Both the position numbers and the translations under genes were made by a program. From positions 1-64,000 of the forward strand of contig NZ_SMSK01000019.1 of NCBI RefSeq assembly GCF_004354985.1: DNA of 64,000 nt. Reading direction: 5' to 3'. Under the pieces are notes generated by a model that saw only the letters and a program-made list of their open reading frames with translations, had not been told where the DNA came from and did not search any database. Positions 1-64,000 of the stretch are shown one piece after another (position 1 is the first letter of the stretch; each line of letters opens with the position of its first letter). The DNA comes from Segetibacter sp. 3557_3 (GTDB lineage: Bacteria; Bacteroidota; Bacteroidia; Chitinophagales; Chitinophagaceae).

Positions 1-2148
1 GTTGCACGCTCGCTTACAAACCAAACTATACCTGCGGGAGCTTCAACTTATACTTTTGATGTTACCGTAAATGGCGACAATACTGTTGAGCCTAACGAAA
101 CATTCTTTGTGAATGTAACAGGTGTAACCGGGGCGGTTATAGCAGATGGCCAGGGTGTTGGTACGATCAGCAACGACGATGGTGTGAATTGCGACAATGA
201 TAATGTTCCGCCTGTAATCATCGCGAAAAATGCGACAGTTTATATTGGGCCAAATGGGGTTGCTTCAATTCAGCCTGCAGATGTGATCCAATCCTTAACC
301 GATAACTGTGCACTTGATCCAACCAGCGTAACGGTTTCTCCGAATACCTTTAGCTGCGCAAACATTGCCGGCGGAAGCCCGGTAAATCACCAGGCCTACA
401 TCGCAAACACCAATACGGGTAACCAGGTATTTGCAGGTGAGCTTGGCATGGACTTCCAGGTAAAAAATGCCGGCGGTATTGTAATCAACCAGCTTGGTGC
501 ATTTGACCACCAGGGTGATGGTATTAAGGGACACATCAACGGTGCCATTAGGGTTGCGATTTTCGACAAGAAGACCATGAGTATTGTTCCGGGACTGGAT
601 GCTTTGGTATCCGGTACAGGTGATAGTTATATGAACAACTACCGTTTCAAAAACATCACTCCTGTAACCCTTCCTGCAGGCGACTACCTGATCGTTGCAA
701 AAGGTTACAATATCTATGAACTGAATGGCAACGTGCTCATTGGTGCCGGAACAGTTTATCCGTTTGGTGATGCGGGTAACGGTGCAGTTACCTTTGGAAA
801 CAATGCTTATTATGGTGAGAACCAGTTTGAAGGCTTCAGGTATCCAACCAATACCTACTCACTTCAGAACCCTAACGTGGCGGCATACCTCGCAGGTTCA
901 TTTAATTACACATCCGGAGCATCATTCTCCAACATGGTAACCATTACCGCGAAGGATGCGAAAGGAAATGTTGCTACAGCTAATGCTCAGTTAACCGTTC
1001 TTGATACAATTGCACCGGTGATCATCACTAAGAATGTGACCGTGAGCCTGGATGCAAACGGTACGGCAACCATTCAGCCTGCTGATGTTATTCAGTCTGT
1101 AACCGACAACTGTTCAGTGAACACAGCAAGTTACACGGTATCGCCAAACACATTTACTTGTGCCAACTTTGACCAGGGAACTGCAAACACAACCCACCAG
1201 GCTTATGTGGCAAACACAAACATGGGTAACCAGGTGTTTGCTGGTGAGCTGGGTACTGATTTCCGGGTTAACGATCCAAAAGGAATTGTGATCACCCAGC
1301 TTGGTGCGTTTGATCACCAGGGTGATGGTATAAAAGGTCACTTTAATGGTGCAGTGCGCGTAGCAATTTTTGATAAACGCACCATGACAATCGTGCCCGG
1401 CCTCGATGCATTGATCTCCGGTACTGCGGACAATTACATGAACAACTTCCGGTTTAAAACGATCGCGCCTGTGACATTACCTGTTGGGGATTACCTGATT
1501 GTAGCAAAAGGTTACAACATTTATGAACTGAACGGAAATGTGCTGGTGAACCCTGGAACAGTATATCCATTTGGAGACTCTGCAAAAGGTGCAATCAGCT
1601 TTGGTCACATGGCTTTCTACGGCTCCAACGTGTTTGAAGGCTTTAGCTATCCAACCAATACCTACACACTTGAGAACCCTAACTCGGTTCCATACCTAGC
1701 TGGTAGCTTTAACTTCGATACAAAAGATGATACCGGAAACACCGTGATGGTAACTGCCACCGATATTTATGGCAATGTTGCCAAAGCTATGGCCAAGGTG
1801 TTCGTTTCAAACCCGCTTGGTGTATGTAATTCACAGGGGGTTCGTCCTCAGTTCAGCAGAACAGAACCATCAGTGCCTGCAATCGTTGTTGAGCAACTTA
1901 AAGTATATCCAAACCCAACGAATGGCGACTTTACCGTTCAGGTGTACGATTTGAAAGCTCCACAGGCAACTGTTCAAATTCTGAACAATAATGGCACAGT
2001 GATCGAACAAAAGTCCGTCGGCCTCACTGGTAAAACAGCTTCCCTGATGGTACGTTTCAACCTGCGCAGCCAACCTGCCGGAATGTACCTGGTCAAGTTG
2101 ATTACAGCCGAAGGAGTAAGGACAACAAAATTTGTTTTAGCACACTAG
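1..2148 (+). CDS. T9SS-secreted surface protein with Calx-beta and duplicated HYR-like modules (5' partial)
   Basis: The reading frame is open from base 1, so the N-terminus lies outside the window. The GTG at 109 is internal, because codons 15-60 read as the end of a Calx-beta domain (VEPNETFFVNVT, then GVGTISNDDG). Two homologous modules of about 260 residues follow, starting near codons 70 and 337. Each opens with an HYR-like strand pattern (PADVIQSLTDNC and PADVIQSVTDNC). Each then carries an inserted stretch with QLGAFDHQGDGIKGH that resembles a sandwich domain known from exported proteins of other phyla. From about codon 629 there is a type A T9SS C-terminal sorting domain (VYPNPTNG, then GMYLVKL and KFVLAH at the end). 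The protein is therefore probably exported through the Bacteroidota type IX system and attached to the surface. The ligand is unknown. Adhesion is an inference from the domain types. Confidence 0.85.
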   Translation, partial: VARSLTNQTIPAGASTYTFDVTVNGDNTVEPNETFFVNVTGVTGAVIADGQGVGTISNDDGVNCDNDNVPPVIIAKNATVYIGPNGVASIQPADVIQSLTDNCALDPTSVTVSPNTFSCANIAGGSPVNHQAYIANTNTGNQVFAGELGMDFQVKNAGGIVINQLGAFDHQGDGIKGHINGAIRVAIFDKKTMSIVPGLDALVSGTGDSYMNNYRFKNITPVTLPAGDYLIVAKGYNIYELNGNVLIGAGTVYPFGDAGNGAVTFGNNAYYGENQFEGFRYPTNTYSLQNPNVAAYLAGSFNYTSGASFSNMVTITAKDAKGNVATANAQLTVLDTIAPVIITKNVTVSLDANGTATIQPADVIQSVTDNCSVNTASYTVSPNTFTCANFDQGTANTTHQAYVANTNMGNQVFAGELGTDFRVNDPKGIVITQLGAFDHQGDGIKGHFNGAVRVAIFDKRTMTIVPGLDALISGTADNYMNNFRFKTIAPVTLPVGDYLIVAKGYNIYELNGNVLVNPGTVYPFGDSAKGAISFGHMAFYGSNVFEGFSYPTNTYTLENPNSVPYLAGSFNFDTKDDTGNTVMVTATDIYGNVAKAMAKVFVSNPLGVCNSQGVRPQFSRTEPSVPAIVVEQLKVYPNPTNGDFTVQVYDLKAPQATVQILNNNGTVIEQKSVGLTGKTASLMVRFNLRSQPAGMYLVKLITAEGVRTTKFVLAH

Positions 2149-2160
2149 TTTGATAAAACA

Positions 2161-2204
2161 TACAACAGGAAGAGCTACCTAAATGGTGGCTTTTCCTGTT
2201 TGTA
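2161..2204 (+). terminator. Intrinsic terminator-like hairpin after the T9SS protein
   Basis: Starting 13 bases after the stop codon, an 18-20 bp stem forms between ACAGGAAGAGCTACC and GGTGGCTTTTCCTGT (two G-U pairs, one bulge), with the loop TAAAT. No clean T-tract follows, so this may be a terminator or an RNA-stabilising 3' hairpin. Confidence 0.6.
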
Positions 2205-2608
2205 CCCATCTGAGCCTGTCTCCAACACATTTGGCTTGAGCCATGAAATGATATCCTGAGGCATTTATCCAGGGACTGCGGAAGGGTTTGTTGTTTTGGA
2301 TGCGCCAGGTTAGCGCGGAACAACTATGTGCAACGTTTTGCGAAGCACTGCATTAACCGGATGAGACCACAGCGTTTGACATTGTTGGACCCAAATTCAA
2401 CAGCTGTGGTGTACGACCTGAATCTGCTGACAACTACCAATACGACTTTTTGTAGTCGAATAGCAGGTGCAGTTTACTGGCCACGGACGACATGACGCCA
2501 TGCCCGTCAAAACTTCGCACGCCATAGGTGAATAAAACCAGTTTCAAGGCTCCTGAAATCACGCCTGATTTTAGCTGATACCCCTATCTTGCCGCATATT
2601 TACAACGT
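2205..2608. other. Intergenic region without a recognisable gene
   Basis: About 400 bases between the first terminator and mtgA. No convincing ORF or RNA is seen. Only its 3' end carries a promoter-like element. Confidence 0.5.
2585..2594 (+). promoter_or_regulatory. Possible -7 promoter element of mtgA
   Basis: TATCTTGCCG lies 15 bases before the mtgA ATG and resembles the Bacteroidota -7 box TAnnTTTG. No good -33 TTG is visible at the right distance. Confidence 0.3.
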
Positions 2609-3322
2609 ATGACCGTCAGGGACTTTTTTGGGAAAATCTTTCGTCTTGTTTTTAAGATCCTGCTCTGGGGTATTGTTACGTCTTTTATTTACCTGGTTAT
2701 TTGCAAATGGATAATGCCGCCAGTTACGCTCACACAACTGGGTAGTGCCGTTAGCGGCTACGGTTTAAAAAGGGATTATGTCGACATGGAACAAATTTCC
2801 CCGTATGCGAAATTGGCCGCTATGGCAAGCGAGGACCAGTTGTTTCCCGATCATAATGGTTTTGACTGGAAGTCACTGGAAAAAAGCCTGAAGGGCAATC
2901 CACGCAAAAAGAATAAGGTTCGGGGTGCAGGTTCCAGTACCATTTCTCAGCAGGTTGCGAAAAACGTGTTTTTGTGGCAGGGAAGCGGGATTACGCGGTA
3001 CATCCGGAAGCTTCCCGAAGTTTACTTCACTTTTATGATCGAGTGGATCTGGGGTAAGCGAAGGATATTAGAGGTTTACTTGAATATTGCCGAGATGGGA
3101 CCCGGCATATTTGGAATCGAAGCGGCATCACAAGCGTATTTTAAAAAAGCGGCCGCGAATGTCAACAGGATTGAAGCAGCTATGATTATTGCCTGCCTTC
3201 CAAACCCCAAAAAATATACGGTAAAGCCAATGAGTTCCTGGGTTCGGTGGAAGCACAGGCACATCTTACGTCAAATGGTGAATATTGGTGACGACCCCGA
3301 TGTTCAAAAGCTTATTCGCTAG
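2609..3322 (+). CDS. mtgA: Monofunctional biosynthetic peptidoglycan glycosyltransferase
   Basis: This 237-residue protein is an inner-membrane enzyme that polymerises lipid II into glycan strands without a transpeptidase domain. One membrane anchor spans about residues 13-36. The GT51 fold follows with the catalytic-Glu motif SEDQLFPDHNGFDW (residues 74-87), the second motif GAGSSTISQQVAKN (106-119), and RRILEVYLNIAEMGPGIFG (151-169). The length matches the MtgA family and no penicillin-binding domain follows. The gene converges on the nadR-like gene with only 3 bases between the stop codons. Family assignment is firm. The physiological role beside the bifunctional PBPs is inferred from the family. 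Confidence 0.93.
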   Translation: MTVRDFFGKIFRLVFKILLWGIVTSFIYLVICKWIMPPVTLTQLGSAVSGYGLKRDYVDMEQISPYAKLAAMASEDQLFPDHNGFDWKSLEKSLKGNPRKKNKVRGAGSSTISQQVAKNVFLWQGSGITRYIRKLPEVYFTFMIEWIWGKRRILEVYLNIAEMGPGIFGIEAASQAYFKKAAANVNRIEAAMIIACLPNPKKYTVKPMSSWVRWKHRHILRQMVNIGDDPDVQKLIR

Positions 3323-3325
3323 GCG

Positions 3326-3889
3326 TTATATCGCTCCGAAAAGGCTATCGATTCCGTTGATTGCTGCCGCAGTTCTTTCGCTGTTATTTCCGGTAATGTG
3401 TATCCATGGTACCGGCTGGTTCTCCAGGATTCCAAGATAAAGACGATAAAGTTTGTCACGCGTCTCTGGATCAGGGTATTCGCGGAGTTCATCCTTTACC
3501 CAGGGCAGGTCGGTATTGCAAAGCAGGTACAGGTCGTATTTTCGTTGCATAATTTCTTCGAGAATAAACGGGTGGCATTTACCAAAAACGAATTCACACC
3601 AAACTTTCATCACATACATGTTGGTGTCGATAAAGAGAAAAGGTTTATGCCTGGCCGAAGTTTCTGTGCGTTCCTGTAGTTTACGTGTACAGTTGTCCTC
3701 TAACTCCACCTGGCCCTTCGCGATATCGAGGAGTTGATCATAGGTATAATTGGTTCCGTGTTTTAACAGGTATGCCCTGGCATATTCCTCACACCAGATG
3801 GTGTTGTAGTGATCCGCAAGGTGTTTGCAAAGGGTGCTTTTGCCGGTACTCTCCGGACCGATAACTACAATCTTTTTAATTGCTTGCAT
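3326..3889 (-). CDS. NadR-type nicotinamide riboside kinase-like ATPase
   Basis: The 187-residue P-loop protein matches the C-terminal kinase domain of NadR, which phosphorylates nicotinamide riboside to NMN. The Walker A motif GPESTGKST is at residues 11-19, followed by the family motif EEYARAYL (34-41) and FLFIDTNMYVMKVW near 90. The nucleotidyltransferase and HTH domains of enterobacterial NadR are absent. The start overlaps the end of the upstream pnuC by 14 bases, so the two are translationally coupled. Transporter and kinase together would trap imported nicotinamide riboside. The specific substrate is inferred from this pairing. Confidence 0.87.
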   Translation of the reverse strand: MQAIKKIVVIGPESTGKSTLCKHLADHYNTIWCEEYARAYLLKHGTNYTYDQLLDIAKGQVELEDNCTRKLQERTETSARHKPFLFIDTNMYVMKVWCEFVFGKCHPFILEEIMQRKYDLYLLCNTDLPWVKDELREYPDPETRDKLYRLYLGILENQPVPWIHITGNNSERTAAAINGIDSLFGAI

Positions 3890-4499
3890 ATGCCGCTTTT
3901 TTGTGCCAGGAGATTAGTCCGGGGATGGCGAGGACGAGTAAGATCATAAACTGAAAACTGGTAAACACGAACCCTTTTGTAAAGTATAATGGGATAGAGG
4001 CGATATCAGTTGCAATCCACCAGTACCAGCTTTCTACCTTCTTTTTTGCCATGAGCCACATACCCGTATAGGCAGTGGCCGAGGCAAATGCATCGGCAGC
4101 GGGTAAAGCCCCCGGCGCAAAGTCGGCTTTCAGATACGACAAAAGCATAAAGATGAGCAGGTAAAATCCGCCAAAAAACACCAGCTGGAGAACCCATTCC
4201 TTACCGGAACTATGTTTTATGATCAGCAGGTTGTTGTGATCCTGGTCCTTTTTTGACCAGAGCACCCATCCATAGATGTTCATGATGGTATAGTAGAAAT
4301 TAACACTTGCCTCTCCGAACAGATTCCCGGTTAAACTTAGGTAGATGTAAATAGTTGTATTTACAAGGCCTGTAGGGTAAACCAATATATTTTCCTTTTT
4401 AGAAAACCAAACACTTGCTATGCCTGAGAGCACAGCTATAAACTCGAGTAAGGTAGTTTGTCTTAGACCTTCAAAAAAGCGTTGTGCTGTTTCACCCAA
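3876..4499 (-). CDS. pnuC: PnuC-family nicotinamide riboside transporter
   Basis: The 207-residue membrane protein has several hydrophobic segments and the PnuC signatures VYPTGLVNTTIYIYLS and NFYYTIMNIYGWVLW, which line the substrate path in this family. PnuC facilitates uptake of nicotinamide riboside, which is trapped by phosphorylation. The kinase gene starts inside the 3' end of this gene. The chosen start is a TTG at 4499, because the frame upstream to the stop at 4533 has no ATG and the next internal ATG would cut into the first membrane helix. No good ribosome binding site is visible, so the exact start is uncertain. No NAD-related or TPP riboswitch was recognised upstream. Confidence 0.88.
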   Translation of the reverse strand: MGETAQRFFEGLRQTTLLEFIAVLSGIASVWFSKKENILVYPTGLVNTTIYIYLSLTGNLFGEASVNFYYTIMNIYGWVLWSKKDQDHNNLLIIKHSSGKEWVLQLVFFGGFYLLIFMLLSYLKADFAPGALPAADAFASATAYTGMWLMAKKKVESWYWWIATDIASIPLYFTKGFVFTSFQFMILLVLAIPGLISWHKKAAYASN

Positions 4500-4532
4500 A
4501 GCAGCTGTTTTTGTAAAGATACCGGCGAGGGC

Positions 4533-4926
4533 TTAATCATCTGCAAACGTTGAATAAATGCGGGGTTTTTCGAAGGGTTAGTTAAGGCAAGAAAATCTTA
4601 TCGCCCAGAGCTTCCGGACAATACCACACCCCGTTGAGGTTTGATAAAATACCCTTATGTAATTCGTTACACGATTCGAATTGCTTTGCCATTTAGCGTA
4701 AAAGTTCAGTTGCAAGCCTGAGTTGGCGCATAGCTTACCGAAGTGCGATTGTTGTTTTGGACAACTGTGGGCAGTAAAAGTTTTCGGGTACGGCTAATCT
4801 TGCAGCATGCACTGCGTTAAGGATTGAAGCGGCTACCCCGCTGAGGGTTGCTGCAGCATAGCCTTGTGGCGGAGTAGTAGCGGAAAGCCTGACCCTTGCG
4901 CAGCTTGGGGAACGCCCGCATTGTTT
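4533..4926. other. Intergenic region between pnuC and the methyltransferase gene
   Basis: About 390 bases, upstream of pnuC and downstream of the methyltransferase gene (both on the minus strand). No gene, riboswitch or repeat was recognised. Confidence 0.5.
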
Positions 4927-5667
4927 TCATTCACCGGCCCGGGCAATGCGGAGTAAAATGGGGAAGATGAATTTACGTTTGTCTGCCGGGCCCCATGCTT
5001 CTCTAATTTTGTCGCTGATTTCGTCTACCGGGTTATTTCCCATGGCCTCCATATAATGCTGAACGGCAGACCAGGTATTGAAGTAGCCAATTAATTGCTC
5101 GATTGACCATTCTACCTCCATTTGAAAGTGCGGGGTTTGCAACTCAACGAAAGGAAAAGGTATGCTGCGGTATTCCTCATCAATGTAGCGGCGTTCTTCA
5201 TCCCAGTACCTACCCACCTTAGCTGAATAGAATTCACTGATGATATCGTCGAGGTTCGTAGCTGATTTCAACAAGCCATAACCGATAACAGCCAGGATAC
5301 CACCCGCCTTTAGTGTTCTCCTGACCTCATTGTAAAAACATTGGAAGTTGAACCAATGTATTGCCTGTGCTACAGTAATAAGATCGAATTGGGCCTGCCG
5401 GAAATTGGTTTGTTCTGCCGGCTGCTCCGAATAGAAAAGGTTTTCTCTTTGTACCGCTTTTGCCAGCTGCCGGGGGCTGATGTCGGTTGCATAAACCTGA
5501 TGAAAGTACCCGGCCAGCACACCGGCAACCTGGCCGTTACCCGTGCCACAATCCCAGGCAGATTGAAGAGATGGTACAAGGGTTACCAGGTATTCGAAAA
5601 GTGCCTGTGGGTAGGATGGGCGAAATGCTGAATATTCGTTGGCCTGTTTAGAAAAGAGATCTTTCAT
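4927..5667 (-). CDS. Class I SAM-dependent methyltransferase
   Basis: This 246-residue soluble protein has the Rossmann-fold methyltransferase motifs. Motif I is WDCGTGNGQVA (residues 38-48), the acidic end of beta 2 is VYATDIS (58-64), and the post-motif strand is FDLITVAQAIHWFN (94-107). The last is typical of the Methyltransf_11 / UbiE-like group related to yeast trans-aconitate methyltransferase. The acceptor substrate cannot be told from the sequence. It is monocistronic as far as can be seen, with about 390 bases on the downstream side and 270 upstream. Confidence 0.85.
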   Translation of the reverse strand: MKDLFSKQANEYSAFRPSYPQALFEYLVTLVPSLQSAWDCGTGNGQVAGVLAGYFHQVYATDISPRQLAKAVQRENLFYSEQPAEQTNFRQAQFDLITVAQAIHWFNFQCFYNEVRRTLKAGGILAVIGYGLLKSATNLDDIISEFYSAKVGRYWDEERRYIDEEYRSIPFPFVELQTPHFQMEVEWSIEQLIGYFNTWSAVQHYMEAMGNNPVDEISDKIREAWGPADKRKFIFPILLRIARAGE

Positions 5668-5937
5668 AAGCGGTAATTAGGTGCAAGTTAAGGACTGACT
5701 ACTATAGCGGTTTTGGTATGCCATGGTGAAAGCACCCTTGACTAACCCGCATATCTGTTTGCTTAGTGCTGGAGTCCGGGAAGGGACGCTCTTAATTGTA
5801 CATGATGCAAACAAGATTGATACCTGCTGAAACGGGGAATTACAAAAAGCACAACATGCAGGAATCCAGGTTAGGCAACAGGGATCAGGGTTGGTAAATC
5901 GCCCCAAGATGCTATATGTTTTAGGGTAAATACTATT

Positions 5938-5947
5938 TATCTTGCCC
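5938..5947 (+). promoter_or_regulatory. Possible -7 promoter element of the 5'-nucleotidase gene
   Basis: TATCTTGCCC lies 15 bases before the chosen ATG at 5963, nearly the same sequence and distance as the element before mtgA. This supports the ATG over the upstream TTG at 5942, which would lie inside the element. Confidence 0.35.
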
Positions 5948-5962
5948 GTTATAACCCTATTT

Positions 5963-7507
5963 ATGAAGCAGTATCTCCGGTTGACTTATTTAATAATTAT
6001 AGCTACAGGGCTTGCGTGTACAGGATCGAGGCGGGCAACAGGTTCGAAAGACGATGGCAAAATAGAAGTGGTGTTTGTACAGGTGAATGATGTATACGAG
6101 ATAGCGCCGCTTGCGGGCGGAAAAGAGGGCGGAATGGCAAGGGTAGCAACTTTAAAGAAGCAGTACCAGCAAGCCAATCCAAACACTTTTCTTGTTATGG
6201 CGGGAGACTTTTTGAGCCCATCGGTTTACAATAGTTTATCGTACGAAGGAAAACGGGTGCGGGGACGGCAGATGGTAGATGCGATGAATGCTGCAGGGAT
6301 GGATTTTGTCGTATTCGGCAACCATGAGTTCGACATTAATGAAACAGAGCTACAGGATCGGATAAATGAGTCGGGGTTTCAGTGGATTGCTTCCAATACA
6401 TTTCACCTGGTGAAAGGTCAGACCCTACCGTTTGAAAAAACGAACATCTCTAATCCTCCCCCGTTTCCGCAAACGTTTGTACTGCGTGTGAAGGATGCCG
6501 ACGGCACAACAGCCAAGGTTGGATTCATCGGGCTAACACTTCCATTTAATAAAGCGAACCATGTAACCTACACAGACCCCATTGCAACGGCTAAAACCTT
6601 ATACAACGCTTTAAAAGACACCGTTGATGCCGTCGTCGCGATCACACATCAACTTGTGGACGATGACATCCGGCTGGCGAAAGAAATTCCCTGGCTTGCG
6701 GCCATACTTGGTGGACATGAGCACGACATGCGTTTAGAAAAGGCAGGCAATGTGTACATCACGAAAGCGCATGCGAATGCTAAGTCGGCCTATGTGGTAA
6801 AGCTGCAAATCAATAAAAAGAAGCGCCAGACCGAAGTAAAGCCCGAACTCAAGTACCTGAATGAAACTTTTGGTCTCGACCGCACAACCAACGAAGTGGT
6901 GCAAAAATGGGTAAGCATCGCCGACAGTAATTATGCATCACTGGGCTTTAATGCAAAGGAGGTGATCCTTCAAAATTCTGCCCCGCTGGATGGACGAGAG
7001 GCGGAGGTTCGTAGGGGCCAGACAAACTTAACGGCACTGATTACCGCTGCGATGGCCGAGGCTTGTCCCCAGGCTGATATTGTGCTGATGAATGCAGGGT
7101 CAATCAGGGTAGACGATATTTTACTTCCACCACTTACCCAATATGATATTATTCGCACACTTCCGTTTGGCGGAGGTATCCGGGAAGTGGATATGAAAGG
7201 AATACTACTTCAAAGGATTTTAGAAGCAGGCCGGAACAATGTGAACCTTGGCGGGTACCTGCAGGCGCAACCCGTAAATTACAATGCCGCCAACCGTAGT
7301 TGGAGAGTGGGCAACCAGCCGCTTGATGTTTACCGTACTTACCGGGTGGCAATGTCCGAATTTCTGCTTACAGGAGGGGAAACAAATCTTGGCTTTTTGA
7401 CTAAAGACAATCCCGACATAGTTAAAGTATACGATGCCGAAACCGGGGTTGATAATCCTAAGGCTGACCTAAGGCTTGCAGTAGTTAAATTCCTGAAGAA
7501 AAAGTAA
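5963..7507 (+). CDS. Metallophosphatase / 5'-nucleotidase family lipoprotein
   Basis: About 514 residues from the ATG at 5963; a TTG at 5942 in frame is less likely. The N-terminus MKQYLRLTYLIIIATGLAC looks like a lipoprotein signal with Cys19. The N-terminal metallophosphatase domain carries VNDVYEI, VMAGDFLSPS, VFGNHEFD, AITHQLVDDD and GGHEHD, which supply the two-metal site. The C-terminal 5'-nucleotidase domain includes NLTALITAAMAEA, ADIVLMNAGSIR and DIIRTLPFGGGI. Members hydrolyse nucleotides or UDP-sugars in the periplasm for nucleoside salvage. The substrate here is unknown. The first motif has VNDVYE where most family members have NDxH. Confidence 0.88.
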   Translation: MKQYLRLTYLIIIATGLACTGSRRATGSKDDGKIEVVFVQVNDVYEIAPLAGGKEGGMARVATLKKQYQQANPNTFLVMAGDFLSPSVYNSLSYEGKRVRGRQMVDAMNAAGMDFVVFGNHEFDINETELQDRINESGFQWIASNTFHLVKGQTLPFEKTNISNPPPFPQTFVLRVKDADGTTAKVGFIGLTLPFNKANHVTYTDPIATAKTLYNALKDTVDAVVAITHQLVDDDIRLAKEIPWLAAILGGHEHDMRLEKAGNVYITKAHANAKSAYVVKLQINKKKRQTEVKPELKYLNETFGLDRTTNEVVQKWVSIADSNYASLGFNAKEVILQNSAPLDGREAEVRRGQTNLTALITAAMAEACPQADIVLMNAGSIRVDDILLPPLTQYDIIRTLPFGGGIREVDMKGILLQRILEAGRNNVNLGGYLQAQPVNYNAANRSWRVGNQPLDVYRTYRVAMSEFLLTGGETNLGFLTKDNPDIVKVYDAETGVDNPKADLRLAVVKFLKKK

Positions 7508-7623
7508 GCAGCTGCTAAGCCTGCCGCCATTGTAAGCGCTCATATAATCCACTGTAATGGGGTAAGTAATGTAGGATTTGGCAGCTACCCCGAATAGTGT
7601 GTAAACCTAAACTCCAGTGAAAA

Positions 7624-9795
7624 CTAACGAAGCAGGGTGACGGACCCTGATTGGGTCACCTTAGATTCGCGGTATAAATCTGTACCCTCAAATATCCAGT
7701 AATAGGTTCCAACCGGGAGCTTATTGCCATTAAGGCTACCATTCCAGTAACGTGTGATATCCGGGGTGCCAAATACTTCCTGGCCATAGCGGTTCATGAT
7801 CCTGAGATAATATTGCGCAATTTGTCCGTCGATTACCGGCCGGAAAACATCGTTGATGCCATCGTTGTTGGGTGAAAACGCATTTGGGGCCACGATTTTT
7901 GGCAATGGCGGAGGGCTAATCACCACCACAACCGGTTGTGTGGCCAGGCAGCCAAACTGGTTGCGTGCCCTAATGTAATATGTTCCGGATGTACCAATCG
8001 CAGTTGGTTGTATGGTTGATGATGTTGCAGCTGGATTGCTCCAGAATGTATAATCGACACCCGGGGTATTGGCGAACGACGTGGAAACATTAACCGTAGC
8101 CGGAAAGACCACCGGAACCGGATTGATTACATTTATTACCGGCAAAGGATTGACCGTTACCAATACTGGTTGTACAATTGAACAACCTGTTGTGTTTGTA
8201 CCCTTAATATAATATGTTCCGGAACTACTCACCAACTTTGGATCGGGTACAGCCTCTGTTGCACCCGGATCTTTAAAATAAGTATAGGTGAGGCCGGGTG
8301 AGCTGGCTTCGGTAACCGGTCTTAGGGTAAGGTCTACATTACCACAGCTAGTCTGGTTCACTAAGTTCATTATAGCTATGCTCACACGTACAGACCTGGT
8401 TACATGACAGCCAATGGAGTTTTGTGCCCTGATATAAAACGTGCCATTCTGGTCAATCTTTTCAGGATTAGCTACCCGGGTAGTGGCGAGGGAGTCCCGC
8501 CAATAAGAAAATACGAGGCCGGGATCGCTGCCAACGGTAACTAAACTTGTTGTAAGGTCAACCGTTGCAGGACTACAAGCTTCGGGGGGATTTGTCACCA
8601 GTAACGAAGGCGGATTGCGGATCAGTACAGTGACTGCCCTGATGTCGTTGCAGCCGGTAGCGTTTACTGCCTTGATATAGTAGGTGCCGCTTTGCTTAAC
8701 GGCATTCGGATTGGCTAAGTATTCCGTTTCGGAAATATCCCGGAAATAGGAGTAGGTTAAACCAGGCGAACTGCCGGAGGTTACGGCAGGGGCAGTAAGG
8801 TCAACACTCGAGAAGGCACAAGCCTCTACCGTATCACGCACCTGGAACACAAAAGACTCCGGCGACAGTACAACGGTTGAATATAAGGTGTCTTTGCAGC
8901 CCAGGTTTGGATAAGGAACAATTTCAAGTCCGAAGGTTGTATTGGGCGGCGGTGGCGGTGCTAACAACAAGGTATTGGTTGTACCGAGCACCTGGGAAAA
9001 GTCTGCGTTAAACCAGCGGTATTGCTGGAACCCAAAGGGTGCTTTCAGCCTTAACGAGTCGGAGCCATTACAGTAGATGTTGCCCGTAATGGGTGTACTG
9101 CAATTTTCATTTACATCAAGATACGCATAGCCAAAGTGGCCGCCCAGCGTACAGTCGTTATTTGTGAATTCAAGACGGATGGTTTTTCCGGCGTATCCAT
9201 TAAGGTTGATTGTAATTGGCGACCAGGGTTTGTAAAATACATTCTGCCCCAGCGATGACTGCTGGAACCCCAGCAAACTTGACGAAGCAACAAATTCAAA
9301 AGATCCGCAGCTTACGTACTGGTTTGAGGTAACATCAAAAACCCGGGACGTAAACCTGGGCTGTTGAAATTCGGCATGATTAGGATTTTGAAAAACAACT
9401 GCATAATTATAGATTATACTATAGTCGTTCATATTTGCCGGAATATTGAACGTATAACTCACCCGTTCAGCCTGGGCACCATTTTGATCGTTACCAAGGC
9501 GAATTGAGTACCGGCTTCCGTTGGGGCAATTTACCGGGAACTTACCATATGGATCAACGGCTTGCGGCCCGTTGTTGTCGGATATCGTGTGAACATTGCT
9601 CATGGAACCAATCGCGGGAACATCGATTAAACCGGTTCCGGTTACTTTGCCCGAAAAGCATTCCCATTTGTTAAATGAGCCGTCTTCGAACCCGATGTTG
9701 GGCGGGCATGCCCCCAACTGGGCGTATGCGTTAGACATAAATCCGGAAATCATGAAAACAAGAAAAAGGCAAGCGTATGATCTCGTGGTGTTCAT
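7624..9795 (-). CDS. Gliding-motility-associated C-terminal domain protein with Ig-like repeats (T9SS type B cargo)
   Basis: This 723-residue exported protein starts with the signal peptide MNTTRSYACLFLVFMISG and continues to about residue 25 (NAYA). An N-terminal sandwich region of about 230 residues is followed by four or more related modules of about 85 residues, each with a TVDLT-like start, SYxRD and YYIKAxNxxGC. The final 85 residues (APNAFSPNNDGINDVF, then MNRYGQEVF, then GTYYWIFEG) are the type B T9SS C-terminal domain annotated as gliding motility-associated. The protein is probably surface-exposed or released. The domain name does not prove a role in gliding, since such domains are general T9SS signals. 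The gene stands alone. Confidence 0.88.
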   Translation of the reverse strand: MNTTRSYACLFLVFMISGFMSNAYAQLGACPPNIGFEDGSFNKWECFSGKVTGTGLIDVPAIGSMSNVHTISDNNGPQAVDPYGKFPVNCPNGSRYSIRLGNDQNGAQAERVSYTFNIPANMNDYSIIYNYAVVFQNPNHAEFQQPRFTSRVFDVTSNQYVSCGSFEFVASSSLLGFQQSSLGQNVFYKPWSPITINLNGYAGKTIRLEFTNNDCTLGGHFGYAYLDVNENCSTPITGNIYCNGSDSLRLKAPFGFQQYRWFNADFSQVLGTTNTLLLAPPPPPNTTFGLEIVPYPNLGCKDTLYSTVVLSPESFVFQVRDTVEACAFSSVDLTAPAVTSGSSPGLTYSYFRDISETEYLANPNAVKQSGTYYIKAVNATGCNDIRAVTVLIRNPPSLLVTNPPEACSPATVDLTTSLVTVGSDPGLVFSYWRDSLATTRVANPEKIDQNGTFYIRAQNSIGCHVTRSVRVSIAIMNLVNQTSCGNVDLTLRPVTEASSPGLTYTYFKDPGATEAVPDPKLVSSSGTYYIKGTNTTGCSIVQPVLVTVNPLPVINVINPVPVVFPATVNVSTSFANTPGVDYTFWSNPAATSSTIQPTAIGTSGTYYIRARNQFGCLATQPVVVVISPPPLPKIVAPNAFSPNNDGINDVFRPVIDGQIAQYYLRIMNRYGQEVFGTPDITRYWNGSLNGNKLPVGTYYWIFEGTDLYRESKVTQSGSVTLLR

Positions 9796-9924
9796 TTATT
9801 GCAGCATTCCGGATTAAGGTAGATAAGAAAATACGGGGGTCTATAAAATTAATAGAAATAAGCTGTGATAATGAAAGTTTTTTAAAGTTGGTATACCTGC
9901 AGATAGCCTCCTTAAGTGGAGTTC

Positions 9925-10359
9925 TTATAGGCTTTCGGCAAATACCTTAAAGTCGTCCATAAATCGTTTTGATTGCTTTTTAAAGCTCCCTGGCATTAGC
10001 CAGCCGACAAGTCGCATAAAACCGGTAAACTTAAATTCGGTTTCAGCTATCCACCGTGTGCGGTTTTCTGAAAGGGGAATAAATTTGTTGCATACCTTAT
10101 TGAATACTCCCTTTGCTTCGTAGGTGCCGATGAATTCCTGCGGCAGGTTTCGTTTGGTGATGGTCTCTACCATTTCTATTTCGCGTTTGCCCATCTTGTA
10201 CTTTAGTAGCGACTTTGCGCCTACCTGGCCGGGAGTACCACTCAGGTTTTTAAAGCTGATTAAACCGGGTTGCCACTTTGGGAGGTTATCCGGGTTGTCG
10301 AAAATCTCGACCACCCGGTTTAAAGGCAGGTTGATGCCGATCTCGTTTGTGTATTTCAT
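9925..10359 (-). CDS. SRPBCC-family (START-like) protein
   Basis: About 144 residues from the ATG at 10359 (MKYTNEIGINLPLNRVVEIF). An in-frame ATG at 10392 adds 11 residues without family character. The pattern NLPKWQPGLISFKNL, a basic middle region (KYKMGKREIEMVETI) and WIAETEFKFTGFMRL fits the polyketide-cyclase/dehydrase type SRPBCC fold, a hydrophobic ligand-binding cavity. No ligand can be assigned. The gene is single, with about 130 bases to the gliding-associated gene downstream. Confidence 0.75.
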   Translation of the reverse strand: MKYTNEIGINLPLNRVVEIFDNPDNLPKWQPGLISFKNLSGTPGQVGAKSLLKYKMGKREIEMVETITKRNLPQEFIGTYEAKGVFNKVCNKFIPLSENRTRWIAETEFKFTGFMRLVGWLMPGSFKKQSKRFMDDFKVFAESL

Positions 10360-10392
10360 GTGTGCATTTTGAGCGGGCAAGTCGGCAGCCAT

Positions 10393-10845
10393 CTTGTCCG
10401 GCTTTCCCGCAGTGAGTCAAAATACCAGGAAAAGGTTGCGCCTGCTGGTATGCTACCTATCATCTAAATGGCGACCCTTTGCTGGCGGGCCATTGTAAAA
10501 TCCATTCCACCGACCATCATTGCATCGACAATCTTATTGAAGTACGTTCTGGAGTGGTTTTAGGTTGATGTCTTTACCGGGTAAGTTATAGAAATCGGTG
10601 CAGGTAAGTGCAATTTACCGGCGAGCCTAACCTGGTAAGCGGTATGCGGTTGGTGTAAATTTTAGAAGCGGTGAATACTAAGCTAAGGGTCTTTGGTTCA
10701 AGACTCATTCCTTTGTCCAGGGCACTTTTGGAGAACGAGTAGCAAGCAGTCAAATGGGCATCATTGTGCCCATGTAACGGGTTGTTAGATAGTCACCTGG
10801 CATTATACAACAGCTGGAGTAATACCCTCCCGCCTAAACAAAGAA
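10393..10845. other. Intergenic region without recognisable genes
   Basis: About 450 bases between the SRPBCC gene and the Nfu terminator. No ORF above about 40 codons looks real and no structured RNA was recognised. Confidence 0.5.
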
Positions 10846-10867
10846 AGCGCCTCCAAAAGGAGACGCT
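10846..10867 (-). terminator. Intrinsic terminator of the nfu gene
   Basis: On the minus strand, AGCGTCTCC, the loop TTTT and GGAGGCGCT form a 9-bp stem with one G-U pair. A T-rich TTTCTTTG follows. It lies 26 bases after the nfu stop codon. Confidence 0.75.
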
Positions 10868-10893
10868 TCCATTATAGTAAACATCACAAACAA

Positions 10894-11493
10894 TTACTCG
10901 GCTTCTGCAACCACTTCTTTTACTTCGGGTATCATCCGCTTCATCATGCCTTCAATCCCGGCCTTCAATGTAATCATACTCGAAGGACAACCGCTGCAGC
11001 TTCCCTGTAACATCAGGTTTACTACACCATCGTCGTAGCTTTTAAACTGGATCGCACCTCCGTCCATTTCGACAGCAGGTTTTACATAGTTTTCGAGGAG
11101 CTCCTTAATACGCTTAACAACATCGTCGTCATCTGCATTTACGACATTGCCGCCGTCGGCTTTTGTAACAACGATTTGTTCTTCGTTGATCACCGGACCA
11201 CCGTTTTCGAGATAGTCTTTTAGAAATTGCTTAATGGTTGGAATTACATCCTGCCAATCATCGGTGTCCGACGTTTTGGTGAGGGTAACGAAGTTACTAG
11301 CAATAAATACGCTCTTTATAAAGGGAAAACTAAATAGTTCTGTTGCAAGAGGTGAAGGTGCAGCTGTGCTCTCATCAGGGAAGTCGATGCTTTTACCAGG
11401 ATAAAGCAGCTTATTCGCCACAAACTTCATTGTCTCGGGGTTTGGCGTCATTTCGGTATATATGCTTATCACCGGGTTTCCTGTTTTAATCAT
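10894..11493 (-). CDS. Nfu/NifU-type iron-sulfur cluster carrier
   Basis: About 199 residues from the ATG at 11493 (MIKTGNPVISIYTEMTPNPE). A GTG at 11517 in frame would add eight residues. The N-terminal Nfu_N domain (TPNPETMKFVAN) is followed by a C-terminal NifU-like domain with the cluster-binding motif GSCSGCPSS near the end. Such proteins bind a 4Fe-4S cluster between monomers and pass it to apo-enzymes. The two-domain form is typical of the Nfu proteins of bacteria and mitochondria. A clear terminator follows, so the gene is monocistronic. Confidence 0.9.
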   Translation of the reverse strand: MIKTGNPVISIYTEMTPNPETMKFVANKLLYPGKSIDFPDESTAAPSPLATELFSFPFIKSVFIASNFVTLTKTSDTDDWQDVIPTIKQFLKDYLENGGPVINEEQIVVTKADGGNVVNADDDDVVKRIKELLENYVKPAVEMDGGAIQFKSYDDGVVNLMLQGSCSGCPSSMITLKAGIEGMMKRMIPEVKEVVAEAE

Positions 11494-11806
11494 AAAAAAT
11501 TCATTTAGATCTGCCACACAAAAATAACAAATACGCTGGATAATATACCATACATGATTTTGCTAAAGTCCCCGAATTCCAAATACATCGTTACGACCGT
11601 TTTGTTTGCTGAACAGCCGTTTGCCTGAAACAGGGCTTGTATCGGCCTTTTCAGGGGCATGCAAACCGTAAACATCCGCTGCGGCAGGCCGTAACTACGG
11701 TTTTGAAGCCTTTTTCCGGAACGTTAAAATTTATCAGCTAAGTTGCCGCTGCGTAATCACCAGGAGAGCCAAACCCGGAACAAATCAACTTCGGTCTTTA
11801 CTGCCG
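11494..11806. other. Intergenic region between nfu and the helicase gene
   Basis: About 310 bases. It holds the nfu promoter region and the 3' side of the helicase gene. No gene or clear hairpin was seen. Confidence 0.4.
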
Positions 11807-14161
11807 TCATTCAACAATCCTCAGTTTCGCATAATTGAGCATGATCTTTTTTTCGCCATTGTGCTCGAACTTAACGGTTGCAATCGGGTTGTGCGCCGAA
11901 CCTTCCATCTTCAGCACCGATCCAAAGCCGAACTTTTGGTGCTCTACCTTTTGCCCTGCCTGTAAACCAGTGGTGTCGCTTGCCACAAAGTCGGTGCTGG
12001 GTACGTGTGTCACCACTTTAGGAGTAGGTGCCGCAGCAGGCATATAAGATGGTTTTGCTGCTGGTGGAGGTCCATACTTCTCGGCTACTTTAGCACCGCT
12101 GCTCTTCCAGCCAGCATCGGGAAAACCCCGGTTCATTCGTTCAAATGCGGTTCCCTGTGCAAAGCCGTTGCTTTGGTTCCGGGCACCGCCGCCAGAAAAA
12201 CTCCTGTCGATGTATTCGGCCGGCATTTCTTCAATAAACCTGCTGGGTTCGTTTTGTACGAGCTGGCCAAAACGGTAACGGGTGTTGGCATACGTTAGCC
12301 AGAGATGCTTTTTGGCCCGGGTTACGGCTACGTAAAATAACCGCCGTTCTTCTTCAAGTTCCTCCCTGGTATTAATGGCCATGCCGTTTGGAAAAAGGGT
12401 TTCCTCAATACCACCTACAAATACGCAGGCAAACTCAAGACCTTTTGCAGCGTGTATGGTCATCAGCTTCACAACGTCGCTGTTCTCTTTATCGTCGTCT
12501 GCATCGGTGAGCAGGGTAATTTGTTGCAGGTAGCTGCCCAGGTTCTTTTCACCCAGCTCGCCGTCGTCGTTGCTTGGGCTCTCCGTCCATTCTTTTATCG
12601 AGTTCAACAACTCCTGTATGTTTTCGTACCGCGCGAGTCCTTCGGTGGTTTTGTCGTTAAACAGTTCTTTTACAATATTGGTGTGCTTGCCCACCTGCAC
12701 GGCAACGTCGTATGCATTTTTATCGGTCAACAGGCTCTGAAAGTATTTTATCATTACGACGAAGTTGCCGATGGCCTCAAGTGTTGCGCCTTTGAAGCCG
12801 TTTTGGCCCGCAGACTCAAGCACCTGCCACATGCTGATCTTTTTATCGTTTGCGATCGTTACCGATTTTTCGATCGTCGTTTTGCCGATACCCCTGATTG
12901 GGTAGTTGACGATACGTTTTAGCGCTTCTTCATCGTTGGGGTTAACTATCACGCGCAGGTAAGCGAGGATGTCTTTGATCTCTTTACGCTGGTAGAAACT
13001 TACACCGCCATAAATGCGATAGGGAATGCCCATCCTGCGGAGGCTCTCCTCAAATGAACGGCTTTGGGCGTTTGTACGGTACAGGATTGCAAAGTCACGG
13101 TTGAAATAATGGTTCCTGAGCTTTTGTTCCTGTATGGTGTCGGCTACAAACTTGCCTTCGTCGTTGTCTGTAACCGTTCTAACCAGCCTGATCTTTTCGC
13201 CGGTGGTATTGTCTGTCCACAGGTTTTTGGGTATTTGACCCTTGTTATTTTTGATAACCTCGTTGGCGACATTCAGTATGTTTTGGGTGCTGCGGTAGTT
13301 TTGCTCCAGCTTCACCACTTTTACGTCGTCGTAATCTTTTTGAAACTGGAGAATGTTTTCGATCGTTGCCCCGCGAAAACTGTAGATACTTTGAGCGTCG
13401 TCGCCCACCACCGCAATGTTTTCATGCACAGCTGCAAGTAATTTGATCACCTGGTATTGGGCGCCATTGGTATCCTGGTACTCATCGATCATAACGTACC
13501 GGAACTTGTGCTGGTATTTGTGCAACACTTCGGGAAAATCGCGCAGTAGCTCATAAAACTTAAAGAGCAGGTCGTCGAAATCCATTGCCCCGTTTTTGAA
13601 ACATCTTGCCGCGTAACGCTTATAGATTTCGCCGATCATGGGCCGGTTACTGCGGGCATCTTCCTGCGAAATGTGGTAATCGTGCTCGTAGTCTGCGGGA
13701 CCAACCAGCGCATTTTTGGCGTTTGATATGCGGTTGTGCACTACGCTTGGTTTGTAGTGCTTATCGTCGAGGTTAAGTTCGTTGATGACCGTTTTGAGTA
13801 CGCTTCGGCTATCGTCGGTATCGTAAATTGTGAAGTTGTTCGGGTAGCCCATTTTTGGAGCCTCAACCCTTAAGATGCGTGCAAAAACGCTGTGAAAGGT
13901 GCCGATATACAGGTTTCTTGCCTCAGAGTTGCCCAGGATCTTCTCCACCCGCTCCTTCATTTCGGCTGCGGCTTTGTTGGTAAACGTAAGCGCAAGTATG
14001 TTAAAAGCATCAACTCCGTGGGCACTCATCAGGTGTGCGATCCGGGTGGTCAATACCTTGGTTTTGCCACTGCCCGCCCCCGCCACAATGATAATGGGGC
14101 CGTCTTTATGCATCACGGCTTCCCGCTGCATTTCATTTAATTCACTTAAGTAATCCCGCAT
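11807..14161 (-). CDS. pcrA: ATP-dependent DNA helicase of the UvrD/PcrA family
   Basis: This 784-residue superfamily 1A 3'-5' helicase acts in repair and in removing blocks to replication. Motifs appear in order: the Q motif LNEMQREAV, Walker A AGAGSGKTK (27-35), GTFHSVFARIL, DEYQDTN, GDDAQSIYSFRGA, QNYRSTQNILN, VKLMTIHAAKGLEF, and EERRLFYVAVTRAKK in motif VI. The C-terminal 130 residues hold a Pro/Ala-rich linker and a small domain (AGQKVEHQKFGFGSVLKMEG), which is the PcrA/UvrD C-terminal Tudor-like domain that binds RNA polymerase in other bacteria. The gene is single. The symbol pcrA versus uvrD is a naming choice; function is firm. Confidence 0.93.
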   Translation of the reverse strand: MRDYLSELNEMQREAVMHKDGPIIIVAGAGSGKTKVLTTRIAHLMSAHGVDAFNILALTFTNKAAAEMKERVEKILGNSEARNLYIGTFHSVFARILRVEAPKMGYPNNFTIYDTDDSRSVLKTVINELNLDDKHYKPSVVHNRISNAKNALVGPADYEHDYHISQEDARSNRPMIGEIYKRYAARCFKNGAMDFDDLLFKFYELLRDFPEVLHKYQHKFRYVMIDEYQDTNGAQYQVIKLLAAVHENIAVVGDDAQSIYSFRGATIENILQFQKDYDDVKVVKLEQNYRSTQNILNVANEVIKNNKGQIPKNLWTDNTTGEKIRLVRTVTDNDEGKFVADTIQEQKLRNHYFNRDFAILYRTNAQSRSFEESLRRMGIPYRIYGGVSFYQRKEIKDILAYLRVIVNPNDEEALKRIVNYPIRGIGKTTIEKSVTIANDKKISMWQVLESAGQNGFKGATLEAIGNFVVMIKYFQSLLTDKNAYDVAVQVGKHTNIVKELFNDKTTEGLARYENIQELLNSIKEWTESPSNDDGELGEKNLGSYLQQITLLTDADDDKENSDVVKLMTIHAAKGLEFACVFVGGIEETLFPNGMAINTREELEEERRLFYVAVTRAKKHLWLTYANTRYRFGQLVQNEPSRFIEEMPAEYIDRSFSGGGARNQSNGFAQGTAFERMNRGFPDAGWKSSGAKVAEKYGPPPAAKPSYMPAAAPTPKVVTHVPSTDFVASDTTGLQAGQKVEHQKFGFGSVLKMEGSAHNPIATVKFEHNGEKKIMLNYAKLRIVE

Positions 14162-14231
14162 CCAGCGAAGGTACGAACGGGTATGGTGGAAAAGAAGGGG
14201 CGTTGAAAAGTTGAGGGAAATTTATATAGTC

Positions 14232-14292
14232 ATGAGATAGGAGTGATGAGATATGAACGATGAGATATGAGTAATGAAATATGAGTGATGAG
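14232..14292. repeat. Degenerate 14-bp tandem repeat (left block)
   Basis: About four units of ATGARYRATGARAT (for example ATGAACGATGAGAT, ATGAGTAATGAAAT). The last 31 bases (14262-14292) recur at 14422-14452 with two differences, on the other side of the inserted element. Confidence 0.75.
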
Positions 14293-14418
14293 TCGTTTAT
14301 TTAAGAACATTACTTTGGGCCTAACTGTGATATTTCTATTCAGCATTGTTACGTCGCACTCTTGTACTATCATTACAATACGCAGCTTTATTGCAGAGCA
14401 CAAGCTTAAGTAAACGAC
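14292..14418 (+). repeat. Dispersed repeat element, copy A, with terminal inverted repeats
   Basis: The left end GTCGTTTATTTAAG (14292-14305) is the inverse of the right end CTTAAGTAAACGAC (14405-14418) with one mismatch. Inside is the family core GTTACGTCGCACTCTTGTAC (14348-14366 region). The copy at 63401-63530 has the same ends and length. No ORF is present, so this is a MITE-like or REP-like non-autonomous element. Confidence 0.7.
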
Positions 14419-14421
14419 ATT

Positions 14422-14453
14422 GAGATATGAACAATGAAATATGAGTGATGAGA
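14422..14453. repeat. Degenerate 14-bp tandem repeat (right block)
   Basis: About two units of the same ATGARYRATGARAT repeat. It matches 29 of 31 bases of 14262-14292, so the block is either a flanking duplication or the rest of an array split by the element. Confidence 0.65.
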
Positions 14454-14554
14454 CGTAAATTTCATGCCGGGCTCATTTGGCGGGTAAGTCGTTCTGAGCT
14501 CGTTTCAAAACCCCGGTTTGCGGATGGCAGTTCTTTTATATGCAGATACCTTTA

Positions 14555-15589
14555 TCAAGGTTGGAGGGGGAGACCTGGTCCGGGTTGGGATGCGCGGGTT
14601 GATGGCATCATTCCTACAACTTCCACCAAAAAGTCACCGGTCGCTTTTTCCACCGCGGGGGTATCCTGTGAAACGATGTGGGAGCCAAGCACATGATGGC
14701 CCGCGGTGGGTATCGACAACGCTCTTCGTTGGTTTGCCGGTGTTCCAAGCAGCTTCATCATTTGCCGGATCGCGGAAACCTTAACTACGGGATCCTGGTG
14801 TTCCGCATCCCTGTAGTAGTATAATGAAAGCACAGGTTGGCGCACTGCCGCAAAAGTCGCCTTTGTCATTGCGGTTTCGAGGTACTCCTGTAACTGAACA
14901 GCCGACTCTAGCCGGTATTGGTAATACCAGTACTTCTTATACTCAGGGGTGTTATTCTTTGCGTAGTTATACTCCGAGCCGGTGACCTGGCGGGCAATCT
15001 CCAGACCCCATGGATCATTTAAAATGCCTGCTTTAGCATTGTTAATCTCGATGTTTGGCGACATCAGCACCAATGCAGCAATATCAGGATAAGTTGCCGC
15101 AAGTTGTAGGGCCAGGCTCCCACCTGTTGAGGTGCCCATTATAATCACCTTTTCACCAAGTTGGCGGCCAATCGCAAGGGCCTGCTTTGCACTTTCCCAT
15201 AAGCCATCAGCGGTAAGGTTGATCATTGCGTCGACGGTATCTATGCCGTGTTCCGCCAGGCGGCTGAGGTAGAGGTTGCAGCCAAACTTCCTGGCAATAT
15301 TCATATGAACAGGGTTGCCTTCTTCACGGCTGGCGCTAAAGCCATGCAGGTATACAATAGCAAAGGGTGTTTTCTGCCGGAGGCTGTCGTTCCAGACGAT
15401 CATGGCATTATTTCCCGGTTTAATCTTTCTCGCGGTTTCGAGCTGCTGAACGTATTGTTCCAATTGCTGAGATCCCGACGGCACGTCGGGTAACGCTTTC
15501 CGGTACAAAGGATCAGACGGCTGAGGCCCGAAAAGGTAAACCCCGGTCATAGCAGCAGCAGCGAGCAAAAGCCATTTGATATAACGCAT
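14555..15589 (-). CDS. Alpha/beta hydrolase with N-terminal membrane anchor
   Basis: The 344-residue protein begins with a hydrophobic segment (IKWLLLAAAAMTGVYLF, residues 4-20) with no clear cleavage site, so it is probably anchored in the inner membrane and faces the periplasm. The fold markers are FAIVYLHGFSAS (oxyanion hole), the nucleophile elbow IIMGTSTGGSLAL and a late His in IPTAGHHVLGSH. The closest general type is a serine esterase/lysophospholipase-like hydrolase. The substrate is unknown. The final 15 residues are Pro/Gly-rich. The gene reads away from the helicase and ends in the repeat-rich gap. Confidence 0.8.
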   Translation of the reverse strand: MRYIKWLLLAAAAMTGVYLFGPQPSDPLYRKALPDVPSGSQQLEQYVQQLETARKIKPGNNAMIVWNDSLRQKTPFAIVYLHGFSASREEGNPVHMNIARKFGCNLYLSRLAEHGIDTVDAMINLTADGLWESAKQALAIGRQLGEKVIIMGTSTGGSLALQLAATYPDIAALVLMSPNIEINNAKAGILNDPWGLEIARQVTGSEYNYAKNNTPEYKKYWYYQYRLESAVQLQEYLETAMTKATFAAVRQPVLSLYYYRDAEHQDPVVKVSAIRQMMKLLGTPANQRRALSIPTAGHHVLGSHIVSQDTPAVEKATGDFLVEVVGMMPSTRASQPGPGLPLQP

Positions 15590-15859
15590 CTGATTTTTTG
15601 GCTAATCTACATGCTTTATCCAGCCCGTGATATGATTGTGCTGCAGTAAAAGCTAAAATGCTATAGGTCCAGGTAGCCTTTGTAAGATCACGTAAAACCC
15701 CGGTAAATACTTACACGAATTGGTGCTTGCCGCTTGACGCGAGAACATTTGCAAGACTATGTCAAGAGGGCAGGCTGGTTTGCATTCAACTGGCTGAAAA
15801 GCGCTTCTACAACAATGCCTTTCACGATTGCTTCCCTTTAAGCACAATGTGTGCTGTTA

Positions 15860-16306
15860 TCAAACAATGCTGCCTTGCTGATTATCTTTCCCGAGGTATT
15901 CCTTAAGATGGGTTCCGATAAGGTCCGTCCAGCCCTGCACAAAGTTGGTTTTTGCGAAATCGGGATTTGCCGGAAAGGTTTCAAGTCCTGCATGGGTAAG
16001 TCTGAGACGGGTGGCTCCTGCCTCGTTAAACAGTTCCCAGGTTACAAGTGAATCCCCATCGTAGCCTTCGTAGCGCCAGGTATAAGCGAGCTTTTTACCC
16101 GGAATGACTTCGGTAACCCTGCACCGGTGTAAATACTGCCTGTCTTCAGGACCGCCTTCGAAGCTGAACTCAAAACCTACCTCGGGTTTAAACTCGGCGA
16201 GGTCGAAGTACCATTGCTTCATTTGCGCTTTGTTGGTAATGGCTTCCCATACCTTGCTGATTGGCGCCTGGTACGTTCTTTCAATTACAAAGGGTTCATT
16301 GATCAT
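15860..16306 (-). CDS. AHSA1/SRPBCC-domain protein
   Basis: The 148-residue START-like protein of the activator-of-Hsp90 (AHSA1) group has the typical start FVIERTYQAPISKVWEAITN, then the strand KLAYTWRYEGYDGDSLVTWEL and the C-terminal helix with FVQGWTDLIGTHLKEYL. It lies 36 bases downstream of an ArsR-type regulator gene on the same strand. ArsR-SRPBCC pairs are very common, and the pair is usually co-transcribed and self-regulated. The ligand is unknown. Confidence 0.85.
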   Translation of the reverse strand: MINEPFVIERTYQAPISKVWEAITNKAQMKQWYFDLAEFKPEVGFEFSFEGGPEDRQYLHRCRVTEVIPGKKLAYTWRYEGYDGDSLVTWELFNEAGATRLRLTHAGLETFPANPDFAKTNFVQGWTDLIGTHLKEYLGKDNQQGSIV

Positions 16307-16342
16307 CGGTTTCAGTTTTAGTTATGAATGGTTTTGCTGGCT

Positions 16343-16687
16343 TTAATCTTCGTTTGTTGAGCCTGGTTTTGAACTGGTACCGGATGTCGACTCCAGGAAC
16401 TCACCAAGCGCATCAAGCTTGTTGTTCCAAAATACCCTGTACTGCTCCACCCACGATGCAACTTGCGAAAGCGTTTCAAGGCTGGCCTCACAATACCGCT
16501 CCCGGCCTTGAACGCGTATGGTTATAAGACCACACTGTGTGAGTATTTTTATGTGTTTTGAAATAGCCGGGCGGCTAATCTGAAATTGCTGGGCCACTGC
16601 ATTAAGGTTTAGCGATTGTTTTGCCAGCACCTGGATGATTTCGCGCCGGGTGGGGTCAGCAATTGCCTGGAATACATCTCTACGCAT
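16343..16687 (-). CDS. ArsR-family transcriptional regulator
   Basis: The 114-residue winged-helix protein has MRRDVFQAIADPTRREIIQ at the start and the recognition region NAVAQQFQISRPAISKHIKI. The wing follows (ITIRVQGRERYCEA). It lacks the ELCVCDL metal motif of true arsenic sensors, which fits the metal-independent subgroup found next to AHSA1-domain genes. It is the first gene of a two-gene operon with the SRPBCC protein. Autoregulation is an inference from other members. Confidence 0.88.
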   Translation of the reverse strand: MRRDVFQAIADPTRREIIQVLAKQSLNLNAVAQQFQISRPAISKHIKILTQCGLITIRVQGRERYCEASLETLSQVASWVEQYRVFWNNKLDALGEFLESTSGTSSKPGSTNED

Positions 16688-16916
16688 ATTGAGAAATTAT
16701 GTAACCGTTTAGTTACAAATGTAGCTGTTCGTATTGGCAAACCAAATGATATGCGGTTTATTCCCGGGCATAATGTAACTACGTGCGCTTCCTTATGTTC
16801 CGGGTTAAAATGGTTATTCTTTAGCAAATGTTTGCCTGAAGACAATTACCGGTGTCGATATTTACTAAATTAACCGTCGGTTTAACCAAATGATTAAAAA
16901 TTAGCAATCGGGGTTT

Positions 16917-18269
16917 ATGAAAAAACAATTTTTCGGGCTGCTGTTACTGCTGTCCGTTGGCGGTGCGGCATTTAGCCAGGGATCGGCTGCAAAGAAAATT
17001 CTACCCTTTCCTATTCAGCAAAAAAAGCTGGCAAACGGGTTGAACGTTGTTACCGTGCCATTTAATAGTCCGGGACTGGCCTCACTATATATAGTGGTAC
17101 GTGCCGGAGCACGCGAAGAAGTGGAGGCTGGCAAAACCGGGTTTGCCCATTTTTTTGAACACGTGATGTTCAGGGGCACGGAGAAGTATTCAAAAGAAGC
17201 TTACGACGTTGCCTTAAAGTCAATTGGTGCATCCGCGAATGCGAATACCACCCAGGATCGCACTCTGTACCATATGACCGGTAATGCCGGGAAACTCGAA
17301 AAAATGTTTGAACTCGAAGGGGATCGCTTTCAAAACCTGAAATATTCGGAGCACGATTTTAAGACAGAAGCAGGGGCGGTTAAAGGCGAATACACCAAAA
17401 ACTCCGCAAGCCCGTACCAACAGTTGTATGAAAAAACCCTCAACACTGCTTTTGATAAGCATACCTATAAGCATACTACGATGGGCTTTTTTGCCGATGT
17501 GGTAGACATGCCTAACCAGTACAATTATTCGCTAACTTTTTTCGACCGTTTTTACCGCCCGGAGTACACAACGATTGTTGTAGTAGGCGATGTGAAGCAA
17601 CAGGATGTAAACCGCTACGCGGAAAAATACTTTGGCAACTGGAAACCGGGCAACTACAAACCCGTGATCGAAGCGGAACCTCCACAAACCGGAACCCGGT
17701 ATGCTCATGTAAACAATCCGTCGTTTCCGCCTTACCTGAGCCTGAACTATAAGGGACCTGCCTTTTCAGATCGGTCGGTTGATCTTGCTGCATTAAATAT
17801 CCTCTCGACTTACCTGTTTGCCGAAAGTTCCGACCTGTACCAACAGCTGGTTGTAAAAGAACAAAAAGTTCGTTCCCTGGGCGGCGGCGCAGGATCAACC
17901 CGGGACGCACAATTGATCACGATAGCTGCCTCAGTGGTAAATGCTGCAGATCTGCAGTACGTAAAAGATGCTTTGGTGAAAGCGCTTGAGGAAGCAAAAT
18001 CAAAAACGGTTAATGCGAAGCTGCTTGCGGATACCAAATCGCTGATCAAATACAGTTTTGCGATGCGGCTCGATAGCCCCGACCAGATTGCAAATACCCT
18101 TGCCCAGGCGATCTGGTTAACAGGAAACCCGGAAGCAATAAATAATTTTTACGCATTGTTCGACAAAGTGACCGCAGCTGATATCATGAACGTTGCAAAA
18201 AAGTATTTCACCCCGGACGCACTCACCATTGCCACCATTGGCCCCGGTGAACAGGGAAGTGTTAAGTAA
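16917..18269 (+). CDS. M16 zinc peptidase, catalytic member of a pair
   Basis: The 450-residue exported protein has a signal peptide ending near residue 20 (GGAAFSQ). The inverted zinc motif HFFEH is at residues 78-82 (GFAHFFEHVMFRGTEKYS), with the distal metal ligand in TEAGAVKGEY about 75 residues later. A second, inactive M16 half domain follows (about residues 220-445). The next gene, 23 bases downstream, encodes a second M16 protein without the zinc motif, so the two probably form a heterodimer as in mitochondrial processing peptidase or Sphingomonas Sph2681/Sph2682. The periplasmic peptide substrate is unknown. Confidence 0.9.
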   Translation: MKKQFFGLLLLLSVGGAAFSQGSAAKKILPFPIQQKKLANGLNVVTVPFNSPGLASLYIVVRAGAREEVEAGKTGFAHFFEHVMFRGTEKYSKEAYDVALKSIGASANANTTQDRTLYHMTGNAGKLEKMFELEGDRFQNLKYSEHDFKTEAGAVKGEYTKNSASPYQQLYEKTLNTAFDKHTYKHTTMGFFADVVDMPNQYNYSLTFFDRFYRPEYTTIVVVGDVKQQDVNRYAEKYFGNWKPGNYKPVIEAEPPQTGTRYAHVNNPSFPPYLSLNYKGPAFSDRSVDLAALNILSTYLFAESSDLYQQLVVKEQKVRSLGGGAGSTRDAQLITIAASVVNAADLQYVKDALVKALEEAKSKTVNAKLLADTKSLIKYSFAMRLDSPDQIANTLAQAIWLTGNPEAINNFYALFDKVTAADIMNVAKKYFTPDALTIATIGPGEQGSVK

Positions 18270-18292
18270 TTATTCAATCCAAGAAAATCATC

Positions 18293-19843
18293 ATGAAATT
18301 TATCATATCAGCCGCTTTAATGCTGTCGCTTGCTGTCGCAAACTCGTCGGCCTCCGCACAAGATGTAGTTGAACTAAAGCAGTCACAGTCGAATAAGGTT
18401 ATCATAAAGTTGATGTTTAAAAATGGTTCCGTAACTGACCCGGCGGGCAAAGCCGGTCTAACATCCGTAACTGCTGGCACGCTAACCGAAACCGGTACCA
18501 AAACGCTTACCAATAAGCAAATACGTGAGATCATCTATCCCATGGCTGCCAGTTATTATGCAACCGTTGACAAAGAGGTTTCTGTATTTACTTTTGCCGT
18601 CCACCAGGACTTTCTGGAAAAGTTCTACCCCATAGTTAAGGGACTAATGCTTACACCTTCATTTGCTACGGAAGACTTTGAACGTGTAAAGTCCAACCAG
18701 TTAAATTATGTTGACCAGGTGATAAGGGCTTCATCAGATGAAGACTATAGCAAACTCGCCTTGGAGGATCTTCTGTTTCGCGGAACTCCCTACCAGCACA
18801 TGGTAGATGGCAATGTAGCAGGTGTTCGTTCTATAACGGTGGAAGATGTTCGGGCGCATTACAAAAACTATTTTACGCGAAATAACCTTACCATTGGTAT
18901 TGCCGGTAATTATAGCCCGGCTTTTCTTGCAAAACTGAAAGCCGATATGTTGGCTTTGCCAGATAGCAAACCTGCACAGCCAAAGATTGTTCCGGCTAAT
19001 GTTCCTGATGGCATACAGGTGGAAATCATCTCCAAGAAGGATGCACTTGGGTCTGCAATTTTTACGGGTGCCTCGCTTTCAATTACGCGCTCCAGCGACG
19101 ATTTTGCAGCGATGATGGTAGCCAACTCACTGCTTGGTGAACATCGGAAAAGTTATGGCAGGTTGTACGACAAATTACGCAATCTGCGATCTATGAACTA
19201 TGGTGATTATTCCTATATTGAATGGTACGAGGCCGGCGGGAACAATATGTTGCCGGTACCGGGAGTGCCACGGTCGGCAAACTATTTTTCGCTTTGGATA
19301 CGGCCCGTGCAGATTGCAGAAGGTTTAAAGGCGCAGTATGCCGAACTGAACAACATCCAGGTTGGTCATGCACATTTTGCGCTACGACTCGCGATAAGGG
19401 AAGTAGATGAACTTGCTACCAATGGAATGAATAAAGAGGATTTTGAGGCAACCCGTGACTTCCTGAGAAGCTATAACAAACTCTACATCCAGACACCGGA
19501 AAAGCAACTTGGATTTCTGATGGACGCCAGATTTTATGGACGCAAAAATTATATTGAAGAGATGGATGCGCTATTGGCTAAGCTAACGTTGGATGACGTA
19601 AACCGGGCAATGAAAAAGTACTGGCAGGTAAACAACATGTTTGTTACCATTGTAACCGACGACAGTGAAGTTGGTCCGCTTGCTGAAGCATTAAAGAACA
19701 ATACTCCATCGCCAATGAGTTATTCGAACCTCGTAAAAGAGGGACTTCCAAAAACGATTACCGATGAAGACGAAAAGATTGCCAACTACAAATTGAATGT
19801 AAAAGCGGTTAAGATTGTCGACAGTAAGGATACATTTAAATAA
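18293..19843 (+). CDS. M16 family protein lacking the zinc motif (partner subunit)
   Basis: This 516-residue protein has an N-terminal signal peptide (MKFIISAALMLSLAVANSSAS). It has the M16 two-domain layout but no HxxEH in the expected place; the corresponding region reads MFKNGSVTDPAGKAG. The R/Y pair region needed for substrate binding in partner subunits is plausible in KLRNLRSMNYGDYSYIEW. It is 23 bases downstream of the catalytic M16 gene. The role as a substrate-binding partner is inferred from known two-subunit M16 enzymes. Confidence 0.87.
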   Translation: MKFIISAALMLSLAVANSSASAQDVVELKQSQSNKVIIKLMFKNGSVTDPAGKAGLTSVTAGTLTETGTKTLTNKQIREIIYPMAASYYATVDKEVSVFTFAVHQDFLEKFYPIVKGLMLTPSFATEDFERVKSNQLNYVDQVIRASSDEDYSKLALEDLLFRGTPYQHMVDGNVAGVRSITVEDVRAHYKNYFTRNNLTIGIAGNYSPAFLAKLKADMLALPDSKPAQPKIVPANVPDGIQVEIISKKDALGSAIFTGASLSITRSSDDFAAMMVANSLLGEHRKSYGRLYDKLRNLRSMNYGDYSYIEWYEAGGNNMLPVPGVPRSANYFSLWIRPVQIAEGLKAQYAELNNIQVGHAHFALRLAIREVDELATNGMNKEDFEATRDFLRSYNKLYIQTPEKQLGFLMDARFYGRKNYIEEMDALLAKLTLDDVNRAMKKYWQVNNMFVTIVTDDSEVGPLAEALKNNTPSPMSYSNLVKEGLPKTITDEDEKIANYKLNVKAVKIVDSKDTFK

Positions 19844-20280
19844 TTCAGGGATCAATGTTAAAGCGGATTGTTGGACCGAATTCATTTTGACATATAGGTA
19901 CGCTTTATCGTTCTGCGAAGCAGAAAATCTATTCATTTCAAAGCCGTAGCAAAAGGATTGTTTTAGTAGATGGATTTTCGCCAAAAACCGATTAAGATCA
20001 TTTCAATCCGTATTATCCGCGTTCGTATACCGATGTGTACACACTGTAGGTACAAGAGAGTAACACCGCGTCCGACTGGCGTCAGCCGGGCAGGTAACGA
20101 TGATCAGTAGAATTCCAGATGATGGTCCCTAAAAGAACGCTTTAGTAAACTGATAGCGATGAATTGTAAGATGTGCTTTCCGGCCAAATGCCTGGGGATT
20201 TGCCGTAATTGTTGGCTAAGAGTCCAGACAATAAACCCCGATGTGCGCGCGATACTATTCAAAAAGATGCCTCATAAATT
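19844..20280. other. Intergenic region between convergent genes, with repeat copy D
   Basis: About 440 bases between the M16 partner gene and the terminator at 20281. It contains one dispersed repeat copy and no credible ORF. Confidence 0.5.
20036..20139 (-). repeat. Dispersed repeat element, copy D
   Basis: Read on the minus strand it runs TTTTAGGGACC, then ATCGTTACC. A GC-rich hairpin block CCGGCTGACGCCAGTCGG follows, and then the core GTGTTACTCTCTTGTAC (20050-20066). It shares the hairpin block with copy C at 28.4 kb. Confidence 0.6.
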
Positions 20281-20309
20281 AAAGAGCCGGGAGTTTAGCC
20301 CGGCTCTTT
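20281..20309 (-). terminator. Strong intrinsic terminator
   Basis: AAAGAGCCGGG and CCCGGCTCTTT form an 11-bp perfect stem around the short loop. A/T tracts on both sides make it potentially bidirectional. It lies 7 bases after the stop codon of the minus-strand 174-residue gene. Confidence 0.85.
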
Positions 20310-20316
20310 TGTATGA

Positions 20317-20841
20317 TCAACTACTGTAATAAACGGATTGCTTACTCTTTTTGTTCTTTCTGTTCTTGCGTGATAAAATCGCAACAAGTGCGCCGGTGAC
20401 AACTACACCGATAGCTATTTTCTGAACAAAATCTTTCCGGTTGTATTTCCATTCAGCCTGCCAGCCACGCTCTGCAAAGGGATTCGGCAAAATGCCTTTT
20501 GCAAAATCTTCGATATAGCCTTCTACAACATTAATCCGGTCAGCTAATACGAGGGGAACCCAGTGCGCATAAGTAGATTCGCTGTAACGAAAAGCCCATC
20601 TCCTGATCATCCCGCTTAAACTGTGTGGAGGTGTGGAGGTTCCGAAAACTGCGGGGGGACGTGGGCGTTCGATGGACTGCAGTATTTCTATATCAATCGG
20701 TTGTTGTGGAGGTGGCTCGTAATTCAGGCGTTCGTGATCCGCACCGTTCCAATCTTTCATCGGGTACGTGGGATCATTCTCAGGATCGGCATCGATGCCC
20801 CATCCTTTGATGTGTGCATACTTATCTTCATTATTTTCCAT
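20317..20841 (-). CDS. Hypothetical protein with C-terminal membrane anchor
   Basis: The 174-residue protein is not assigned to a named family. The N-terminal half is acidic and Pro-rich (YEPPPQQPIDIEI, ERPRPPAVFG), with a conserved-looking start IKGWGIDADPENDPTYPMKDW. Near the C-terminus one membrane segment (IAIGVVVTGALVAIL, about 145-159) is followed by a very basic tail (SRKNRKNKKSKQ). The basic tail suggests an N-out or tail-anchored topology that should be tested. It lies 11 bases downstream of the zinc alcohol dehydrogenase gene and ends at a strong terminator, so the two form an operon. A role in the dehydrogenase pathway is only suggested by position. Confidence 0.75.
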   Translation of the reverse strand: MENNEDKYAHIKGWGIDADPENDPTYPMKDWNGADHERLNYEPPPQQPIDIEILQSIERPRPPAVFGTSTPPHSLSGMIRRWAFRYSESTYAHWVPLVLADRINVVEGYIEDFAKGILPNPFAERGWQAEWKYNRKDFVQKIAIGVVVTGALVAILSRKNRKNKKSKQSVYYSS

Positions 20842-20852
20842 GGTAGATGAAT

Positions 20853-22010
20853 TTATGCTCTGGCAGCAGGTGGGATAAGAACGGGTTTAATACAATTGTC
20901 GCGTTTTGCTGAGAAGATGTGGTATCCTTCAGCAACCTCTTCCAAAGGTATCTTATGCGAGATAAGGGCTTTTGGATTAAGACGGCCTTCTCTAACGTGT
21001 TCGATAAGCCGTGGTAGTAGTCGCTTAACCGAAGCCTGGTTGGCCCTGATGGTCAAGCCTTTATTTAATACGTTGCCGATTGGCACCAAAGCATCAAGCG
21101 GGCCGTACACGCCAACAATAGAAACAATGCCACCCTTTTTAACCGAATTGATTGCCCAATGTAAAGCCGTTGCTGATCCGCCCGTGAGTGGCAACTTGCG
21201 ACCTACCAGCGATTGCAATGCGTCGCCTGCAGCTTCGCAGCCTACCGCATCGATACAAACATCGGCCCCATACCAGCCAGTCGTCTTCTTCAGGAACACG
21301 ACCGGATCGTCCATCTCTTTAAAGTTATAAGCCTCGCACTGCGCATAGTTTCTCACAAATTCAAGTCGGTAATCAATATGATCAATTACAATCACACGGC
21401 CTGCACCAAATAGCCAGGCGCATTTTGCAGCCATAATCCCCACTGGCCCGGCACCAAACACAACAACGGTATCTCCCTTGCGGATACCACCCATTTCGGC
21501 AGCCTGGTAACCTGTGGGTACCACATCCGTAAGCAGCACAGCATCATCAAGATCCATCCAGTCAGGAATAATTGTCGGACCTACGTCTGCATACGGCACA
21601 CGCACATATTCTGCCTGTCCGCCATCATAGCCGCCCGCAGTATGGGAGTAACCAAATATGCCACCAACAGCAGTTGCCTGCGGATTGGACTCGTGGCAGT
21701 TACCAAATAATTGCTGCCTGCAAAACGGGCAGGATCCGCATGCGATGTTAAACGGCACCATGATGTGGTCGCCTACCTTAAGCTTTTCCACTCCGGGACC
21801 TACTTCCTCAACAACACCGGTAAATTCATGACCAAAAGTCATCCCAACACGCGTATCGGGCACGAGACCATGGTACAAGTGAAGGTCGGATCCACAAATA
21901 CAAGAACGGGTTACACGCACGATGGCGTCGCTGGGATGTTTAATTTCCGGGTACGGTTTGTTGCGATCGGCGCGTACCCTGAAAGGACCCCTGAAATTCA
22001 TTGCTAACAT
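20853..22010 (-). CDS. Zinc-dependent alcohol dehydrogenase (MDR family, formaldehyde-dehydrogenase-like)
   Basis: The 385-residue enzyme of the medium-chain dehydrogenase family has catalytic zinc ligands in CICGSDLHLYHG and GHEFTGVVEEVG. The structural zinc loop is CGSCPFCRQQLFGNC. The NAD(P) site is VVFGAGPVGIMAAKCAWLFG with the acidic VIVID after it, which favours NAD. The insert and the sequence YSHTAGGYDGGQAEYVRVP match the glutathione-independent formaldehyde dehydrogenase-like subgroup. The natural substrate is unknown. A perfect FNR-type palindrome lies about 115 bases upstream. A 174-residue hypothetical gene follows in the operon. Confidence 0.88.
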   Translation of the reverse strand: MLAMNFRGPFRVRADRNKPYPEIKHPSDAIVRVTRSCICGSDLHLYHGLVPDTRVGMTFGHEFTGVVEEVGPGVEKLKVGDHIMVPFNIACGSCPFCRQQLFGNCHESNPQATAVGGIFGYSHTAGGYDGGQAEYVRVPYADVGPTIIPDWMDLDDAVLLTDVVPTGYQAAEMGGIRKGDTVVVFGAGPVGIMAAKCAWLFGAGRVIVIDHIDYRLEFVRNYAQCEAYNFKEMDDPVVFLKKTTGWYGADVCIDAVGCEAAGDALQSLVGRKLPLTGGSATALHWAINSVKKGGIVSIVGVYGPLDALVPIGNVLNKGLTIRANQASVKRLLPRLIEHVREGRLNPKALISHKIPLEEVAEGYHIFSAKRDNCIKPVLIPPAARA

Positions 22011-22877
22011 AGGTTCTCCTTCTTTTTTTGAGTGTTTGTAATTGAATGATACCGTTTGTTAAGAGGGTTGAGCTTAGGTATTAACTGGTATTCCTGTAAA
22101 GCATGCACAGCAATATCTGAGTCTGTTGATATACATCAAATTCGTCATAAAAACCATTCCACTAACCTGAAACGCTTTGGCGGTTAATCCCTTCCTGAAA
22201 TTGGAAGCCGGAACAACTAAGACTTAACGATGCGTAAACCATTAAAAAGATTATATTCTAGCCATCGGGTTGAACTCAACCAAGCGCAACCATAATAAAC
22301 CAAAATGATGATGACAAAGCAGATGCATTACAGACCGTAACTCCCGTGGCATAATCTTCGAAGTATTTCTACATGGGTCCGGTATTCCAATAAGTTTTGG
22401 TGCAGTTAGATTGTGGATGTGGTTGCCGGGTGAATAAGGTTAATGTAACCCCTGTCGGATCCGGGACGGGACTGGAGACAGTAGTTTTTATAAGAGTGAT
22501 GTAGACCGTTGACTTGCAACCCCTGGATGCTGAAATGATGACGGATTATAGGTCATAAGCGTTTGATAGAACAGCGTAGTTGAGATGCTCAGCGGGTTAA
22601 CGATATCAGGTGTTAATACAACGCAGGGCAGTTGCCGGAGCTTTTCACCTTCACGCGTGCGCAACGTTTCAACTTGTGGAAAGTGCTATACAAACATGAT
22701 TGCCGTAGTTCGAATGAATATATGCATCCTAATTAGCGGGGTGCGGAGTTAAAAGCAGGGTAGATGATTTGCACCGGTGGTTATTGCGCGTACCGGGGCT
22801 CATATTGATAACACATTTTGATCTGGATCTATAGTTTACTATTTCAAAAGAATTTCCAAACATCTAAATAAAACATC
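22011..22877. other. Long intergenic region with an FNR-like site
   Basis: About 870 bases between the divergent dehydrogenase and Lys-rich protein genes. Apart from the palindrome at 22126-22139, no ORF, RNA or repeat could be supported. Confidence 0.5.
22126..22139. promoter_or_regulatory. FNR/CRP-type operator palindrome
   Basis: TTGATATACATCAA is a perfect match to the TTGAT-N4-ATCAA half-site arrangement used by FNR-type regulators. It sits 116 bases upstream of the dehydrogenase ATG. Binding by a Crp/Fnr-family protein is an inference. Confidence 0.5.
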
Positions 22878-23066
22878 ATGGCAAAAAACGAAAATACCGG
22901 CAGCAAAGGAAAAGATGGAACAACAACTAACAACAAAGGTGAAAGTCAGCAAAACCCCCAAAAAGGAGCAGCTGGCGTAAGCAAAAAAGACACCGGTAAA
23001 CATAAAAAAGATGAGTCTGACGGTGCAGACCACAACACCACGAAAAAACAGGAAAACAGCATTTAG
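22878..23066 (+). CDS. Small Lys/Gly-rich hydrophilic protein
   Basis: The 62-residue protein has no hydrophobic stretch and no cysteine. It is made almost entirely of K, G, N, T, D, E and Q (for example KGKDGTTTNNKG, KKDTGKHKKDESDG), so it is predicted to be disordered. The ATG follows an A-rich leader. Such small charged proteins occur beside stress genes in this phylum, but I do not recognise a named family. A GC-rich hairpin lies 46 bases after the stop. The codon use and start context suggest a real gene rather than a chance ORF. Confidence 0.6.
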   Translation: MAKNENTGSKGKDGTTTNNKGESQQNPQKGAAGVSKKDTGKHKKDESDGADHNTTKKQENSI

Positions 23067-23112
23067 CAACGGGTAGCAACTACCTGTTTGCGCTACCTTT
23101 TACCGCGGAGAT

Positions 23113-23142
23113 GTGCGGCTATGTCGTTTGGCATGGCCGCAC
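23113..23142 (+). terminator. Terminator-like hairpin after the Lys-rich gene
   Basis: GTGCGGC and GCCGCAC form a perfect 7-bp stem that can be extended to 11 bp by U-G and ATG/CAT pairs. The stem is followed by GCTTTGTT, a weak T-tract. Confidence 0.5.
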
Positions 23143-23173
23143 GCTTTGTTGGGCCTAACCTAATAAACGTAAC

Positions 23174-24733
23174 ATGAAAAATCTTGTTTCAGCAACTTTC
23201 AGGAATGATTTTGTGACGCACTTCGACGGTGACGAAAGCGGCAATACAAGACCCCGCCAGACCCCGGGTGTTCTATACAGTAAAGTTGCTCCAACCCCGG
23301 TAAAGAAAGTGAGCCTGCTAGCCTGGAGTGATGAGCTTGCCCGGGAACTCGAGCTTACCAGGCCGGAAAGCCAGGAAGAAGTTGACGTTCTTGGTGGTAA
23401 CCAGGTAACCCCATCCATGTATCCTTATGCTGCATGTTATGCCGGGCACCAGTTTGGCAATTGGGCAGGACAACTGGGCGACGGAAGGGCAATTACCCTT
23501 GGCGAGTTACAAACCTCTACCGGGCAAACATGGGAGCTGCAGTTAAAGGGCCCCGGGCTTACACCATATAGCCGTATGGCAGATGGCCGTGCTGTACTCC
23601 GGTCGTCGTTAAGGGAGTACCTGATGAGCGAGGCCATGCATTACCTGGGCGTGCCAACAACCAGGGCGCTTAGTCTTGTTACCACCGGTGACCTGGTGAT
23701 GCGGGATATGTTTTACAATGGTAATCCTGAATATGAACCAGGTGCAATCGTTATGCGGGTTGCCCCGACTTTTATACGATTTGGCAATTTCGAGATTCTT
23801 GCTGCGCGTAGAGAAAACGAAAACTTACAGAAACTGGTAGACTGGACCATTGATCACCACTACCCGCATATCCAGGGCGAAAACAAGTTGATAGACTGGT
23901 ACAAGGAAGTGGTTGAGCGAACCGCGGGGATGATTGTCGAATGGATGCGGGTAGGCTTTGTTCACGGTGTCATGAATACCGATAATATGTCGATCCTCGG
24001 ATTAACCATAGACTATGGTCCGTATTCTTTTGTTGATGATTATGACGTAAACTTTACTCCCAACACGACCGACTTGCCCGGGCGACGCTATGCCTTCGGT
24101 AAGCAGCCCGCGGTTGCCAAATGGAACCTTGCCTGTCTTGCGGGTGCACTTTCGCCCCTGGTAAACGATGATGAAAAAATCCAGGCGGCGCTCGAGACCT
24201 ACGACGATGTGTATTGGGCCAAATATTACCGAATGATGGGCGATAAACTCGGGTTTAACGAGATTACCCCTGCTGACATCAACTTCATCAATCGCTTTGA
24301 AAAAATATTGAAAGCAGTAAAACTGGATATGACGATCTTTTTCCAATTACTCATCGATCTGGTTGAGCTAAATGAAGAAGAACCAAACATTCTCCAACAC
24401 TTCAATGAGAGTTTTTACCGTGAATTAAAGGAGGCAGAGCAGGAGATGGTTACAACCGTAATCACCAGCTACCTTCAACGCATAAAAGAAAACGGATCAG
24501 ATCTTGAAACCACAGTGGCACTGATGCGAAAAAGCAATCCCCGCTTTATATTACGGAACTACCTTTTACACCAATCTATCGAAGACCTGGAAAAGGGTGA
24601 CTCAGGGTTGTTTCAAAAGCTGCAGGAAGCGATAAAAGACCCCTACAGCAATCGCTTTGAGGAATTTTTTGTAAAGCGCCCGTCATGGGCCACCCAAAAG
24701 GCGGGTTGTTCGATGTTGAGTTGCAGCTCCTAA
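23174..24733 (+). CDS. selO: SelO (YdiU) family protein AMPylase
   Basis: The 519-residue pseudokinase transfers AMP to Ser, Thr or Tyr of target proteins and is linked to redox stress in other species. Conserved blocks are YAACYAGHQFGNWAGQLGDG, LKGPGLTPYSRMADGRAVL, LREYLMSEAMHYLGVPTTRA and GFVHGVMNTDNMSILG, followed by DYGPY, the equivalent of the DFG motif. The C-terminus ends in CSS, where eukaryotic SelO has selenocysteine three residues from the end. The length fits bacterial SelO. The gene is single and follows the small Lys-rich gene in the same direction. Confidence 0.93.
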   Translation: MKNLVSATFRNDFVTHFDGDESGNTRPRQTPGVLYSKVAPTPVKKVSLLAWSDELARELELTRPESQEEVDVLGGNQVTPSMYPYAACYAGHQFGNWAGQLGDGRAITLGELQTSTGQTWELQLKGPGLTPYSRMADGRAVLRSSLREYLMSEAMHYLGVPTTRALSLVTTGDLVMRDMFYNGNPEYEPGAIVMRVAPTFIRFGNFEILAARRENENLQKLVDWTIDHHYPHIQGENKLIDWYKEVVERTAGMIVEWMRVGFVHGVMNTDNMSILGLTIDYGPYSFVDDYDVNFTPNTTDLPGRRYAFGKQPAVAKWNLACLAGALSPLVNDDEKIQAALETYDDVYWAKYYRMMGDKLGFNEITPADINFINRFEKILKAVKLDMTIFFQLLIDLVELNEEEPNILQHFNESFYRELKEAEQEMVTTVITSYLQRIKENGSDLETTVALMRKSNPRFILRNYLLHQSIEDLEKGDSGLFQKLQEAIKDPYSNRFEEFFVKRPSWATQKAGCSMLSCSS

Positions 24734-24964
24734 GACCTAGATCATTACTTCTCCATCAGCAAATTTGTATGGCTAAGTGGCTGAACCGGGTTGCCGGTTT
24801 GGCCGCAGCCGTGCTGTAATGAATCGATGTGCCCGGCAATACGGTATTCGTCAAATTGAGGCTATAAATTTCCCTTTAAATTTTTTCGATTGATGGTCAA
24901 CCAGTACTAATTCCAGCCCCGGATTTAACCATTTTATATACATTATTTTTATTAAGTTTGTTAT

Positions 24965-25132
24965 ATGCGGGACAGGGTAATAAATAACGGTTTATCGAAA
25001 CAATTCAAGTATCATACGGTGCTTGATCTGTGCGACTGTTATACCTGTTCGTTCAAAGAGTTTCTGCCATTTAACTCCGGTATGTATTACTACTCCAGCT
25101 TCAAAGCTTTTAAAAGTCTTGCCCCGGCCTAA
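24965..25132 (+). CDS. Possible small Cys-containing protein
   Basis: The 55-residue ORF starts at an ATG after an A/T-rich stretch and contains LDLCDCYTCSFKEF, three cysteines in six residues. It is Tyr/Ser/Phe-rich after that. A GC-rich hairpin overlaps its stop codon. No homology is recognised, and a chance ORF is equally possible. Confidence 0.2.
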   Translation: MRDRVINNGLSKQFKYHTVLDLCDCYTCSFKEFLPFNSGMYYYSSFKAFKSLAPA

Positions 25133-25150
25133 CCCTTCGTAGGCTCGGGG
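25122..25150. other. GC-rich hairpin
   Basis: CCCCGGCCTA pairs with TAGGCTCGGGG around ACCCTTCG with one bulged base. No T-tract follows on the plus strand. It may be a 3' end structure of the small ORF or part of an untranslated RNA. Confidence 0.4.
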
Positions 25151-25492
25151 AATGAAACTTCGTTCATCATTATGACCGAAGTTCTATCCAATATGCACGG
25201 AATGTTACCCGGCATACGCATACAGGCTTAATCAAAAGATTTACTATTCATCTGGCTATGCTGTCAGCATCAATTCAGTCAGGTTGCCTGCCCGGCGGGT
25301 GCATCACTCCAAAATATAATTAGTAGTACCAACTGCAACAATCAAAACTTTAGCCTACAGTTTATCGAGGTAACACAATGTGTTGCACCCAGGCAGAGGT
25401 AAGTACAGGTATGTTCCCGCTATAGCCGGATTTCTGCCATGCGTAATTACAAGAAAATAAAAACAATATCATATCAACATAAAATAAACAAG

Positions 25493-25762
25493 ATGTCACG
25501 GAAAGAAAATCTTCCTCCCATCGACGCGACGTTTATCCTGCTATTTGTATTGATGGACGCGTCGGTTTTGGAACATGCATATTTAAACAACAATACCCGG
25601 TACCTTTTTCTAGCATTGTTAGCACCGGTATTGGTTGCCATTTCATGGCTGGTTAGTAAGCGCAGTCATGCAACTCCTGCTGATGAGCCTAAAAAAGGTA
25701 AAACAACCTTTGTAGCCAAATCAGAAGAAGTTAGTCACATAACCTACAGCCAGATGAATTGA
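25493..25762 (+). CDS. Small membrane protein of unknown function
   Basis: About 89 residues from the ATG at 25493 (MSRKENLPPIDATFILLF). An ATG at 25439 adds 18 Lys-rich residues and cannot be excluded. Two hydrophobic segments, FILLFVLMDASVL and YLFLALLAPVLVAISWLV, are separated by a short polar loop (EHAYLNNNTR). A charged cytoplasmic-type tail follows (KRSHATPADEPKKGK). No family was recognised. The gene is convergent with the kinase-associated coiled-coil gene. Confidence 0.5.
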   Translation: MSRKENLPPIDATFILLFVLMDASVLEHAYLNNNTRYLFLALLAPVLVAISWLVSKRSHATPADEPKKGKTTFVAKSEEVSHITYSQMN

Positions 25763-25987
25763 TCATTTTAATTCTTCCGGTTTAAAAAAACGAACGCCAT
25801 TTGTAAGACTGGAATGTTTGTACAACCAGTAGATCCAAACATAGGATTGCTGGTTGAAGGACGTTTTTCCGGGCCCTCCAAATGGCTTTTTGATTCCAGG
25901 TCTTTGCTGAGCAGGGTCAGCTTTGTAATTCGAAAGCGGTAAATATTACAAAAGTGAAAGAACGGGTAAGCACAGGCTATGCACCTT

Positions 25988-26734
25988 TTAAAAGTACTGT
26001 TGAATTTTCTGCAGCTCCGTCTGGATTTCTGCCTGCTTATACTCACCAGCTAACAGGAAAGAGTTTTTCTTGAGGTTTAGCTTATCCTTTGTCTCCGTCA
26101 TTTCCTGGGAGATCTGGCTGATCTCCTTTTTTAGCGCATTTATCTTTTCCGTGAGGGCCTGTAGCTCTTCGGCTTTTTTCTGGATGAGTTGTTCGCGATG
26201 TTTTACTTCCCGTTGGTATTGTTGCGCATGTGCACCCTGGAATGCGTTCAGATCGCGGCCAATAATGTTATGGTATTCCTGTGCAGTAGAAACCAGTTTT
26301 TCTTTAGTTAGCCCCGTTCTTTTCAGCACATTAAATGCCGTACGATACCGGGTTTCTTCATCAGTAATATTGCCGATGTCGGTTTTGCTGTCAATAAATT
26401 CTTTAAAATCGGTGCCTGCAAATAGCGGGTTTTTTGCGTTCGCATCATCTATGAGCTGCTCAAAATATTGTTGGTGCTCCGGTAATGGCAAGCCCGGTGC
26501 GGGTTGTGCCGGGGTGTGCTGAAATGATGCCGGTGCAGGTTGAGACTGTGCCGGCGCGGCTATATTGCTGCCCGTTATTAGTGGATGTTCAACATTCTCC
26601 GGCACGGGTGGCACATAAGCAGCTTCAGGCAAAGGCGCCCGCATTACCGGCGGGGTATTTTGTTTTTCCTCAGTCTTCTTTTTCTCTTCTTCAAATTCAA
26701 CGAAGGGACTTAATATCTGTTTTAGTAAACTCAT
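25988..26734 (-). CDS. Coiled-coil protein, fourth gene of the TerY-phosphatase-kinase operon
   Basis: The 248-residue protein has no signal peptide. The first 20 residues (MSLLKQILSPFVEFEEEKKK) are amphipathic and may touch the membrane. Residues 28-85 are a Pro/Ala-rich linker. A folded helical domain covers about 86-165 (LPEHQQYFEQLIDDANAKN, then DEETRYRTAFNVLKRTGL). From about 170 to 225 there is a heptad-rich coiled coil (QALTEKINALKKEISQISQE). The end KQAEIQTELQKIQQYF looks conserved. It follows the kinase gene by 95 bases on the same strand. Its position makes it a candidate substrate, adaptor or effector of the kinase-phosphatase pair. No enzyme motif is seen. Confidence 0.8.
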   Translation of the reverse strand: MSLLKQILSPFVEFEEEKKKTEEKQNTPPVMRAPLPEAAYVPPVPENVEHPLITGSNIAAPAQSQPAPASFQHTPAQPAPGLPLPEHQQYFEQLIDDANAKNPLFAGTDFKEFIDSKTDIGNITDEETRYRTAFNVLKRTGLTKEKLVSTAQEYHNIIGRDLNAFQGAHAQQYQREVKHREQLIQKKAEELQALTEKINALKKEISQISQEMTETKDKLNLKKNSFLLAGEYKQAEIQTELQKIQQYF

Positions 26735-26829
26735 ATCGGTTAATTGAATTTGTAAAGCTTTGCAATTTGCGTGTCAGGAACTTAACGCTTTAAACCAGGT
26801 ATAAGATTACAAATTATATGCTGCAATGG

Positions 26830-28338
26830 TTATTTATTCGCAATCGTAACCATAACAACCCGGCCCCCATCTTCAGCGCTGAGCAATAGTTTTTTGCCAT
26901 CGGTAATGTCCACCATTTTGCCGGGAGGAATATCCTTGTTCTCTGTCAGGTCTTTTAGCGAGGTTAACTTTTGGTTTACCAGCACCCATTGGCCGTTGTA
27001 GAAAGTAAAATAGCCCACCGGTGTTTTTTGCTCTGGGGTAAGCCGTTCGTTACGTACCACGTTGCGGTTAACGTGCCATTGAAAAAGGTATTGATTGTTG
27101 TACACCATCAACCGGTGGTGTTCGGGTTGCCAAACCGTTGGTCTGAATTCGTAATAGAGGTCCAAAACCGGCACGGTACCATTTACCGGGGTGCCGCAAA
27201 ACGGGCACTTAGGGGTTGTCGTGTTGTCGAATACAAACCACTTCTGGTCGCACCTGCTGTTGCTGCAGGGCTGCATCAGGTCGGTAGTTTTTAGCAATGC
27301 GTGCTCCCAGTTGTCGGCGTTTGGGCGAAGGTTCGGATGATGCAACCCTGCTACAAAAGCGTCGTCAAACAGCTTTTTCAAATAAGGCCCTGTAACAGTA
27401 TAGGGTATCTTGTCCACATCTCCCCAGGGCAGTGCCGATTTAGCAAGCTGGTTTACTTTAGGCCTGTTCGAAAGGTCGGTAGGGTGCTCGATAAACAGTG
27501 CCTTCTCACCCATGCTCAGCAAGTCATCTTTTTCCGTATCAAGGTCGTTTACTTTACCGCCCTTAAGCGGGTGCCGGTAAAGCAGGTACATATAAATCAT
27601 TACGGCCAACGCATGCAGGTCGGTTGTGCGGTTTGCATGTTTCCGGTTTGCGTCTCTAAGGTCCAGGTGTTTGGTAGCGAGCACCTCGGGCGCAATAAAG
27701 TCGGCGGTTCCAATTACATCGGGCGGAAATAATCCCGGCACAACAAGGCCATCAATATCGATGATTGTGGCTGCCCGGCTCACCGGGTCAATCAAAACGT
27801 TTTTGTACGATAAATCCGAATGCGCCAGTCCCGCCGCATGTAATCTTTTTACACCCCGGGCTATCTTAATATTTATCTGGAAGTAGCTCAACCACGATCC
27901 TAGTTCCGACTCGTCGAGCCGGAGCGGAAATTGCCTGTTCCTGAACTTCGACGAAGCAAACCATAAGCCCTGCTTTTCTTTTCCTTTAATGCCTTCGCCA
28001 GTTGCATATCCCTTTTTAAAAAAAAAGTTTTTGTCGTAAGCCGGTACAATCAGGCCAACCTTATCGCCGCTTTCCACCATATCGGTGGGCCAGCAATACA
28101 ATTCCTTATAGTAGTCGCCGTGTTCCCGGTTAAAAAAATTATCGTAGTACTGGGTAACAATTTTGCGCAGCCTTTCTTTTGTATTAAAGTCCTTTGCATC
28201 CCGGTAAAAAGCAACCACATAAGATTTATCCGGGCCGAAATAAACATCCTTCATGCCACCCCGCATCGGTTCCCCATTATCAACATACTGGTAAGTTTTA
28301 CCTGGTGTTATCGCCGATGTCACAGATTTGATACTCAT
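26830..28338 (-). CDS. Ser/Thr kinase with C-terminal zinc ribbon (TPK system)
   Basis: About 502 residues from the ATG at 28338. The frame extends 37 codons upstream, but that part is repeat DNA. The kinase domain has a degenerate glycine loop (MRGGMKDVYFG) and the catalytic loop HSDLSYKN (173-180), with Ser for the usual Arg. The metal site is IIDID (192-196), then APE (216-218) and the helix DLHALAVMIY. A zinc ribbon with Cys358, Cys363, Cys378 and Cys381 follows. The last 110 residues are beta-rich without a recognised name. The order kinase-ribbon and the flanking PP2C and vWA genes match the kinase of TerY-type triads. The protein is cytosolic, with no membrane segment. Confidence 0.87.
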   Translation of the reverse strand: MSIKSVTSAITPGKTYQYVDNGEPMRGGMKDVYFGPDKSYVVAFYRDAKDFNTKERLRKIVTQYYDNFFNREHGDYYKELYCWPTDMVESGDKVGLIVPAYDKNFFFKKGYATGEGIKGKEKQGLWFASSKFRNRQFPLRLDESELGSWLSYFQINIKIARGVKRLHAAGLAHSDLSYKNVLIDPVSRAATIIDIDGLVVPGLFPPDVIGTADFIAPEVLATKHLDLRDANRKHANRTTDLHALAVMIYMYLLYRHPLKGGKVNDLDTEKDDLLSMGEKALFIEHPTDLSNRPKVNQLAKSALPWGDVDKIPYTVTGPYLKKLFDDAFVAGLHHPNLRPNADNWEHALLKTTDLMQPCSNSRCDQKWFVFDNTTTPKCPFCGTPVNGTVPVLDLYYEFRPTVWQPEHHRLMVYNNQYLFQWHVNRNVVRNERLTPEQKTPVGYFTFYNGQWVLVNQKLTSLKDLTENKDIPPGKMVDITDGKKLLLSAEDGGRVVMVTIANK

Positions 28339-28372
28339 TGCTAAAATTTTATTTACGATCCAAACCAGGTTA

Positions 28373-28483
28373 GCTTTTTGGTGACCGGCAGCATAACATT
28401 TCCCTGCATCGTTGCCCGCCCGGCTGACGCCAGTCGGACGCGGTGTCACTCACTTGTACGGCATTTACTTTATTCAGCTTTCG
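28373..28483 (+). repeat. Dispersed repeat element, copy C, inside the TPK operon
   Basis: Starts with GCTTTTTGGTGACCGGC (28373 on), then GCATCGTTG and the GC-rich hairpin CCGGCTGACGCCAGTCGG. The core GTGTCACTCACTTGTAC (28443-28459) ends it. A second hairpin (CCTGCAA and TTTGCAGG) lies just beyond. It occupies the 209-base gap between the phosphatase and kinase genes, on the strand opposite to them. Confidence 0.65.
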
Positions 28484-28547
28484 CGTTGCCTGCAAGCTGC
28501 CGCTGTGTTTGCAGGCAGGCGGGAATGGGAGCACCCGGAAAAACTCC

Positions 28548-29954
28548 TTAGAAAACAATAGCCAGCGTACGGTCGTCATGGTTTCCCGGGCTCCAGAAAT
28601 CCATCCAGGCCGAAAATTGCGAAACGATGTCGGGATTTGCCGTACTCAGTGCTACGCTAATGCCATCTTCGTTTTTACCACCGAGGTCCGCCAAAAACTC
28701 CTTCCACTTTTTTATATTCGGAAGGTTAGCTTCCACTACAAACTTGGCATCATAGATCCCATCCGACATCATAATGAGGTACGAAAAATCTTCAACCACC
28801 TTAAAACCAAATCGGGTTGCAAATTTTTGATCATGAAAAATTTCGGGCATTGTTATAAAGCGGGTACCACCTCCGAATTCGCCAACATCAATCCAGTTCA
28901 TTAAGGTTACTTCGCTTACGTCTTTATTTAACAATGCAATGGGGCAGTCACCAACACCAAACGATAGAAGGGCGTAACCTGTTTCGTACTTTTTAAACAG
29001 GGTAAAAATTAGGGTTGTGTTCAGGTCCTTAACGGGAACAGATACCTCGGCTGCGAAAGCGATCAGCTTTTTATGTACGTGCAGGGCTGCCTTACCAAGG
29101 TTATTGTAAACGTGTTGGTTTATTTTTTTCTGAATCTCTGAGTTATCGGTTTTGTACTGTTTGAGCAGCTCGTCAAAAACAGCCATTCCCTCAACTGCGG
29201 GTTGATCAAGAAAGTATTCAACAACCGTGTTGCAGGCAAGGGCTGAGCCTTTCCTGGAGATCTTTGCACTTCCTGCCCCATCAGCCACCACTACAATGTT
29301 CCAGCCGCCAGGTAGTGCTTTAAACGCAAAATCATCTTCCCTGAAGGAACCGACATTTGCATGTGACCTTCCCCGTTTTGATGAAACAAGAATTGACCTG
29401 TCGCCAAGTGGTTCAAAAGCCGTTACATCATCTTCTTTCCAATAGGGATCCTGCTGATTACTATCCAGCTTCTTCCATAATGATTTCGGATCGGGATTGA
29501 TGATGATTGGAATAACTTTCTCGTGATATGGAGCATCTTCCGGTTCTTCCTGCAACCGATACCTGAACAGCAGCTTGTAGTCGCCGCTTTGCGCGGGCAC
29601 TCCGGATAGCTGGCTTGTTTTCGGGTCGAACGTTAATCCGATATCTTCCAGTCCGGTAAATTCAAAAGCAGCTATATCCTTCCATTTCAACTGGTCAAAG
29701 TCGAACCAGGTTTCGTACGGTTTTCCTACCGTCGCGTTTAATATCCTGACCGGCTGTTGGGCGATGTCCATAATCCTGTTTTCCAGTTTCCACTTTTCCA
29801 TGAGCTCGGTTTGATTTGCCAGCAGTGCGCGAATTACTGCCTCACTACCGGGTTTTTTTATAAACTGTTCGAATATGGCAGCACGGTTTGGCGGTATGGG
29901 AATGTTATTGGCTTCAAACAGCACCTGGACTATTTTCTTGGCATCAGCCATCAT
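28548..29954 (-). CDS. PP2C-type phosphatase with N-terminal Ig-like domain (TPK system)
   Basis: The 468-residue cytosolic protein has three parts. Residues 1-65 are helical. Residues 70-153 resemble a putative Ig (He_PIG-like) domain, with NATVGKPYETWFDF and LTFDPKTSQLSGVPAQSGDY. Residues 185-468 are a PP2C phosphatase with RSHANVGSFREDDF, VVVADGAGSAKISRKGS (222-238), YLIMMSDGIYDAKF and the last Asp in GNHDDRTLAIVF. The acidic residues for two metal ions are present. It lies between the vWA gene and the kinase gene on one strand, so it is the likely antagonist of the kinase. The start is one of two adjacent ATGs. Confidence 0.88.
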   Translation of the reverse strand: MMADAKKIVQVLFEANNIPIPPNRAAIFEQFIKKPGSEAVIRALLANQTELMEKWKLENRIMDIAQQPVRILNATVGKPYETWFDFDQLKWKDIAAFEFTGLEDIGLTFDPKTSQLSGVPAQSGDYKLLFRYRLQEEPEDAPYHEKVIPIIINPDPKSLWKKLDSNQQDPYWKEDDVTAFEPLGDRSILVSSKRGRSHANVGSFREDDFAFKALPGGWNIVVVADGAGSAKISRKGSALACNTVVEYFLDQPAVEGMAVFDELLKQYKTDNSEIQKKINQHVYNNLGKAALHVHKKLIAFAAEVSVPVKDLNTTLIFTLFKKYETGYALLSFGVGDCPIALLNKDVSEVTLMNWIDVGEFGGGTRFITMPEIFHDQKFATRFGFKVVEDFSYLIMMSDGIYDAKFVVEANLPNIKKWKEFLADLGGKNEDGISVALSTANPDIVSQFSAWMDFWSPGNHDDRTLAIVF

Positions 29955-30024
29955 CGGGAGTTTAAGGCAGGCGCATATATCCGGTCGTGCCGTTATACCA
30001 GCCTATGTTGAAGACCTGGATAAG

Positions 30025-30075
30025 TTGTTACAAGGGCGCTGGAAACCGGTATGCCGGCCAAAGCCCTTGTAACAA
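30025..30075. other. Long intercistronic hairpin between the vWA and PP2C genes
   Basis: TTGTTACAAGGGC (30025-30037) and GCCCTTGTAACAA (30063-30075) are a perfect 13-bp inverted repeat. The inner part holds a second small palindrome, CCGGTATGCCGG. No T-tract follows on the minus strand, so an RNA-processing or attenuation role fits better than plain termination. Confidence 0.6.
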
Positions 30076-30097
30076 TTATGCAGCTGTTAAATAGAGA

Positions 30098-30736
30098 TTA
30101 TACAACAATGTTTAACTCAGCGGGGGGAGGTGGCAGTTCACTCAGGCCGGTTACCTCTTTACCTGCGTCTTCTACCCTGGTGGAGGTTACCCCAATGGAT
30201 GCGGTTACCCAGGTAAAGAACTTCGCTATGCTTTGGCTATCGGCGGTATCAAGACTAACTACGTTGTCCGTGATTTGTTTCAGCACATTGGTGTCTGCAT
30301 TGCTGCCGGCAGCACAGGCAACGGTATACGCGGTTTTGCGCTTTTTAAATTCTTCAAGTCCTTTTTGCCAGTCGTCGGTTGGAATACCATCGGTCATGAT
30401 AAACACCAGTGGTTTCCAGTCGCCTTTCTGGTCGGCCGTAGTTTTTGCTACTTCATTATCAATGGAGGTTGCAACAAGGTGTAGTGCCTCGCCGAGATTT
30501 GTTGTGCCGGATGCCTTTATGTCCACCATTTGAAAAGAAGCAAGGTCGGTTAACGGCACAAGTTGCTTTGCAGTACTGTCGAAAGAAATGATACTGATAA
30601 AAGCGGTTTCAATTGCCTGGGGGTTTTGCCGTAATGAACTGATCATTACCTGCACGCCATTTTTTACGGCTTCAATTGGTTCACCGGTCATCGAACCGGA
30701 TGTGTCTAATAAGAGGTATACGGGTAATCTTCTCAT
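30098..30736 (-). CDS. TerY-like von Willebrand factor A protein (TPK system)
   Basis: About 212 residues from the ATG at 30736 (MRRLPVYLLLDTSGSM). The frame runs on upstream to 31033, but that part is repeat and non-coding DNA. The MIDAS metal site is DTSGSM (11-16), with a Thr in KASGTTNLGEAL and an Asp in FIMTDGIPTDDW. The layout and length match TerY of tellurite-resistance loci. It is the first gene of the operon with the PP2C and kinase genes. In related loci TerY-type proteins work with a phosphatase and a kinase. The ligand is unknown. Confidence 0.87.
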   Translation of the reverse strand: MRRLPVYLLLDTSGSMTGEPIEAVKNGVQVMISSLRQNPQAIETAFISIISFDSTAKQLVPLTDLASFQMVDIKASGTTNLGEALHLVATSIDNEVAKTTADQKGDWKPLVFIMTDGIPTDDWQKGLEEFKKRKTAYTVACAAGSNADTNVLKQITDNVVSLDTADSQSIAKFFTWVTASIGVTSTRVEDAGKEVTGLSELPPPPAELNIVV

Positions 30737-31106
30737 TGTATAGTATTTAGATGTAGGTTTTAACTTGTGCATTCTTTTGGGCTGCAGCACCCATAAGACT
30801 GTAACAGTTTTAGCTTGCATGCAAATCCCAGGCCTTGAACTTCTTCCACGAGGCGTTGAAAAAGGCCGGCGATACCATTGATGCTTGTACATCAATAATT
30901 GCCAGAGAACAACCGGGCTATAAAAGGGCAGTTGACCCGGGTGAATAGCATTGTTGCGGTACAAGGGAGTGACACAACAGAAGATCCACAAAGAATCAGT
31001 GCTGGTGCCATAAAAAAACGGGGTGAAGTGCATTTTCAGAAGAATACATTCCTGTTTTTGTTTCTTTTTGTAACAGACACTCCTGGGGCCGGATTTAGCA
31101 GGCCAC
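30737..31106. other. Region upstream of the TPK operon, with repeat copy E
   Basis: About 370 bases between the terY-like gene and the stop of the tricorn-like gene. It holds a dispersed repeat copy at 30941-31021. Only the strand matching the repeat has a long open frame, and it is not counted as a gene. Confidence 0.5.
30941..31021 (-). repeat. Dispersed repeat element, copy E
   Basis: On the minus strand it reads TTTTTTTATGGCACCAGC, then GTTGTGTCACTCCCTTGTAC (ends near 30959), then GCTATTCACCC. The tail GCTATTCACCC is shared with copy G (CTATTCACCC). Confidence 0.65.
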
Positions 31107-34100
31107 CTATTTAGACGACAGGCCCTGTTTGCCGGTTCCGATTTGTTTCAGCAATTCTTTAATCGCAACATCCAATTGTGCATCTTTTTTGGTTTCCCCC
31201 AGAGCATTTGAAACCGGGATGTCGACCGGCCTGGGGTTAAGTTCCATGTTTTTGCCTTCGTGATCGGTAACCTTTATGAAAGGCAGCCTGATGGTTGTGC
31301 CATCGACAAGCGTTGCGGACGAAGTGTAGATGATCCATCCGGCAGTTGGCTCGCCTACCACTTTACCAAGCTTAAGGGTGCGATAGCCTTCCGCAAAATC
31401 CTCAGCATCCGATAAGGAATGTTGGTTAGTTACGAGGATCGTAGGAGCGTCAAGGGCACGCTGCCCCAGCTGGGTACGTGCAGGGGAGGATGGCAATCCA
31501 CGCACGGTCATGGTCATATATCCTTTGCGGCTAAGCACATCGAGCGCATAAGCGTTTACAAAGCCACCATTGTTGTTTCGCACGTCTACCACCACGCCCT
31601 CCCGCGAATGATTTTCCGCGTCAACATCCACGTAAAGCTGGCTTAGCGACTCGGCCGACATATCGTACATGTGCACATACCCGAGCCTGCCTCCACTCAC
31701 ACGGGCAACGTAATCTCTTTGCTGTTGAACCCATTGCTTGTACAGCAAACCTTTTTCAGTTGGCTGGTTAACGGGCCGAACGGTAATCTTGCGTGCATTC
31801 TGGCCGGAACCATTGGCACTAATGGAAAGCACTACCCGGCGGTTAATTTTGTTTTCGAGCAGTTGATCAAGGTTTGTTGTGGCAGTAACAGGTGTTCCAT
31901 CTACCGCAGTAAGAAAGTCGCCCACATTTATTTCGCCGCCCAGTGCAGCCGGCCCCAGGGTAATAACTTCCTTAATCTTTAGCCTTCCTTCGCGTTCATA
32001 TTCCTCTGTATCGAACCGCAGTCCAAGCCTGCCTGTATTAAACGGGGAGGGCGGGCCTGAAATCCCGGAATGTGAAGCATTGAGTTCGCCAACCATCAGG
32101 CTTAGGATCCGGCGTAACTCCTCGGGGGTACTGGCGCCTGCAGCCAGTGGTGCATAGGTAGCTTTAACGGCATTCCAATCGGTGCCATGAAAACCGGGAT
32201 CGTAAAAGCCCTTGTTTTGCACATCCCATGCCTGCCTGAAAACTTCAAGTTTTTCTTTATTAAAGTCGATGTCGAGTTCTGCGGTAACTGCAAGGGGCTT
32301 TACCACCCGGGTATCGAGGCTAACCGATTGAATACGGCCCTGCTCAAGGTAAAAGACCTCTTTGCCGTCGGCAGAAAACTGTGCCGCAGACTTTGATCCG
32401 GGTGTAGACGTAAGCTGCTTGATCACTGCTGGTTCCCTGCTTAACTCATCGAGCGAATAGGTATACAGGTTTACCTGGCCTGCAACGGAAGCGGTTATCA
32501 AAAGCGTATTTCCATCCTTGCTGATGCTGTGTTCGTTTACATCCACCCCAAGTGGCAGCAGGTTGAGGCGTTGCCTGATACCATCAAAAACAAAATTGAC
32601 GGGTTCTGCAGGTGTTTTTACACCTGGCTTACTTTTGAACATGGTATCATTAGAGCGACTGTTTTTTTCTGTAGCCGGTTTCTGCTGGGCAGGGTTGCCA
32701 GGTGTTGTTGTGGTGGTAGGTTGCACCTGTTCGATGAACATATTCTGGAACTGGTCCTCGCGGAAACGTGGTCTTTGCGGCACCAGGTCAACACGGGCAA
32801 CAAAGCCGTTTTCGGTGCGCTGCCCGGTTGTAAACAGGATGTATTTGCTATCTGCACTCCAGTTTATTTCGCCACCAAATGTGTTTGCAAGAAAACTTAC
32901 AGCTCTTGCTTCACCGCCCGCTGACGGTACAATGCTAATGTTGCGGAACGACTTTAACCCGAAAGATGCATAAGCGAGGTACTTGCCGTCGGGCGACCAG
33001 CTCACGGATCCCTGCGAAGAAAATGGTGGACGTCCGAACGCGCCTTTTGCCACAACCACTTCTTTTTTTGTAGCCAGGTCCATCACCCGCAGTTCTGCCC
33101 CGTCGCGCACAAAGGCAAGTGACTTTCCATCGGGCGAAAACACGGGTGCCCCATCATCCTTTTCGCTGCTCGTGAGCCTTGTTTCGATTAGCGAGATAAA
33201 GTTGTACTGATAAATGTTTGCATTGCCGTCCCTGTCGGAAAGGTATAGAAGGCTGTTGCTATTTGGCGACCACTCCAGCTGCGACTCATTTGCGCCGGTG
33301 TTGGTAACCCGCATCGCATCGCCCCCATCCTTTGCCGACGATACAAATACGTCGCCATGCGCTGTAAAGGCAATTTTTTTTCCATCAGGTGAAAGAGAAA
33401 GATCCCTGAACTGGGTGGTGAGGCGTACGTGCTCGACACCCGGTCCTGCGGGTGCGCCTTTGCGGGTAATGTTTATTGGCGATGCTTGTGCTGTACTAAT
33501 GTTATACTTCCAGATACCGAAATCGCGTTCGAAAACAATAGACTGTCCGTTGGAGGCTATGGTTGGAAATAGTACACGTCCCTGCTTAAAACGGGTAAGT
33601 TGTTTTGGCGTGCCATTCAGTTCCCGGATGTAAAGGTTTTGAGCACCATCCCTATCCGATACATAATACAACGATTTTCCATCGCTGCTCCACATAGGCC
33701 ATAGTTCCTTTGCACCTCCCAATGTAATTTTCTCGTAAACAGGGGTTGTTCCTGCTTTCATTAACCAAATCTCTGACTCATCGAGGTGGCTGCGTCCATT
33801 GCGCCACCACTGTGCAGCGGCAACGCCCCGGGCTGTAATGGCAAGTGTTTTACCGTCTGGTGAAGGCATTGGGAAAAACTCGCTGAGGTAGCGGTTCTCA
33901 CTTACTGCCATTGGTGTACCACCGTTTACGCTTACCCTGAACACGTCGCGCATACCGGCAATTTCCCTGCTGGAGGAAGAAAAGTAAATGTACCTACCGT
34001 CTTTTGACCAGGCATTGATGTCGTCCAGCCCATCATCGTAAGTAAGGCGTTTTAAGACACCTGTATTTAGCTGCATGACATAGATATCGCCGCTGCCGGA

Positions 34101-34400
34101 ACGGGTAGAGGTAAAAGCAATCGCACTGCCGTCGGGCGAGTAAACCGGCCGGGAGTCGTAGTCCGGATGGGAGATCAACAGCCTGGCTTCCCCACCGTTT
34201 GCAGAAACGGTCCAGATGTCGCCACCTGATACAAAAGCCAACTCGTTTCCGTCAGGGGAAATCGCAGGATCGGAGTAGTAATGTTTTCCTGTATTTGTAA
34301 CATCCGCTTTGCCGTTGGTCTGGGCAAAAAGGATACGGCCCGAATACGTGAACAAAATAGAGAGAATAGTAGCGCTAAAAAGCCACTTAAGCTTTTGCAT
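31107..34400 (-). CDS. Tricorn-protease-like S41 peptidase with beta-propeller
   Basis: About 1097 residues from the ATG at 34400 (MQKLKWLFSATILSILF). An earlier in-frame start at 34481 lacks family character. After a signal peptide ending near ILFAQ, many PD40-type blades follow (DPAISPDGNELAFVSGGDIW, SPDGSAIAFTSTRSGSGDIY and repeats to about residue 590). A tricorn-type helical region, a PDZ domain (ALGGEINVGDFLTAVDGTPV) and the S41 core come after. The nucleophile is the Ser of TNQHSLSDAEDF. The protein is probably periplasmic and degrades peptides or misfolded proteins. Propeller substrate gating is known for archaeal tricorn, not shown here. Confidence 0.9.
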   Translation of the reverse strand: MQKLKWLFSATILSILFTYSGRILFAQTNGKADVTNTGKHYYSDPAISPDGNELAFVSGGDIWTVSANGGEARLLISHPDYDSRPVYSPDGSAIAFTSTRSGSGDIYVMQLNTGVLKRLTYDDGLDDINAWSKDGRYIYFSSSSREIAGMRDVFRVSVNGGTPMAVSENRYLSEFFPMPSPDGKTLAITARGVAAAQWWRNGRSHLDESEIWLMKAGTTPVYEKITLGGAKELWPMWSSDGKSLYYVSDRDGAQNLYIRELNGTPKQLTRFKQGRVLFPTIASNGQSIVFERDFGIWKYNISTAQASPINITRKGAPAGPGVEHVRLTTQFRDLSLSPDGKKIAFTAHGDVFVSSAKDGGDAMRVTNTGANESQLEWSPNSNSLLYLSDRDGNANIYQYNFISLIETRLTSSEKDDGAPVFSPDGKSLAFVRDGAELRVMDLATKKEVVVAKGAFGRPPFSSQGSVSWSPDGKYLAYASFGLKSFRNISIVPSAGGEARAVSFLANTFGGEINWSADSKYILFTTGQRTENGFVARVDLVPQRPRFREDQFQNMFIEQVQPTTTTTPGNPAQQKPATEKNSRSNDTMFKSKPGVKTPAEPVNFVFDGIRQRLNLLPLGVDVNEHSISKDGNTLLITASVAGQVNLYTYSLDELSREPAVIKQLTSTPGSKSAAQFSADGKEVFYLEQGRIQSVSLDTRVVKPLAVTAELDIDFNKEKLEVFRQAWDVQNKGFYDPGFHGTDWNAVKATYAPLAAGASTPEELRRILSLMVGELNASHSGISGPPSPFNTGRLGLRFDTEEYEREGRLKIKEVITLGPAALGGEINVGDFLTAVDGTPVTATTNLDQLLENKINRRVVLSISANGSGQNARKITVRPVNQPTEKGLLYKQWVQQQRDYVARVSGGRLGYVHMYDMSAESLSQLYVDVDAENHSREGVVVDVRNNNGGFVNAYALDVLSRKGYMTMTVRGLPSSPARTQLGQRALDAPTILVTNQHSLSDAEDFAEGYRTLKLGKVVGEPTAGWIIYTSSATLVDGTTIRLPFIKVTDHEGKNMELNPRPVDIPVSNALGETKKDAQLDVAIKELLKQIGTGKQGLSSK

Positions 34401-34612
34401 AAGAATTGGTTTTACCAAGAAAATAATGAAGAATTTGGCTGGTAGCAGGCAGCAAACAAATTTAGGGAGAAGTTGATACACTCCGCTGCGGGTGAACTAA
34501 AATGAGGGCCAGAGGGGAGCCAGCCATAGTTGTGTATACGCTGAACAATTGTTCAATGTGATCACTATCAGCGGGAGTAAGAAGAGTTATAAACCAGCAA
34601 CCATAAACAAAA

Positions 34613-34636
34613 AAGGCGACCATATATGGGTCGCCT
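34613..34636 (-). terminator. Intrinsic terminator-like hairpin after the L,D-transpeptidase gene
   Basis: AAGGCGACC and GGGTCGCCTT flank ATATAT-rich loop bases with one bulge, followed on the minus strand by TTTTTTG. It lies 19 bases after the minus-strand stop. Confidence 0.75.
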
Positions 34637-34655
34637 TCGGATATCCTTTTGTTAC

Positions 34656-36314
34656 TTACGCTGCAGTGGTAAACATCATATTACCGGTGCGTTTATCGTG
34701 TTCATAAATGTCGTCGCGGAAATGAATTCGGCCGTTGTTATCAACCCATGTGGTAAAATAAGTGATCACCACTGGTATAGGAGATTTCACCGCCACAAAC
34801 TGTTCTTTATTGGCGTTCATAGCAGCCCTGATTTTTTCAGGTGTCCAGTTTTGATCATTTCTCAATACATATCCACTCATACTTTCTGCATCGGCAAGCC
34901 TGATACAGCCATGACTAAATGCACGTTTGTTTTGCGTAAACAAGTGCCTCGCTTCCGTATCGTGCAGGTAGATATCGTAGCTATTCGGAAACAGGAATTT
35001 CACCCTGCCAAGAGCATTTCCGGGACCAGGTAATTGCCTAATTTCCGGCAAGGAATCATTCCTGCGGACCACCTCCATATTCTTCTGCTTCAGGTAGCCC
35101 GGATTCTTTTGCATCTGTGGCAACACTTCTTCGCGAACGATGCTCGCGGGTAAATTCCAGGTTGGGCTAAAAACAACCTGGTTTAAGTCTCCGGTAAACA
35201 TCATGGTATTAGAGCCGGCTTTTCCAACTACAACTTCCATCTTTAACGGTATCGAGTCGCCATCATGTACCTCCAGCATAAAGTCAGGAATGTTAACTGC
35301 AACAAAGTTTTGTTTCACCTGTGGCGGCATCCATGCCATCCTGTTCAGGTTAACAAGTATCTGGCTGATCCGCTGTTGTACGGGCACATTCATCGACATA
35401 ATCAGCGAGTCGGTAACGAACCCGTCGGGGTTAAAGCCATTTTGTTCCTGGTAGGCCTTTACTGCTGTTAGCAGGCTGTCGTTGTATTTTGTAGTTGTAT
35501 CTGTACCCGGCAATTCCCCGGTAGCGTGTAGTCTTTTTTTAATCTGTGAAACTACAGGTGAACTTTGGCCCTTGCTAAGCATGCCTGACAGCACATGAAT
35601 GGGTTGCCAGCCGCCCGCTTTTGCAAGGGAGTCGTAAGTGGCCAGTTGCCGCTTTAGTGCAAAAAAGGGTTGCCCGGTGCTGTCGCTTGCCGGTTGTTGG
35701 GCACTGAACTTAAGCACAGAATCGGCCATTGCAACCGGGTCTGTTTTACGGGCAGGTAACAGCTGGGTTAGTGGTAACTGATGAAGCAGGCTTTCTTCAG
35801 TGGTATTGTTGTAATAACGGATAAAGCGGTGGGTTAGTGCAATTTCGGTTTCAAGAAACGAACTATCCCCGGGAGTGATGACGAGGGTGTCGACATCTGC
35901 CAGTTTATCCATCTGGGCCACGAGGGCTTTGTCGCGAATCGAGTCCTTTTGTCCATGGCTCTTTGCATAAGTATAGGCATTCCAGAAACCGTTTCCCTGT
36001 TCTGTTAATCCATTACCTGCAAACCAGGCATACTGGAAATTGCGCATGTTATAAAAACCCCTAAGTGCTTGTGCATCTGCTTCAGGCAATTTCTGGCGTT
36101 GAATATATTTTGAAACTGCACTGGTATCCAGGAATAAATCGTTGTAGGCAATTGATGAGTCGATCGTGGTATCACGTTCAACCAGAAACTCCTGGTTATA
36201 GGGCATCTCATCAGGTGATGTATTTGAGGTGGTTGTAGCTGTGCGGTCGGGGGTTGATTTGCAGGCCACCAATAGTGTACAAAGAAAAATGGTAAATGCG
36301 GTAAGATGCTTCAT
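34656..36314 (-). CDS. L,D-transpeptidase (YcbB/YkuD type) lipoprotein
   Basis: The 552-residue protein begins MKHLTAFTIFLCTLLVACKS, a lipoprotein signal with Cys18. A helical scaffold region (residues about 50-250) and a peptidoglycan-binding domain (VVSQIKKRLHATGELPG) come before the YkuD domain. The active-site motif is HDTEARHLF and then AFSHGCIRLADAE, with catalytic Cys in HGCIR. Such enzymes make 3-3 peptide cross-links in peptidoglycan or attach proteins. The layout matches YcbB (LdtD) rather than the short single-domain type. The gene is single and ends at a clear hairpin. Confidence 0.9.
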   Translation of the reverse strand: MKHLTAFTIFLCTLLVACKSTPDRTATTTSNTSPDEMPYNQEFLVERDTTIDSSIAYNDLFLDTSAVSKYIQRQKLPEADAQALRGFYNMRNFQYAWFAGNGLTEQGNGFWNAYTYAKSHGQKDSIRDKALVAQMDKLADVDTLVITPGDSSFLETEIALTHRFIRYYNNTTEESLLHQLPLTQLLPARKTDPVAMADSVLKFSAQQPASDSTGQPFFALKRQLATYDSLAKAGGWQPIHVLSGMLSKGQSSPVVSQIKKRLHATGELPGTDTTTKYNDSLLTAVKAYQEQNGFNPDGFVTDSLIMSMNVPVQQRISQILVNLNRMAWMPPQVKQNFVAVNIPDFMLEVHDGDSIPLKMEVVVGKAGSNTMMFTGDLNQVVFSPTWNLPASIVREEVLPQMQKNPGYLKQKNMEVVRRNDSLPEIRQLPGPGNALGRVKFLFPNSYDIYLHDTEARHLFTQNKRAFSHGCIRLADAESMSGYVLRNDQNWTPEKIRAAMNANKEQFVAVKSPIPVVITYFTTWVDNNGRIHFRDDIYEHDKRTGNMMFTTAA

Positions 36315-36553
36315 AACAACAATTTACTGTGCAAACGATTATACAAATGATGTGCCTCACGAAGATCGCTAATGCAAAACGCGCTTGCAAACGCTTCGCA
36401 ATAGCCATGCTCATTTTTGGGGCTAAACGGCCGGTACGGCTATGATACATACCCGGTAAGTACGGTAATGCCCGTTGTATTCAAAAAATGGCTGCAGTAA
36501 GCAACTGCAACCATTCTGTTTTATCTAGCAAGTTCTATTGCAGTTATTGATCT

Positions 36554-37315
36554 TTATTTTCTGCCACCCAGCAAACCGCCGAGCAGGCCACCCATGCTTC
36601 CCATTCCACGGCCGCCACTTAACATGCCAATGAGCGAGCCTAAGCCTCCGCCCATTCCGCCTCCACCCATCATTCCGCCACCGCCCATCATTCCACCACC
36701 CATTCCTCCGCCGAGCAAGCCGCCGAGTAAACCTCCACCTGAACTCCGCCGATTGGAACCGCCCATCATTCGTGATAAAATAAAGGGTGCGGCCATGCCG
36801 AGCAAGCCTTTGAATAAACTGCTGCTGTTGATTCCTGCACTTTGCATTTTTTGCTGCAAACCGGTTGATGCAAGAAAGTTTGGACTTGATACCTGCTCGG
36901 GTGTAACCTGGCCATTGGTAGCTTCGTCTGCTACATTGTTCAGCACAGAGAACTGCTCCTGTTGTATACCCAGGTATTGAGCCATTTTTGATACTAGCTG
37001 ATGCTCTTCTTCTGAATAATCCTGGTCGGCTTTAGCAAAGGTGATCAGGTCTGTGATAAAGGAATACTTTAGTTCACTGTTCTTTAATATATCAAGTGAG
37101 CTGGTAACGTTCGAGGTGCCTTGTTCAAGCGCAATGTTTGTTACCGCCTGGGTTTGCTGTTCAGACAGTTGTGCTGCGCTACAAAGTGTAGACAGGTATT
37201 CAATTTCGTCCTCACTAGCTTGCCTGTCTGCCGTAGCCAAAGAAGCAATTGCACTGATATAAGCTCCTTTTTCAACATCAGAATAACCTTCGAGAATTGT
37301 GGCTGAATTTTCCAT
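36554..37315 (-). CDS. TerB-like protein with Gly/Met-rich C-terminal tail
   Basis: The 253-residue protein has an N-terminal TerB-like helical domain (residues about 1-135), with paired acidic helices (DRQASEDEIEYLSTLC and KADQDYSEEEHQLVSKMA) typical of tellurite-resistance TerB and DUF533 relatives. A linker of about 40 residues and a hydrophobic patch (GLLGMAAPFILSRMMGG) follow. The last 70 residues are almost only Gly, Met, Leu and Ser (GMGGGMMGGGG). It is cytosolic, with no signal peptide. It is 6 kb upstream of the TPK genes on the same strand, separated by two unrelated genes. The role is unknown; metal-related stress is a guess from the TerB fold. Confidence 0.75.
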   Translation of the reverse strand: MENSATILEGYSDVEKGAYISAIASLATADRQASEDEIEYLSTLCSAAQLSEQQTQAVTNIALEQGTSNVTSSLDILKNSELKYSFITDLITFAKADQDYSEEEHQLVSKMAQYLGIQQEQFSVLNNVADEATNGQVTPEQVSSPNFLASTGLQQKMQSAGINSSSLFKGLLGMAAPFILSRMMGGSNRRSSGGGLLGGLLGGGMGGGMMGGGGMMGGGGMGGGLGSLIGMLSGGRGMGSMGGLLGGLLGGRK

Positions 37316-37523
37316 TTTGAGTTTTTTATTTCACTACTTTAATTATCGTGCCGTCGGCACAAGGCTGTCCCAAATCGCTTCTGAAAAATGTTATAACCAG
37401 GCTGTTATAGACCAAGGCTGCAGGCACCCCCGGAAGGCAAAATATTCCACCGGCTCACATAAATATGTGGTTTTTAAATCCGCTAAAAAAGATTAACCAC
37501 AATGTTTTAATTTGTAACACTGC

Positions 37524-40500
37524 ATGCGAGGAATAACGATTGTCATACTTCTGCTTTGTGTTAATTGGTGTGCGGCCCAAAAGGGATTTGCTTTCAGCCA
37601 TATAACCACCGACGACGGAACAGGACTCGGTAGCAACCTGGTTACAAGTCTGCACCAGGACAATAAAGGTTTCATTTGGGTAGGTACAGCAAACGGCTTA
37701 CAACGCTTTGATGGTAGTAAGTTCGTACAGGTAACTACTACGAAGGTTGGGGGTGACCGCTTGTTATATCCCCGGATTTCGCAAATACTGCCTGGCGACA
37801 GTGGTAAACTGGTATTGGCCATGTTCAGCCTCCGGGAGGTGGGCATTTTTGATCCTTCAACATACCTGTACAGGAAAATTGCGCTTAAACCCCTGAAGAA
37901 AATTCCAACACTTGCTGACTTCCGGCTATGGAAGGATTCTGAAAATAACCTGTATATGACCGTTTCGGGTTATGGCATTTTGCAGTATGACAAAGGGGAA
38001 AATGCATTTAGAGACTCACCTCGCTTTAAATTTCCGCCCGGTTGGAAGCCAGCTTTGCTGGGTACATATGAGCACTTAAAGGGAAAACAATATTGGTTTG
38101 CCTGCGACAGTGGATTATGCATTTACAATAAGCAAACAGGTGAGATGTGGTATAACCGGAACAATCCGGCGCAATTGGCGATCCTGCAAAAAAAGGAAAT
38201 TCGCTCAGGGCTTCAAAAAGTTTATATCGACCGGCTAAAACGTATCTGGATATTCCTAACGCCTGAAACAGCAGATGGCAGCAGGTACCGCTATTGCTTT
38301 GACAGCACCGGTACACGCTCGTTGACCAACGATACCCTCGGTTTAAATTACGGAATTGGCGGCGCCACGGAATACAAACACTTTTTTGAAACAAGAGAGG
38401 GCTCATTGTGGATCTATGGCTTCGACCTGCTGCTCAATTACGACAACTCCGGCAAAAGGTTTCGGTACATAAAGAATAGTGTCGAAACCAGCAATAATGC
38501 AATTGACTACGAGTCGGTTTTTCAGTTGCTTGAGGACCGGGAAGGAAATATTTGGATCGCAACGAATAACGGTCTTTACTACACCGCTACTGCAAGTGCG
38601 AATTCATCTGTTGTAAATGTAAGCTTTACCAATCGTACTGGTCCGACCTCTATTAACGACATACTGGAACTTCCTAACGGCGATCTTTGGTTTACCTCAT
38701 GGCACCGGGGTGTAACTGCACTGACCAAGCGGCTTGAAAAGATTGACCACCCGGTATACCAAACACCACCCCCAACCAACTGGAACGACAAACTAAAGCA
38801 GGCAACGGTACAAACACTCAGCATGTGCCGGCAGCGTTCGGGAACAATATGGATCGGCTGTAACTATGGTGTAATAATGCGGTACGACCCAGTACAAAAC
38901 ACGACCACCTTTTTGCATCCCTCCGAACTAGGCAATAGCCCGATTCAATATATGGTCGAGGACCGCCTTAATCAGGTTTGGTTTGCTACCCAGGCGGGTT
39001 ACCTGGTGAAATGGAGCAACGACAGCTTCAAAGTGGTGAAGGATGTAGGAACAATGATTCATAAGCTATTCATCGATTCCGATGGATGGGTATGGCTGGC
39101 AACGCGGGCAAAAGGCTTGTATGCGCTTGATCCCACAAAAGGTGAAATGGTAAGGCAATATACAGCTGACACACAAACGAACGCATTATACAGTAACACG
39201 GTAACAGATGTTGAACAATTAAACAATAACACAATTGTATTTGCGGCTGGCGCCCTGCATTTTGCCGATAAAAAAACAAAAAAAATCAGAACGGTTGGCT
39301 TTGAAGACGGACTGCCATCAAATACCGTTACCAGGCTGAGGATGGACAGAAATGGTTTTTTATGGTTAATTACGAGCAATGGCCTAAGCCGTTATAATCC
39401 GGGTAATAACCGTGTAACCTCTTATGGCCGGAAAGATGGGGTGATCGTGGCTGAGCAGGCTATCGCAGCCGATTATAGAACCCGCGACGGACAGATCATT
39501 TTCGGGGGTAGCAGTTCTGTGATTATGTTTAACCCGGTAACCTTCTCCGAAAGCCGGCAACCATTGGATGTAACCATTACTGACCTGAAATTGTTCAATC
39601 GATACCTGCCCGTTGATTCCCTGATGAAATCGGAATTTATCAGGCTCAATCCCGACGAAAACGCACTGACCATATACTTTGCTTCGCTGAGTTACCGGCA
39701 ACGTGATAAACTTACCTACTATTACAAAATGGAAGGTGTTGACAAGGGCTGGCTCAAAGCAGACCGCTCGTACCAGGTTAACTACTCTTTATTGCCTTCA
39801 GGAAAATATCGCTTCCAGGTTTTTTGTGAGAACATTGAAGGTGTACGCTCAAAGAACATTACTTCATTAAACATTTATATTAAACCGCCTTTTTGGAAAA
39901 CGGGTTGGTTTATTACAAGTGTTTTATTTGTGCTGGCTATATTGATTTACGCAATTCATGATCTCAGGGTAAACCGGATACTGGCTGTTGAAAATCTACG
40001 TAATAAGGTAGCCCGCGACCTGCACGACGATATGGGCAGCACCCTTAGTACCATAAGTATTCTCAGTGCGATGGCAGAAAACAAAATGAATGTAGATAAT
40101 GGAAAAAGCACCGAGTACATCCGGAAAATCAGTGTGTACAGCGAGCGAATGATGGAAGCAATGGATGATATTGTCTGGAGCATCAAGCCAAGCAACGACA
40201 GTATGCAGCGGATCACTGCACGACTAAGAGAGTTCGCCACCAACGTGCTGGAGGCTAAGGACATGGACTTTGAATTTATTGTAAATGAAAACGTCGACAA
40301 CATCCGGTTAAATATGGAAGCAAGAAGGGACCTGTTCCTGGTGTTTAAAGAAGCGGTGAACAATGCTGCTAAATATTCAAAGGCAAACAAAGTTGTTATC
40401 CAGCTCAGCATGCGTAAAAGGGAACTTGAGCTATCCGTTATTGATGATGGTGTTGGCTTCGAGATGGCCGAGGCCGACGGGAATGGTCTTGGAAATATGC

Positions 40501-40592
40501 GCAAGCGAGCTGACAACCTGAATGGAAAACTTAGTATCGAAACCAAAAAGTTGAAAGGCACGAAGATAAGGCTTGTTATACCCATTCAGTAA
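37524..40592 (+). CDS. Two-component propeller sensor histidine kinase (first of two)
   Basis: The 1022-residue membrane protein has a signal peptide (to about residue 19, WCAAQ). Blades of two-component-regulator propeller repeats follow, each with an xxIWVGTxNGL-like core (GFIWVGTANGLQRF, GNIWIATNNGLYY, GTIWIGCNYGVIM). A Y_Y_Y domain (LTYYYKMEGVDKGWL) and one membrane helix (WFITSVLFVLAILIYAI) lead to a HisKA_3 domain with ARDLHDDMGSTLS and an HATPase with NNAAKYSK and DDGVGFE. It has no receiver. It converges on the response regulator gene at 40718. Periplasmic ligand sensing, often of polysaccharide fragments, is known for relatives. The ligand here is unknown. Confidence 0.9.
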   Translation: MRGITIVILLLCVNWCAAQKGFAFSHITTDDGTGLGSNLVTSLHQDNKGFIWVGTANGLQRFDGSKFVQVTTTKVGGDRLLYPRISQILPGDSGKLVLAMFSLREVGIFDPSTYLYRKIALKPLKKIPTLADFRLWKDSENNLYMTVSGYGILQYDKGENAFRDSPRFKFPPGWKPALLGTYEHLKGKQYWFACDSGLCIYNKQTGEMWYNRNNPAQLAILQKKEIRSGLQKVYIDRLKRIWIFLTPETADGSRYRYCFDSTGTRSLTNDTLGLNYGIGGATEYKHFFETREGSLWIYGFDLLLNYDNSGKRFRYIKNSVETSNNAIDYESVFQLLEDREGNIWIATNNGLYYTATASANSSVVNVSFTNRTGPTSINDILELPNGDLWFTSWHRGVTALTKRLEKIDHPVYQTPPPTNWNDKLKQATVQTLSMCRQRSGTIWIGCNYGVIMRYDPVQNTTTFLHPSELGNSPIQYMVEDRLNQVWFATQAGYLVKWSNDSFKVVKDVGTMIHKLFIDSDGWVWLATRAKGLYALDPTKGEMVRQYTADTQTNALYSNTVTDVEQLNNNTIVFAAGALHFADKKTKKIRTVGFEDGLPSNTVTRLRMDRNGFLWLITSNGLSRYNPGNNRVTSYGRKDGVIVAEQAIAADYRTRDGQIIFGGSSSVIMFNPVTFSESRQPLDVTITDLKLFNRYLPVDSLMKSEFIRLNPDENALTIYFASLSYRQRDKLTYYYKMEGVDKGWLKADRSYQVNYSLLPSGKYRFQVFCENIEGVRSKNITSLNIYIKPPFWKTGWFITSVLFVLAILIYAIHDLRVNRILAVENLRNKVARDLHDDMGSTLSTISILSAMAENKMNVDNGKSTEYIRKISVYSERMMEAMDDIVWSIKPSNDSMQRITARLREFATNVLEAKDMDFEFIVNENVDNIRLNMEARRDLFLVFKEAVNNAAKYSKANKVVIQLSMRKRELELSVIDDGVGFEMAEADGNGLGNMRKRADNLNGKLSIETKKLKGTKIRLVIPIQ

Positions 40593-40717
40593 TGCCTGGT
40601 GAACCGATATGTGTTGCGTCAATCCCGTCAGTTAAGCTTATTGTTGGGGCGAATCATTTTCTATATCAATAAACCTGCAGGGATTAGAGTATGTATTGTT
40701 AAACCTGGGAGTACCGA

Positions 40718-41341
40718 CTACCTGAATTTAGCGACTATCTCCGATCTCGAATGAACATTCAACTTTTTATAGATGTTGCGGATATGGCTAAACACCGTAT
40801 CCTTGCTGATGCTGCAGTTGGCGGCAATCTCTTTATACGAAGCTCCTTTCATTAATAATTCAAGTATTTCTTTTTCTCTGGTTGTAAGGTCGTATTCTTC
40901 AATTGATTTACTTACCTCTTTTTTCTCTGAGAAATACTGAAGCACTTTCCGTGCAATTTTCCCGTTCATGACCGCTTCACCCTGGTGAATTTTATGAATA
41001 GCTTCCAGGATAAGTCCCGGGGGATCTTTTTTTAGTAAGTAACCAACAGCGCCTGCTTTAATGGAATCAAATATTTTATCATCGTCTTCAAAGGTGGTAA
41101 GCATAAACACGTTTATGGAAGGGCATTGGTTCTTCACCAGGTTAATGCATTCGAATCCTTTTATACCCGGGAGCTCAATATCCATTATCAATACATCCGG
41201 GCAAATGGTTTTTAAGGCTTCGGCTACATTCTTGCAGTCAGGCGCCGAATAAACGATCTCGCAATCGGGGCTAAGACTGATAAGGGTATGCAAAGCTTTT
41301 CTGTAAGCATCATTGTCTTCTATTGTTGCAACCTTAATCAT
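40718..41341 (-). CDS. NarL/LuxR-type response regulator
   Basis: The 207-residue protein has a receiver domain with the acidic pair IEDND and the phospho-acceptor Asp in PDVLIMDIELPG. A late Lys sits in LLKKDPPG. The C-terminal LuxR HTH is LTTREKEILELLMKGASYKE and then SKDTVFSHIRNIYKKL. It is 207 bases downstream of the second propeller kinase on the same strand. The first kinase converges from the other side with 125 bases between stops, so either kinase could be its partner. Confidence 0.9.
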   Translation of the reverse strand: MIKVATIEDNDAYRKALHTLISLSPDCEIVYSAPDCKNVAEALKTICPDVLIMDIELPGIKGFECINLVKNQCPSINVFMLTTFEDDDKIFDSIKAGAVGYLLKKDPPGLILEAIHKIHQGEAVMNGKIARKVLQYFSEKKEVSKSIEEYDLTTREKEILELLMKGASYKEIAANCSISKDTVFSHIRNIYKKLNVHSRSEIVAKFR

Positions 41342-41548
41342 CTGGTAAGGTAACTAAAATAATCACCTATTTCCTATCCCATATTTATGTTACTTATCCG
41401 TTTTTTTTTTCAAGGTTTTTGCCCGCAATTACAACAGTTGCGTTCCGATGCTGCTATAATTTTTTGATTTTGCGCCAGCCCTGTATTATTTGCAAGAAGG
41501 GTATTGACGGCATAATCGTACTGGAACCGGTATACAGGGAAGGCCGGA

Positions 41549-44500
41549 TTAAATCGTCATTTCAATAAAAACACTTGTTCCTTTTCCCACACTACTCGAC
41601 ACAGTAAATACGCCATTCAATTCTTTGCTGCGGTAGGCCAGGTTACAAAGGCCATTTCTCCCGGACTTTATTTTATCAACATCAAATCCATGACCATCAT
41701 CTTCAACCCCCATTTTCAATTTCTTTCCTGTTTTTACAAGGTGTATGGTACAATTTGAACAATTAGAATACTTAATTGCATTATTTATCATTTCCTTGAA
41801 TGCGTGGAAAAGCGTTCTTCGTTGTTGTGGTGTTAATGGAAGTTCTTCGTGTTGCATATTTGTATTGAACTTCCAGTTGATTTTCTTTGCCGTTAATAAG
41901 GGTATTGCAAAGGAATTCATCTTCTCAAACAACAGCGTTGTATTGTCATTTTTAGGATTTATCGTCCATACAAGGTCATCCAGGTTTGAAATGATGTTTT
42001 GGGTTTGTTGTTGAATGGTCGTAACATAATCGTGATTATCACGATTACTCTTTGCCAATTCGCTGTAAATATTAATGCTGCTTAATGTTGAACCGATGTC
42101 GTCGTGTAAGTCGCTTGATATTCTTCTGCGCAATTCCTCCATTTTCAGGATGTGTGCAACACGATAGCGGTAAAGTCCGACAACAGCAAAGACTGCCAAC
42201 AGCATAATGACTGCTTTAAACAGCCATGTTTCATACCAAAAAGGAACAATTTCGATATTAATGCTAAATGGAGTTTCACTCCACACCCCGCTGTTATTGC
42301 TGCCTGAAATCCTGAGCCGGTACTTACCCGGAGGTATTTTCGTATAACGCCTGGAAGACGTATATCTCAGGTCAACCCAGTTCTTGTCATAGTTTTCAAG
42401 AATAATCCTGAATTGGTTTTTTCCCGGGGCTGCAAAGCTCAACGCTGCAAATTCGACATACAACGAATTAAATCCGGGTGGTACAATTACCTTCGATTTG
42501 CCGAAGGTATTATAAACGGAGTCGTGCTTTTCTCCACTAACCTCGAAGTGGGTTAGCACTATTGGCGGGGGAACAGGATTGGTAATGATGAGATTGGGTT
42601 GCGCGTTTACAATGCCATTTATCGTTGAAAAGTACAGGTTGCCCCCTCTTGCTTTGTGCGATACATAGCCGTTAAACTCATTATCCGGCAATCCATCATC
42701 GGTAGTGTAAGTACGAATTGTATTCTTTTTGATGTTCAATACTGCCAGCCCACGATTTGTTGGCATCCAAACGTTCCCAATGTCATCCGGAACCACAGCA
42801 TACACGGAATTATTTGGAAGCCCCTCTTTGACGGTCAGCTTTGTAAAAAGGTGGGTTTTTTTGCTCATCTTTTGCACCCCTGCTCCAAATGTTGCAAACC
42901 AGATATGGTTGCCATCATCCCAGGCGTCTTTGATATTGCGGCTTACAAGTTCGCGTGGATAACTCTTCCCCGGTAATATGTTAGAGAAACTGTCCTTTAA
43001 CGGATAATAAATACTTACGCCGAATTTGGTACAAAGGATAATGTCCTTTTCTTTTGTAAAAATGAGTTTAAGTACCTGGTTGTCTACCGGACCATCAGCA
43101 GGGTTTTCCTCATTTTTTTGATAAAGTTTTAGCTTCCGGCTTAGGTAATTCCATTTATAAAATCCCGTAGTACTACTTGCAATGTAAGCTAACGAATCGT
43201 TGGCAAAAAGCAGGTGATTAATCATCACCTCTTCTAATTGGAGCAATTCAAAATGCTTTTTTGGTAAATGTGCGCTAACCATGTTTTCTACCATGTTCAT
43301 TTCAAAAATTCCTTCACTTGTGCACAACAGGTAGTCTTTTCCTTTATCTGGAATAATCTGATAAACTTTCAACGGTTTCGAGGTCGACGGATGAGAAATT
43401 TCAATTGATTTCAGCCGTAAAGAATCAGTGTTGAAATAATATGCCCCGCCGTTTTTTGTCCCGAGCAGCAAATCTTTATTCTTTAATTCGTGAATTGCAT
43501 AAACCGGGTGACCAAAGCCAGGAATTCTTCTTAAAACATTATCGTATTTATTAAATACACTTGAAGAAGGTGAATAGACGTTTACCCCCCGACCCGTTCC
43601 AACAAATATGTTTTGCTCACTATCCTGGAACAGGCAAGATACCACATTACTTACCAGGTTGTCATTTACTGCCGTTGACCTGATATGCCGGACAATTTTC
43701 TTCTGATCGATGTCTACCACTACAATTCCCATGTCTGTTGCTACCCAAACAAATGGTTTTCCTCTTTCCCTGAACAATTTATTTGAAGATTCAAATATTA
43801 CCGGATCCTCAATTATGAGCTCGATGGAGAAATTATTATTGTCACAATTTATCTTGTATAATCCTTTTTCTGATGCTATGAGCAGTTGTTGTTCCTCGTC
43901 TACATACATGCCTAGCACCCGGGCCCCATTTCGGTCGACACTCCATGACGGCAGGTTAACAGGGTGGCCCGTTTTGCTAACTGCCAGCAGTCCACTTGTT
44001 TGGCTGCCAAAAAACATGTGGTGCTTAAATTCTGTTATTGAAATATTCGGCGCATTTATTAGCGAAAACAATGCATGGTCAAAATTCTCAACACTCAAAT
44101 CATCAGGGTTAATTTTTGATATACCAAATACAGTTCGAACCCAAATAAAACCTTTACAATCAACATGTAAACCATACACCCGGTTTGTACTAAATCTTTT
44201 TGAGCCCTTAAGCCGGTCGTAAAGCCGGATAAACTTATTGTTTACCCGGTCGAAGATGCTGATGCCGGCATTGTAATGTGCGATCCAAATCCGGTTATAA
44301 CGATCCTCGCATATCCCATATACTTCGTTGGCGGCCATTGTTGTTGTGTCCAGAAAATCATGGTAATAGGTTTTTATCCGGTTCCCGTCAAACCTGTTTA
44401 AACCATCATCGGTGCCAATCCATAAAAACCCTTGTTTATCTTTATACATTACATTAACCGTTGCCTGCGAGAGGCCTTCAGTATTCGTTATACGGTAAAA

Positions 44501-44575
44501 ATTAATTGGATTAAGCTGCGCACCCGCGTTCGAGAGAAAGAAAATTGAAGCAATCAAAAACCTGATCGGTTTCAT
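41549..44575 (-). CDS. Two-component propeller sensor histidine kinase (second of two)
   Basis: The 1008-residue sensor has a signal peptide (MKPIRFLIASIFFLSNAGA). Propeller blades follow (GFLWIGTDDGLNRF, NRIWIAHYNAGISIF, KGFIWVRTVFGISKI), then a Y_Y_Y domain (NFRIILENYDKNW-like region, about residue 720). One membrane helix (AVIMLLAVFAVVGLYRY) leads to HisKA_3 with SSDLHDDIGSTLSSIN and an HATPase with MINNAIKYSN and EDDGHGFD. It shares its layout with the kinase at 37524 but the two are clearly divergent. It lies directly upstream of the response regulator gene, so it is the most likely cognate sensor. Confidence 0.9.
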   Translation of the reverse strand: MKPIRFLIASIFFLSNAGAQLNPINFYRITNTEGLSQATVNVMYKDKQGFLWIGTDDGLNRFDGNRIKTYYHDFLDTTTMAANEVYGICEDRYNRIWIAHYNAGISIFDRVNNKFIRLYDRLKGSKRFSTNRVYGLHVDCKGFIWVRTVFGISKINPDDLSVENFDHALFSLINAPNISITEFKHHMFFGSQTSGLLAVSKTGHPVNLPSWSVDRNGARVLGMYVDEEQQLLIASEKGLYKINCDNNNFSIELIIEDPVIFESSNKLFRERGKPFVWVATDMGIVVVDIDQKKIVRHIRSTAVNDNLVSNVVSCLFQDSEQNIFVGTGRGVNVYSPSSSVFNKYDNVLRRIPGFGHPVYAIHELKNKDLLLGTKNGGAYYFNTDSLRLKSIEISHPSTSKPLKVYQIIPDKGKDYLLCTSEGIFEMNMVENMVSAHLPKKHFELLQLEEVMINHLLFANDSLAYIASSTTGFYKWNYLSRKLKLYQKNEENPADGPVDNQVLKLIFTKEKDIILCTKFGVSIYYPLKDSFSNILPGKSYPRELVSRNIKDAWDDGNHIWFATFGAGVQKMSKKTHLFTKLTVKEGLPNNSVYAVVPDDIGNVWMPTNRGLAVLNIKKNTIRTYTTDDGLPDNEFNGYVSHKARGGNLYFSTINGIVNAQPNLIITNPVPPPIVLTHFEVSGEKHDSVYNTFGKSKVIVPPGFNSLYVEFAALSFAAPGKNQFRIILENYDKNWVDLRYTSSRRYTKIPPGKYRLRISGSNNSGVWSETPFSINIEIVPFWYETWLFKAVIMLLAVFAVVGLYRYRVAHILKMEELRRRISSDLHDDIGSTLSSINIYSELAKSNRDNHDYVTTIQQQTQNIISNLDDLVWTINPKNDNTTLLFEKMNSFAIPLLTAKKINWKFNTNMQHEELPLTPQQRRTLFHAFKEMINNAIKYSNCSNCTIHLVKTGKKLKMGVEDDGHGFDVDKIKSGRNGLCNLAYRSKELNGVFTVSSSVGKGTSVFIEMTI

Positions 44576-45330
44576 TTGAATGGGGGTGTTAGGTAGGGTT
44601 CATCTAATATAAGCTTTTTACCTAATAATTGAAATATCAATTTTCTTTCGACCCTCCCTGAATTGTATTTATAATTCCATTTTCGGAGGCCGTCGCCGGC
44701 CATTTAAAACATCAATAAATTCCGATCCCCTGTTATTGGTATACAGCTTTAATACTGTACCCGCGAACACGACGTGGGTCTTCTGTTGCGGTAAACTAAA
44801 ACGTGTCAGACCGGCATTTTTAGCAATTTGCACTTCTTTGTTTTATGGATGTAGGTAAAAGGATACAGATCAATGCATTAATTAATCGATTACCTAAAAA
44901 GTCATTTTGTAGGGCGCTTACATCAAGGTATTTGGAGCTACCTGCTTCCGTAATCAGGCCAGCTCTGTGCAGCAACCTTATTAGAATTCGGGCAGGGTAG
45001 TCAAACCAGGTAGAAGCCTGAACGGGAGCACCAGCATATAGCTAAAATTTTAATAAAAGCATCTGCAGCCTTTAAGATTCAAGGGGATTAACTTTTTAAA
45101 GCAGCAGCAACCTCTGAGTCATATTAGGAACACTTCTTTTATCCTTTTAGATGTAAAGCTATCTAAACTGCTTGCAAGCCGGTTTACGGGTGTACAGAAT
45201 AGAGCCGGGATGACAAAAAGGGGTCTGGTCGTTCTCAAGTAACGCTCACCGGTAATTGTAGGCAAAAACGGGTTATTCCGGTTGGGGAACCTGATTACTT
45301 AGAAACTTTTTATGGATCCGGGCTTCTCGC
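44576..45330. other. Intergenic region upstream of the second propeller kinase and the efflux gene
   Basis: About 755 bases between divergent genes. No gene or RNA was supported. A 51-residue ORF near 44843 lacks any sign of selection. Confidence 0.4.
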
Positions 45331-45340
45331 TTTCCTTTGC
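45331..45340 (+). promoter_or_regulatory. Possible -7 element directly before the efflux gene
   Basis: TTTCCTTTGC ends 4 bases before the ATG at 45345 and fits TAnnTTTG except for one base. It would give a very short leader and favours this ATG over the upstream one at 45312. Confidence 0.35.
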
Positions 45341-45344
45341 AGTC

Positions 45345-46586
45345 ATGAAAAAACAAAATCGTTCGTTGCTTATATTGATATTGGGTTTGCTTTCGGCTAT
45401 AGGACCCTTTTCAATAGATATGTACCTGCCTGGTTTTCCTTCAATTGCAGCAAATCTGAACACTACCGTTGAATATGTAGCCTACTCCCTTTCAAGCTTC
45501 TTTATTGGCATTTGCCTGGGACAGCTGCTCTGCGGGCCGCTACTAGACAGGTTCGGACGGAAAGTCCCCCTTTGTATCGGCCTTGTTCTCTATATTATCG
45601 CTTCTATTGGTTGTTCTATGTCGACATCGGTTGAAGCCCTTATTGCTTTCCGGTTTTTACAGGCCATCGGAGGTTGTGTTGGCATGGTCGCACCTAATGC
45701 AATTGTTCGCGATGTGTTTCCAGTCCAGGAAAACGCACGTGTATTTTCACTGCTCATCCTTATACTGGGTGTTTCTCCCATTCTTGCTCCAACCGTGGGC
45801 AGTTATGTTGTAGCTGCTTTTGGATGGCAGTATGTATTTATTGTTTTGTCTGTTGTAACGGCTTTGATCCTCGCGGCAGTTGTGCTTTGGTTACCTGAGA
45901 GTAAAAAACCTGACCCCACATTTTCGCTGAAGCCAAAACCAATTCTAAATGGTTTTGCCAGCGTCTTTAAAGAACCCCAGTTTACAACCTATGCAATTGC
46001 GGGAGCAACAGCTTCTGCAGGTCTTTTTGCGTACCTGGCCGGCTCTCCGTTTGTGTTTATGACGTTGTACGATGTAACTGAGCAGCAATATGGTTGGATC
46101 TTTGGTGCAATTGCAGCAGGCCTTATTTCGAGCAGCCAGGTGAATAACTTGCTACTTAGAAAATACACCAGTTCGCAGATTATCAGAACGGTGTTATTGT
46201 GCCAGTCTTGTATAGGCATTGTACTTGTTGGCGGCGTATTGCTCGGTGTACTTGGCCTTTACGGATCGATATTTTTAATGTTCCTGTTTTTAAGCTGCCA
46301 GGGGTTCACCTTTCCGAATTCCGCTGCGCTTGCAATGGCGCCTTTTACCAAAGGAGCCGGTAGTGCCTCGGCCTTGATGGGTGCTTTGCAAATGTGTTTT
46401 GGTGCGATCGCTTCTGCACTGGTGGGCATTTTGTTTAATAACACCGCTGTTCCAATGACGGCAATTATGGCCGGGTGTAGTTTATTGGGCCTGACCATTC
46501 TGTTAGTCGGTCAAAAGCGGGTGCAGTATAAAGCCAGGAACGAAGATGTGCAGGCCGAGTCGCTTGAACTTATCGAGAAGTGTTGA
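45345..46586 (+). CDS. Bcr/CflA-family drug:proton MFS efflux transporter
   Basis: About 413 residues from the ATG at 45345 (MKKQNRSLLILILGLLSAIG); an ATG at 45312 adds 11 residues inside a promoter-like element. Twelve membrane segments are visible. The signatures PFSIDMYLPGFPSIAANL and GQLLCGPLLDRFGRKVPL match the Bcr/CflA subfamily of drug antiporters. Substrates of the family include bicyclomycin and other compounds. The substrate here is unknown. The gene is single. Confidence 0.88.
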   Translation: MKKQNRSLLILILGLLSAIGPFSIDMYLPGFPSIAANLNTTVEYVAYSLSSFFIGICLGQLLCGPLLDRFGRKVPLCIGLVLYIIASIGCSMSTSVEALIAFRFLQAIGGCVGMVAPNAIVRDVFPVQENARVFSLLILILGVSPILAPTVGSYVVAAFGWQYVFIVLSVVTALILAAVVLWLPESKKPDPTFSLKPKPILNGFASVFKEPQFTTYAIAGATASAGLFAYLAGSPFVFMTLYDVTEQQYGWIFGAIAAGLISSSQVNNLLLRKYTSSQIIRTVLLCQSCIGIVLVGGVLLGVLGLYGSIFLMFLFLSCQGFTFPNSAALAMAPFTKGAGSASALMGALQMCFGAIASALVGILFNNTAVPMTAIMAGCSLLGLTILLVGQKRVQYKARNEDVQAESLELIEKC

Positions 46587-46635
46587 TCACCACATTGCAA
46601 CCGTACCGGGTGATTAGGAAACCGGCTTTGTTCTG

Positions 46636-49407
46636 TTAGCTTCCAAACTTTCTAAAACTGTAGATAAATGATAGCAGGAAGTAACGCTGCAGCACATTGG
46701 TACGTACGTCTTCAATATAGTTTTCTTCTACGTTACGGGTAATACTCTTGTTTTGATTTAAAGCGTCAAATACCGATAGCTTTAACTCGCCTTGTTTTTT
46801 GGCAAAAAGCTGCTTCGACAAACTTGCGTTAAGCAGGGGAACAGATTGATTGTAGCCCTGCGCCTGTCCGAATGTTTTGCTGTAGTCAAAATCAGCACCA
46901 ACGATCCAACCGCTTTCTGTATTGTAAGTCGGCTCCACTGAAAATACCTGTACAAAGTAGTTTCCATTTTGTTGTGGTCGTAAGCTATACAATGCAATGT
47001 TGTAGGTAGACGAGCTTGAAAAGTTGAGGTCGAAGTGCTCATCTATATTTGTTGTCAGCCGTACTCTTTCGCCAAAACTAAAGTTGCGCGTAAAGCCCTT
47101 TGTATTGTTTACCAGGTTTACATCGCGACTGTGTGAAAGGTCAGTCGACAGGTTAACATTGGATTTGATTCTCTTTATAGAAAAGCCGTAGTTCACGTAC
47201 CCCTTAAAGTTGTAAGCCCCATTAAGGTTAACCGGTTTCGAATATTGCGCCAATGGCTCCAATTCCACATTGTCCACAACAATTTTCGACTGACCTGTAT
47301 TAATCGTAATTGCATTACTGATCTTATTATCCAGCACCGTACCGCTTACCCGGATGATAAAGTTGCTTGCCTTAGCTGCATTTACCTTGGTATACCTTAG
47401 GTTGAAATTATTTGAAAACTCCTGTTTGAGTGCGGGATTTCCCCGGGTAATATTTAGTAAGTTGGTATTGTCAACAATGTCCTGCAATTGCATTATACCA
47501 GGTTGCCTTGTGCTACCGCGATAGTTAAAGCGAAAGTTAGCACCCCTGTTTTTACGGTATTGAATGGTAGCCGTGGGAAAATAGTTGTTGAAAGTTTGCG
47601 CCAGTACCTTCCCGCGGGTTTGGTTATCGCTGCTGATCTTCGTTTGCTGGGCCGAAAGCCCAACTGAGTAATTCCACTCCTTGTTAAGCTGTCTCCGGTA
47701 ACTAAAATCCCCTCGCTGCGAAAAGTTCACGTTTTTAAATTTGTTACTCAGGATCGTGTCCACAACATCATAAGCACCCGTGGTGCGGTTGTAGCTATTG
47801 GTTCGTTGATCCGAAAGATTCACATTCTGATCAACTTCGTAACTCAGTTCAAGATTGCTCTTGGTGGAGAGTGCCTCGGTAAAGGCAAGCCGCAGGCTGC
47901 CGTTGTTGGTGTTCCTGCTGATATCGCTTACCCGGTTAGTTGTATCCTTTTTTGTTGTGCCGCCTGCATAATCATTCGTGTAGTTAAACGCCCGCCGGTC
48001 GGTATTGCTTTCACTTATCCCCTGGTTAAGGTTTACGGAAATCGTTCTACCCCTTTTCGCAAAGCGATGCCTGAACAAAATATTATTGTTCAGGTCGGAG
48101 CCATCCGTTAAAGAATTGTTGATGGTTTGAACATCCCTTTGGTTTACAACCTTACCCCTCGTAAGAAAAGAGTTTACCTCGCTGAAGCTGTTGGTTCGTT
48201 GCCGGTTATACGACGATCGAACCAGAACGGAAGTCGCAGAGTCGAATTTGTGATCAACTTCAAGATTAAAGTTATGGCTCATGTTCCTGTTGTTGCCATA
48301 CCTGCCATTGCTGTTAAAAAGTGAAGAGTCACCTGCAACAAATGTTTCCCTTAACCTTGCTGACTGGTTTACGGTGTTCACGTTATTGTAACGGTAATTG
48401 CCGCTCACCTCTGTTTTAGTACCATAAACATCACTGTAGTTAATACCACCCGAATAAGTTCGGGCAATACCCGATTGCCCCATATTGGCGATGTTTCCAA
48501 ACGCACCATTCAGGGCGCTGAAGCTGCCGGAATTAATGATGTTCAGGATATCACTAATCGTATAGTTTTCCTGGTTGGTATTGTTTGCCTGTCCAATCAC
48601 CGATATTTTTCGGTTGCCGTTAAAACGATTGAGGCTGACGTTGGTTCCGTAGCGCCCATCATTACCCGCCGACAAATTCCCTTTACCAAAGTATCCTTTC
48701 CTGCGGTCTTTTTTGGTGATGATATTGATCACTTTTTCCTGTACCCCATCATCAAACCCGGTAAATGCACTCTGATCGCTTTGTGCATCAATAATCTGCA
48801 CTTTATCAATAATATCTGCGGGAAGGTTTTGGGTAGCCATCTTTGCGTCGTTTCCAAAGAACAACTTCCCGTCAACCATAACTTTCGCCACCTGTTCACC
48901 CTGCGCTTTTACACTTCCATCTTTCTCAACTTCCAAACCCGGAACTTTCTTCAGCAGGTCATCCGCATTGGCATTTGGTTTTGTTTTAATGTTGCCTACG
49001 CTAAACTCCAGCGTATCACCTTTCACCGCCGAAGAGGCCGACGATTTTACAACCACTACACCAAGGTCCTTTGGTGCAGCTGATAGTTGAACTGTCCCCA
49101 TATTGTAAACCGGGCTTTGGGCACTTACATCAATTTGTTTTTCTGATGGTGTATATCCCTGGAAACTTACCCGGAGTATATAATTTCCGAACGCTATTTT
49201 ATCGAGAAAGAAGCTGCCGTCTGCTTTCGATAATACCTGGAACAATACAGTGGAGTCGCTGAGCTTTAGTATCGAAATGGTTCCGTCTTTCAGTGATTGC
49301 CGGCTTGCGGAGTCAATGACCACACCTTTTACCGAACCGCTGCCAGGCTGCTGCGCCAGTAGCGATAGCCAAGTAAGAAGCATTAAAAGGGTAAAGATGT
49401 ATTTCAT
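46636..49407 (-). CDS. Outer-membrane beta-barrel protein with carboxypeptidase-like N-domain
   Basis: About 923 residues from the ATG at 49407 (MKYIFTLLMLLTWLSLLAQ); the frame upstream to 49452 has a Cys/Arg-rich, non-signal start. After the signal peptide come a carboxypeptidase regulatory-like domain (VKGVVIDSASRQSLKDGTIS), a plug domain (DDLLKKVPGLEVEKDGSVKA, then KVMVDGKLFFGNDAKMATQN) and a long OMP_b-brl_3 type barrel. The barrel type is common in this phylum, and such proteins import large molecules with TonB or act in attachment. No SusD partner gene is next to it. It converges on the efflux gene. Confidence 0.87.
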   Translation of the reverse strand: MKYIFTLLMLLTWLSLLAQQPGSGSVKGVVIDSASRQSLKDGTISILKLSDSTVLFQVLSKADGSFFLDKIAFGNYILRVSFQGYTPSEKQIDVSAQSPVYNMGTVQLSAAPKDLGVVVVKSSASSAVKGDTLEFSVGNIKTKPNANADDLLKKVPGLEVEKDGSVKAQGEQVAKVMVDGKLFFGNDAKMATQNLPADIIDKVQIIDAQSDQSAFTGFDDGVQEKVINIITKKDRRKGYFGKGNLSAGNDGRYGTNVSLNRFNGNRKISVIGQANNTNQENYTISDILNIINSGSFSALNGAFGNIANMGQSGIARTYSGGINYSDVYGTKTEVSGNYRYNNVNTVNQSARLRETFVAGDSSLFNSNGRYGNNRNMSHNFNLEVDHKFDSATSVLVRSSYNRQRTNSFSEVNSFLTRGKVVNQRDVQTINNSLTDGSDLNNNILFRHRFAKRGRTISVNLNQGISESNTDRRAFNYTNDYAGGTTKKDTTNRVSDISRNTNNGSLRLAFTEALSTKSNLELSYEVDQNVNLSDQRTNSYNRTTGAYDVVDTILSNKFKNVNFSQRGDFSYRRQLNKEWNYSVGLSAQQTKISSDNQTRGKVLAQTFNNYFPTATIQYRKNRGANFRFNYRGSTRQPGIMQLQDIVDNTNLLNITRGNPALKQEFSNNFNLRYTKVNAAKASNFIIRVSGTVLDNKISNAITINTGQSKIVVDNVELEPLAQYSKPVNLNGAYNFKGYVNYGFSIKRIKSNVNLSTDLSHSRDVNLVNNTKGFTRNFSFGERVRLTTNIDEHFDLNFSSSSTYNIALYSLRPQQNGNYFVQVFSVEPTYNTESGWIVGADFDYSKTFGQAQGYNQSVPLLNASLSKQLFAKKQGELKLSVFDALNQNKSITRNVEENYIEDVRTNVLQRYFLLSFIYSFRKFGS

Positions 49408-50058
49408 ATTACAAAGCTCTCGTGGGTAACACCTGAGATCGCAGGTCAGCAAAACGAATGTAAGGTTGGCTTATGTATTCAACAATGGCAGAAATTACTG
49501 TGGTGATAGATTATCTTACTATTCTCGTTGAATCAGAACAACAAATCAACGCTTTAACAATCCATTTTAAGGCGTATAAACAGTTTGAGCATGCATTAGC
49601 GCTCAGATATTGTCGACCTCAATAGCCTCTATTTTATACACGCGGTTGGAAGTAATGAACCCCGTTGCTCCCGAAGCCGAAGCTACCGTGTCACCCCTTT
49701 AACCCATTTTTGATACCAGCATTTCTTTTCTATAGCATCACCGTTGCGTCGCAAGCACTTTATCGGCAACGCACTGGGCATCTTTAGTCTTCCATTCAAA
49801 GCCGCTCCCAGTTCGCAGGGCGGTTTATTACCAAAGTGCCGTTGTAGGTTAACAAAGCTTGCCTGAGTCGACTTGTTGCACGGGTTGTCACCGACTCTTC
49901 AACTTTCTATACTGTCCCTGTTTTGTTCCAGTGAAATTGTCCGGCAAAGTAGTGCAATCCCCTACAGCAAAGCTCTTGTTCCATCAAGGGAGTAGCTAGC
50001 CGGATTTAAGTTGTGGTAAACGGCAGCGGGCACAAATTGTTCTATTGACAAGTTCTGC
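49408..50058. other. Intergenic region without recognisable genes
   Basis: About 650 bases. It carries one partial match to the dispersed core (GTTGCGTCGCA at 49743-49753) but no T-run/GGC block, so it is not counted as a copy. No ORF or RNA was supported. Confidence 0.4.
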
Positions 50059-51990
50059 TTACATCGTAATCATCCTGGTGATGATTTCTCCGTCAATGCT
50101 CAGCTTTACAACATAAGACCCCTTAGCAGCAAACAATTGTCGACTCAACAATTGTTCCTGCGACCCTGCCTGTTGAGCCCCCTTAAACACCTGCGCAACT
50201 AACTCCCCCGATGTTTTATAAAGGGCCAGGTTCACGTTTGCTGCTTTAGCCAGCGTATACTTTACGGTAGCGTTATCAATAACTGGTATGGGGTAAACGG
50301 CTACCTCTATCGATTTGTTGCTCCTGATCTTGACCAGCAGCATATTGCTATAACCAGTGTTTCCATCGGCATCAACTTGCCTGAGCCTGTAGTGGTATCT
50401 ACCAGCCTGAACTTTTTTGTCGGTAAAAGCATAAGAAGCCATCGCTGCTGCATTTAGCCTGCCCGCTACAAAGCCAATTATCCTCCAGGTAAGTTCGCTT
50501 TGCTCCCTTCGCTCAATGTCCCAACCCTTGTTTTGCACTTCGGAAGCTACTTTCCAATTCAGTAGCACATTATCACCTGCAACCGTCGACGAAAATGAAA
50601 GTTGTTGAACGGGCAACGTGCTGCCACCGGTTTCAAACGCACCCAGGTCGGGCGCCGCACCGTTAAAAGGAAAGCCGACATTAACTCCTTTGTCCACCAG
50701 GTTGCTTGTTGGCTTCAGCCGAAGGAAGTCTACCACAGGAAGATCGCCATTCGGCTGCCGCGGCGCAACCAGCAGCGCAGTATCTATGCTCAGGAAGTCG
50801 TTGGTGCTAACCGTTATACCGGGGTTTAAAAACGTGTTATTGGTAATTACATTTAGCGCAGGATCGTAGCTGGTGATGTCGCCGTTCGCCGACCTGGGGG
50901 CGAGACTAATGTTGTTTTTAATGTTGTGGTTATAACCCGGCACGTCAACCAGGTAATCTGAAATGGTTTTTGCTTTCCTGTTGAGCATATTGTAGTTTGC
51001 TGCATTCAGGTAGGCGGTATTGTTGTACCAATCGCTGCCTTCAAGATGATGGTTCGAATAAAAACCATTGGACTTATTGCGAACAGCAAGGCAAAAGCGG
51101 ATGGTGTTCCTGGGAATGTTCACCGGTAATGCGGTGAAAGCACCTCCGCCATAACCCCCGGCCTTAAAACCATTTCCATCAGCCCTGCTTACAAACCCCG
51201 GTGTATAGCCATTATAAAATGCCCAGCAGTTTTCAAAGGTTGTTGTTTCATGGGCCGATATGCAATCGTAGCCATCATCGCTGTTAAACCATGCACGACA
51301 ACCCCTGAAGATATTGTTCACGCCGCCGGCATTGGGATGATTGCCAAAACCGTCTACGTTGCCACCATTAACCCCACCACCCGATTGCGATACGGGATCA
51401 TTGTTCCGATACGCATCACAATTAAGCACCAGGTTATTGGATCCCCTCGTGAGATAGAAACCAATTGCCATTCCATCGTGCATACTCAGCAATTCATAAA
51501 TGTTATTGCTTCCACCATTTGCGGCAAAGCAGATGGATTGGGTGTTTGCATTGGTAATCGTTACCTGCATACCCACTACCTCCAGCCCTTTGATGTGTAG
51601 CCAGGAACCGGTTACCTCGAAAGCATTGATCCGGTAATTTGGAGGCTTGATATTGGTGTAATTGAAGACAGGCTTTTCACCCGGGTATGCCCAATAATTG
51701 ATTCGCTTTCCTGGGGTTCCGCTTTTATTCAATAATGTTACGTAGGCCCAGATACCGGAGTAGGCAGCAACCTGGTCTACGCTCATCATATAGGTTCCAC
51801 CCCTAACATAAACTGTGTCGCCGGGTATCACCGCAGCCTGCGCCTGCTGAATGGTTAGGAATGGGTCATTTACGGTGCCCGGGTTGGTGTTGACACCATT
51901 CGGCGCGACATAATAAACCGCTGAAAATAGGGAACCCGGGCACAGGCAATAAAACAAGGTCAACAGCAGGTAGTTTCTCATGATCGGCAA
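50059..51990 (-). CDS. Pectate-lyase-like parallel beta-helix protein with T9SS signal
   Basis: The 643-residue exported protein has a signal peptide ending near residue 24 (CPGSLFSA). It begins the mature part with YYVAPNGVNTNPGTVNDPF, the usual start of PL9-type and related right-handed beta-helix lyases. The helix body holds RGCRAWFNSDDGYDCISAH (near residue 230), close to the Ca/substrate site region of PL9, and NGFKAGGYG. The C-terminal 170 residues include a fibronectin-like strand set and a type A T9SS domain ending in YVVKLSIDGEIITRMITM. Pectin or other uronic-acid polysaccharide cleavage is likely but not certain. A GH88/105 hydrolase is 3 kb away. Confidence 0.85.
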   Translation of the reverse strand: MPIMRNYLLLTLFYCLCPGSLFSAVYYVAPNGVNTNPGTVNDPFLTIQQAQAAVIPGDTVYVRGGTYMMSVDQVAAYSGIWAYVTLLNKSGTPGKRINYWAYPGEKPVFNYTNIKPPNYRINAFEVTGSWLHIKGLEVVGMQVTITNANTQSICFAANGGSNNIYELLSMHDGMAIGFYLTRGSNNLVLNCDAYRNNDPVSQSGGGVNGGNVDGFGNHPNAGGVNNIFRGCRAWFNSDDGYDCISAHETTTFENCWAFYNGYTPGFVSRADGNGFKAGGYGGGAFTALPVNIPRNTIRFCLAVRNKSNGFYSNHHLEGSDWYNNTAYLNAANYNMLNRKAKTISDYLVDVPGYNHNIKNNISLAPRSANGDITSYDPALNVITNNTFLNPGITVSTNDFLSIDTALLVAPRQPNGDLPVVDFLRLKPTSNLVDKGVNVGFPFNGAAPDLGAFETGGSTLPVQQLSFSSTVAGDNVLLNWKVASEVQNKGWDIERREQSELTWRIIGFVAGRLNAAAMASYAFTDKKVQAGRYHYRLRQVDADGNTGYSNMLLVKIRSNKSIEVAVYPIPVIDNATVKYTLAKAANVNLALYKTSGELVAQVFKGAQQAGSQEQLLSRQLFAAKGSYVVKLSIDGEIITRMITM

Positions 51991-52110
51991 TGTTTGGATG
52001 AAAGATCCTTTTGTTTTTACAAAGGAAAATTAAGCACTTCTAAGGCAAGTGCTGCATCCAATGGTGTGCAGGATGAAACGCCGGGGTAGAATGATGAGAT
52101 TGCGGGTAGT

Positions 52111-52195
52111 TGCAGGTGACAACACCTGCATGGGCGGGATGATGCAGGTGACAACACCTGCATAGGCGGGGATGATGTAGGTGACAACACCTGCA
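52111..52195. repeat. Three tandem copies of a 20-bp perfect palindrome
   Basis: TGCAGGTGACAACACCTGCA occurs at 52111-52130 and 52143-52162, and with one change (G to A in the left arm... TGTAGG) at 52176-52195. The period is 32-33 bases. Each unit can form an 8-bp hairpin with loop ACAA, and the spacers are ATGGGCGGGATGA-like. It lies after the alpha/beta hydrolase gene. Confidence 0.85.
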
Positions 52196-52220
52196 TGGGC
52201 GAGGGGGGCGATCCACTACC

Positions 52221-53006
52221 TTACAATAACTTCTTGATTTCAGAAAGGTAAACCCCATTGGTACTGATGCCGTTGTGGTATTCACCCTTTAACATGATGA
52301 GTGTATCTGTTGGTTTCATGAGTTCTTTCAGTTTCAGTGAAGAGCCCGGGTAAATGATCTCATCCCGGTCGCCATGAAAGATGACCACGGGCATGGTGCA
52401 TCGCCTGATAAACTGATCCGTGCGGAACTTGTACTTCAGGATGAAACCCGGAAGAAAAGGATAGATGTTTTTAACAAGGTCGGAGAGGCTATAAAACGGC
52501 GCCTCAAGGATCAGCATCTTCGGCCGGTTGTCGGCAGCTATCTTGGTCGCAACTGAAGTTCCGATGGAGTACCCGAGTACAACAATGTTGCTTTCATCAT
52601 ACGTTCTTTTCAGCAGCTCGTATGCCCTCTGCATATCATCGAAGAATTGCTGTTCGCTGTAAATCTTTCCCTCACTTTTGCCATAGCCCCTGTAGTCGGG
52701 CATAAAAACATCGTAACCAAGGCTGGTGTAAATAACGGCAAGCTCACCCCATGAACTTACCGATCCTGCATTGCCATGCAAGTAAAAAATAACTCCCTTG
52801 GATTGATCTGCTTTGAACAACAGACTGTGCAAAATTGGTCCGTCATTGGTCTTAATGCTTATCTCTTCATAGCTCCGGAAGCTGAAGCTGAAGTTCTGGC
52901 TAAGCTTCTGTGGAAAAAAGATCATCTTTTCCTGTACCCAGTACAAGACCCCGCAAAGGACGAGGTACAACGCGAGCAAGATTAAAAGCACTTTTATAAA
53001 TACCAT
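52221..53006 (-). CDS. Membrane-anchored alpha/beta hydrolase (BEM46/ABHD17-like)
   Basis: The 261-residue protein starts with one membrane helix (KVLLILLALYLVLCGVLYWV, residues 5-24). It then has FYLHGNAGS (oxyanion), a PDYRGYGKSEG loop and the nucleophile elbow VVLGYSIGTSVA. The Asp is in FHGDRDEIIYPG and the catalytic His is in GEYHNGIS. The order and sizes fit the BEM46/ABHD17-like hydrolases. The substrate is unknown. The gene is followed by the triple palindrome. Confidence 0.85.
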   Translation of the reverse strand: MVFIKVLLILLALYLVLCGVLYWVQEKMIFFPQKLSQNFSFSFRSYEEISIKTNDGPILHSLLFKADQSKGVIFYLHGNAGSVSSWGELAVIYTSLGYDVFMPDYRGYGKSEGKIYSEQQFFDDMQRAYELLKRTYDESNIVVLGYSIGTSVATKIAADNRPKMLILEAPFYSLSDLVKNIYPFLPGFILKYKFRTDQFIRRCTMPVVIFHGDRDEIIYPGSSLKLKELMKPTDTLIMLKGEYHNGISTNGVYLSEIKKLL

Positions 53007-53394
53007 TTGCGGACTGATTAGTTGTTGGGGAAAATGGCTTGTTGAAGTTGCTGTTCACTTTAGCCGAAATTGGGGCTTTAAAAGCTGGAACAGGCTCTTA
53101 TAGATATGGCAAGAATTATTCCCGTTAGGGATGTGTTTTCATAGACGGCTCCTCATGCTAATGGGTGTTGTTGCGTATTCGAGCGCAATGACTTCCCGAA
53201 AACCATTTGTCTTTGATCCACCCGGCTTTATCTGCCTCGCAGGTAAAAGCCGCTTATAGATCAGGGGTACAAGAGTGCGACGCAACCGGGGTTACATTGA
53301 AGTTCCACCTGCCGGGTCCATAAAAAAGCTTTCGATTAATCACGTATTTTCAGGGGCACCATTTTGGTGGATGCAACGGTACAAAACAACAGCA
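53007..53394. other. Intergenic region with repeat copy F
   Basis: About 390 bases between divergent genes. It holds one dispersed repeat copy at 53249-53333 and is otherwise empty. Confidence 0.5.
53249..53333 (-). repeat. Dispersed repeat element, copy F
   Basis: On the minus strand it reads GCTTTTTTATGGACCCGGC, then GTTGCGTCGCACTCTTGTAC (53267-53286), then CCCCTGATCTATAAGCGGC. It forms most of the 5' extension of the aldo/keto reductase frame, which is why that start was moved. Confidence 0.65.
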
Positions 53395-54357
53395 ATGCAA
53401 AATCGAAAACTAGGAATCACGGGAATTGAAGTTCCACCGATTACAGTAGGGGGAAATGTTTTTGGCTGGACCGTAGATGAAGCCGCATCGCACCGGCTGC
53501 TGGATGAGTTCGTATCGAATGGGCTGAACTTTATTGATACCGCAAATACCTACAGTAGCTGGGTACCAGGTAATAAGGGTGGTGAATCGGAAACAATTAT
53601 CGGCAACTGGATGAATCAACGGGGAAACAGGAGCCAACTTGTAATTGCTACTAAGGTGGGCTCGGAGATGGATGGCCGTAAGGGATTGGGGAAGCGCTAC
53701 CTTCTCGAAATGGTCGATGAATCGTTACGGCGCTTGCAGACCGACTATATCGACCTTTACCAGGCACACTACCCCGATCCGGAAACCCCGATTGAAGAAA
53801 CCCTCGAGGCATTCGACCAATTGATAAAACAAGGGAAGGTACGTGCAGTAGGTGCTTCTAATTATTCACCCGAACAACTCAGGGAAGCAATAGCCGTAAG
53901 TAACCGCACCGGACTGGTGCAGTATGCAACATTGCAACCGCTGTATAACCTGTACGACAGGCTTGATTTTGAAAAGGAACTTGGACCCATTTGCGCCGAA
54001 AACAACGTGTCAGTGATCAATTACTATGCACTGGCAAGTGGCTTTCTTACAGGAAAGTATCGCTCAGAAGATGACCTGGGTAAAAGTAAGCGTGGTGGCG
54101 GCATTAAGAAGTACCTCGACAAAAGAGGATTGCGTATACTGGCTGCACTTGACGAGGTAGCCGCATACAATGAAACCACACCTGCTACCATTGCAATTGC
54201 CTGGTTGCTGGCTAAACCTGTTGTTACTTCTGCTATTGCAAGTGCCACTACACCGGAACAAATCAGGGACCTGGTTAGTGCGACAAAAGTCACACTTGAT
54301 GCGCAGGCGCTTGAATTTTTAGATACTGCCAGCGCCGAAGAAGAGCCCGCTTTGTAA
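53395..54357 (+). CDS. Aldo/keto reductase
   Basis: About 320 residues from the ATG at 53395 (MQNRKLGITGIEVPPITVGG). The longer frame from 53275 reads through the repeat copy F. The (beta/alpha)8 barrel has the catalytic region NFIDTANTYSSW, with Asp and Tyr, and later LVIATKVGSEMDG (Lys) and LYQAHYPDPETP (His). The C-terminal helix set (GFLTGKYRSEDDLGKSKRGGG) is as in the AKR12-like, YajO-type NADPH-dependent reductases. The physiological substrate is unknown. It is followed after 53 bases by the DUF1905 gene on the same strand. Confidence 0.9.
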   Translation: MQNRKLGITGIEVPPITVGGNVFGWTVDEAASHRLLDEFVSNGLNFIDTANTYSSWVPGNKGGESETIIGNWMNQRGNRSQLVIATKVGSEMDGRKGLGKRYLLEMVDESLRRLQTDYIDLYQAHYPDPETPIEETLEAFDQLIKQGKVRAVGASNYSPEQLREAIAVSNRTGLVQYATLQPLYNLYDRLDFEKELGPICAENNVSVINYYALASGFLTGKYRSEDDLGKSKRGGGIKKYLDKRGLRILAALDEVAAYNETTPATIAIAWLLAKPVVTSAIASATTPEQIRDLVSATKVTLDAQALEFLDTASAEEEPAL

Positions 54358-54410
54358 GCTGGCCATGCTGAAACACACGGTATTTTTTTTTCTTGATAAA
54401 ACAGCCGGCT

Positions 54411-54695
54411 ATGAAAACGATGCACGAGCAATTTTGTGCAATGCTCCAGAAGAGCCCGAATAAAGGTGGCTGGACCTATGTAATATGGCCTGAGTCGGTC
54501 AGCTTTTTTGGAACCCGGGGCCTGGTTAAAGTAAGGGGAACCATTGACGGGCACCCATTTAAAAGTTCGTTTATGGCAATGGGCGATGGCTCGCACCTTT
54601 TGCCCATAAAAGCTGAAATACGTAAAGCAATTGGCAAGGAAACCGGTGACCTGGTAACCGTTCTACTTGAAGAGCGGCTGTTGGATCTTAAGTGA
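54411..54695 (+). CDS. DUF1905 domain protein
   Basis: About 94 residues from the ATG at 54411 ([20 protein letters not shown]); a TTG at 54393 in frame adds six residues. The sequence [19 protein letters not shown] and [20 protein letters not shown] is characteristic of DUF1905, a small beta-barrel often fused to a YdeI-like domain, which is absent here. The function is unknown. It is 53 bases behind the aldo/keto reductase gene and probably co-transcribed. Confidence 0.8.
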
Positions 54696-54903
54696 AAGTC
54701 TTGTTTCACCCGGTGACTGCATCTGCTATCACCGTATGCAACACTACTTGCCGCATTAAACAAAAGTGCGCAACGGCTTTGGACTAAGTATAGCAATAAT
54801 CGGTATAGGTGCGCATTATGGGTAAGAGAATATTTTCTAAATTACGCACGCTCAATACAGGCGATAACAATAACGATTTCTTTTAGCGTAAAAACCAATC
54901 AAC

Positions 54904-56031
54904 GTGGCCAATCATCAGCTTCGCATTTTCCGAAATCCAATTATCTATTTTCTCGTTCTCATGCTTTTTGTTCGCTTGGATGCCCACGCGCAGCAGTCGA
55001 ATGAAGACATTTTTAAAAGCAAGTACATAAAAAACACGCTTCAAAAAGTTACGACCTGGCAGTTGCAAAACCCCAAGCACAGGCCGACCGATTGGACGAA
55101 TGGTGCGTTTTACGCCGGGGTGGTGGCCGCTTATCAAACCACCAAAGCAGGATTTATACGGGACTCGCTACTTGCCCTTGGCGAAAGAACTGGTTGGCAG
55201 CCTGGTCCGCGTTACGACCATGCCGATGATATTGCAATCAGCCAGACCTATATTGATGTTTACCGGATGAAAAAGGACCGTAAAATGATACAAGGTACCA
55301 TTGACACGGTGCAAAAGTTACGTACGGTTCCTGGTCCTGAAATGAAGCGACATGGGATTACGTGGTGGTGGTGTGATGCCCTGTTTATGGCACCGCCAAC
55401 GCTTGCAAAACTTGCAGTTACCCTGAAAGATCCTTCCTACCTGGCGCTTAATGATTCACTTTTCAGGCAGACCTACGATTTGCTATACAACACTACAGAA
55501 CACCTGTTTGCCCGCGACGCCAGCTACCTGGTAACTAAAGAAGGGGTTGGTAAACGTGAAAAAAATGGCAAGCTGGTTTTCTGGTCGCGTGGTAATGGCT
55601 GGGTAATGGGTGGCCTGGTGAGGTTACTTGAAGAAATGCCCACCAACCATCCAACCCGTAACTTCTACCTGGGTATCTATCGCGAGATGGCAGAAAAAAT
55701 TATTACGCTTCAACAGCAAGACGGTTTGTGGCGGGCCAGTTTATTGGATCCTGAATCGTACCCGGGTGGAGAAGGCAGCGGTTCCGGTTTTTATTGTTAT
55801 GCATTGGCCTGGGGGATCAACAGGGGACTATTACCAAAAGACAAATACCTGCCCGCGGTACAAAAGGCATGGACAGGTTTAAACACCTTGTTATCCCCTG
55901 ATGGCCGTGTGGGCTGGGTACAACCGATTGGGGCTGATCCGCAGAAGAACTTCAGTGCAGAAAGTTGGGAAGTGTATGGTGCAGGAGCTTTCCTGCTTGC
56001 TGGCTCCGAGGTAATCAAATTGAAGCGGTAG
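54904..56031 (+). CDS. Glycoside hydrolase family 88/105 (unsaturated rhamnogalacturonyl hydrolase-like)
   Basis: The 375-residue protein begins at a GTG (MANHQLRIFRNPIIYFLVLM) with a signal peptide ending near DAHAQ; no ATG exists before it. The (alpha/alpha)6-barrel markers are TDWTNGAFYAGVVAAY, YDHADDIAISQTYIDVY with the catalytic Asp region, WWWCDALFMAPPTLAKL and FWSRGNGWVMGGLVRLL. These match GH105, which removes unsaturated uronic acid from rhamnogalacturonan oligosaccharides. A pectate-lyase-like protein is encoded 3 kb away, so the two may act on pectin side products, though they are not in one operon. Confidence 0.88.
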   Translation: MANHQLRIFRNPIIYFLVLMLFVRLDAHAQQSNEDIFKSKYIKNTLQKVTTWQLQNPKHRPTDWTNGAFYAGVVAAYQTTKAGFIRDSLLALGERTGWQPGPRYDHADDIAISQTYIDVYRMKKDRKMIQGTIDTVQKLRTVPGPEMKRHGITWWWCDALFMAPPTLAKLAVTLKDPSYLALNDSLFRQTYDLLYNTTEHLFARDASYLVTKEGVGKREKNGKLVFWSRGNGWVMGGLVRLLEEMPTNHPTRNFYLGIYREMAEKIITLQQQDGLWRASLLDPESYPGGEGSGSGFYCYALAWGINRGLLPKDKYLPAVQKAWTGLNTLLSPDGRVGWVQPIGADPQKNFSAESWEVYGAGAFLLAGSEVIKLKR

Positions 56032-56185
56032 TAGGCCGCTGCGCCATTAATTGGATTCATTGGCAACTTGTATTATCGCACTTGTCTAAATGAGCCCCCG
56101 ACAAAGTCTATTTTGACACCGGTTTTCCGGCTCTTGCTGCTTTAGTTTTGTGGAAAATACAAGTGTTCACGGTAACCCCATTGTC

Positions 56186-56794
56186 ATGAAATCAACTTCC
56201 ATTTTATTATCCGTTTTGCTGTTGCTGGCCTTTAAAACAAAAGATAACCCACTCACGCAGGCAGAACGTAACTATGCTTCCACATCGCTTAATACAACTG
56301 CGCTGGAGGTAGCCAGTTCAATCAAAGGTTTGTCTAATGCACAGCTAAAGTTTAAACCTGGCCCAGACAAATGGTCGATTGAAGAATGTATGAAACACAT
56401 TGCTGTTTCGGAAAAGAACTTGTGGAATTTGGTTGAAACTTCCCTGAAGCAGCCGGCTAACCCGGAAAAGAGGATTGAACTTAAAAATACAGATGAACAG
56501 GTTATAAAAGGCGGTGAGAGCCGGGAAAATAAGGTAAAAACGTTTGACGCACTGAAACCAGAAAACACTTCGTTTACTTCCGCTGCTCATGCGCTTACTT
56601 CCTTCACAGAAAGCAGGGAAAAACTAATTGCATTTGTAAACAGCACCACCGAAGACCTTCGCAATCACGTGACCATCTTACCAATGGGAAGCTTCGACGC
56701 TTACCAACTTATCCTGCTGATATCGTCGCACAGCAAGCGGCACACGAAACAGATTGACGAAGTAAAGGCAGACCCAAACTTTCCTAAAAGCTAG
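56186..56794 (+). CDS. Exported DinB-like protein
   Basis: About 202 residues from the ATG at 56186 (MKSTSILLSVLLLLAFKTKD), which gives a hydrophobic signal peptide; the GTG at 56150 adds 12 residues before it. The four-helix DinB_2 pattern is visible in SIKGLSNAQLKFKPGPDKWS, EECMKHIAVSEKNLW and ISSHSKRHTKQIDEVK, with His residues for a metal site. DinB-like proteins are thiol-transferase or metal-binding folds. The role is unknown. The signal peptide suggests the periplasm, which is less usual for the family. Confidence 0.8.
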   Translation: MKSTSILLSVLLLLAFKTKDNPLTQAERNYASTSLNTTALEVASSIKGLSNAQLKFKPGPDKWSIEECMKHIAVSEKNLWNLVETSLKQPANPEKRIELKNTDEQVIKGGESRENKVKTFDALKPENTSFTSAAHALTSFTESREKLIAFVNSTTEDLRNHVTILPMGSFDAYQLILLISSHSKRHTKQIDEVKADPNFPKS

Positions 56795-56988
56795 ACCCGG
56801 ACCAGTCAGTAGCAGCGATTTGCCCGGGCTAACAGGGATGACTAACTTATTCCAGGGCCCTCATAATTTGGGCTCCGTGCCTTCCGCGGAATACCTGCAG
56901 GTGTAGGCTGCTTCGCCTTTTGTCGCCGGGGGCATATTATTACTGCAGTTGGTTGTTTAGCAGCCTATGGTGATTCCATTTTACAGAA

Positions 56989-57294
56989 TTAATGCAGCCA
57001 ATCACATCCGTAGATATTCAGTAAGGATGGCCAGACTTCGTTCATCAAATCACCCCTGGATACCCCTGTTTCTACCGTCACTGTTGGCCGCCTTTTAGAT
57101 GAAGGGAAACTACAGTTTGCATCAATGAAAGCAGTTGTGTTTAATATTACACCGCCGGCAAAAGGTTGCAGAATGGCTGAAACCTCGAGTGGGATTTTAT
57201 TCTTTGCCAATACCGGTTGGGTAAATAGTCCTGGTTGTTGAGCCAACAGCACCGGTAAAAGACCTAAGAGGAACAGTATGGAGAACTTTCTCAT
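56989..57294 (-). CDS. Small exported hypothetical protein (uncertain)
   Basis: The 101-residue ORF starts with a good signal peptide (MRKFSILFLLGLLPVLLAQ). The rest has no recognised domain and contains two Cys and a Ser/Arg/Lys patch (CSFPSSKRRPTVTVETG). No neighbour gene points to a function. It could also be a remnant of a longer secreted protein. Confidence 0.4.
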   Translation of the reverse strand: MRKFSILFLLGLLPVLLAQQPGLFTQPVLAKNKIPLEVSAILQPFAGGVILNTTAFIDANCSFPSSKRRPTVTVETGVSRGDLMNEVWPSLLNIYGCDWLH

Positions 57295-57585
57295 AGTTTA
57301 TAATGTTTTCGGGTTTAAGCCCCATTGCTTACGACCACAACATTAACACACATCTAATTCGGCTTTTATGGTATGTGTTGAACATGCCGATAAATGTTAC
57401 CATTCGACCAGGATGATCTCCGGATAACAAAACAAGACTCGTCAACGGGTATATTCCATTTTCGTGAAAGCAGTATGTACCCGTCGCTCTTCTGAAGCAG
57501 GATTCACCACATATTCTGATCGTTTCGTCACTTTCCACCCAACACGGTCTTGTTAATGGACTAGCATTGCAGTCTAAACAATACC

Positions 57586-59115
57586 ATGACAGACTTAATA
57601 AAAAAGCCAACAAATTTTAACCGGATTGAATTCTGGGGAGCAGCGACCATATTTGTATTTATCATCTTCTTTTTTGTAACCGAAGGCATCGGGAATATTG
57701 TGAAAGACACGGCCCCGAACATGTTTCTGTTTGAACTTGCAGGCGTGCCTTTCGACGGCTACTCCAACTACTTCGTTCCCTTACTCATCAAGTACACCAC
57801 GCTTTTTACTGCTTTTGTGCTGCTCAATTTTCTTTTGATACCCAGGCTTCTGAAGCGGGAAGCCATGATAAAAAATACCCTGCTGGTTATACTGGTTTTT
57901 ATTTCCGCTTTTTTAATCTTTGGCGCAGCGGATACATGGTTGGACGGCCATCTTTTTCCACAATATGCTTCTCCCGTACTGGCACAAAATGTAATATTTC
58001 AAAAGAGCCTTTTGTATACGTGCTGGTTGTCGGCCGTTTTCTTTTTTTACAGCCTGATCAAATATGCGGGTATTTATCTCTTATACAACTCGGAACTCAT
58101 TAGGACACGATACCCATTTGTAACACGTGAGATTATTGTTTCCGTAATTGTTTGGATGATTACCATGTTTCTGCTGGTTGTAGGAGATGCAGATAAAGAG
58201 ATAGCCTTAGCCTGGGGCTGCATCATCCCATCCGGGATCATATGGTTTTCGTTTGCGTTTTACTATCTCATACCAAGGTCGGTGAACAAGAAGAGATCCT
58301 TCCTGCTCTACATCGGAAAAACTTTTTTGATACTCCTGGTTACCTATTTGCCGGTTGCCTTGTTGATTATGTTGATCGTACAGGATGATGATGACGCTTT
58401 TAGCTTTAGCCTTTTTAATGCGCTTTTTCAACTATTCATTACCGCACCATTATCGTGGGTATTATATAAGCAACACCTGAAAGGAAACGAAGAAGTTTAT
58501 GTATTAAAAAAAGAGCTCGGAAAGTCAAACGCAAGCTTTGATTTTTTACGTTCTCAAATCAATCCGCATTTTTTGTTCAATGCACTCAATACCATTTATG
58601 GCACCGCCATACAGGAAAAAGCTGAGCGTACAAGTGAAGGAATCGAAAAACTTGGTGATATGATGCGGTTTATGTTGCAGGAAAATATGCAGGACAAAAT
58701 CTCGCTGGCGCGCGAGGTAGAATATCTTAATAATTACATCAGCCTTCAAAGATTGCGAACCGATACAAGCCCCGGAATAAACATTGAAACAAATATCCAT
58801 GCATCGGTGATGCCTGTTGAGATCGCACCAATGTTATTGATACCTTTTGTAGAAAATGCCTTTAAACATGGGATAAGTTTCCGCGAGCCCTCTCATATTA
58901 AAGTTAACCTGGAGGTTAAGGATGGGGGACTTTACTTTGACGTTTACAATACCAAGCACGTTAAAGTACAGAATGATCCGGAAAAAGACAAAAGCGGGAT
59001 CGGGCTGACCAATGTTAAACAGCGTTTACAACTGTTGTATCCCCGCAAGCATGAACTTATTATTCGCGAAACCAGCAACCAGTTTTTTGTACACCTTACA
59101 CTGCAATTAACTTAA
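57586..59115 (+). CDS. LytS-type sensor histidine kinase (PF06580 family)
   Basis: The 509-residue inner-membrane protein has about eight hydrophobic helices in its first 300 residues. The kinase core follows: FLRSQINPHFLFNALNTIYG with the phosphorylatable His of NPHFLFN, then REVEYLNNYISLQRLR. The HATPase domain has IPFVENAFKHGIS and GIGLTNVKQRLQLLY. It is followed, after a 263-base gap with a repeat element, by a LytTR response regulator gene. This is the common Bacteroidota LytS/LytR pair. The signal is unknown. Confidence 0.9.
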   Translation: MTDLIKKPTNFNRIEFWGAATIFVFIIFFFVTEGIGNIVKDTAPNMFLFELAGVPFDGYSNYFVPLLIKYTTLFTAFVLLNFLLIPRLLKREAMIKNTLLVILVFISAFLIFGAADTWLDGHLFPQYASPVLAQNVIFQKSLLYTCWLSAVFFFYSLIKYAGIYLLYNSELIRTRYPFVTREIIVSVIVWMITMFLLVVGDADKEIALAWGCIIPSGIIWFSFAFYYLIPRSVNKKRSFLLYIGKTFLILLVTYLPVALLIMLIVQDDDDAFSFSLFNALFQLFITAPLSWVLYKQHLKGNEEVYVLKKELGKSNASFDFLRSQINPHFLFNALNTIYGTAIQEKAERTSEGIEKLGDMMRFMLQENMQDKISLAREVEYLNNYISLQRLRTDTSPGINIETNIHASVMPVEIAPMLLIPFVENAFKHGISFREPSHIKVNLEVKDGGLYFDVYNTKHVKVQNDPEKDKSGIGLTNVKQRLQLLYPRKHELIIRETSNQFFVHLTLQLT

Positions 59116-59137
59116 ACTGGTTTTCGTGCCTGGTCTG

Positions 59138-59275
59138 TTTTTGGGAGCCGGCCGTAGATAGCTGCGGGCCCGGTTCCCGCCCGGATGGACCCCCGGCAGA
59201 ATGATTTCTTGTCGGGCTGGCGGTGCGAACGGGTTTCTCTCCCTTGTACGGTATAACACTATTCACCCCAATATG
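59138..59275 (+). repeat. Dispersed repeat element, copy G
   Basis: Starts with TTTTTGGGAGCCGGC (59138-59152), a sequence shared with copy B (TTTTTTGGGAGCCGGC). A different GC-rich insert follows, then the core CTCTCCCTTGTAC (59234-59246 region), then CTATTCACCC as in copy E. It lies between the LytS and LytTR genes. Confidence 0.6.
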
Positions 59276-59378
59276 TCCGTAAGTTCCGGCAACATGCATT
59301 TGCCAAATTAATTTAGGGCGCAGCTTGTCTGGCAGCTGTTATAACTTTAACCTTACCCGGTTAACACCCGTATACTTC

Positions 59379-60059
59379 ATGAAAGCGATTGCAATAGATG
59401 ATGAGCCAATAGCATTAGAGATCGTTAAGTCGCATGCTTCCAGGGTGCCTTACCTTGATCTTAAGGCAACCTTTACGGACGCTTTTAAGGCATTGGAATA
59501 TTTGCAGAAAGAACATGTAGACCTCATTTTCCTCGACATCAAAATGCCGGATATGTCGGGGATCGACTTCTTTAACAGCCTTAATAAAAAGCCGCTTGTT
59601 ATTTTCACCACTGCATACACTGAACATGCAGTAACCAGTTTCGAACTGGACGCAGTTGATTATCTGCTAAAGCCATTTTCGCTTTCCCGCTTTATCAAAG
59701 GCTGCAACAAAGCTTTTGAGCTATTTAACTTCAGGAACACATCCGAGCCCATCGACTTTCTTTATGTAAAAACGGGCTACGAACAGGTAAAGGTTTATTT
59801 TGACGATATCCTGTACCTGGAAGCCACCGGCAACTATGTGACATTTGTCTCAAAAGATAGTTCGCTTCTTTCCCGCATTACACTCGCAGAAGCAATTGGA
59901 CTGCTTCCGGCCAATAAATTTGCGCGGGTTCACCGTTCTTACCTGGTGGCCATAAACAAGATCAATAAGGTCGATCGCCAGCAGGTTACGATTAATAAAA
60001 CAGCCATCCCGGTAAGTGAGGCATACAGTAAGGAACTTAGTGCGCTGCTAAGCAGGTAA
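59379..60059 (+). CDS. LytTR-family response regulator
   Basis: About 226 residues from the ATG at 59379 (MKAIAIDDEPIALEIV); the longer frame to 59325 has no receiver character. The receiver has IDDEP, the phospho-acceptor Asp in DLIFLDIKMPDMSG and Lys in LLKPFS. The LytTR DNA-binding domain is at about residues 130-226 (VKVYFDDILYLEATGNYVTF, then FARVHRSYLVAINKINKV). It pairs with the upstream LytS-type kinase, although a repeat separates them. Confidence 0.9.
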   Translation: MKAIAIDDEPIALEIVKSHASRVPYLDLKATFTDAFKALEYLQKEHVDLIFLDIKMPDMSGIDFFNSLNKKPLVIFTTAYTEHAVTSFELDAVDYLLKPFSLSRFIKGCNKAFELFNFRNTSEPIDFLYVKTGYEQVKVYFDDILYLEATGNYVTFVSKDSSLLSRITLAEAIGLLPANKFARVHRSYLVAINKINKVDRQQVTINKTAIPVSEAYSKELSALLSR

Positions 60060-60263
60060 TCATTGTGCCCCGGTGGAAATCGTTTACAGGTATGGACTCT
60101 ACTAATCCCTTACCTCCCCAGGTTTATAATGGAATAAAACAATCCGTATACATCAAGAGGAAAGGCTCACAAAAAAATATTTTCAAAAAATTTGGCCTGC
60201 TTGTCCGGTTAGTGAATACTCATTCGTCAAAAGAGAAAGTATTTTTAACTCAAAACAAATGTT

Positions 60264-60602
60264 ATGGAAAAGTTCATGCTCATCTTTCATGGAGGAATTC
60301 AACAAGATGCCTCACCACAGGACATGCAGGCAAATATGGGAAAATGGATGGAGTGGATCGAAAAACTGGATAAAGACGGTAAATACGTTTCAGGTGAGGC
60401 GCTTTTACCCGGTGGTAAAGTTGTGACCAGCCCTACTGCGGTTACCGACGGACCATACACCGAAGGCAAAGAAGTGGTTGGTGGTTTTTTTGTAATCAAT
60501 GCAAATTCGATGGAAGATGCCGTTGGTGTTTGTCGTGATTACCCGGATTATGAATATGGCGGACAGGTACAGGTTCGACCAGTGATGCGGATAGAAATGT
60601 AG
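60264..60602 (+). CDS. DGPF-domain (YCII-like) protein
   Basis: The 112-residue protein has the YCII/DGPF pattern: KFMLIFHGGIQQ at the start, KYVSGEALLPGGKVV, TDGPYTEGKEVVGGFFV (the DGPF-like TDGPY core) and RDYPDYEYGGQVQVRPVM. It is 3 bases upstream of an ECF42-like sigma factor gene. DGPF genes next to ECF42 sigma factors are a known arrangement, and the pair is likely co-transcribed. The function of the small protein is unknown. Confidence 0.85.
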   Translation: MEKFMLIFHGGIQQDASPQDMQANMGKWMEWIEKLDKDGKYVSGEALLPGGKVVTSPTAVTDGPYTEGKEVVGGFFVINANSMEDAVGVCRDYPDYEYGGQVQVRPVMRIEM

Positions 60603-60605
60603 GGT

Positions 60606-61877
60606 ATGCAGGAACCTGTTAACAAAATAGTAGATCATCTTTTCCGGCATGAGTCGGGAAAGATGATTGCTGTTTTATCCAAACTGCTGGGGTTGCAAAA
60701 CCTCGGGGCAGCACAGGACCTGACACAAGATACCCTTGTGCAGGCACTGTATACCTGGAGTTACAAGGGTCTGCCCGATAACCCCACCGCATGGCTGTAC
60801 CGGGTAGCAAGAAACAAGGCCATAGACTACCTGAGGCGTGAAAAAACCTTCCGTGCTGTTCGCGCGCAACACGCAGTTTGGCTTAACGAACAATACACGG
60901 TTGATCCCGATGGATCCCTGTTTGAAGAAGGACAAATTGAAGATAGTTTGCTCAGGATGATGTTTGCCTGTTGCCACCCTGCTATCCCGGTTGAGTCGCA
61001 AATTGCGCTTGTACTTAAAACCTTGTGTGGTCTCAGTGTTCCTGAGATTGCAAGGGCCTTTCTCCGTGATGAAGAAACCATTTCAAAAAGGGTTTACCGG
61101 GCCAGGGAAAAAATCAAGGCTGAAAATATCGCCCTGGAATTGCCATTGTCGCACGAGCTTCCGGCAAGGCTCGATGCAGTTTTACATGCGCTATACCTGC
61201 TGTTTAACGAAGGGTATAACTCTTCTCAACCCGAACAACTCATCCGCGAGGATCTTTGTGAGGAAGCGATGCGCCTGGCTTTCCTGCTTACCCAAACCCC
61301 CGCAACCAACCTGCCCCGCACAAATGCGCTGTTGGCGCTTTTTTGCTTCCAGGCTTCGCGGCTCAAGGCACGCCTCGGCGAACAAGGGAATATTATTCTG
61401 CTAAAACAACAGGATCGAAGCAAGTGGTACCAGCCTCTCATCAGCAAAGGCTATTTCTTTCTCGATACGGCCACACAACACGAAACTTCTATTTACCATC
61501 TTGAAGCGGCCATTGCCTACCTGCATGCCGTTGCCCCGTCGTTTGAAGATACAGACTGGAAAGCTATTTATTACCTGTACCAGGTGCTTGCTACTGAACA
61601 CCCTACACCATTTATCCTGCTAAACAAAGCCATTGCTGCCTCGTATGCACTAGATAAAAGGACTGCGCTTGAAGCATTAAACAACATACAGGGACTCGAA
61701 AATTATTACCTGTATCATACTGCCATCGGCGAAATCTATTTCGACCTGCACGAGCATGAACAGGCGTTGAAGCACTATCAAAAAGCATTATCGCTTACCC
61801 GTTCTGTTGCCGAACAACAGTTACTACAGCAAAAGTTATTGGCTTGTGTAAATGGTTTTACCCCTTCCGAATTGTGA
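60606..61877 (+). CDS. ECF sigma factor with C-terminal TPR-like extension (ECF42 type)
   Basis: The 423-residue protein has a sigma-70 region 2 (AAQDLTQDTLVQALYTWSYK, then YRVARNKAIDYLRREK) and a region 4 HTH (TLCGLSVPEIARAFLRDEET, SKRVYRAREKIK). A C-terminal helical domain of about 230 residues follows, with TPR-like pairs (ALKHYQKALSLTRSVAEQQL). This length and the neighbouring DGPF protein match the ECF42 group, which has no anti-sigma factor and is thought to be self-controlled by the C-terminal domain. The target promoters are unknown. Confidence 0.87.
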   Translation: MQEPVNKIVDHLFRHESGKMIAVLSKLLGLQNLGAAQDLTQDTLVQALYTWSYKGLPDNPTAWLYRVARNKAIDYLRREKTFRAVRAQHAVWLNEQYTVDPDGSLFEEGQIEDSLLRMMFACCHPAIPVESQIALVLKTLCGLSVPEIARAFLRDEETISKRVYRAREKIKAENIALELPLSHELPARLDAVLHALYLLFNEGYNSSQPEQLIREDLCEEAMRLAFLLTQTPATNLPRTNALLALFCFQASRLKARLGEQGNIILLKQQDRSKWYQPLISKGYFFLDTATQHETSIYHLEAAIAYLHAVAPSFEDTDWKAIYYLYQVLATEHPTPFILLNKAIAASYALDKRTALEALNNIQGLENYYLYHTAIGEIYFDLHEHEQALKHYQKALSLTRSVAEQQLLQQKLLACVNGFTPSEL

Positions 61878-61958
61878 TTAGTTCATGGTTTTATTTCACC
61901 TTCTGTATTCGATTTAGTAATTGAATCAACCTTCTGCCCGGAATGTTGTTAGGCTTCA

Positions 61959-61991
61959 TTGCGACTCATACGCTCCGTTTTACTAAATTCG
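61959..61991 (+). promoter_or_regulatory. Possible promoter of the BamA-like gene
   Basis: TTG (61959-61961) and TAAATTCG (61984-61991) fit the Bacteroidota -33/-7 pair with 22 bases between them. The ATG is 26 bases downstream. Confidence 0.3.
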
Positions 61992-62016
61992 CGCGCATAT
62001 TTTTACACTGTACATT

Positions 62017-63171
62017 ATGTTGATTGAACCGGGTTCTTTTAAGCGGATATTATGCCTTTGCGCAATGGTTTTAATAACCGTTAATGTCACCAAAGCTCAG
62101 GTACTGAAGAAAAGCTTCAACTGGCTGCTGCATCATTCAATTATCGACACGACTTCACCTGGCAATCCCAGCTTCCGCCTTTACCCAACCCTTGCGTATG
62201 CGCCCGAAACCGATCTCGAAATTGGTATTACAACCTTATACCTTTTCCAGGCAAATAAAGATACCAATAACCGGATCAGCGAATTAAATGCTTTTACTTT
62301 TTTTACGCTGCAGAGCCAATATGGTCTGTGGCTCGAAAATGCCATTTATGGCAATAAAGACAAGTGGTTTATTTTGGGACGTACACGGTTTCAACGTTTT
62401 CCCTTGTTGTATTATGGCATTGGTCCGAAAGCAATTAAGGACCACCCTGCCACCATCGATGCAAATTACTTTGTGTTTCGCCAACGGGTACTCCGCAATA
62501 TTGCTCCCAACCTTTTCCTCGGACCGGAGATAGACTACCAGAGCCTTTATAATACCATTGTCGAGCACCATAAGGATGATCCTATCCGCGAGATGCCACC
62601 GGGTAGCAACGGTTCATCAAACCTGGGACTTGGTGGCGCCATTGTATACGACAACAGGCATAATGTCTTGAATGTTCGAAAAGGATATTTTGCCGAGGTG
62701 GGCCTGCTTAATTACTCACCCCGGTTGGGCAGCAAATATGGATTTACAGGTATTAATGCCGATTTCCGCAATTACCAACCGGTGAATAAAAGAGACGTTC
62801 TTGCCTTTCAGTTTACCGGGAACTTCTTTACGGGCGACGTGCCTTTTAACCAGATGGCATTTATGGGTGGCGAAACCATGATGCGTGGATACTATTATGG
62901 CCGTTACCGCGATAAGAATATGCTTGCCGCCCAGGCTGAATACCGTATGCTTCCTTTTGGATTTAGTAAACGCATTGGTGCCGCAGTATTTGCCGGTACA
63001 GCAGTCGTCGCGCCACGTATAGGCGATTTCGAAGCTAAAAACCTTAAACTCACCGGGGGTGCAGGTCTGCGGTATTTGCTCTTTCCTAAAAAAGACATCT
63101 TTGTCAGGCTCGACTTAGGGGTAACCCAGGAAGGCATCGGGGTCTACTTTTTTACCGGTGAAGCTTTTTGA
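62017..63171 (+). CDS. BamA/TamA-family outer-membrane beta-barrel protein
   Basis: The 384-residue protein has a signal peptide (CLCAMVLITVNVTKAQ, ending near residue 28). It lacks POTRA repeats. The rest is a bacterial surface antigen (D15) barrel, with FFTGDVPFNQMAFMGGETMM and RGYYYGRYRDKNMLAAQAEY, a variant of the RGF/Y motif, and an amphipathic strand near the end (IFVRLDLGVTQEGIGVYFFT). Short POTRA-less members of unknown role are common in this phylum. The gene is single. Confidence 0.85.
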   Translation: MLIEPGSFKRILCLCAMVLITVNVTKAQVLKKSFNWLLHHSIIDTTSPGNPSFRLYPTLAYAPETDLEIGITTLYLFQANKDTNNRISELNAFTFFTLQSQYGLWLENAIYGNKDKWFILGRTRFQRFPLLYYGIGPKAIKDHPATIDANYFVFRQRVLRNIAPNLFLGPEIDYQSLYNTIVEHHKDDPIREMPPGSNGSSNLGLGGAIVYDNRHNVLNVRKGYFAEVGLLNYSPRLGSKYGFTGINADFRNYQPVNKRDVLAFQFTGNFFTGDVPFNQMAFMGGETMMRGYYYGRYRDKNMLAAQAEYRMLPFGFSKRIGAAVFAGTAVVAPRIGDFEAKNLKLTGGAGLRYLLFPKKDIFVRLDLGVTQEGIGVYFFTGEAF

Positions 63172-63386
63172 TGCTTCAATAGGATTTCCTCAACAAACAA
63201 CTTCTGCAACAAGCCTATATCCGTTGGTGAGCATCGTTATTGCCATTAATGCAGTCGAGCTGCCTGCTCCTCTACTGGTATCAGGATCTACCCGACCCTA
63301 CCCGTAACCACCCGCTTGTTTTCGGGAGCCTTTAAAGAAATGACTTTATTCCAGATTGAGGCATTATTCCTTGCCAACCCGCTTTA

Positions 63387-63398
63387 TCCAATGTAATG
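63387..63398. repeat. Left 12-bp direct repeat flanking copy B
   Basis: TCCAATGTAATG, repeated exactly at 63531-63542 just outside the right end of the element. Confidence 0.65.
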
Positions 63399-63400
63399 CA

Positions 63401-63530
63401 ATGTCGTTGACTTAAGAACTTTTTTTGGGAGCCGGCGTTCGGAAAACTATTGAGCATCGTTGTGTCACTCACTTGTACTTGCAGCTATTCTGTTCGGCTT
63501 TTTTTTATCTGATGCTTAAGTAAACGACAT
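63401..63530 (+). repeat. Dispersed repeat element, copy B, with terminal inverted repeats
   Basis: The left end ATGTCGTTGACTTAAG (63401-63416) is the inverse of CTTAAGTAAACGACAT (63515-63530) with one mismatch. Inside are TTTTTTGGGAGCCGGC and the core GTGTCACTCACTTGTAC (63462-63478). It matches copy A in both ends and in length. Confidence 0.7.
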
Positions 63531-63542
63531 TCCAATGTAATG
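63531..63542. repeat. Right 12-bp direct repeat flanking copy B
   Basis: TCCAATGTAATG, identical to 63387-63398. The pair may be a target-site duplication, though two extra bases separate the left copy from the element. Confidence 0.65.
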
Positions 63543-63627
63543 GTTTATTATCGCCTTCCTGCATTTTAACGTCTGCGTTCATCCGTAATAAAAACCCCTT
63601 ATCCTTGGGAGGTATTTTCCTTCCTGT

Positions 63628-63663
63628 TTTGACTTCTACTAAACACAAATCCGGCAACCTTTG
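63628..63663 (+). promoter_or_regulatory. Possible promoter of the last gene
   Basis: TTTG (63628-63631) and AACCTTTG (63656-63663) resemble the Bacteroidota -33 and -7 boxes, with 24 bases between. The ATG is 30 bases downstream. Confidence 0.35.
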
Positions 63664-63692
63664 CCCGTTGAAAAAGAATAAATTTTTTAACG

Positions 63693-64000
63693 ATGAGCAG
63701 ACTGATTTACGTGCTATTGGTATTGATCCCGCTGGTGGCTTTTACGAATAAGGCTCAGGCACAGGGAAGGGTTACGGGAGTAGTAAAAGATGAAAAAGGT
63801 AACGTGCTACCTGCAGTTACAGTTGCGTTGTTGCAATTACCGGCAAACACCGAAATTAAAACCGTGGTCTCCGACAAAGAGGGGGTATACGTGTTCATAG
63901 CTATTACAGCAGGAAAATACACCGTTTCCGCTTCCTCGGTCGGCCATGTAACCGCGAGCGCAAAAGCCTTTACGCTTTCAGCCGACCAAACCATTTCTGT
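63693..64000 (+). CDS. Carboxypeptidase-regulatory-domain protein, probably a TonB-dependent receptor or OMP barrel (3' partial)
   Basis: About 102 codons are visible before the window ends. A signal peptide (MSRLIYVLLVLIPLVAFTNK, continuing AQAQ) is followed by GRVTGVVKDEKGNVLPAVTV and KEGVYVFIAITAGKYTVSAS. This is a carboxypeptidase regulatory-like domain as found at the N-terminus of outer-membrane receptors such as the barrel protein at 46636. The body is outside the window, so the final class is inferred. Confidence 0.75.
   Translation, partial: MSRLIYVLLVLIPLVAFTNKAQAQGRVTGVVKDEKGNVLPAVTVALLQLPANTEIKTVVSDKEGVYVFIAITAGKYTVSASSVGHVTASAKAFTLSADQTIS

Follow-up and report, generated by a model that had tools for sequence, protein, structure and literature searches.

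The window, the whole 64,000-nucleotide stretch of Segetibacter DNA analyzed here, carries genes for a vWA protein, a PP2C phosphatase, and a Ser/Thr kinase, followed by a fourth gene for a coiled-coil protein (cc). To our knowledge, no phosphorylation target of any such TerY-P triad is known. The first-pass annotation had suggested a stand-alone stress or defense module with cc as its output. We asked whether cc belongs with the triad, how the set relates to Ter clusters, and what it may do.

Gene set of the locus

The four same-strand genes proposed in the first-pass annotation were confirmed between positions 25988 and 30736, with open, co-directional reading frames whose start codons were chosen from relatives:

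30098-30736, minus strand: vWA protein, TerY type, 212 aa (Pfam VWA, 4e-16), with the MIDAS motif DTSGSM at 30689-30706
28548-29951, minus strand: PP2C phosphatase, 467 aa (Pfam PP2C_2, 4.5e-29)
26830-28338, minus strand: Ser/Thr kinase, 502 aa (Pfam Pkinase, 5e-10), with a zinc ribbon at 27196-27267
26735-26829, minus strand: kinase-cc gap of 95 bp, a slot occupied by the gene perB in most relatives
25988-26734, minus strand: cc, coiled-coil protein, 248 aa (weak Pfam coiled-coil matches, all below the cut-off)

The other two gaps are 146 bp (vWA-PP2C) and 209 bp (PP2C-kinase). A scan of positions 25001 to 32000 for a promoter motif of the Bacteroidota type gave no full match; the one -7-like element, at position 25843, lies downstream of cc. 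With gaps of 95 to 209 bp and no promoter match at the expected place, co-transcription of the four genes is only putative.

The Pfam matches and conserved motifs identify a true TerY-P triad, as had been proposed. The vWA protein has the complete MIDAS (DxSxS...T...D), and its residues are invariant in all eight aligned vWA proteins, as are the phosphatase motifs in eight of eight PP2C members. The phosphatase is extended at its N terminus by about 190 aa, in which a possible Ig-like part is weak (He_PIG in just two of eight members; best E value, 0.12). In a 42-row kinase alignment, 40 to 41 of the 41 rows with a residue at the catalytic H-D-N and D-x-D-G positions conserve it, and all four zinc-ribbon cysteines are found in 42 of 42 rows; the protein continues for about 120 aa past the ribbon to its C terminus. 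An AlphaFold model of the kinase made from a three-row alignment was discarded (mean pLDDT, 32).

Two kinds of kinase locus in the family

Of 394 genomes of the family, 34 encode the kinase, and the loci fall into two kinds. Type I comprises 20 loci without cc, 19 of them beside TerD and/or TerC-like genes, where "TerC-like" rests on two proteins (L028 and L029) named by eye rather than by Pfam scan. Type II comprises 14 loci, including that of the window. The cc gene is present in all 13 type II loci uncut by a contig end, which span four genera, versus none of the 20 other kinase loci of the family. Genome-wide, TerD was found in none of the 14 type II genomes versus 19 of 20 type I genomes. 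The vWA protein is 89 to 94% identical in the type II loci holding it, and the window kinase shares 60 to 78% identity with the family's type I kinases.

Since the types were defined by locus content, the kinase tree and the genome-wide searches are independent tests. In the tree, two rows truncated at contig ends were used without change, and the second kinase piece of genome G396 was left out. All 14 type II kinases group in a single clade (100/100) that lies within the other kinases, indicating a single origin within the Ter-linked kinases and a single switch of partners. Locus L040 of genome G351 was typed I because it has neither cc nor perB; its stretch also lacks a TerD, TerC-like, or vWA gene, and TerD is on another contig. 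In genome G343, the kinase adjoins a TerC-like gene, and TerD had no match. On an annotated Hymenobacter monticola plasmid, the gene in the TerC-like place is called a DUF475 protein.

Class-wide, the kinase was found in 9 of 395 genomes, the window's own included; six of the other eight are Ter-linked, one (L081) is cut by its contig, and one (L083) is too distant to place. A plasmid of Hymenobacter volaticus, from another order of bacteria, has the same five-gene order as the type II loci holding perB.

General synteny was rejected as the source of the cc linkage. The genes flanking the triad in the window, mostly housekeeping genes, are absent from 12 of the 13 other type II stretches, and the thirteenth has a weak propeller match; among type II loci, shared flanks occur only within G005, G008, and G009. 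A TerB-domain protein lies at 36554-37315 in the window (PF05099, 9.1e-12, above the cut-off), separated from the triad by two genes, and has no relative in the 13 other type II stretches. Because cc is kept in 13 of 13 uncut loci despite flanks that are not conserved, we conclude that it is linked to the triad in TerD-less loci, as the first-pass annotation had proposed. An unlinked fourth gene, which that annotation had named as grounds for its refutation, was not observed.

The perB gene and a separate membrane module

That annotation was correct in placing cc with the triad, but its four-gene set is incomplete. The usual unit has five genes, with perB between the kinase and cc. The perB gene is present in all 14 type II genomes (in two as contig-end pieces) versus none of the 20 type I genomes, and it ends 3 to 11 bp before cc in all 10 loci having both. 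In G005, an opposite-strand gene separates the kinase from perB. At three of the 14 type II loci, those of the window, G004, and G007, perB lies outside the putative operon and elsewhere in the genome, the G007 copy being only a contig-end piece; the kinases of these three form one clade (100/99). The window genome's copy maps to a different contig (G000:C33:117804-118805), where its neighbors are a second cc and the gene memB.

The cc, perB, and memB genes also form a separate membrane module without the triad. In all 18 cc-only stretches that were fetched, memB adjoins cc, and cc lies upstream of perB in 11 of 15 triad-less perB loci. Weak PspA/IM30 matches were obtained for 5 of 11 memB members (best, 6e-6). 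This memB adjacency, the weak memB matches, and the position of cc upstream of triad-less perB point to an envelope origin of cc and perB. Twelve of the 14 type II genomes lack memB; the remaining two carry it at a different locus. Homology between cc and memB is not claimed (profile comparison probability, 5%).

This module resembles PspA/Snf7 operons, which are described with a transmembrane segment, a PBPB-OmpA protein, and an ABC permease (PMC11237479). The cc home module likewise encodes a coiled-coil membrane protein that matches PspA weakly, together with an OmpA-carrying protein; several of its loci also have a permease-like gene. It differs in that perB fills the slot of the OmpA-carrying protein of sister modules in some cases. 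The type II putative operon contains no PspA/Snf7-like subunit.

The perB protein is probably a single-pass, periplasmic protein, judging from its sequence. Three features argue that it faces outward: its N-terminal anchor resembles the one found in the OmpA-carrying protein of sister modules, the more positive side is the one ahead of the membrane segment in 11 of 14 cases, and two distant relatives start like secreted proteins. Inspection by eye and a simple sum of hydropathy values served to call the membrane segments and signal-peptide-like starts. It may also be weakly Ppx-like. Two of four perB-like proteins scanned matched PF02541 (Ppx/GppA) at 20.0 and 23.7 bits (5.3e-4 and 3.9e-5; cut-off, 27), and the other two had no match to it. 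A comparison with Ppx by hhalign gave a probability of 15% (E value, 0.0018). The best PDB match of the perB profile was an unrelated S-adenosylmethionine decarboxylase (0.0094), with exopolyphosphatases next at 0.17 to 0.51; the weak Ppx matches from PDB and hhalign fall on the same stretch of perB as the Pfam match.

Properties of cc

The cc protein consists of an N-terminal amphipathic segment (26693-26734), a disordered Pro-rich linker, short helices, and a long C-terminal helix (25994-26305). An AF2 model (mean pLDDT, 64) is reliable for the long helix only: residues 181 to 240 average at least 90, and nearly all of residues 11 to 83 are below 50. N-terminal amphipathicity exceeded that of shuffled sequences in 31 of 32 scored rows (P ≤ 0.041), the one miss (L064) having used the wrong stretch; of 37 cc rows, 5 without a comparable N terminus were left out. 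By Pfam, cc has neither a catalytic domain nor a PspA match. The linker contains an HPLI motif (26576-26587), which is present in 13 of 13 type II cc proteins and in none of the others (0 of 3 and 0 of 21). The next residue is T, N, or D, and this variation led us to reject the idea that the motif and its following residue form an obligatory phosphosite. Type II cc may or may not be one clade apart from C33-type cc: in the cc tree, it made up one side of a branch in only 10% of the bootstrap replicates.

Model and alternative explanations

We favor, with moderate confidence, the reading that the type II set is a derived, TerD-less TerY-P phospho-switch with perB and cc as envelope partners, acting as a reversible switch in envelope stress. 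The likeliest arrangement is that the envelope perB-cc pair either is governed by the triad or informs it, and the job of the set is probably envelope-related and different from that of the Ter-linked form. A Ter-linked triad would have lost TerD, the TerC-like gene, and extra vWA genes and then taken up perB and cc from the independent cc-memB-perB envelope module; we propose replacement because TerD and perB are distributed in opposite ways over the two types (0/14 and 14/14 in type II versus 19/20 and 0/20 in type I). The perB protein would cross the membrane once and sense something in the periplasm with its Ppx-like domain, and the coiled-coil protein cc would pair with it from the cytoplasmic side, tethered to the membrane through the amphipathic segment. 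The kinase, perhaps docked at HPLI, would phosphorylate cc or the perB-cc complex, PP2C would reverse this, and the vWA protein would serve as a metal-dependent scaffold. In the window organism, perB would have to act from the second locus, with memB and the second cc. More tentatively, the arrangement may be a new make-up in which a periplasmic Ppx-like sensor signals through a membrane-bound adaptor, cc, to the cytoplasmic triad, the Ter effectors having been swapped for envelope parts; the window lineage would borrow perB and cross-talk with the parent module.

The sequence fixes neither direction of the signal between the triad and the perB-cc pair. The reverse direction, which overlaps with the favored reading and which we regard as possible though rather unlikely, would make perB-cc the sensor input that switches the triad, with the true substrates elsewhere in the cell. 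This fits the resemblance of perB to an exported sensor in the slot of the OmpA-carrying protein and the lack of a catalytic domain in cc; however, HPLI occurs only in triad-linked cc and would suit a docking site for the kinase or phosphatase no less well. The earlier view of cc as the output is thus one of the two directions allowed, with cc as a close partner of perB and not a lone output. A reduced tellurite or metal-stress module, doing the old Ter job with fewer parts, appears improbable. The triad is the same as that of Ter clusters in its three proteins, their order, the MIDAS, and the zinc ribbon, and the window kinase is 55% identical over 99% of its length to proteins on enterobacterial plasmids. 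However, TerD is missing from all type II genomes (PF02342 had no match in the whole window genome), their loci lack the extra vWA genes of Ter clusters, and no TelA gene was found in the type II stretches and no TerC-like gene in the 13 other type II stretches or among the scanned window proteins; perB and cc stand there instead. The statement that terC, terD, and terZ are missing from the window was borne out by the Pfam scan, in which the 35 other proteins from larger ORFs included no TerD or TerC family member (E value, 1e-5 or 1e-8). It is very unlikely that cc is a passive neighbor or that loss of perB has left the window's four-gene form as a decaying remnant. Although perB is missing from the putative operon in the single clade of the window, G004, and G007, it persists elsewhere in these genomes, the four reading frames are open with conserved catalytic residues, and cc is kept against changing flanks.

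A stand-alone anti-phage module, with infection sensed by the triad and cc as the effector, appears improbable. Activity of TerY-P systems against T7-like phages has been reported (PMC7699616; PMC11090510), and the varied surroundings and the Hymenobacter plasmid location are as expected of accessory systems. The stand-alone antiphage TerY-P of Gao et al. (2020) is also a phospho-switch outside a Ter cluster; however, its kinase is described with an OB-fold (PMC11090510; PMC7699616), whereas that of the window has a zinc ribbon, its last 120 residues being of a fold that may or may not be an OB-fold, and the type II set has perB and cc in addition. CoCoNuT restriction systems combine a vWA-PP2C-kinase-zinc ribbon triad with coiled-coil proteins, but their partners include helicase and nuclease proteins (PMC11090510), neither of which was found by Pfam in the four genes and their nearest neighbors. 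No nuclease or other killing domain was found by Pfam in the four genes, and the flanks are mostly housekeeping genes. PADLOC, whose database may or may not hold TerY-P models, gave no match for the vWA or PP2C protein; kinase matches (PD-T4-6, mads_6, MkoA, and others) were weak, lay in the kinase core, belonged to models of other defense kinases, and were set aside. Nine of 10 flanking proteins had no PADLOC match at an E value of 1e-4, the tenth being the TerB-domain protein with two weak matches (1.1e-5 and 1.9e-5). A pattern scan of viral contigs picked out 42 stretches, none of them a cc relative, and phage records gave one kinase match (26% identity over half of the query). The suggested defense role thus has no specific support.

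Implications for TerY-P systems

Our search of the TerY-P literature found no report of a phosphorylation target. In the TerD-less lineage, the switch was retained while two small proteins took the place of its known partners. This reduces the list of candidate targets to cc and perB, so that the question of TerY-P substrates becomes testable. The Ter-linked and TerD-less forms in related bacteria provide a pair for comparison.

Genes of the window and their conserved residues

The first-pass annotation had described a four-gene operon here, and this observation was correct: all four genes are open, run in one direction and have intact active-site motifs.

Triad genes (TerY-P set) and the fourth gene in the window, all open and in the same direction
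30098-30736, vWA gene
28548-29951, PP2C phosphatase gene
26830-28338, kinase with zinc ribbon
25988-26734, cc, coiled-coil protein of 248 residues

In the alignments, the MIDAS was unchanged and the PP2C motifs were intact in 8/8 proteins each, and the active-site and zinc-ribbon residues of the kinase were kept across 42 rows. Kinase Lys30 (28249-28251), in the glycine-rich loop, is invariant in all 40 rows having a residue there. In an alignment by eye, the usual beta-3 lysine is missing from the kinase family, and a nearby position holds Arg in 38/40 rows and Lys in 2/40; this Lys placement resembles that of eukaryotic WNK kinases. The N-terminal part of the PP2C protein (29457-29774), ahead of the PP2C domain, looks like an Ig-like repeat, with a He_PIG match in 2/8 members (best E value, 0.12). 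The predicted structure of cc consists of a Pro-rich disordered linker, short helices, and a single long helix, and in 31 of 32 scored family members, the first 14 residues were more amphipathic than shuffled versions of them.

Triad loci of two types

A kinase profile was searched against 394 genomes of the family and matched in 34, the window's own included; the surroundings of the 33 other matches were fetched. Of twenty loci (type I), 17 had TerD and 19 had a TerC-like gene within the stretch, most had further vWA genes, and 4 had TelA. The stretch of one genome counted as type I, G351, was without any Ter gene. None of the 20 contained cc, perB (a probable single-pass membrane protein), or memB (a putative membrane coiled-coil protein). 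In some type I clusters (L028, L037-L039, and L077), TelA is followed by a protein of ~320 residues (L028:5715-6677) with weak Pfam matches only.

The other 14 loci (type II, window included; 5 genera) have the gene order vWA-PP2C-kinase-(perB)-cc, with the vWA gene of G007 falling beyond the contig end, and contain no TerD, TelA, or TerC-like gene. Genome-wide, TerD was found in 0/14 type II and 19/20 type I genomes. The linkage of the fourth gene to the triad, a test set beforehand, was borne out: cc was present in 13/13 uncut type II loci from 4 genera, the remaining locus (G221) stopping inside perB. At the class level, the kinase was found in 9/395 genomes, including the window's own; six of the other eight were Ter linked, and none of the eight showed cc or perB at the kinase locus.

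The annotation's statement that the window has no terC, terD, or terZ held for the TerD and TerC families, which were absent from the 35 other window proteins scanned, and TerD had no match anywhere in the 6.7-Mb genome. However, a TerB-domain protein is encoded at 36554-37315 on the minus strand, two genes beyond the vWA gene; it has a glycine-rich tail, and none of the other 13 type II stretches showed a relative of it.

The cc-triad linkage exceeds general synteny. Of the other 13 type II stretches, 12 lack every flank gene of the window, and one has only a weak match, to a common two-component propeller family. Among all type II pairs compared, flanks were shared only by G005, G008, and G009; the G221 and G189 stretches hold 0 and 1 flank genes and are barely informative.

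The fifth gene and the probable envelope modules

perB follows the kinase in 11/14 type II loci; this count includes G221, in which perB is cut by the contig end. The gap from the end of perB to cc was 3 to 11 bp in 10/10 complete cases. In the window's genome and G004, perB lies elsewhere, in a second locus (cc'-memB-perB), and in G007 it was seen only as a contig-end piece. Overall, perB was present in 29/394 family genomes, namely, all 14 of type II, G006, and 14 without the kinase, and in 0/20 type I genomes.

Pfam (in 2 of the 4 proteins scanned), the PDB, and profile comparison all aligned one and the same stretch of perB with the Ppx/GppA family. None of these matches reached firm significance, and the top PDB match of the perB profile was an unrelated enzyme. 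The more positive side precedes the membrane segment in 11/14 proteins, and two distant relatives begin like secreted proteins; we infer from these sequence features, together with the N-terminal anchor described below, that the main domain lies in the periplasm. Since ATP is not expected there, a sensing role would be likelier than ATPase activity.

Relatives of cc occurred in 53/394 family genomes. memB comes after cc in 18/18 fetched cc-only stretches; it encodes a coiled-coil protein that appears to have membrane segments and weakly matches PspA/IM30 in 5/11 members (best E value, 6e-6). A membrane-anchored protein of 588 to 613 residues lies downstream in 17/18, the eighteenth stretch stopping at the contig end. 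Two of these proteins were scanned, L059 and, from a different family, L025; both have an OmpA domain, and that of L025 also has a substrate-binding domain. These modules look like the operons with TM-segment PspA/Snf7 proteins, PBPB-OmpA proteins, and permeases described previously (PMC11237479).

The N-terminal anchor of perB resembles that of the OmpA-carrying protein of sister modules, and in G046 the two have the stretch FSKFLIT in common. Both seem to occupy one position downstream of memB (OmpA type, L058-L075; perB type, L094-L108); their outer domains differ and their anchors are in part similar, as if sensors were exchanged within one module; the perB anchors of L096-L108 are unlike the KLKPAGK type. 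In the 15 triad-free perB loci, cc was upstream in 11 and memB was detected in 9, and memB was missing from 12/14 type II genomes. We infer that a cc-memB-perB module supplied the triad with perB and cc and not the reverse.

Origin and possible mobility of the five-gene set

All 14 type II kinases fell into one clade (100/100 support) nested among type I in the 42-kinase tree, which, as far as the sample shows, implies a single departure of the triad from the Ter setting. The order vWA-PP2C-kinase-perB-cc, with an HPLI motif in the cc linker, also occurs in another order of bacteria, on a Hymenobacter volaticus plasmid (L092; NZ_CP095064.1), where PP2C, kinase, and cc are split over frames by decay or sequencing error. 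This copy suggests that the set can move. Among plasmid records, 2,354 matched the kinase, and the H. volaticus plasmid was the sole cc match. A perB relative on a Hymenobacter sp. YIM 151858-1 plasmid (L093) has a signal-peptide-like start and PAS-domain genes nearby; no annotated triad genes were found in that stretch.

Proposed function

HPLI, with T, N, or D as the next residue, occurred in 13/13 type II cc proteins and in 0/3 and 0/21 cc proteins of other modules; at the sequence level, it is a mark of triad-linked cc and a candidate docking motif. A role as a required phosphosite is disfavored because the next residue varies. As the triad-specific motif sits in cc, somewhat more weight may be given to cc as output than as input, a direction that sequence leaves unfixed.

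The proposal of a defense module found no specific support. In two papers (PMC11090510 and PMC7699616), TerY-P triads are hypothesized to act as phosphorylation switches that sense metal, and antiphage systems are reported that consist of TerY-P or OB-fold variants. The literature covered, mostly from outside subscription journals, yielded no case of a TerY triad combined with both a Ppx-like protein and the cc family.

In the favored reading, the kinase and PP2C would control the phosphorylation state of cc, or that of a perB-cc complex, with the vWA protein as their scaffold and perB tying the complex to the envelope. Together with perB and cc, the triad makes up a new form of TerY-P system and represents one clean partner switch.
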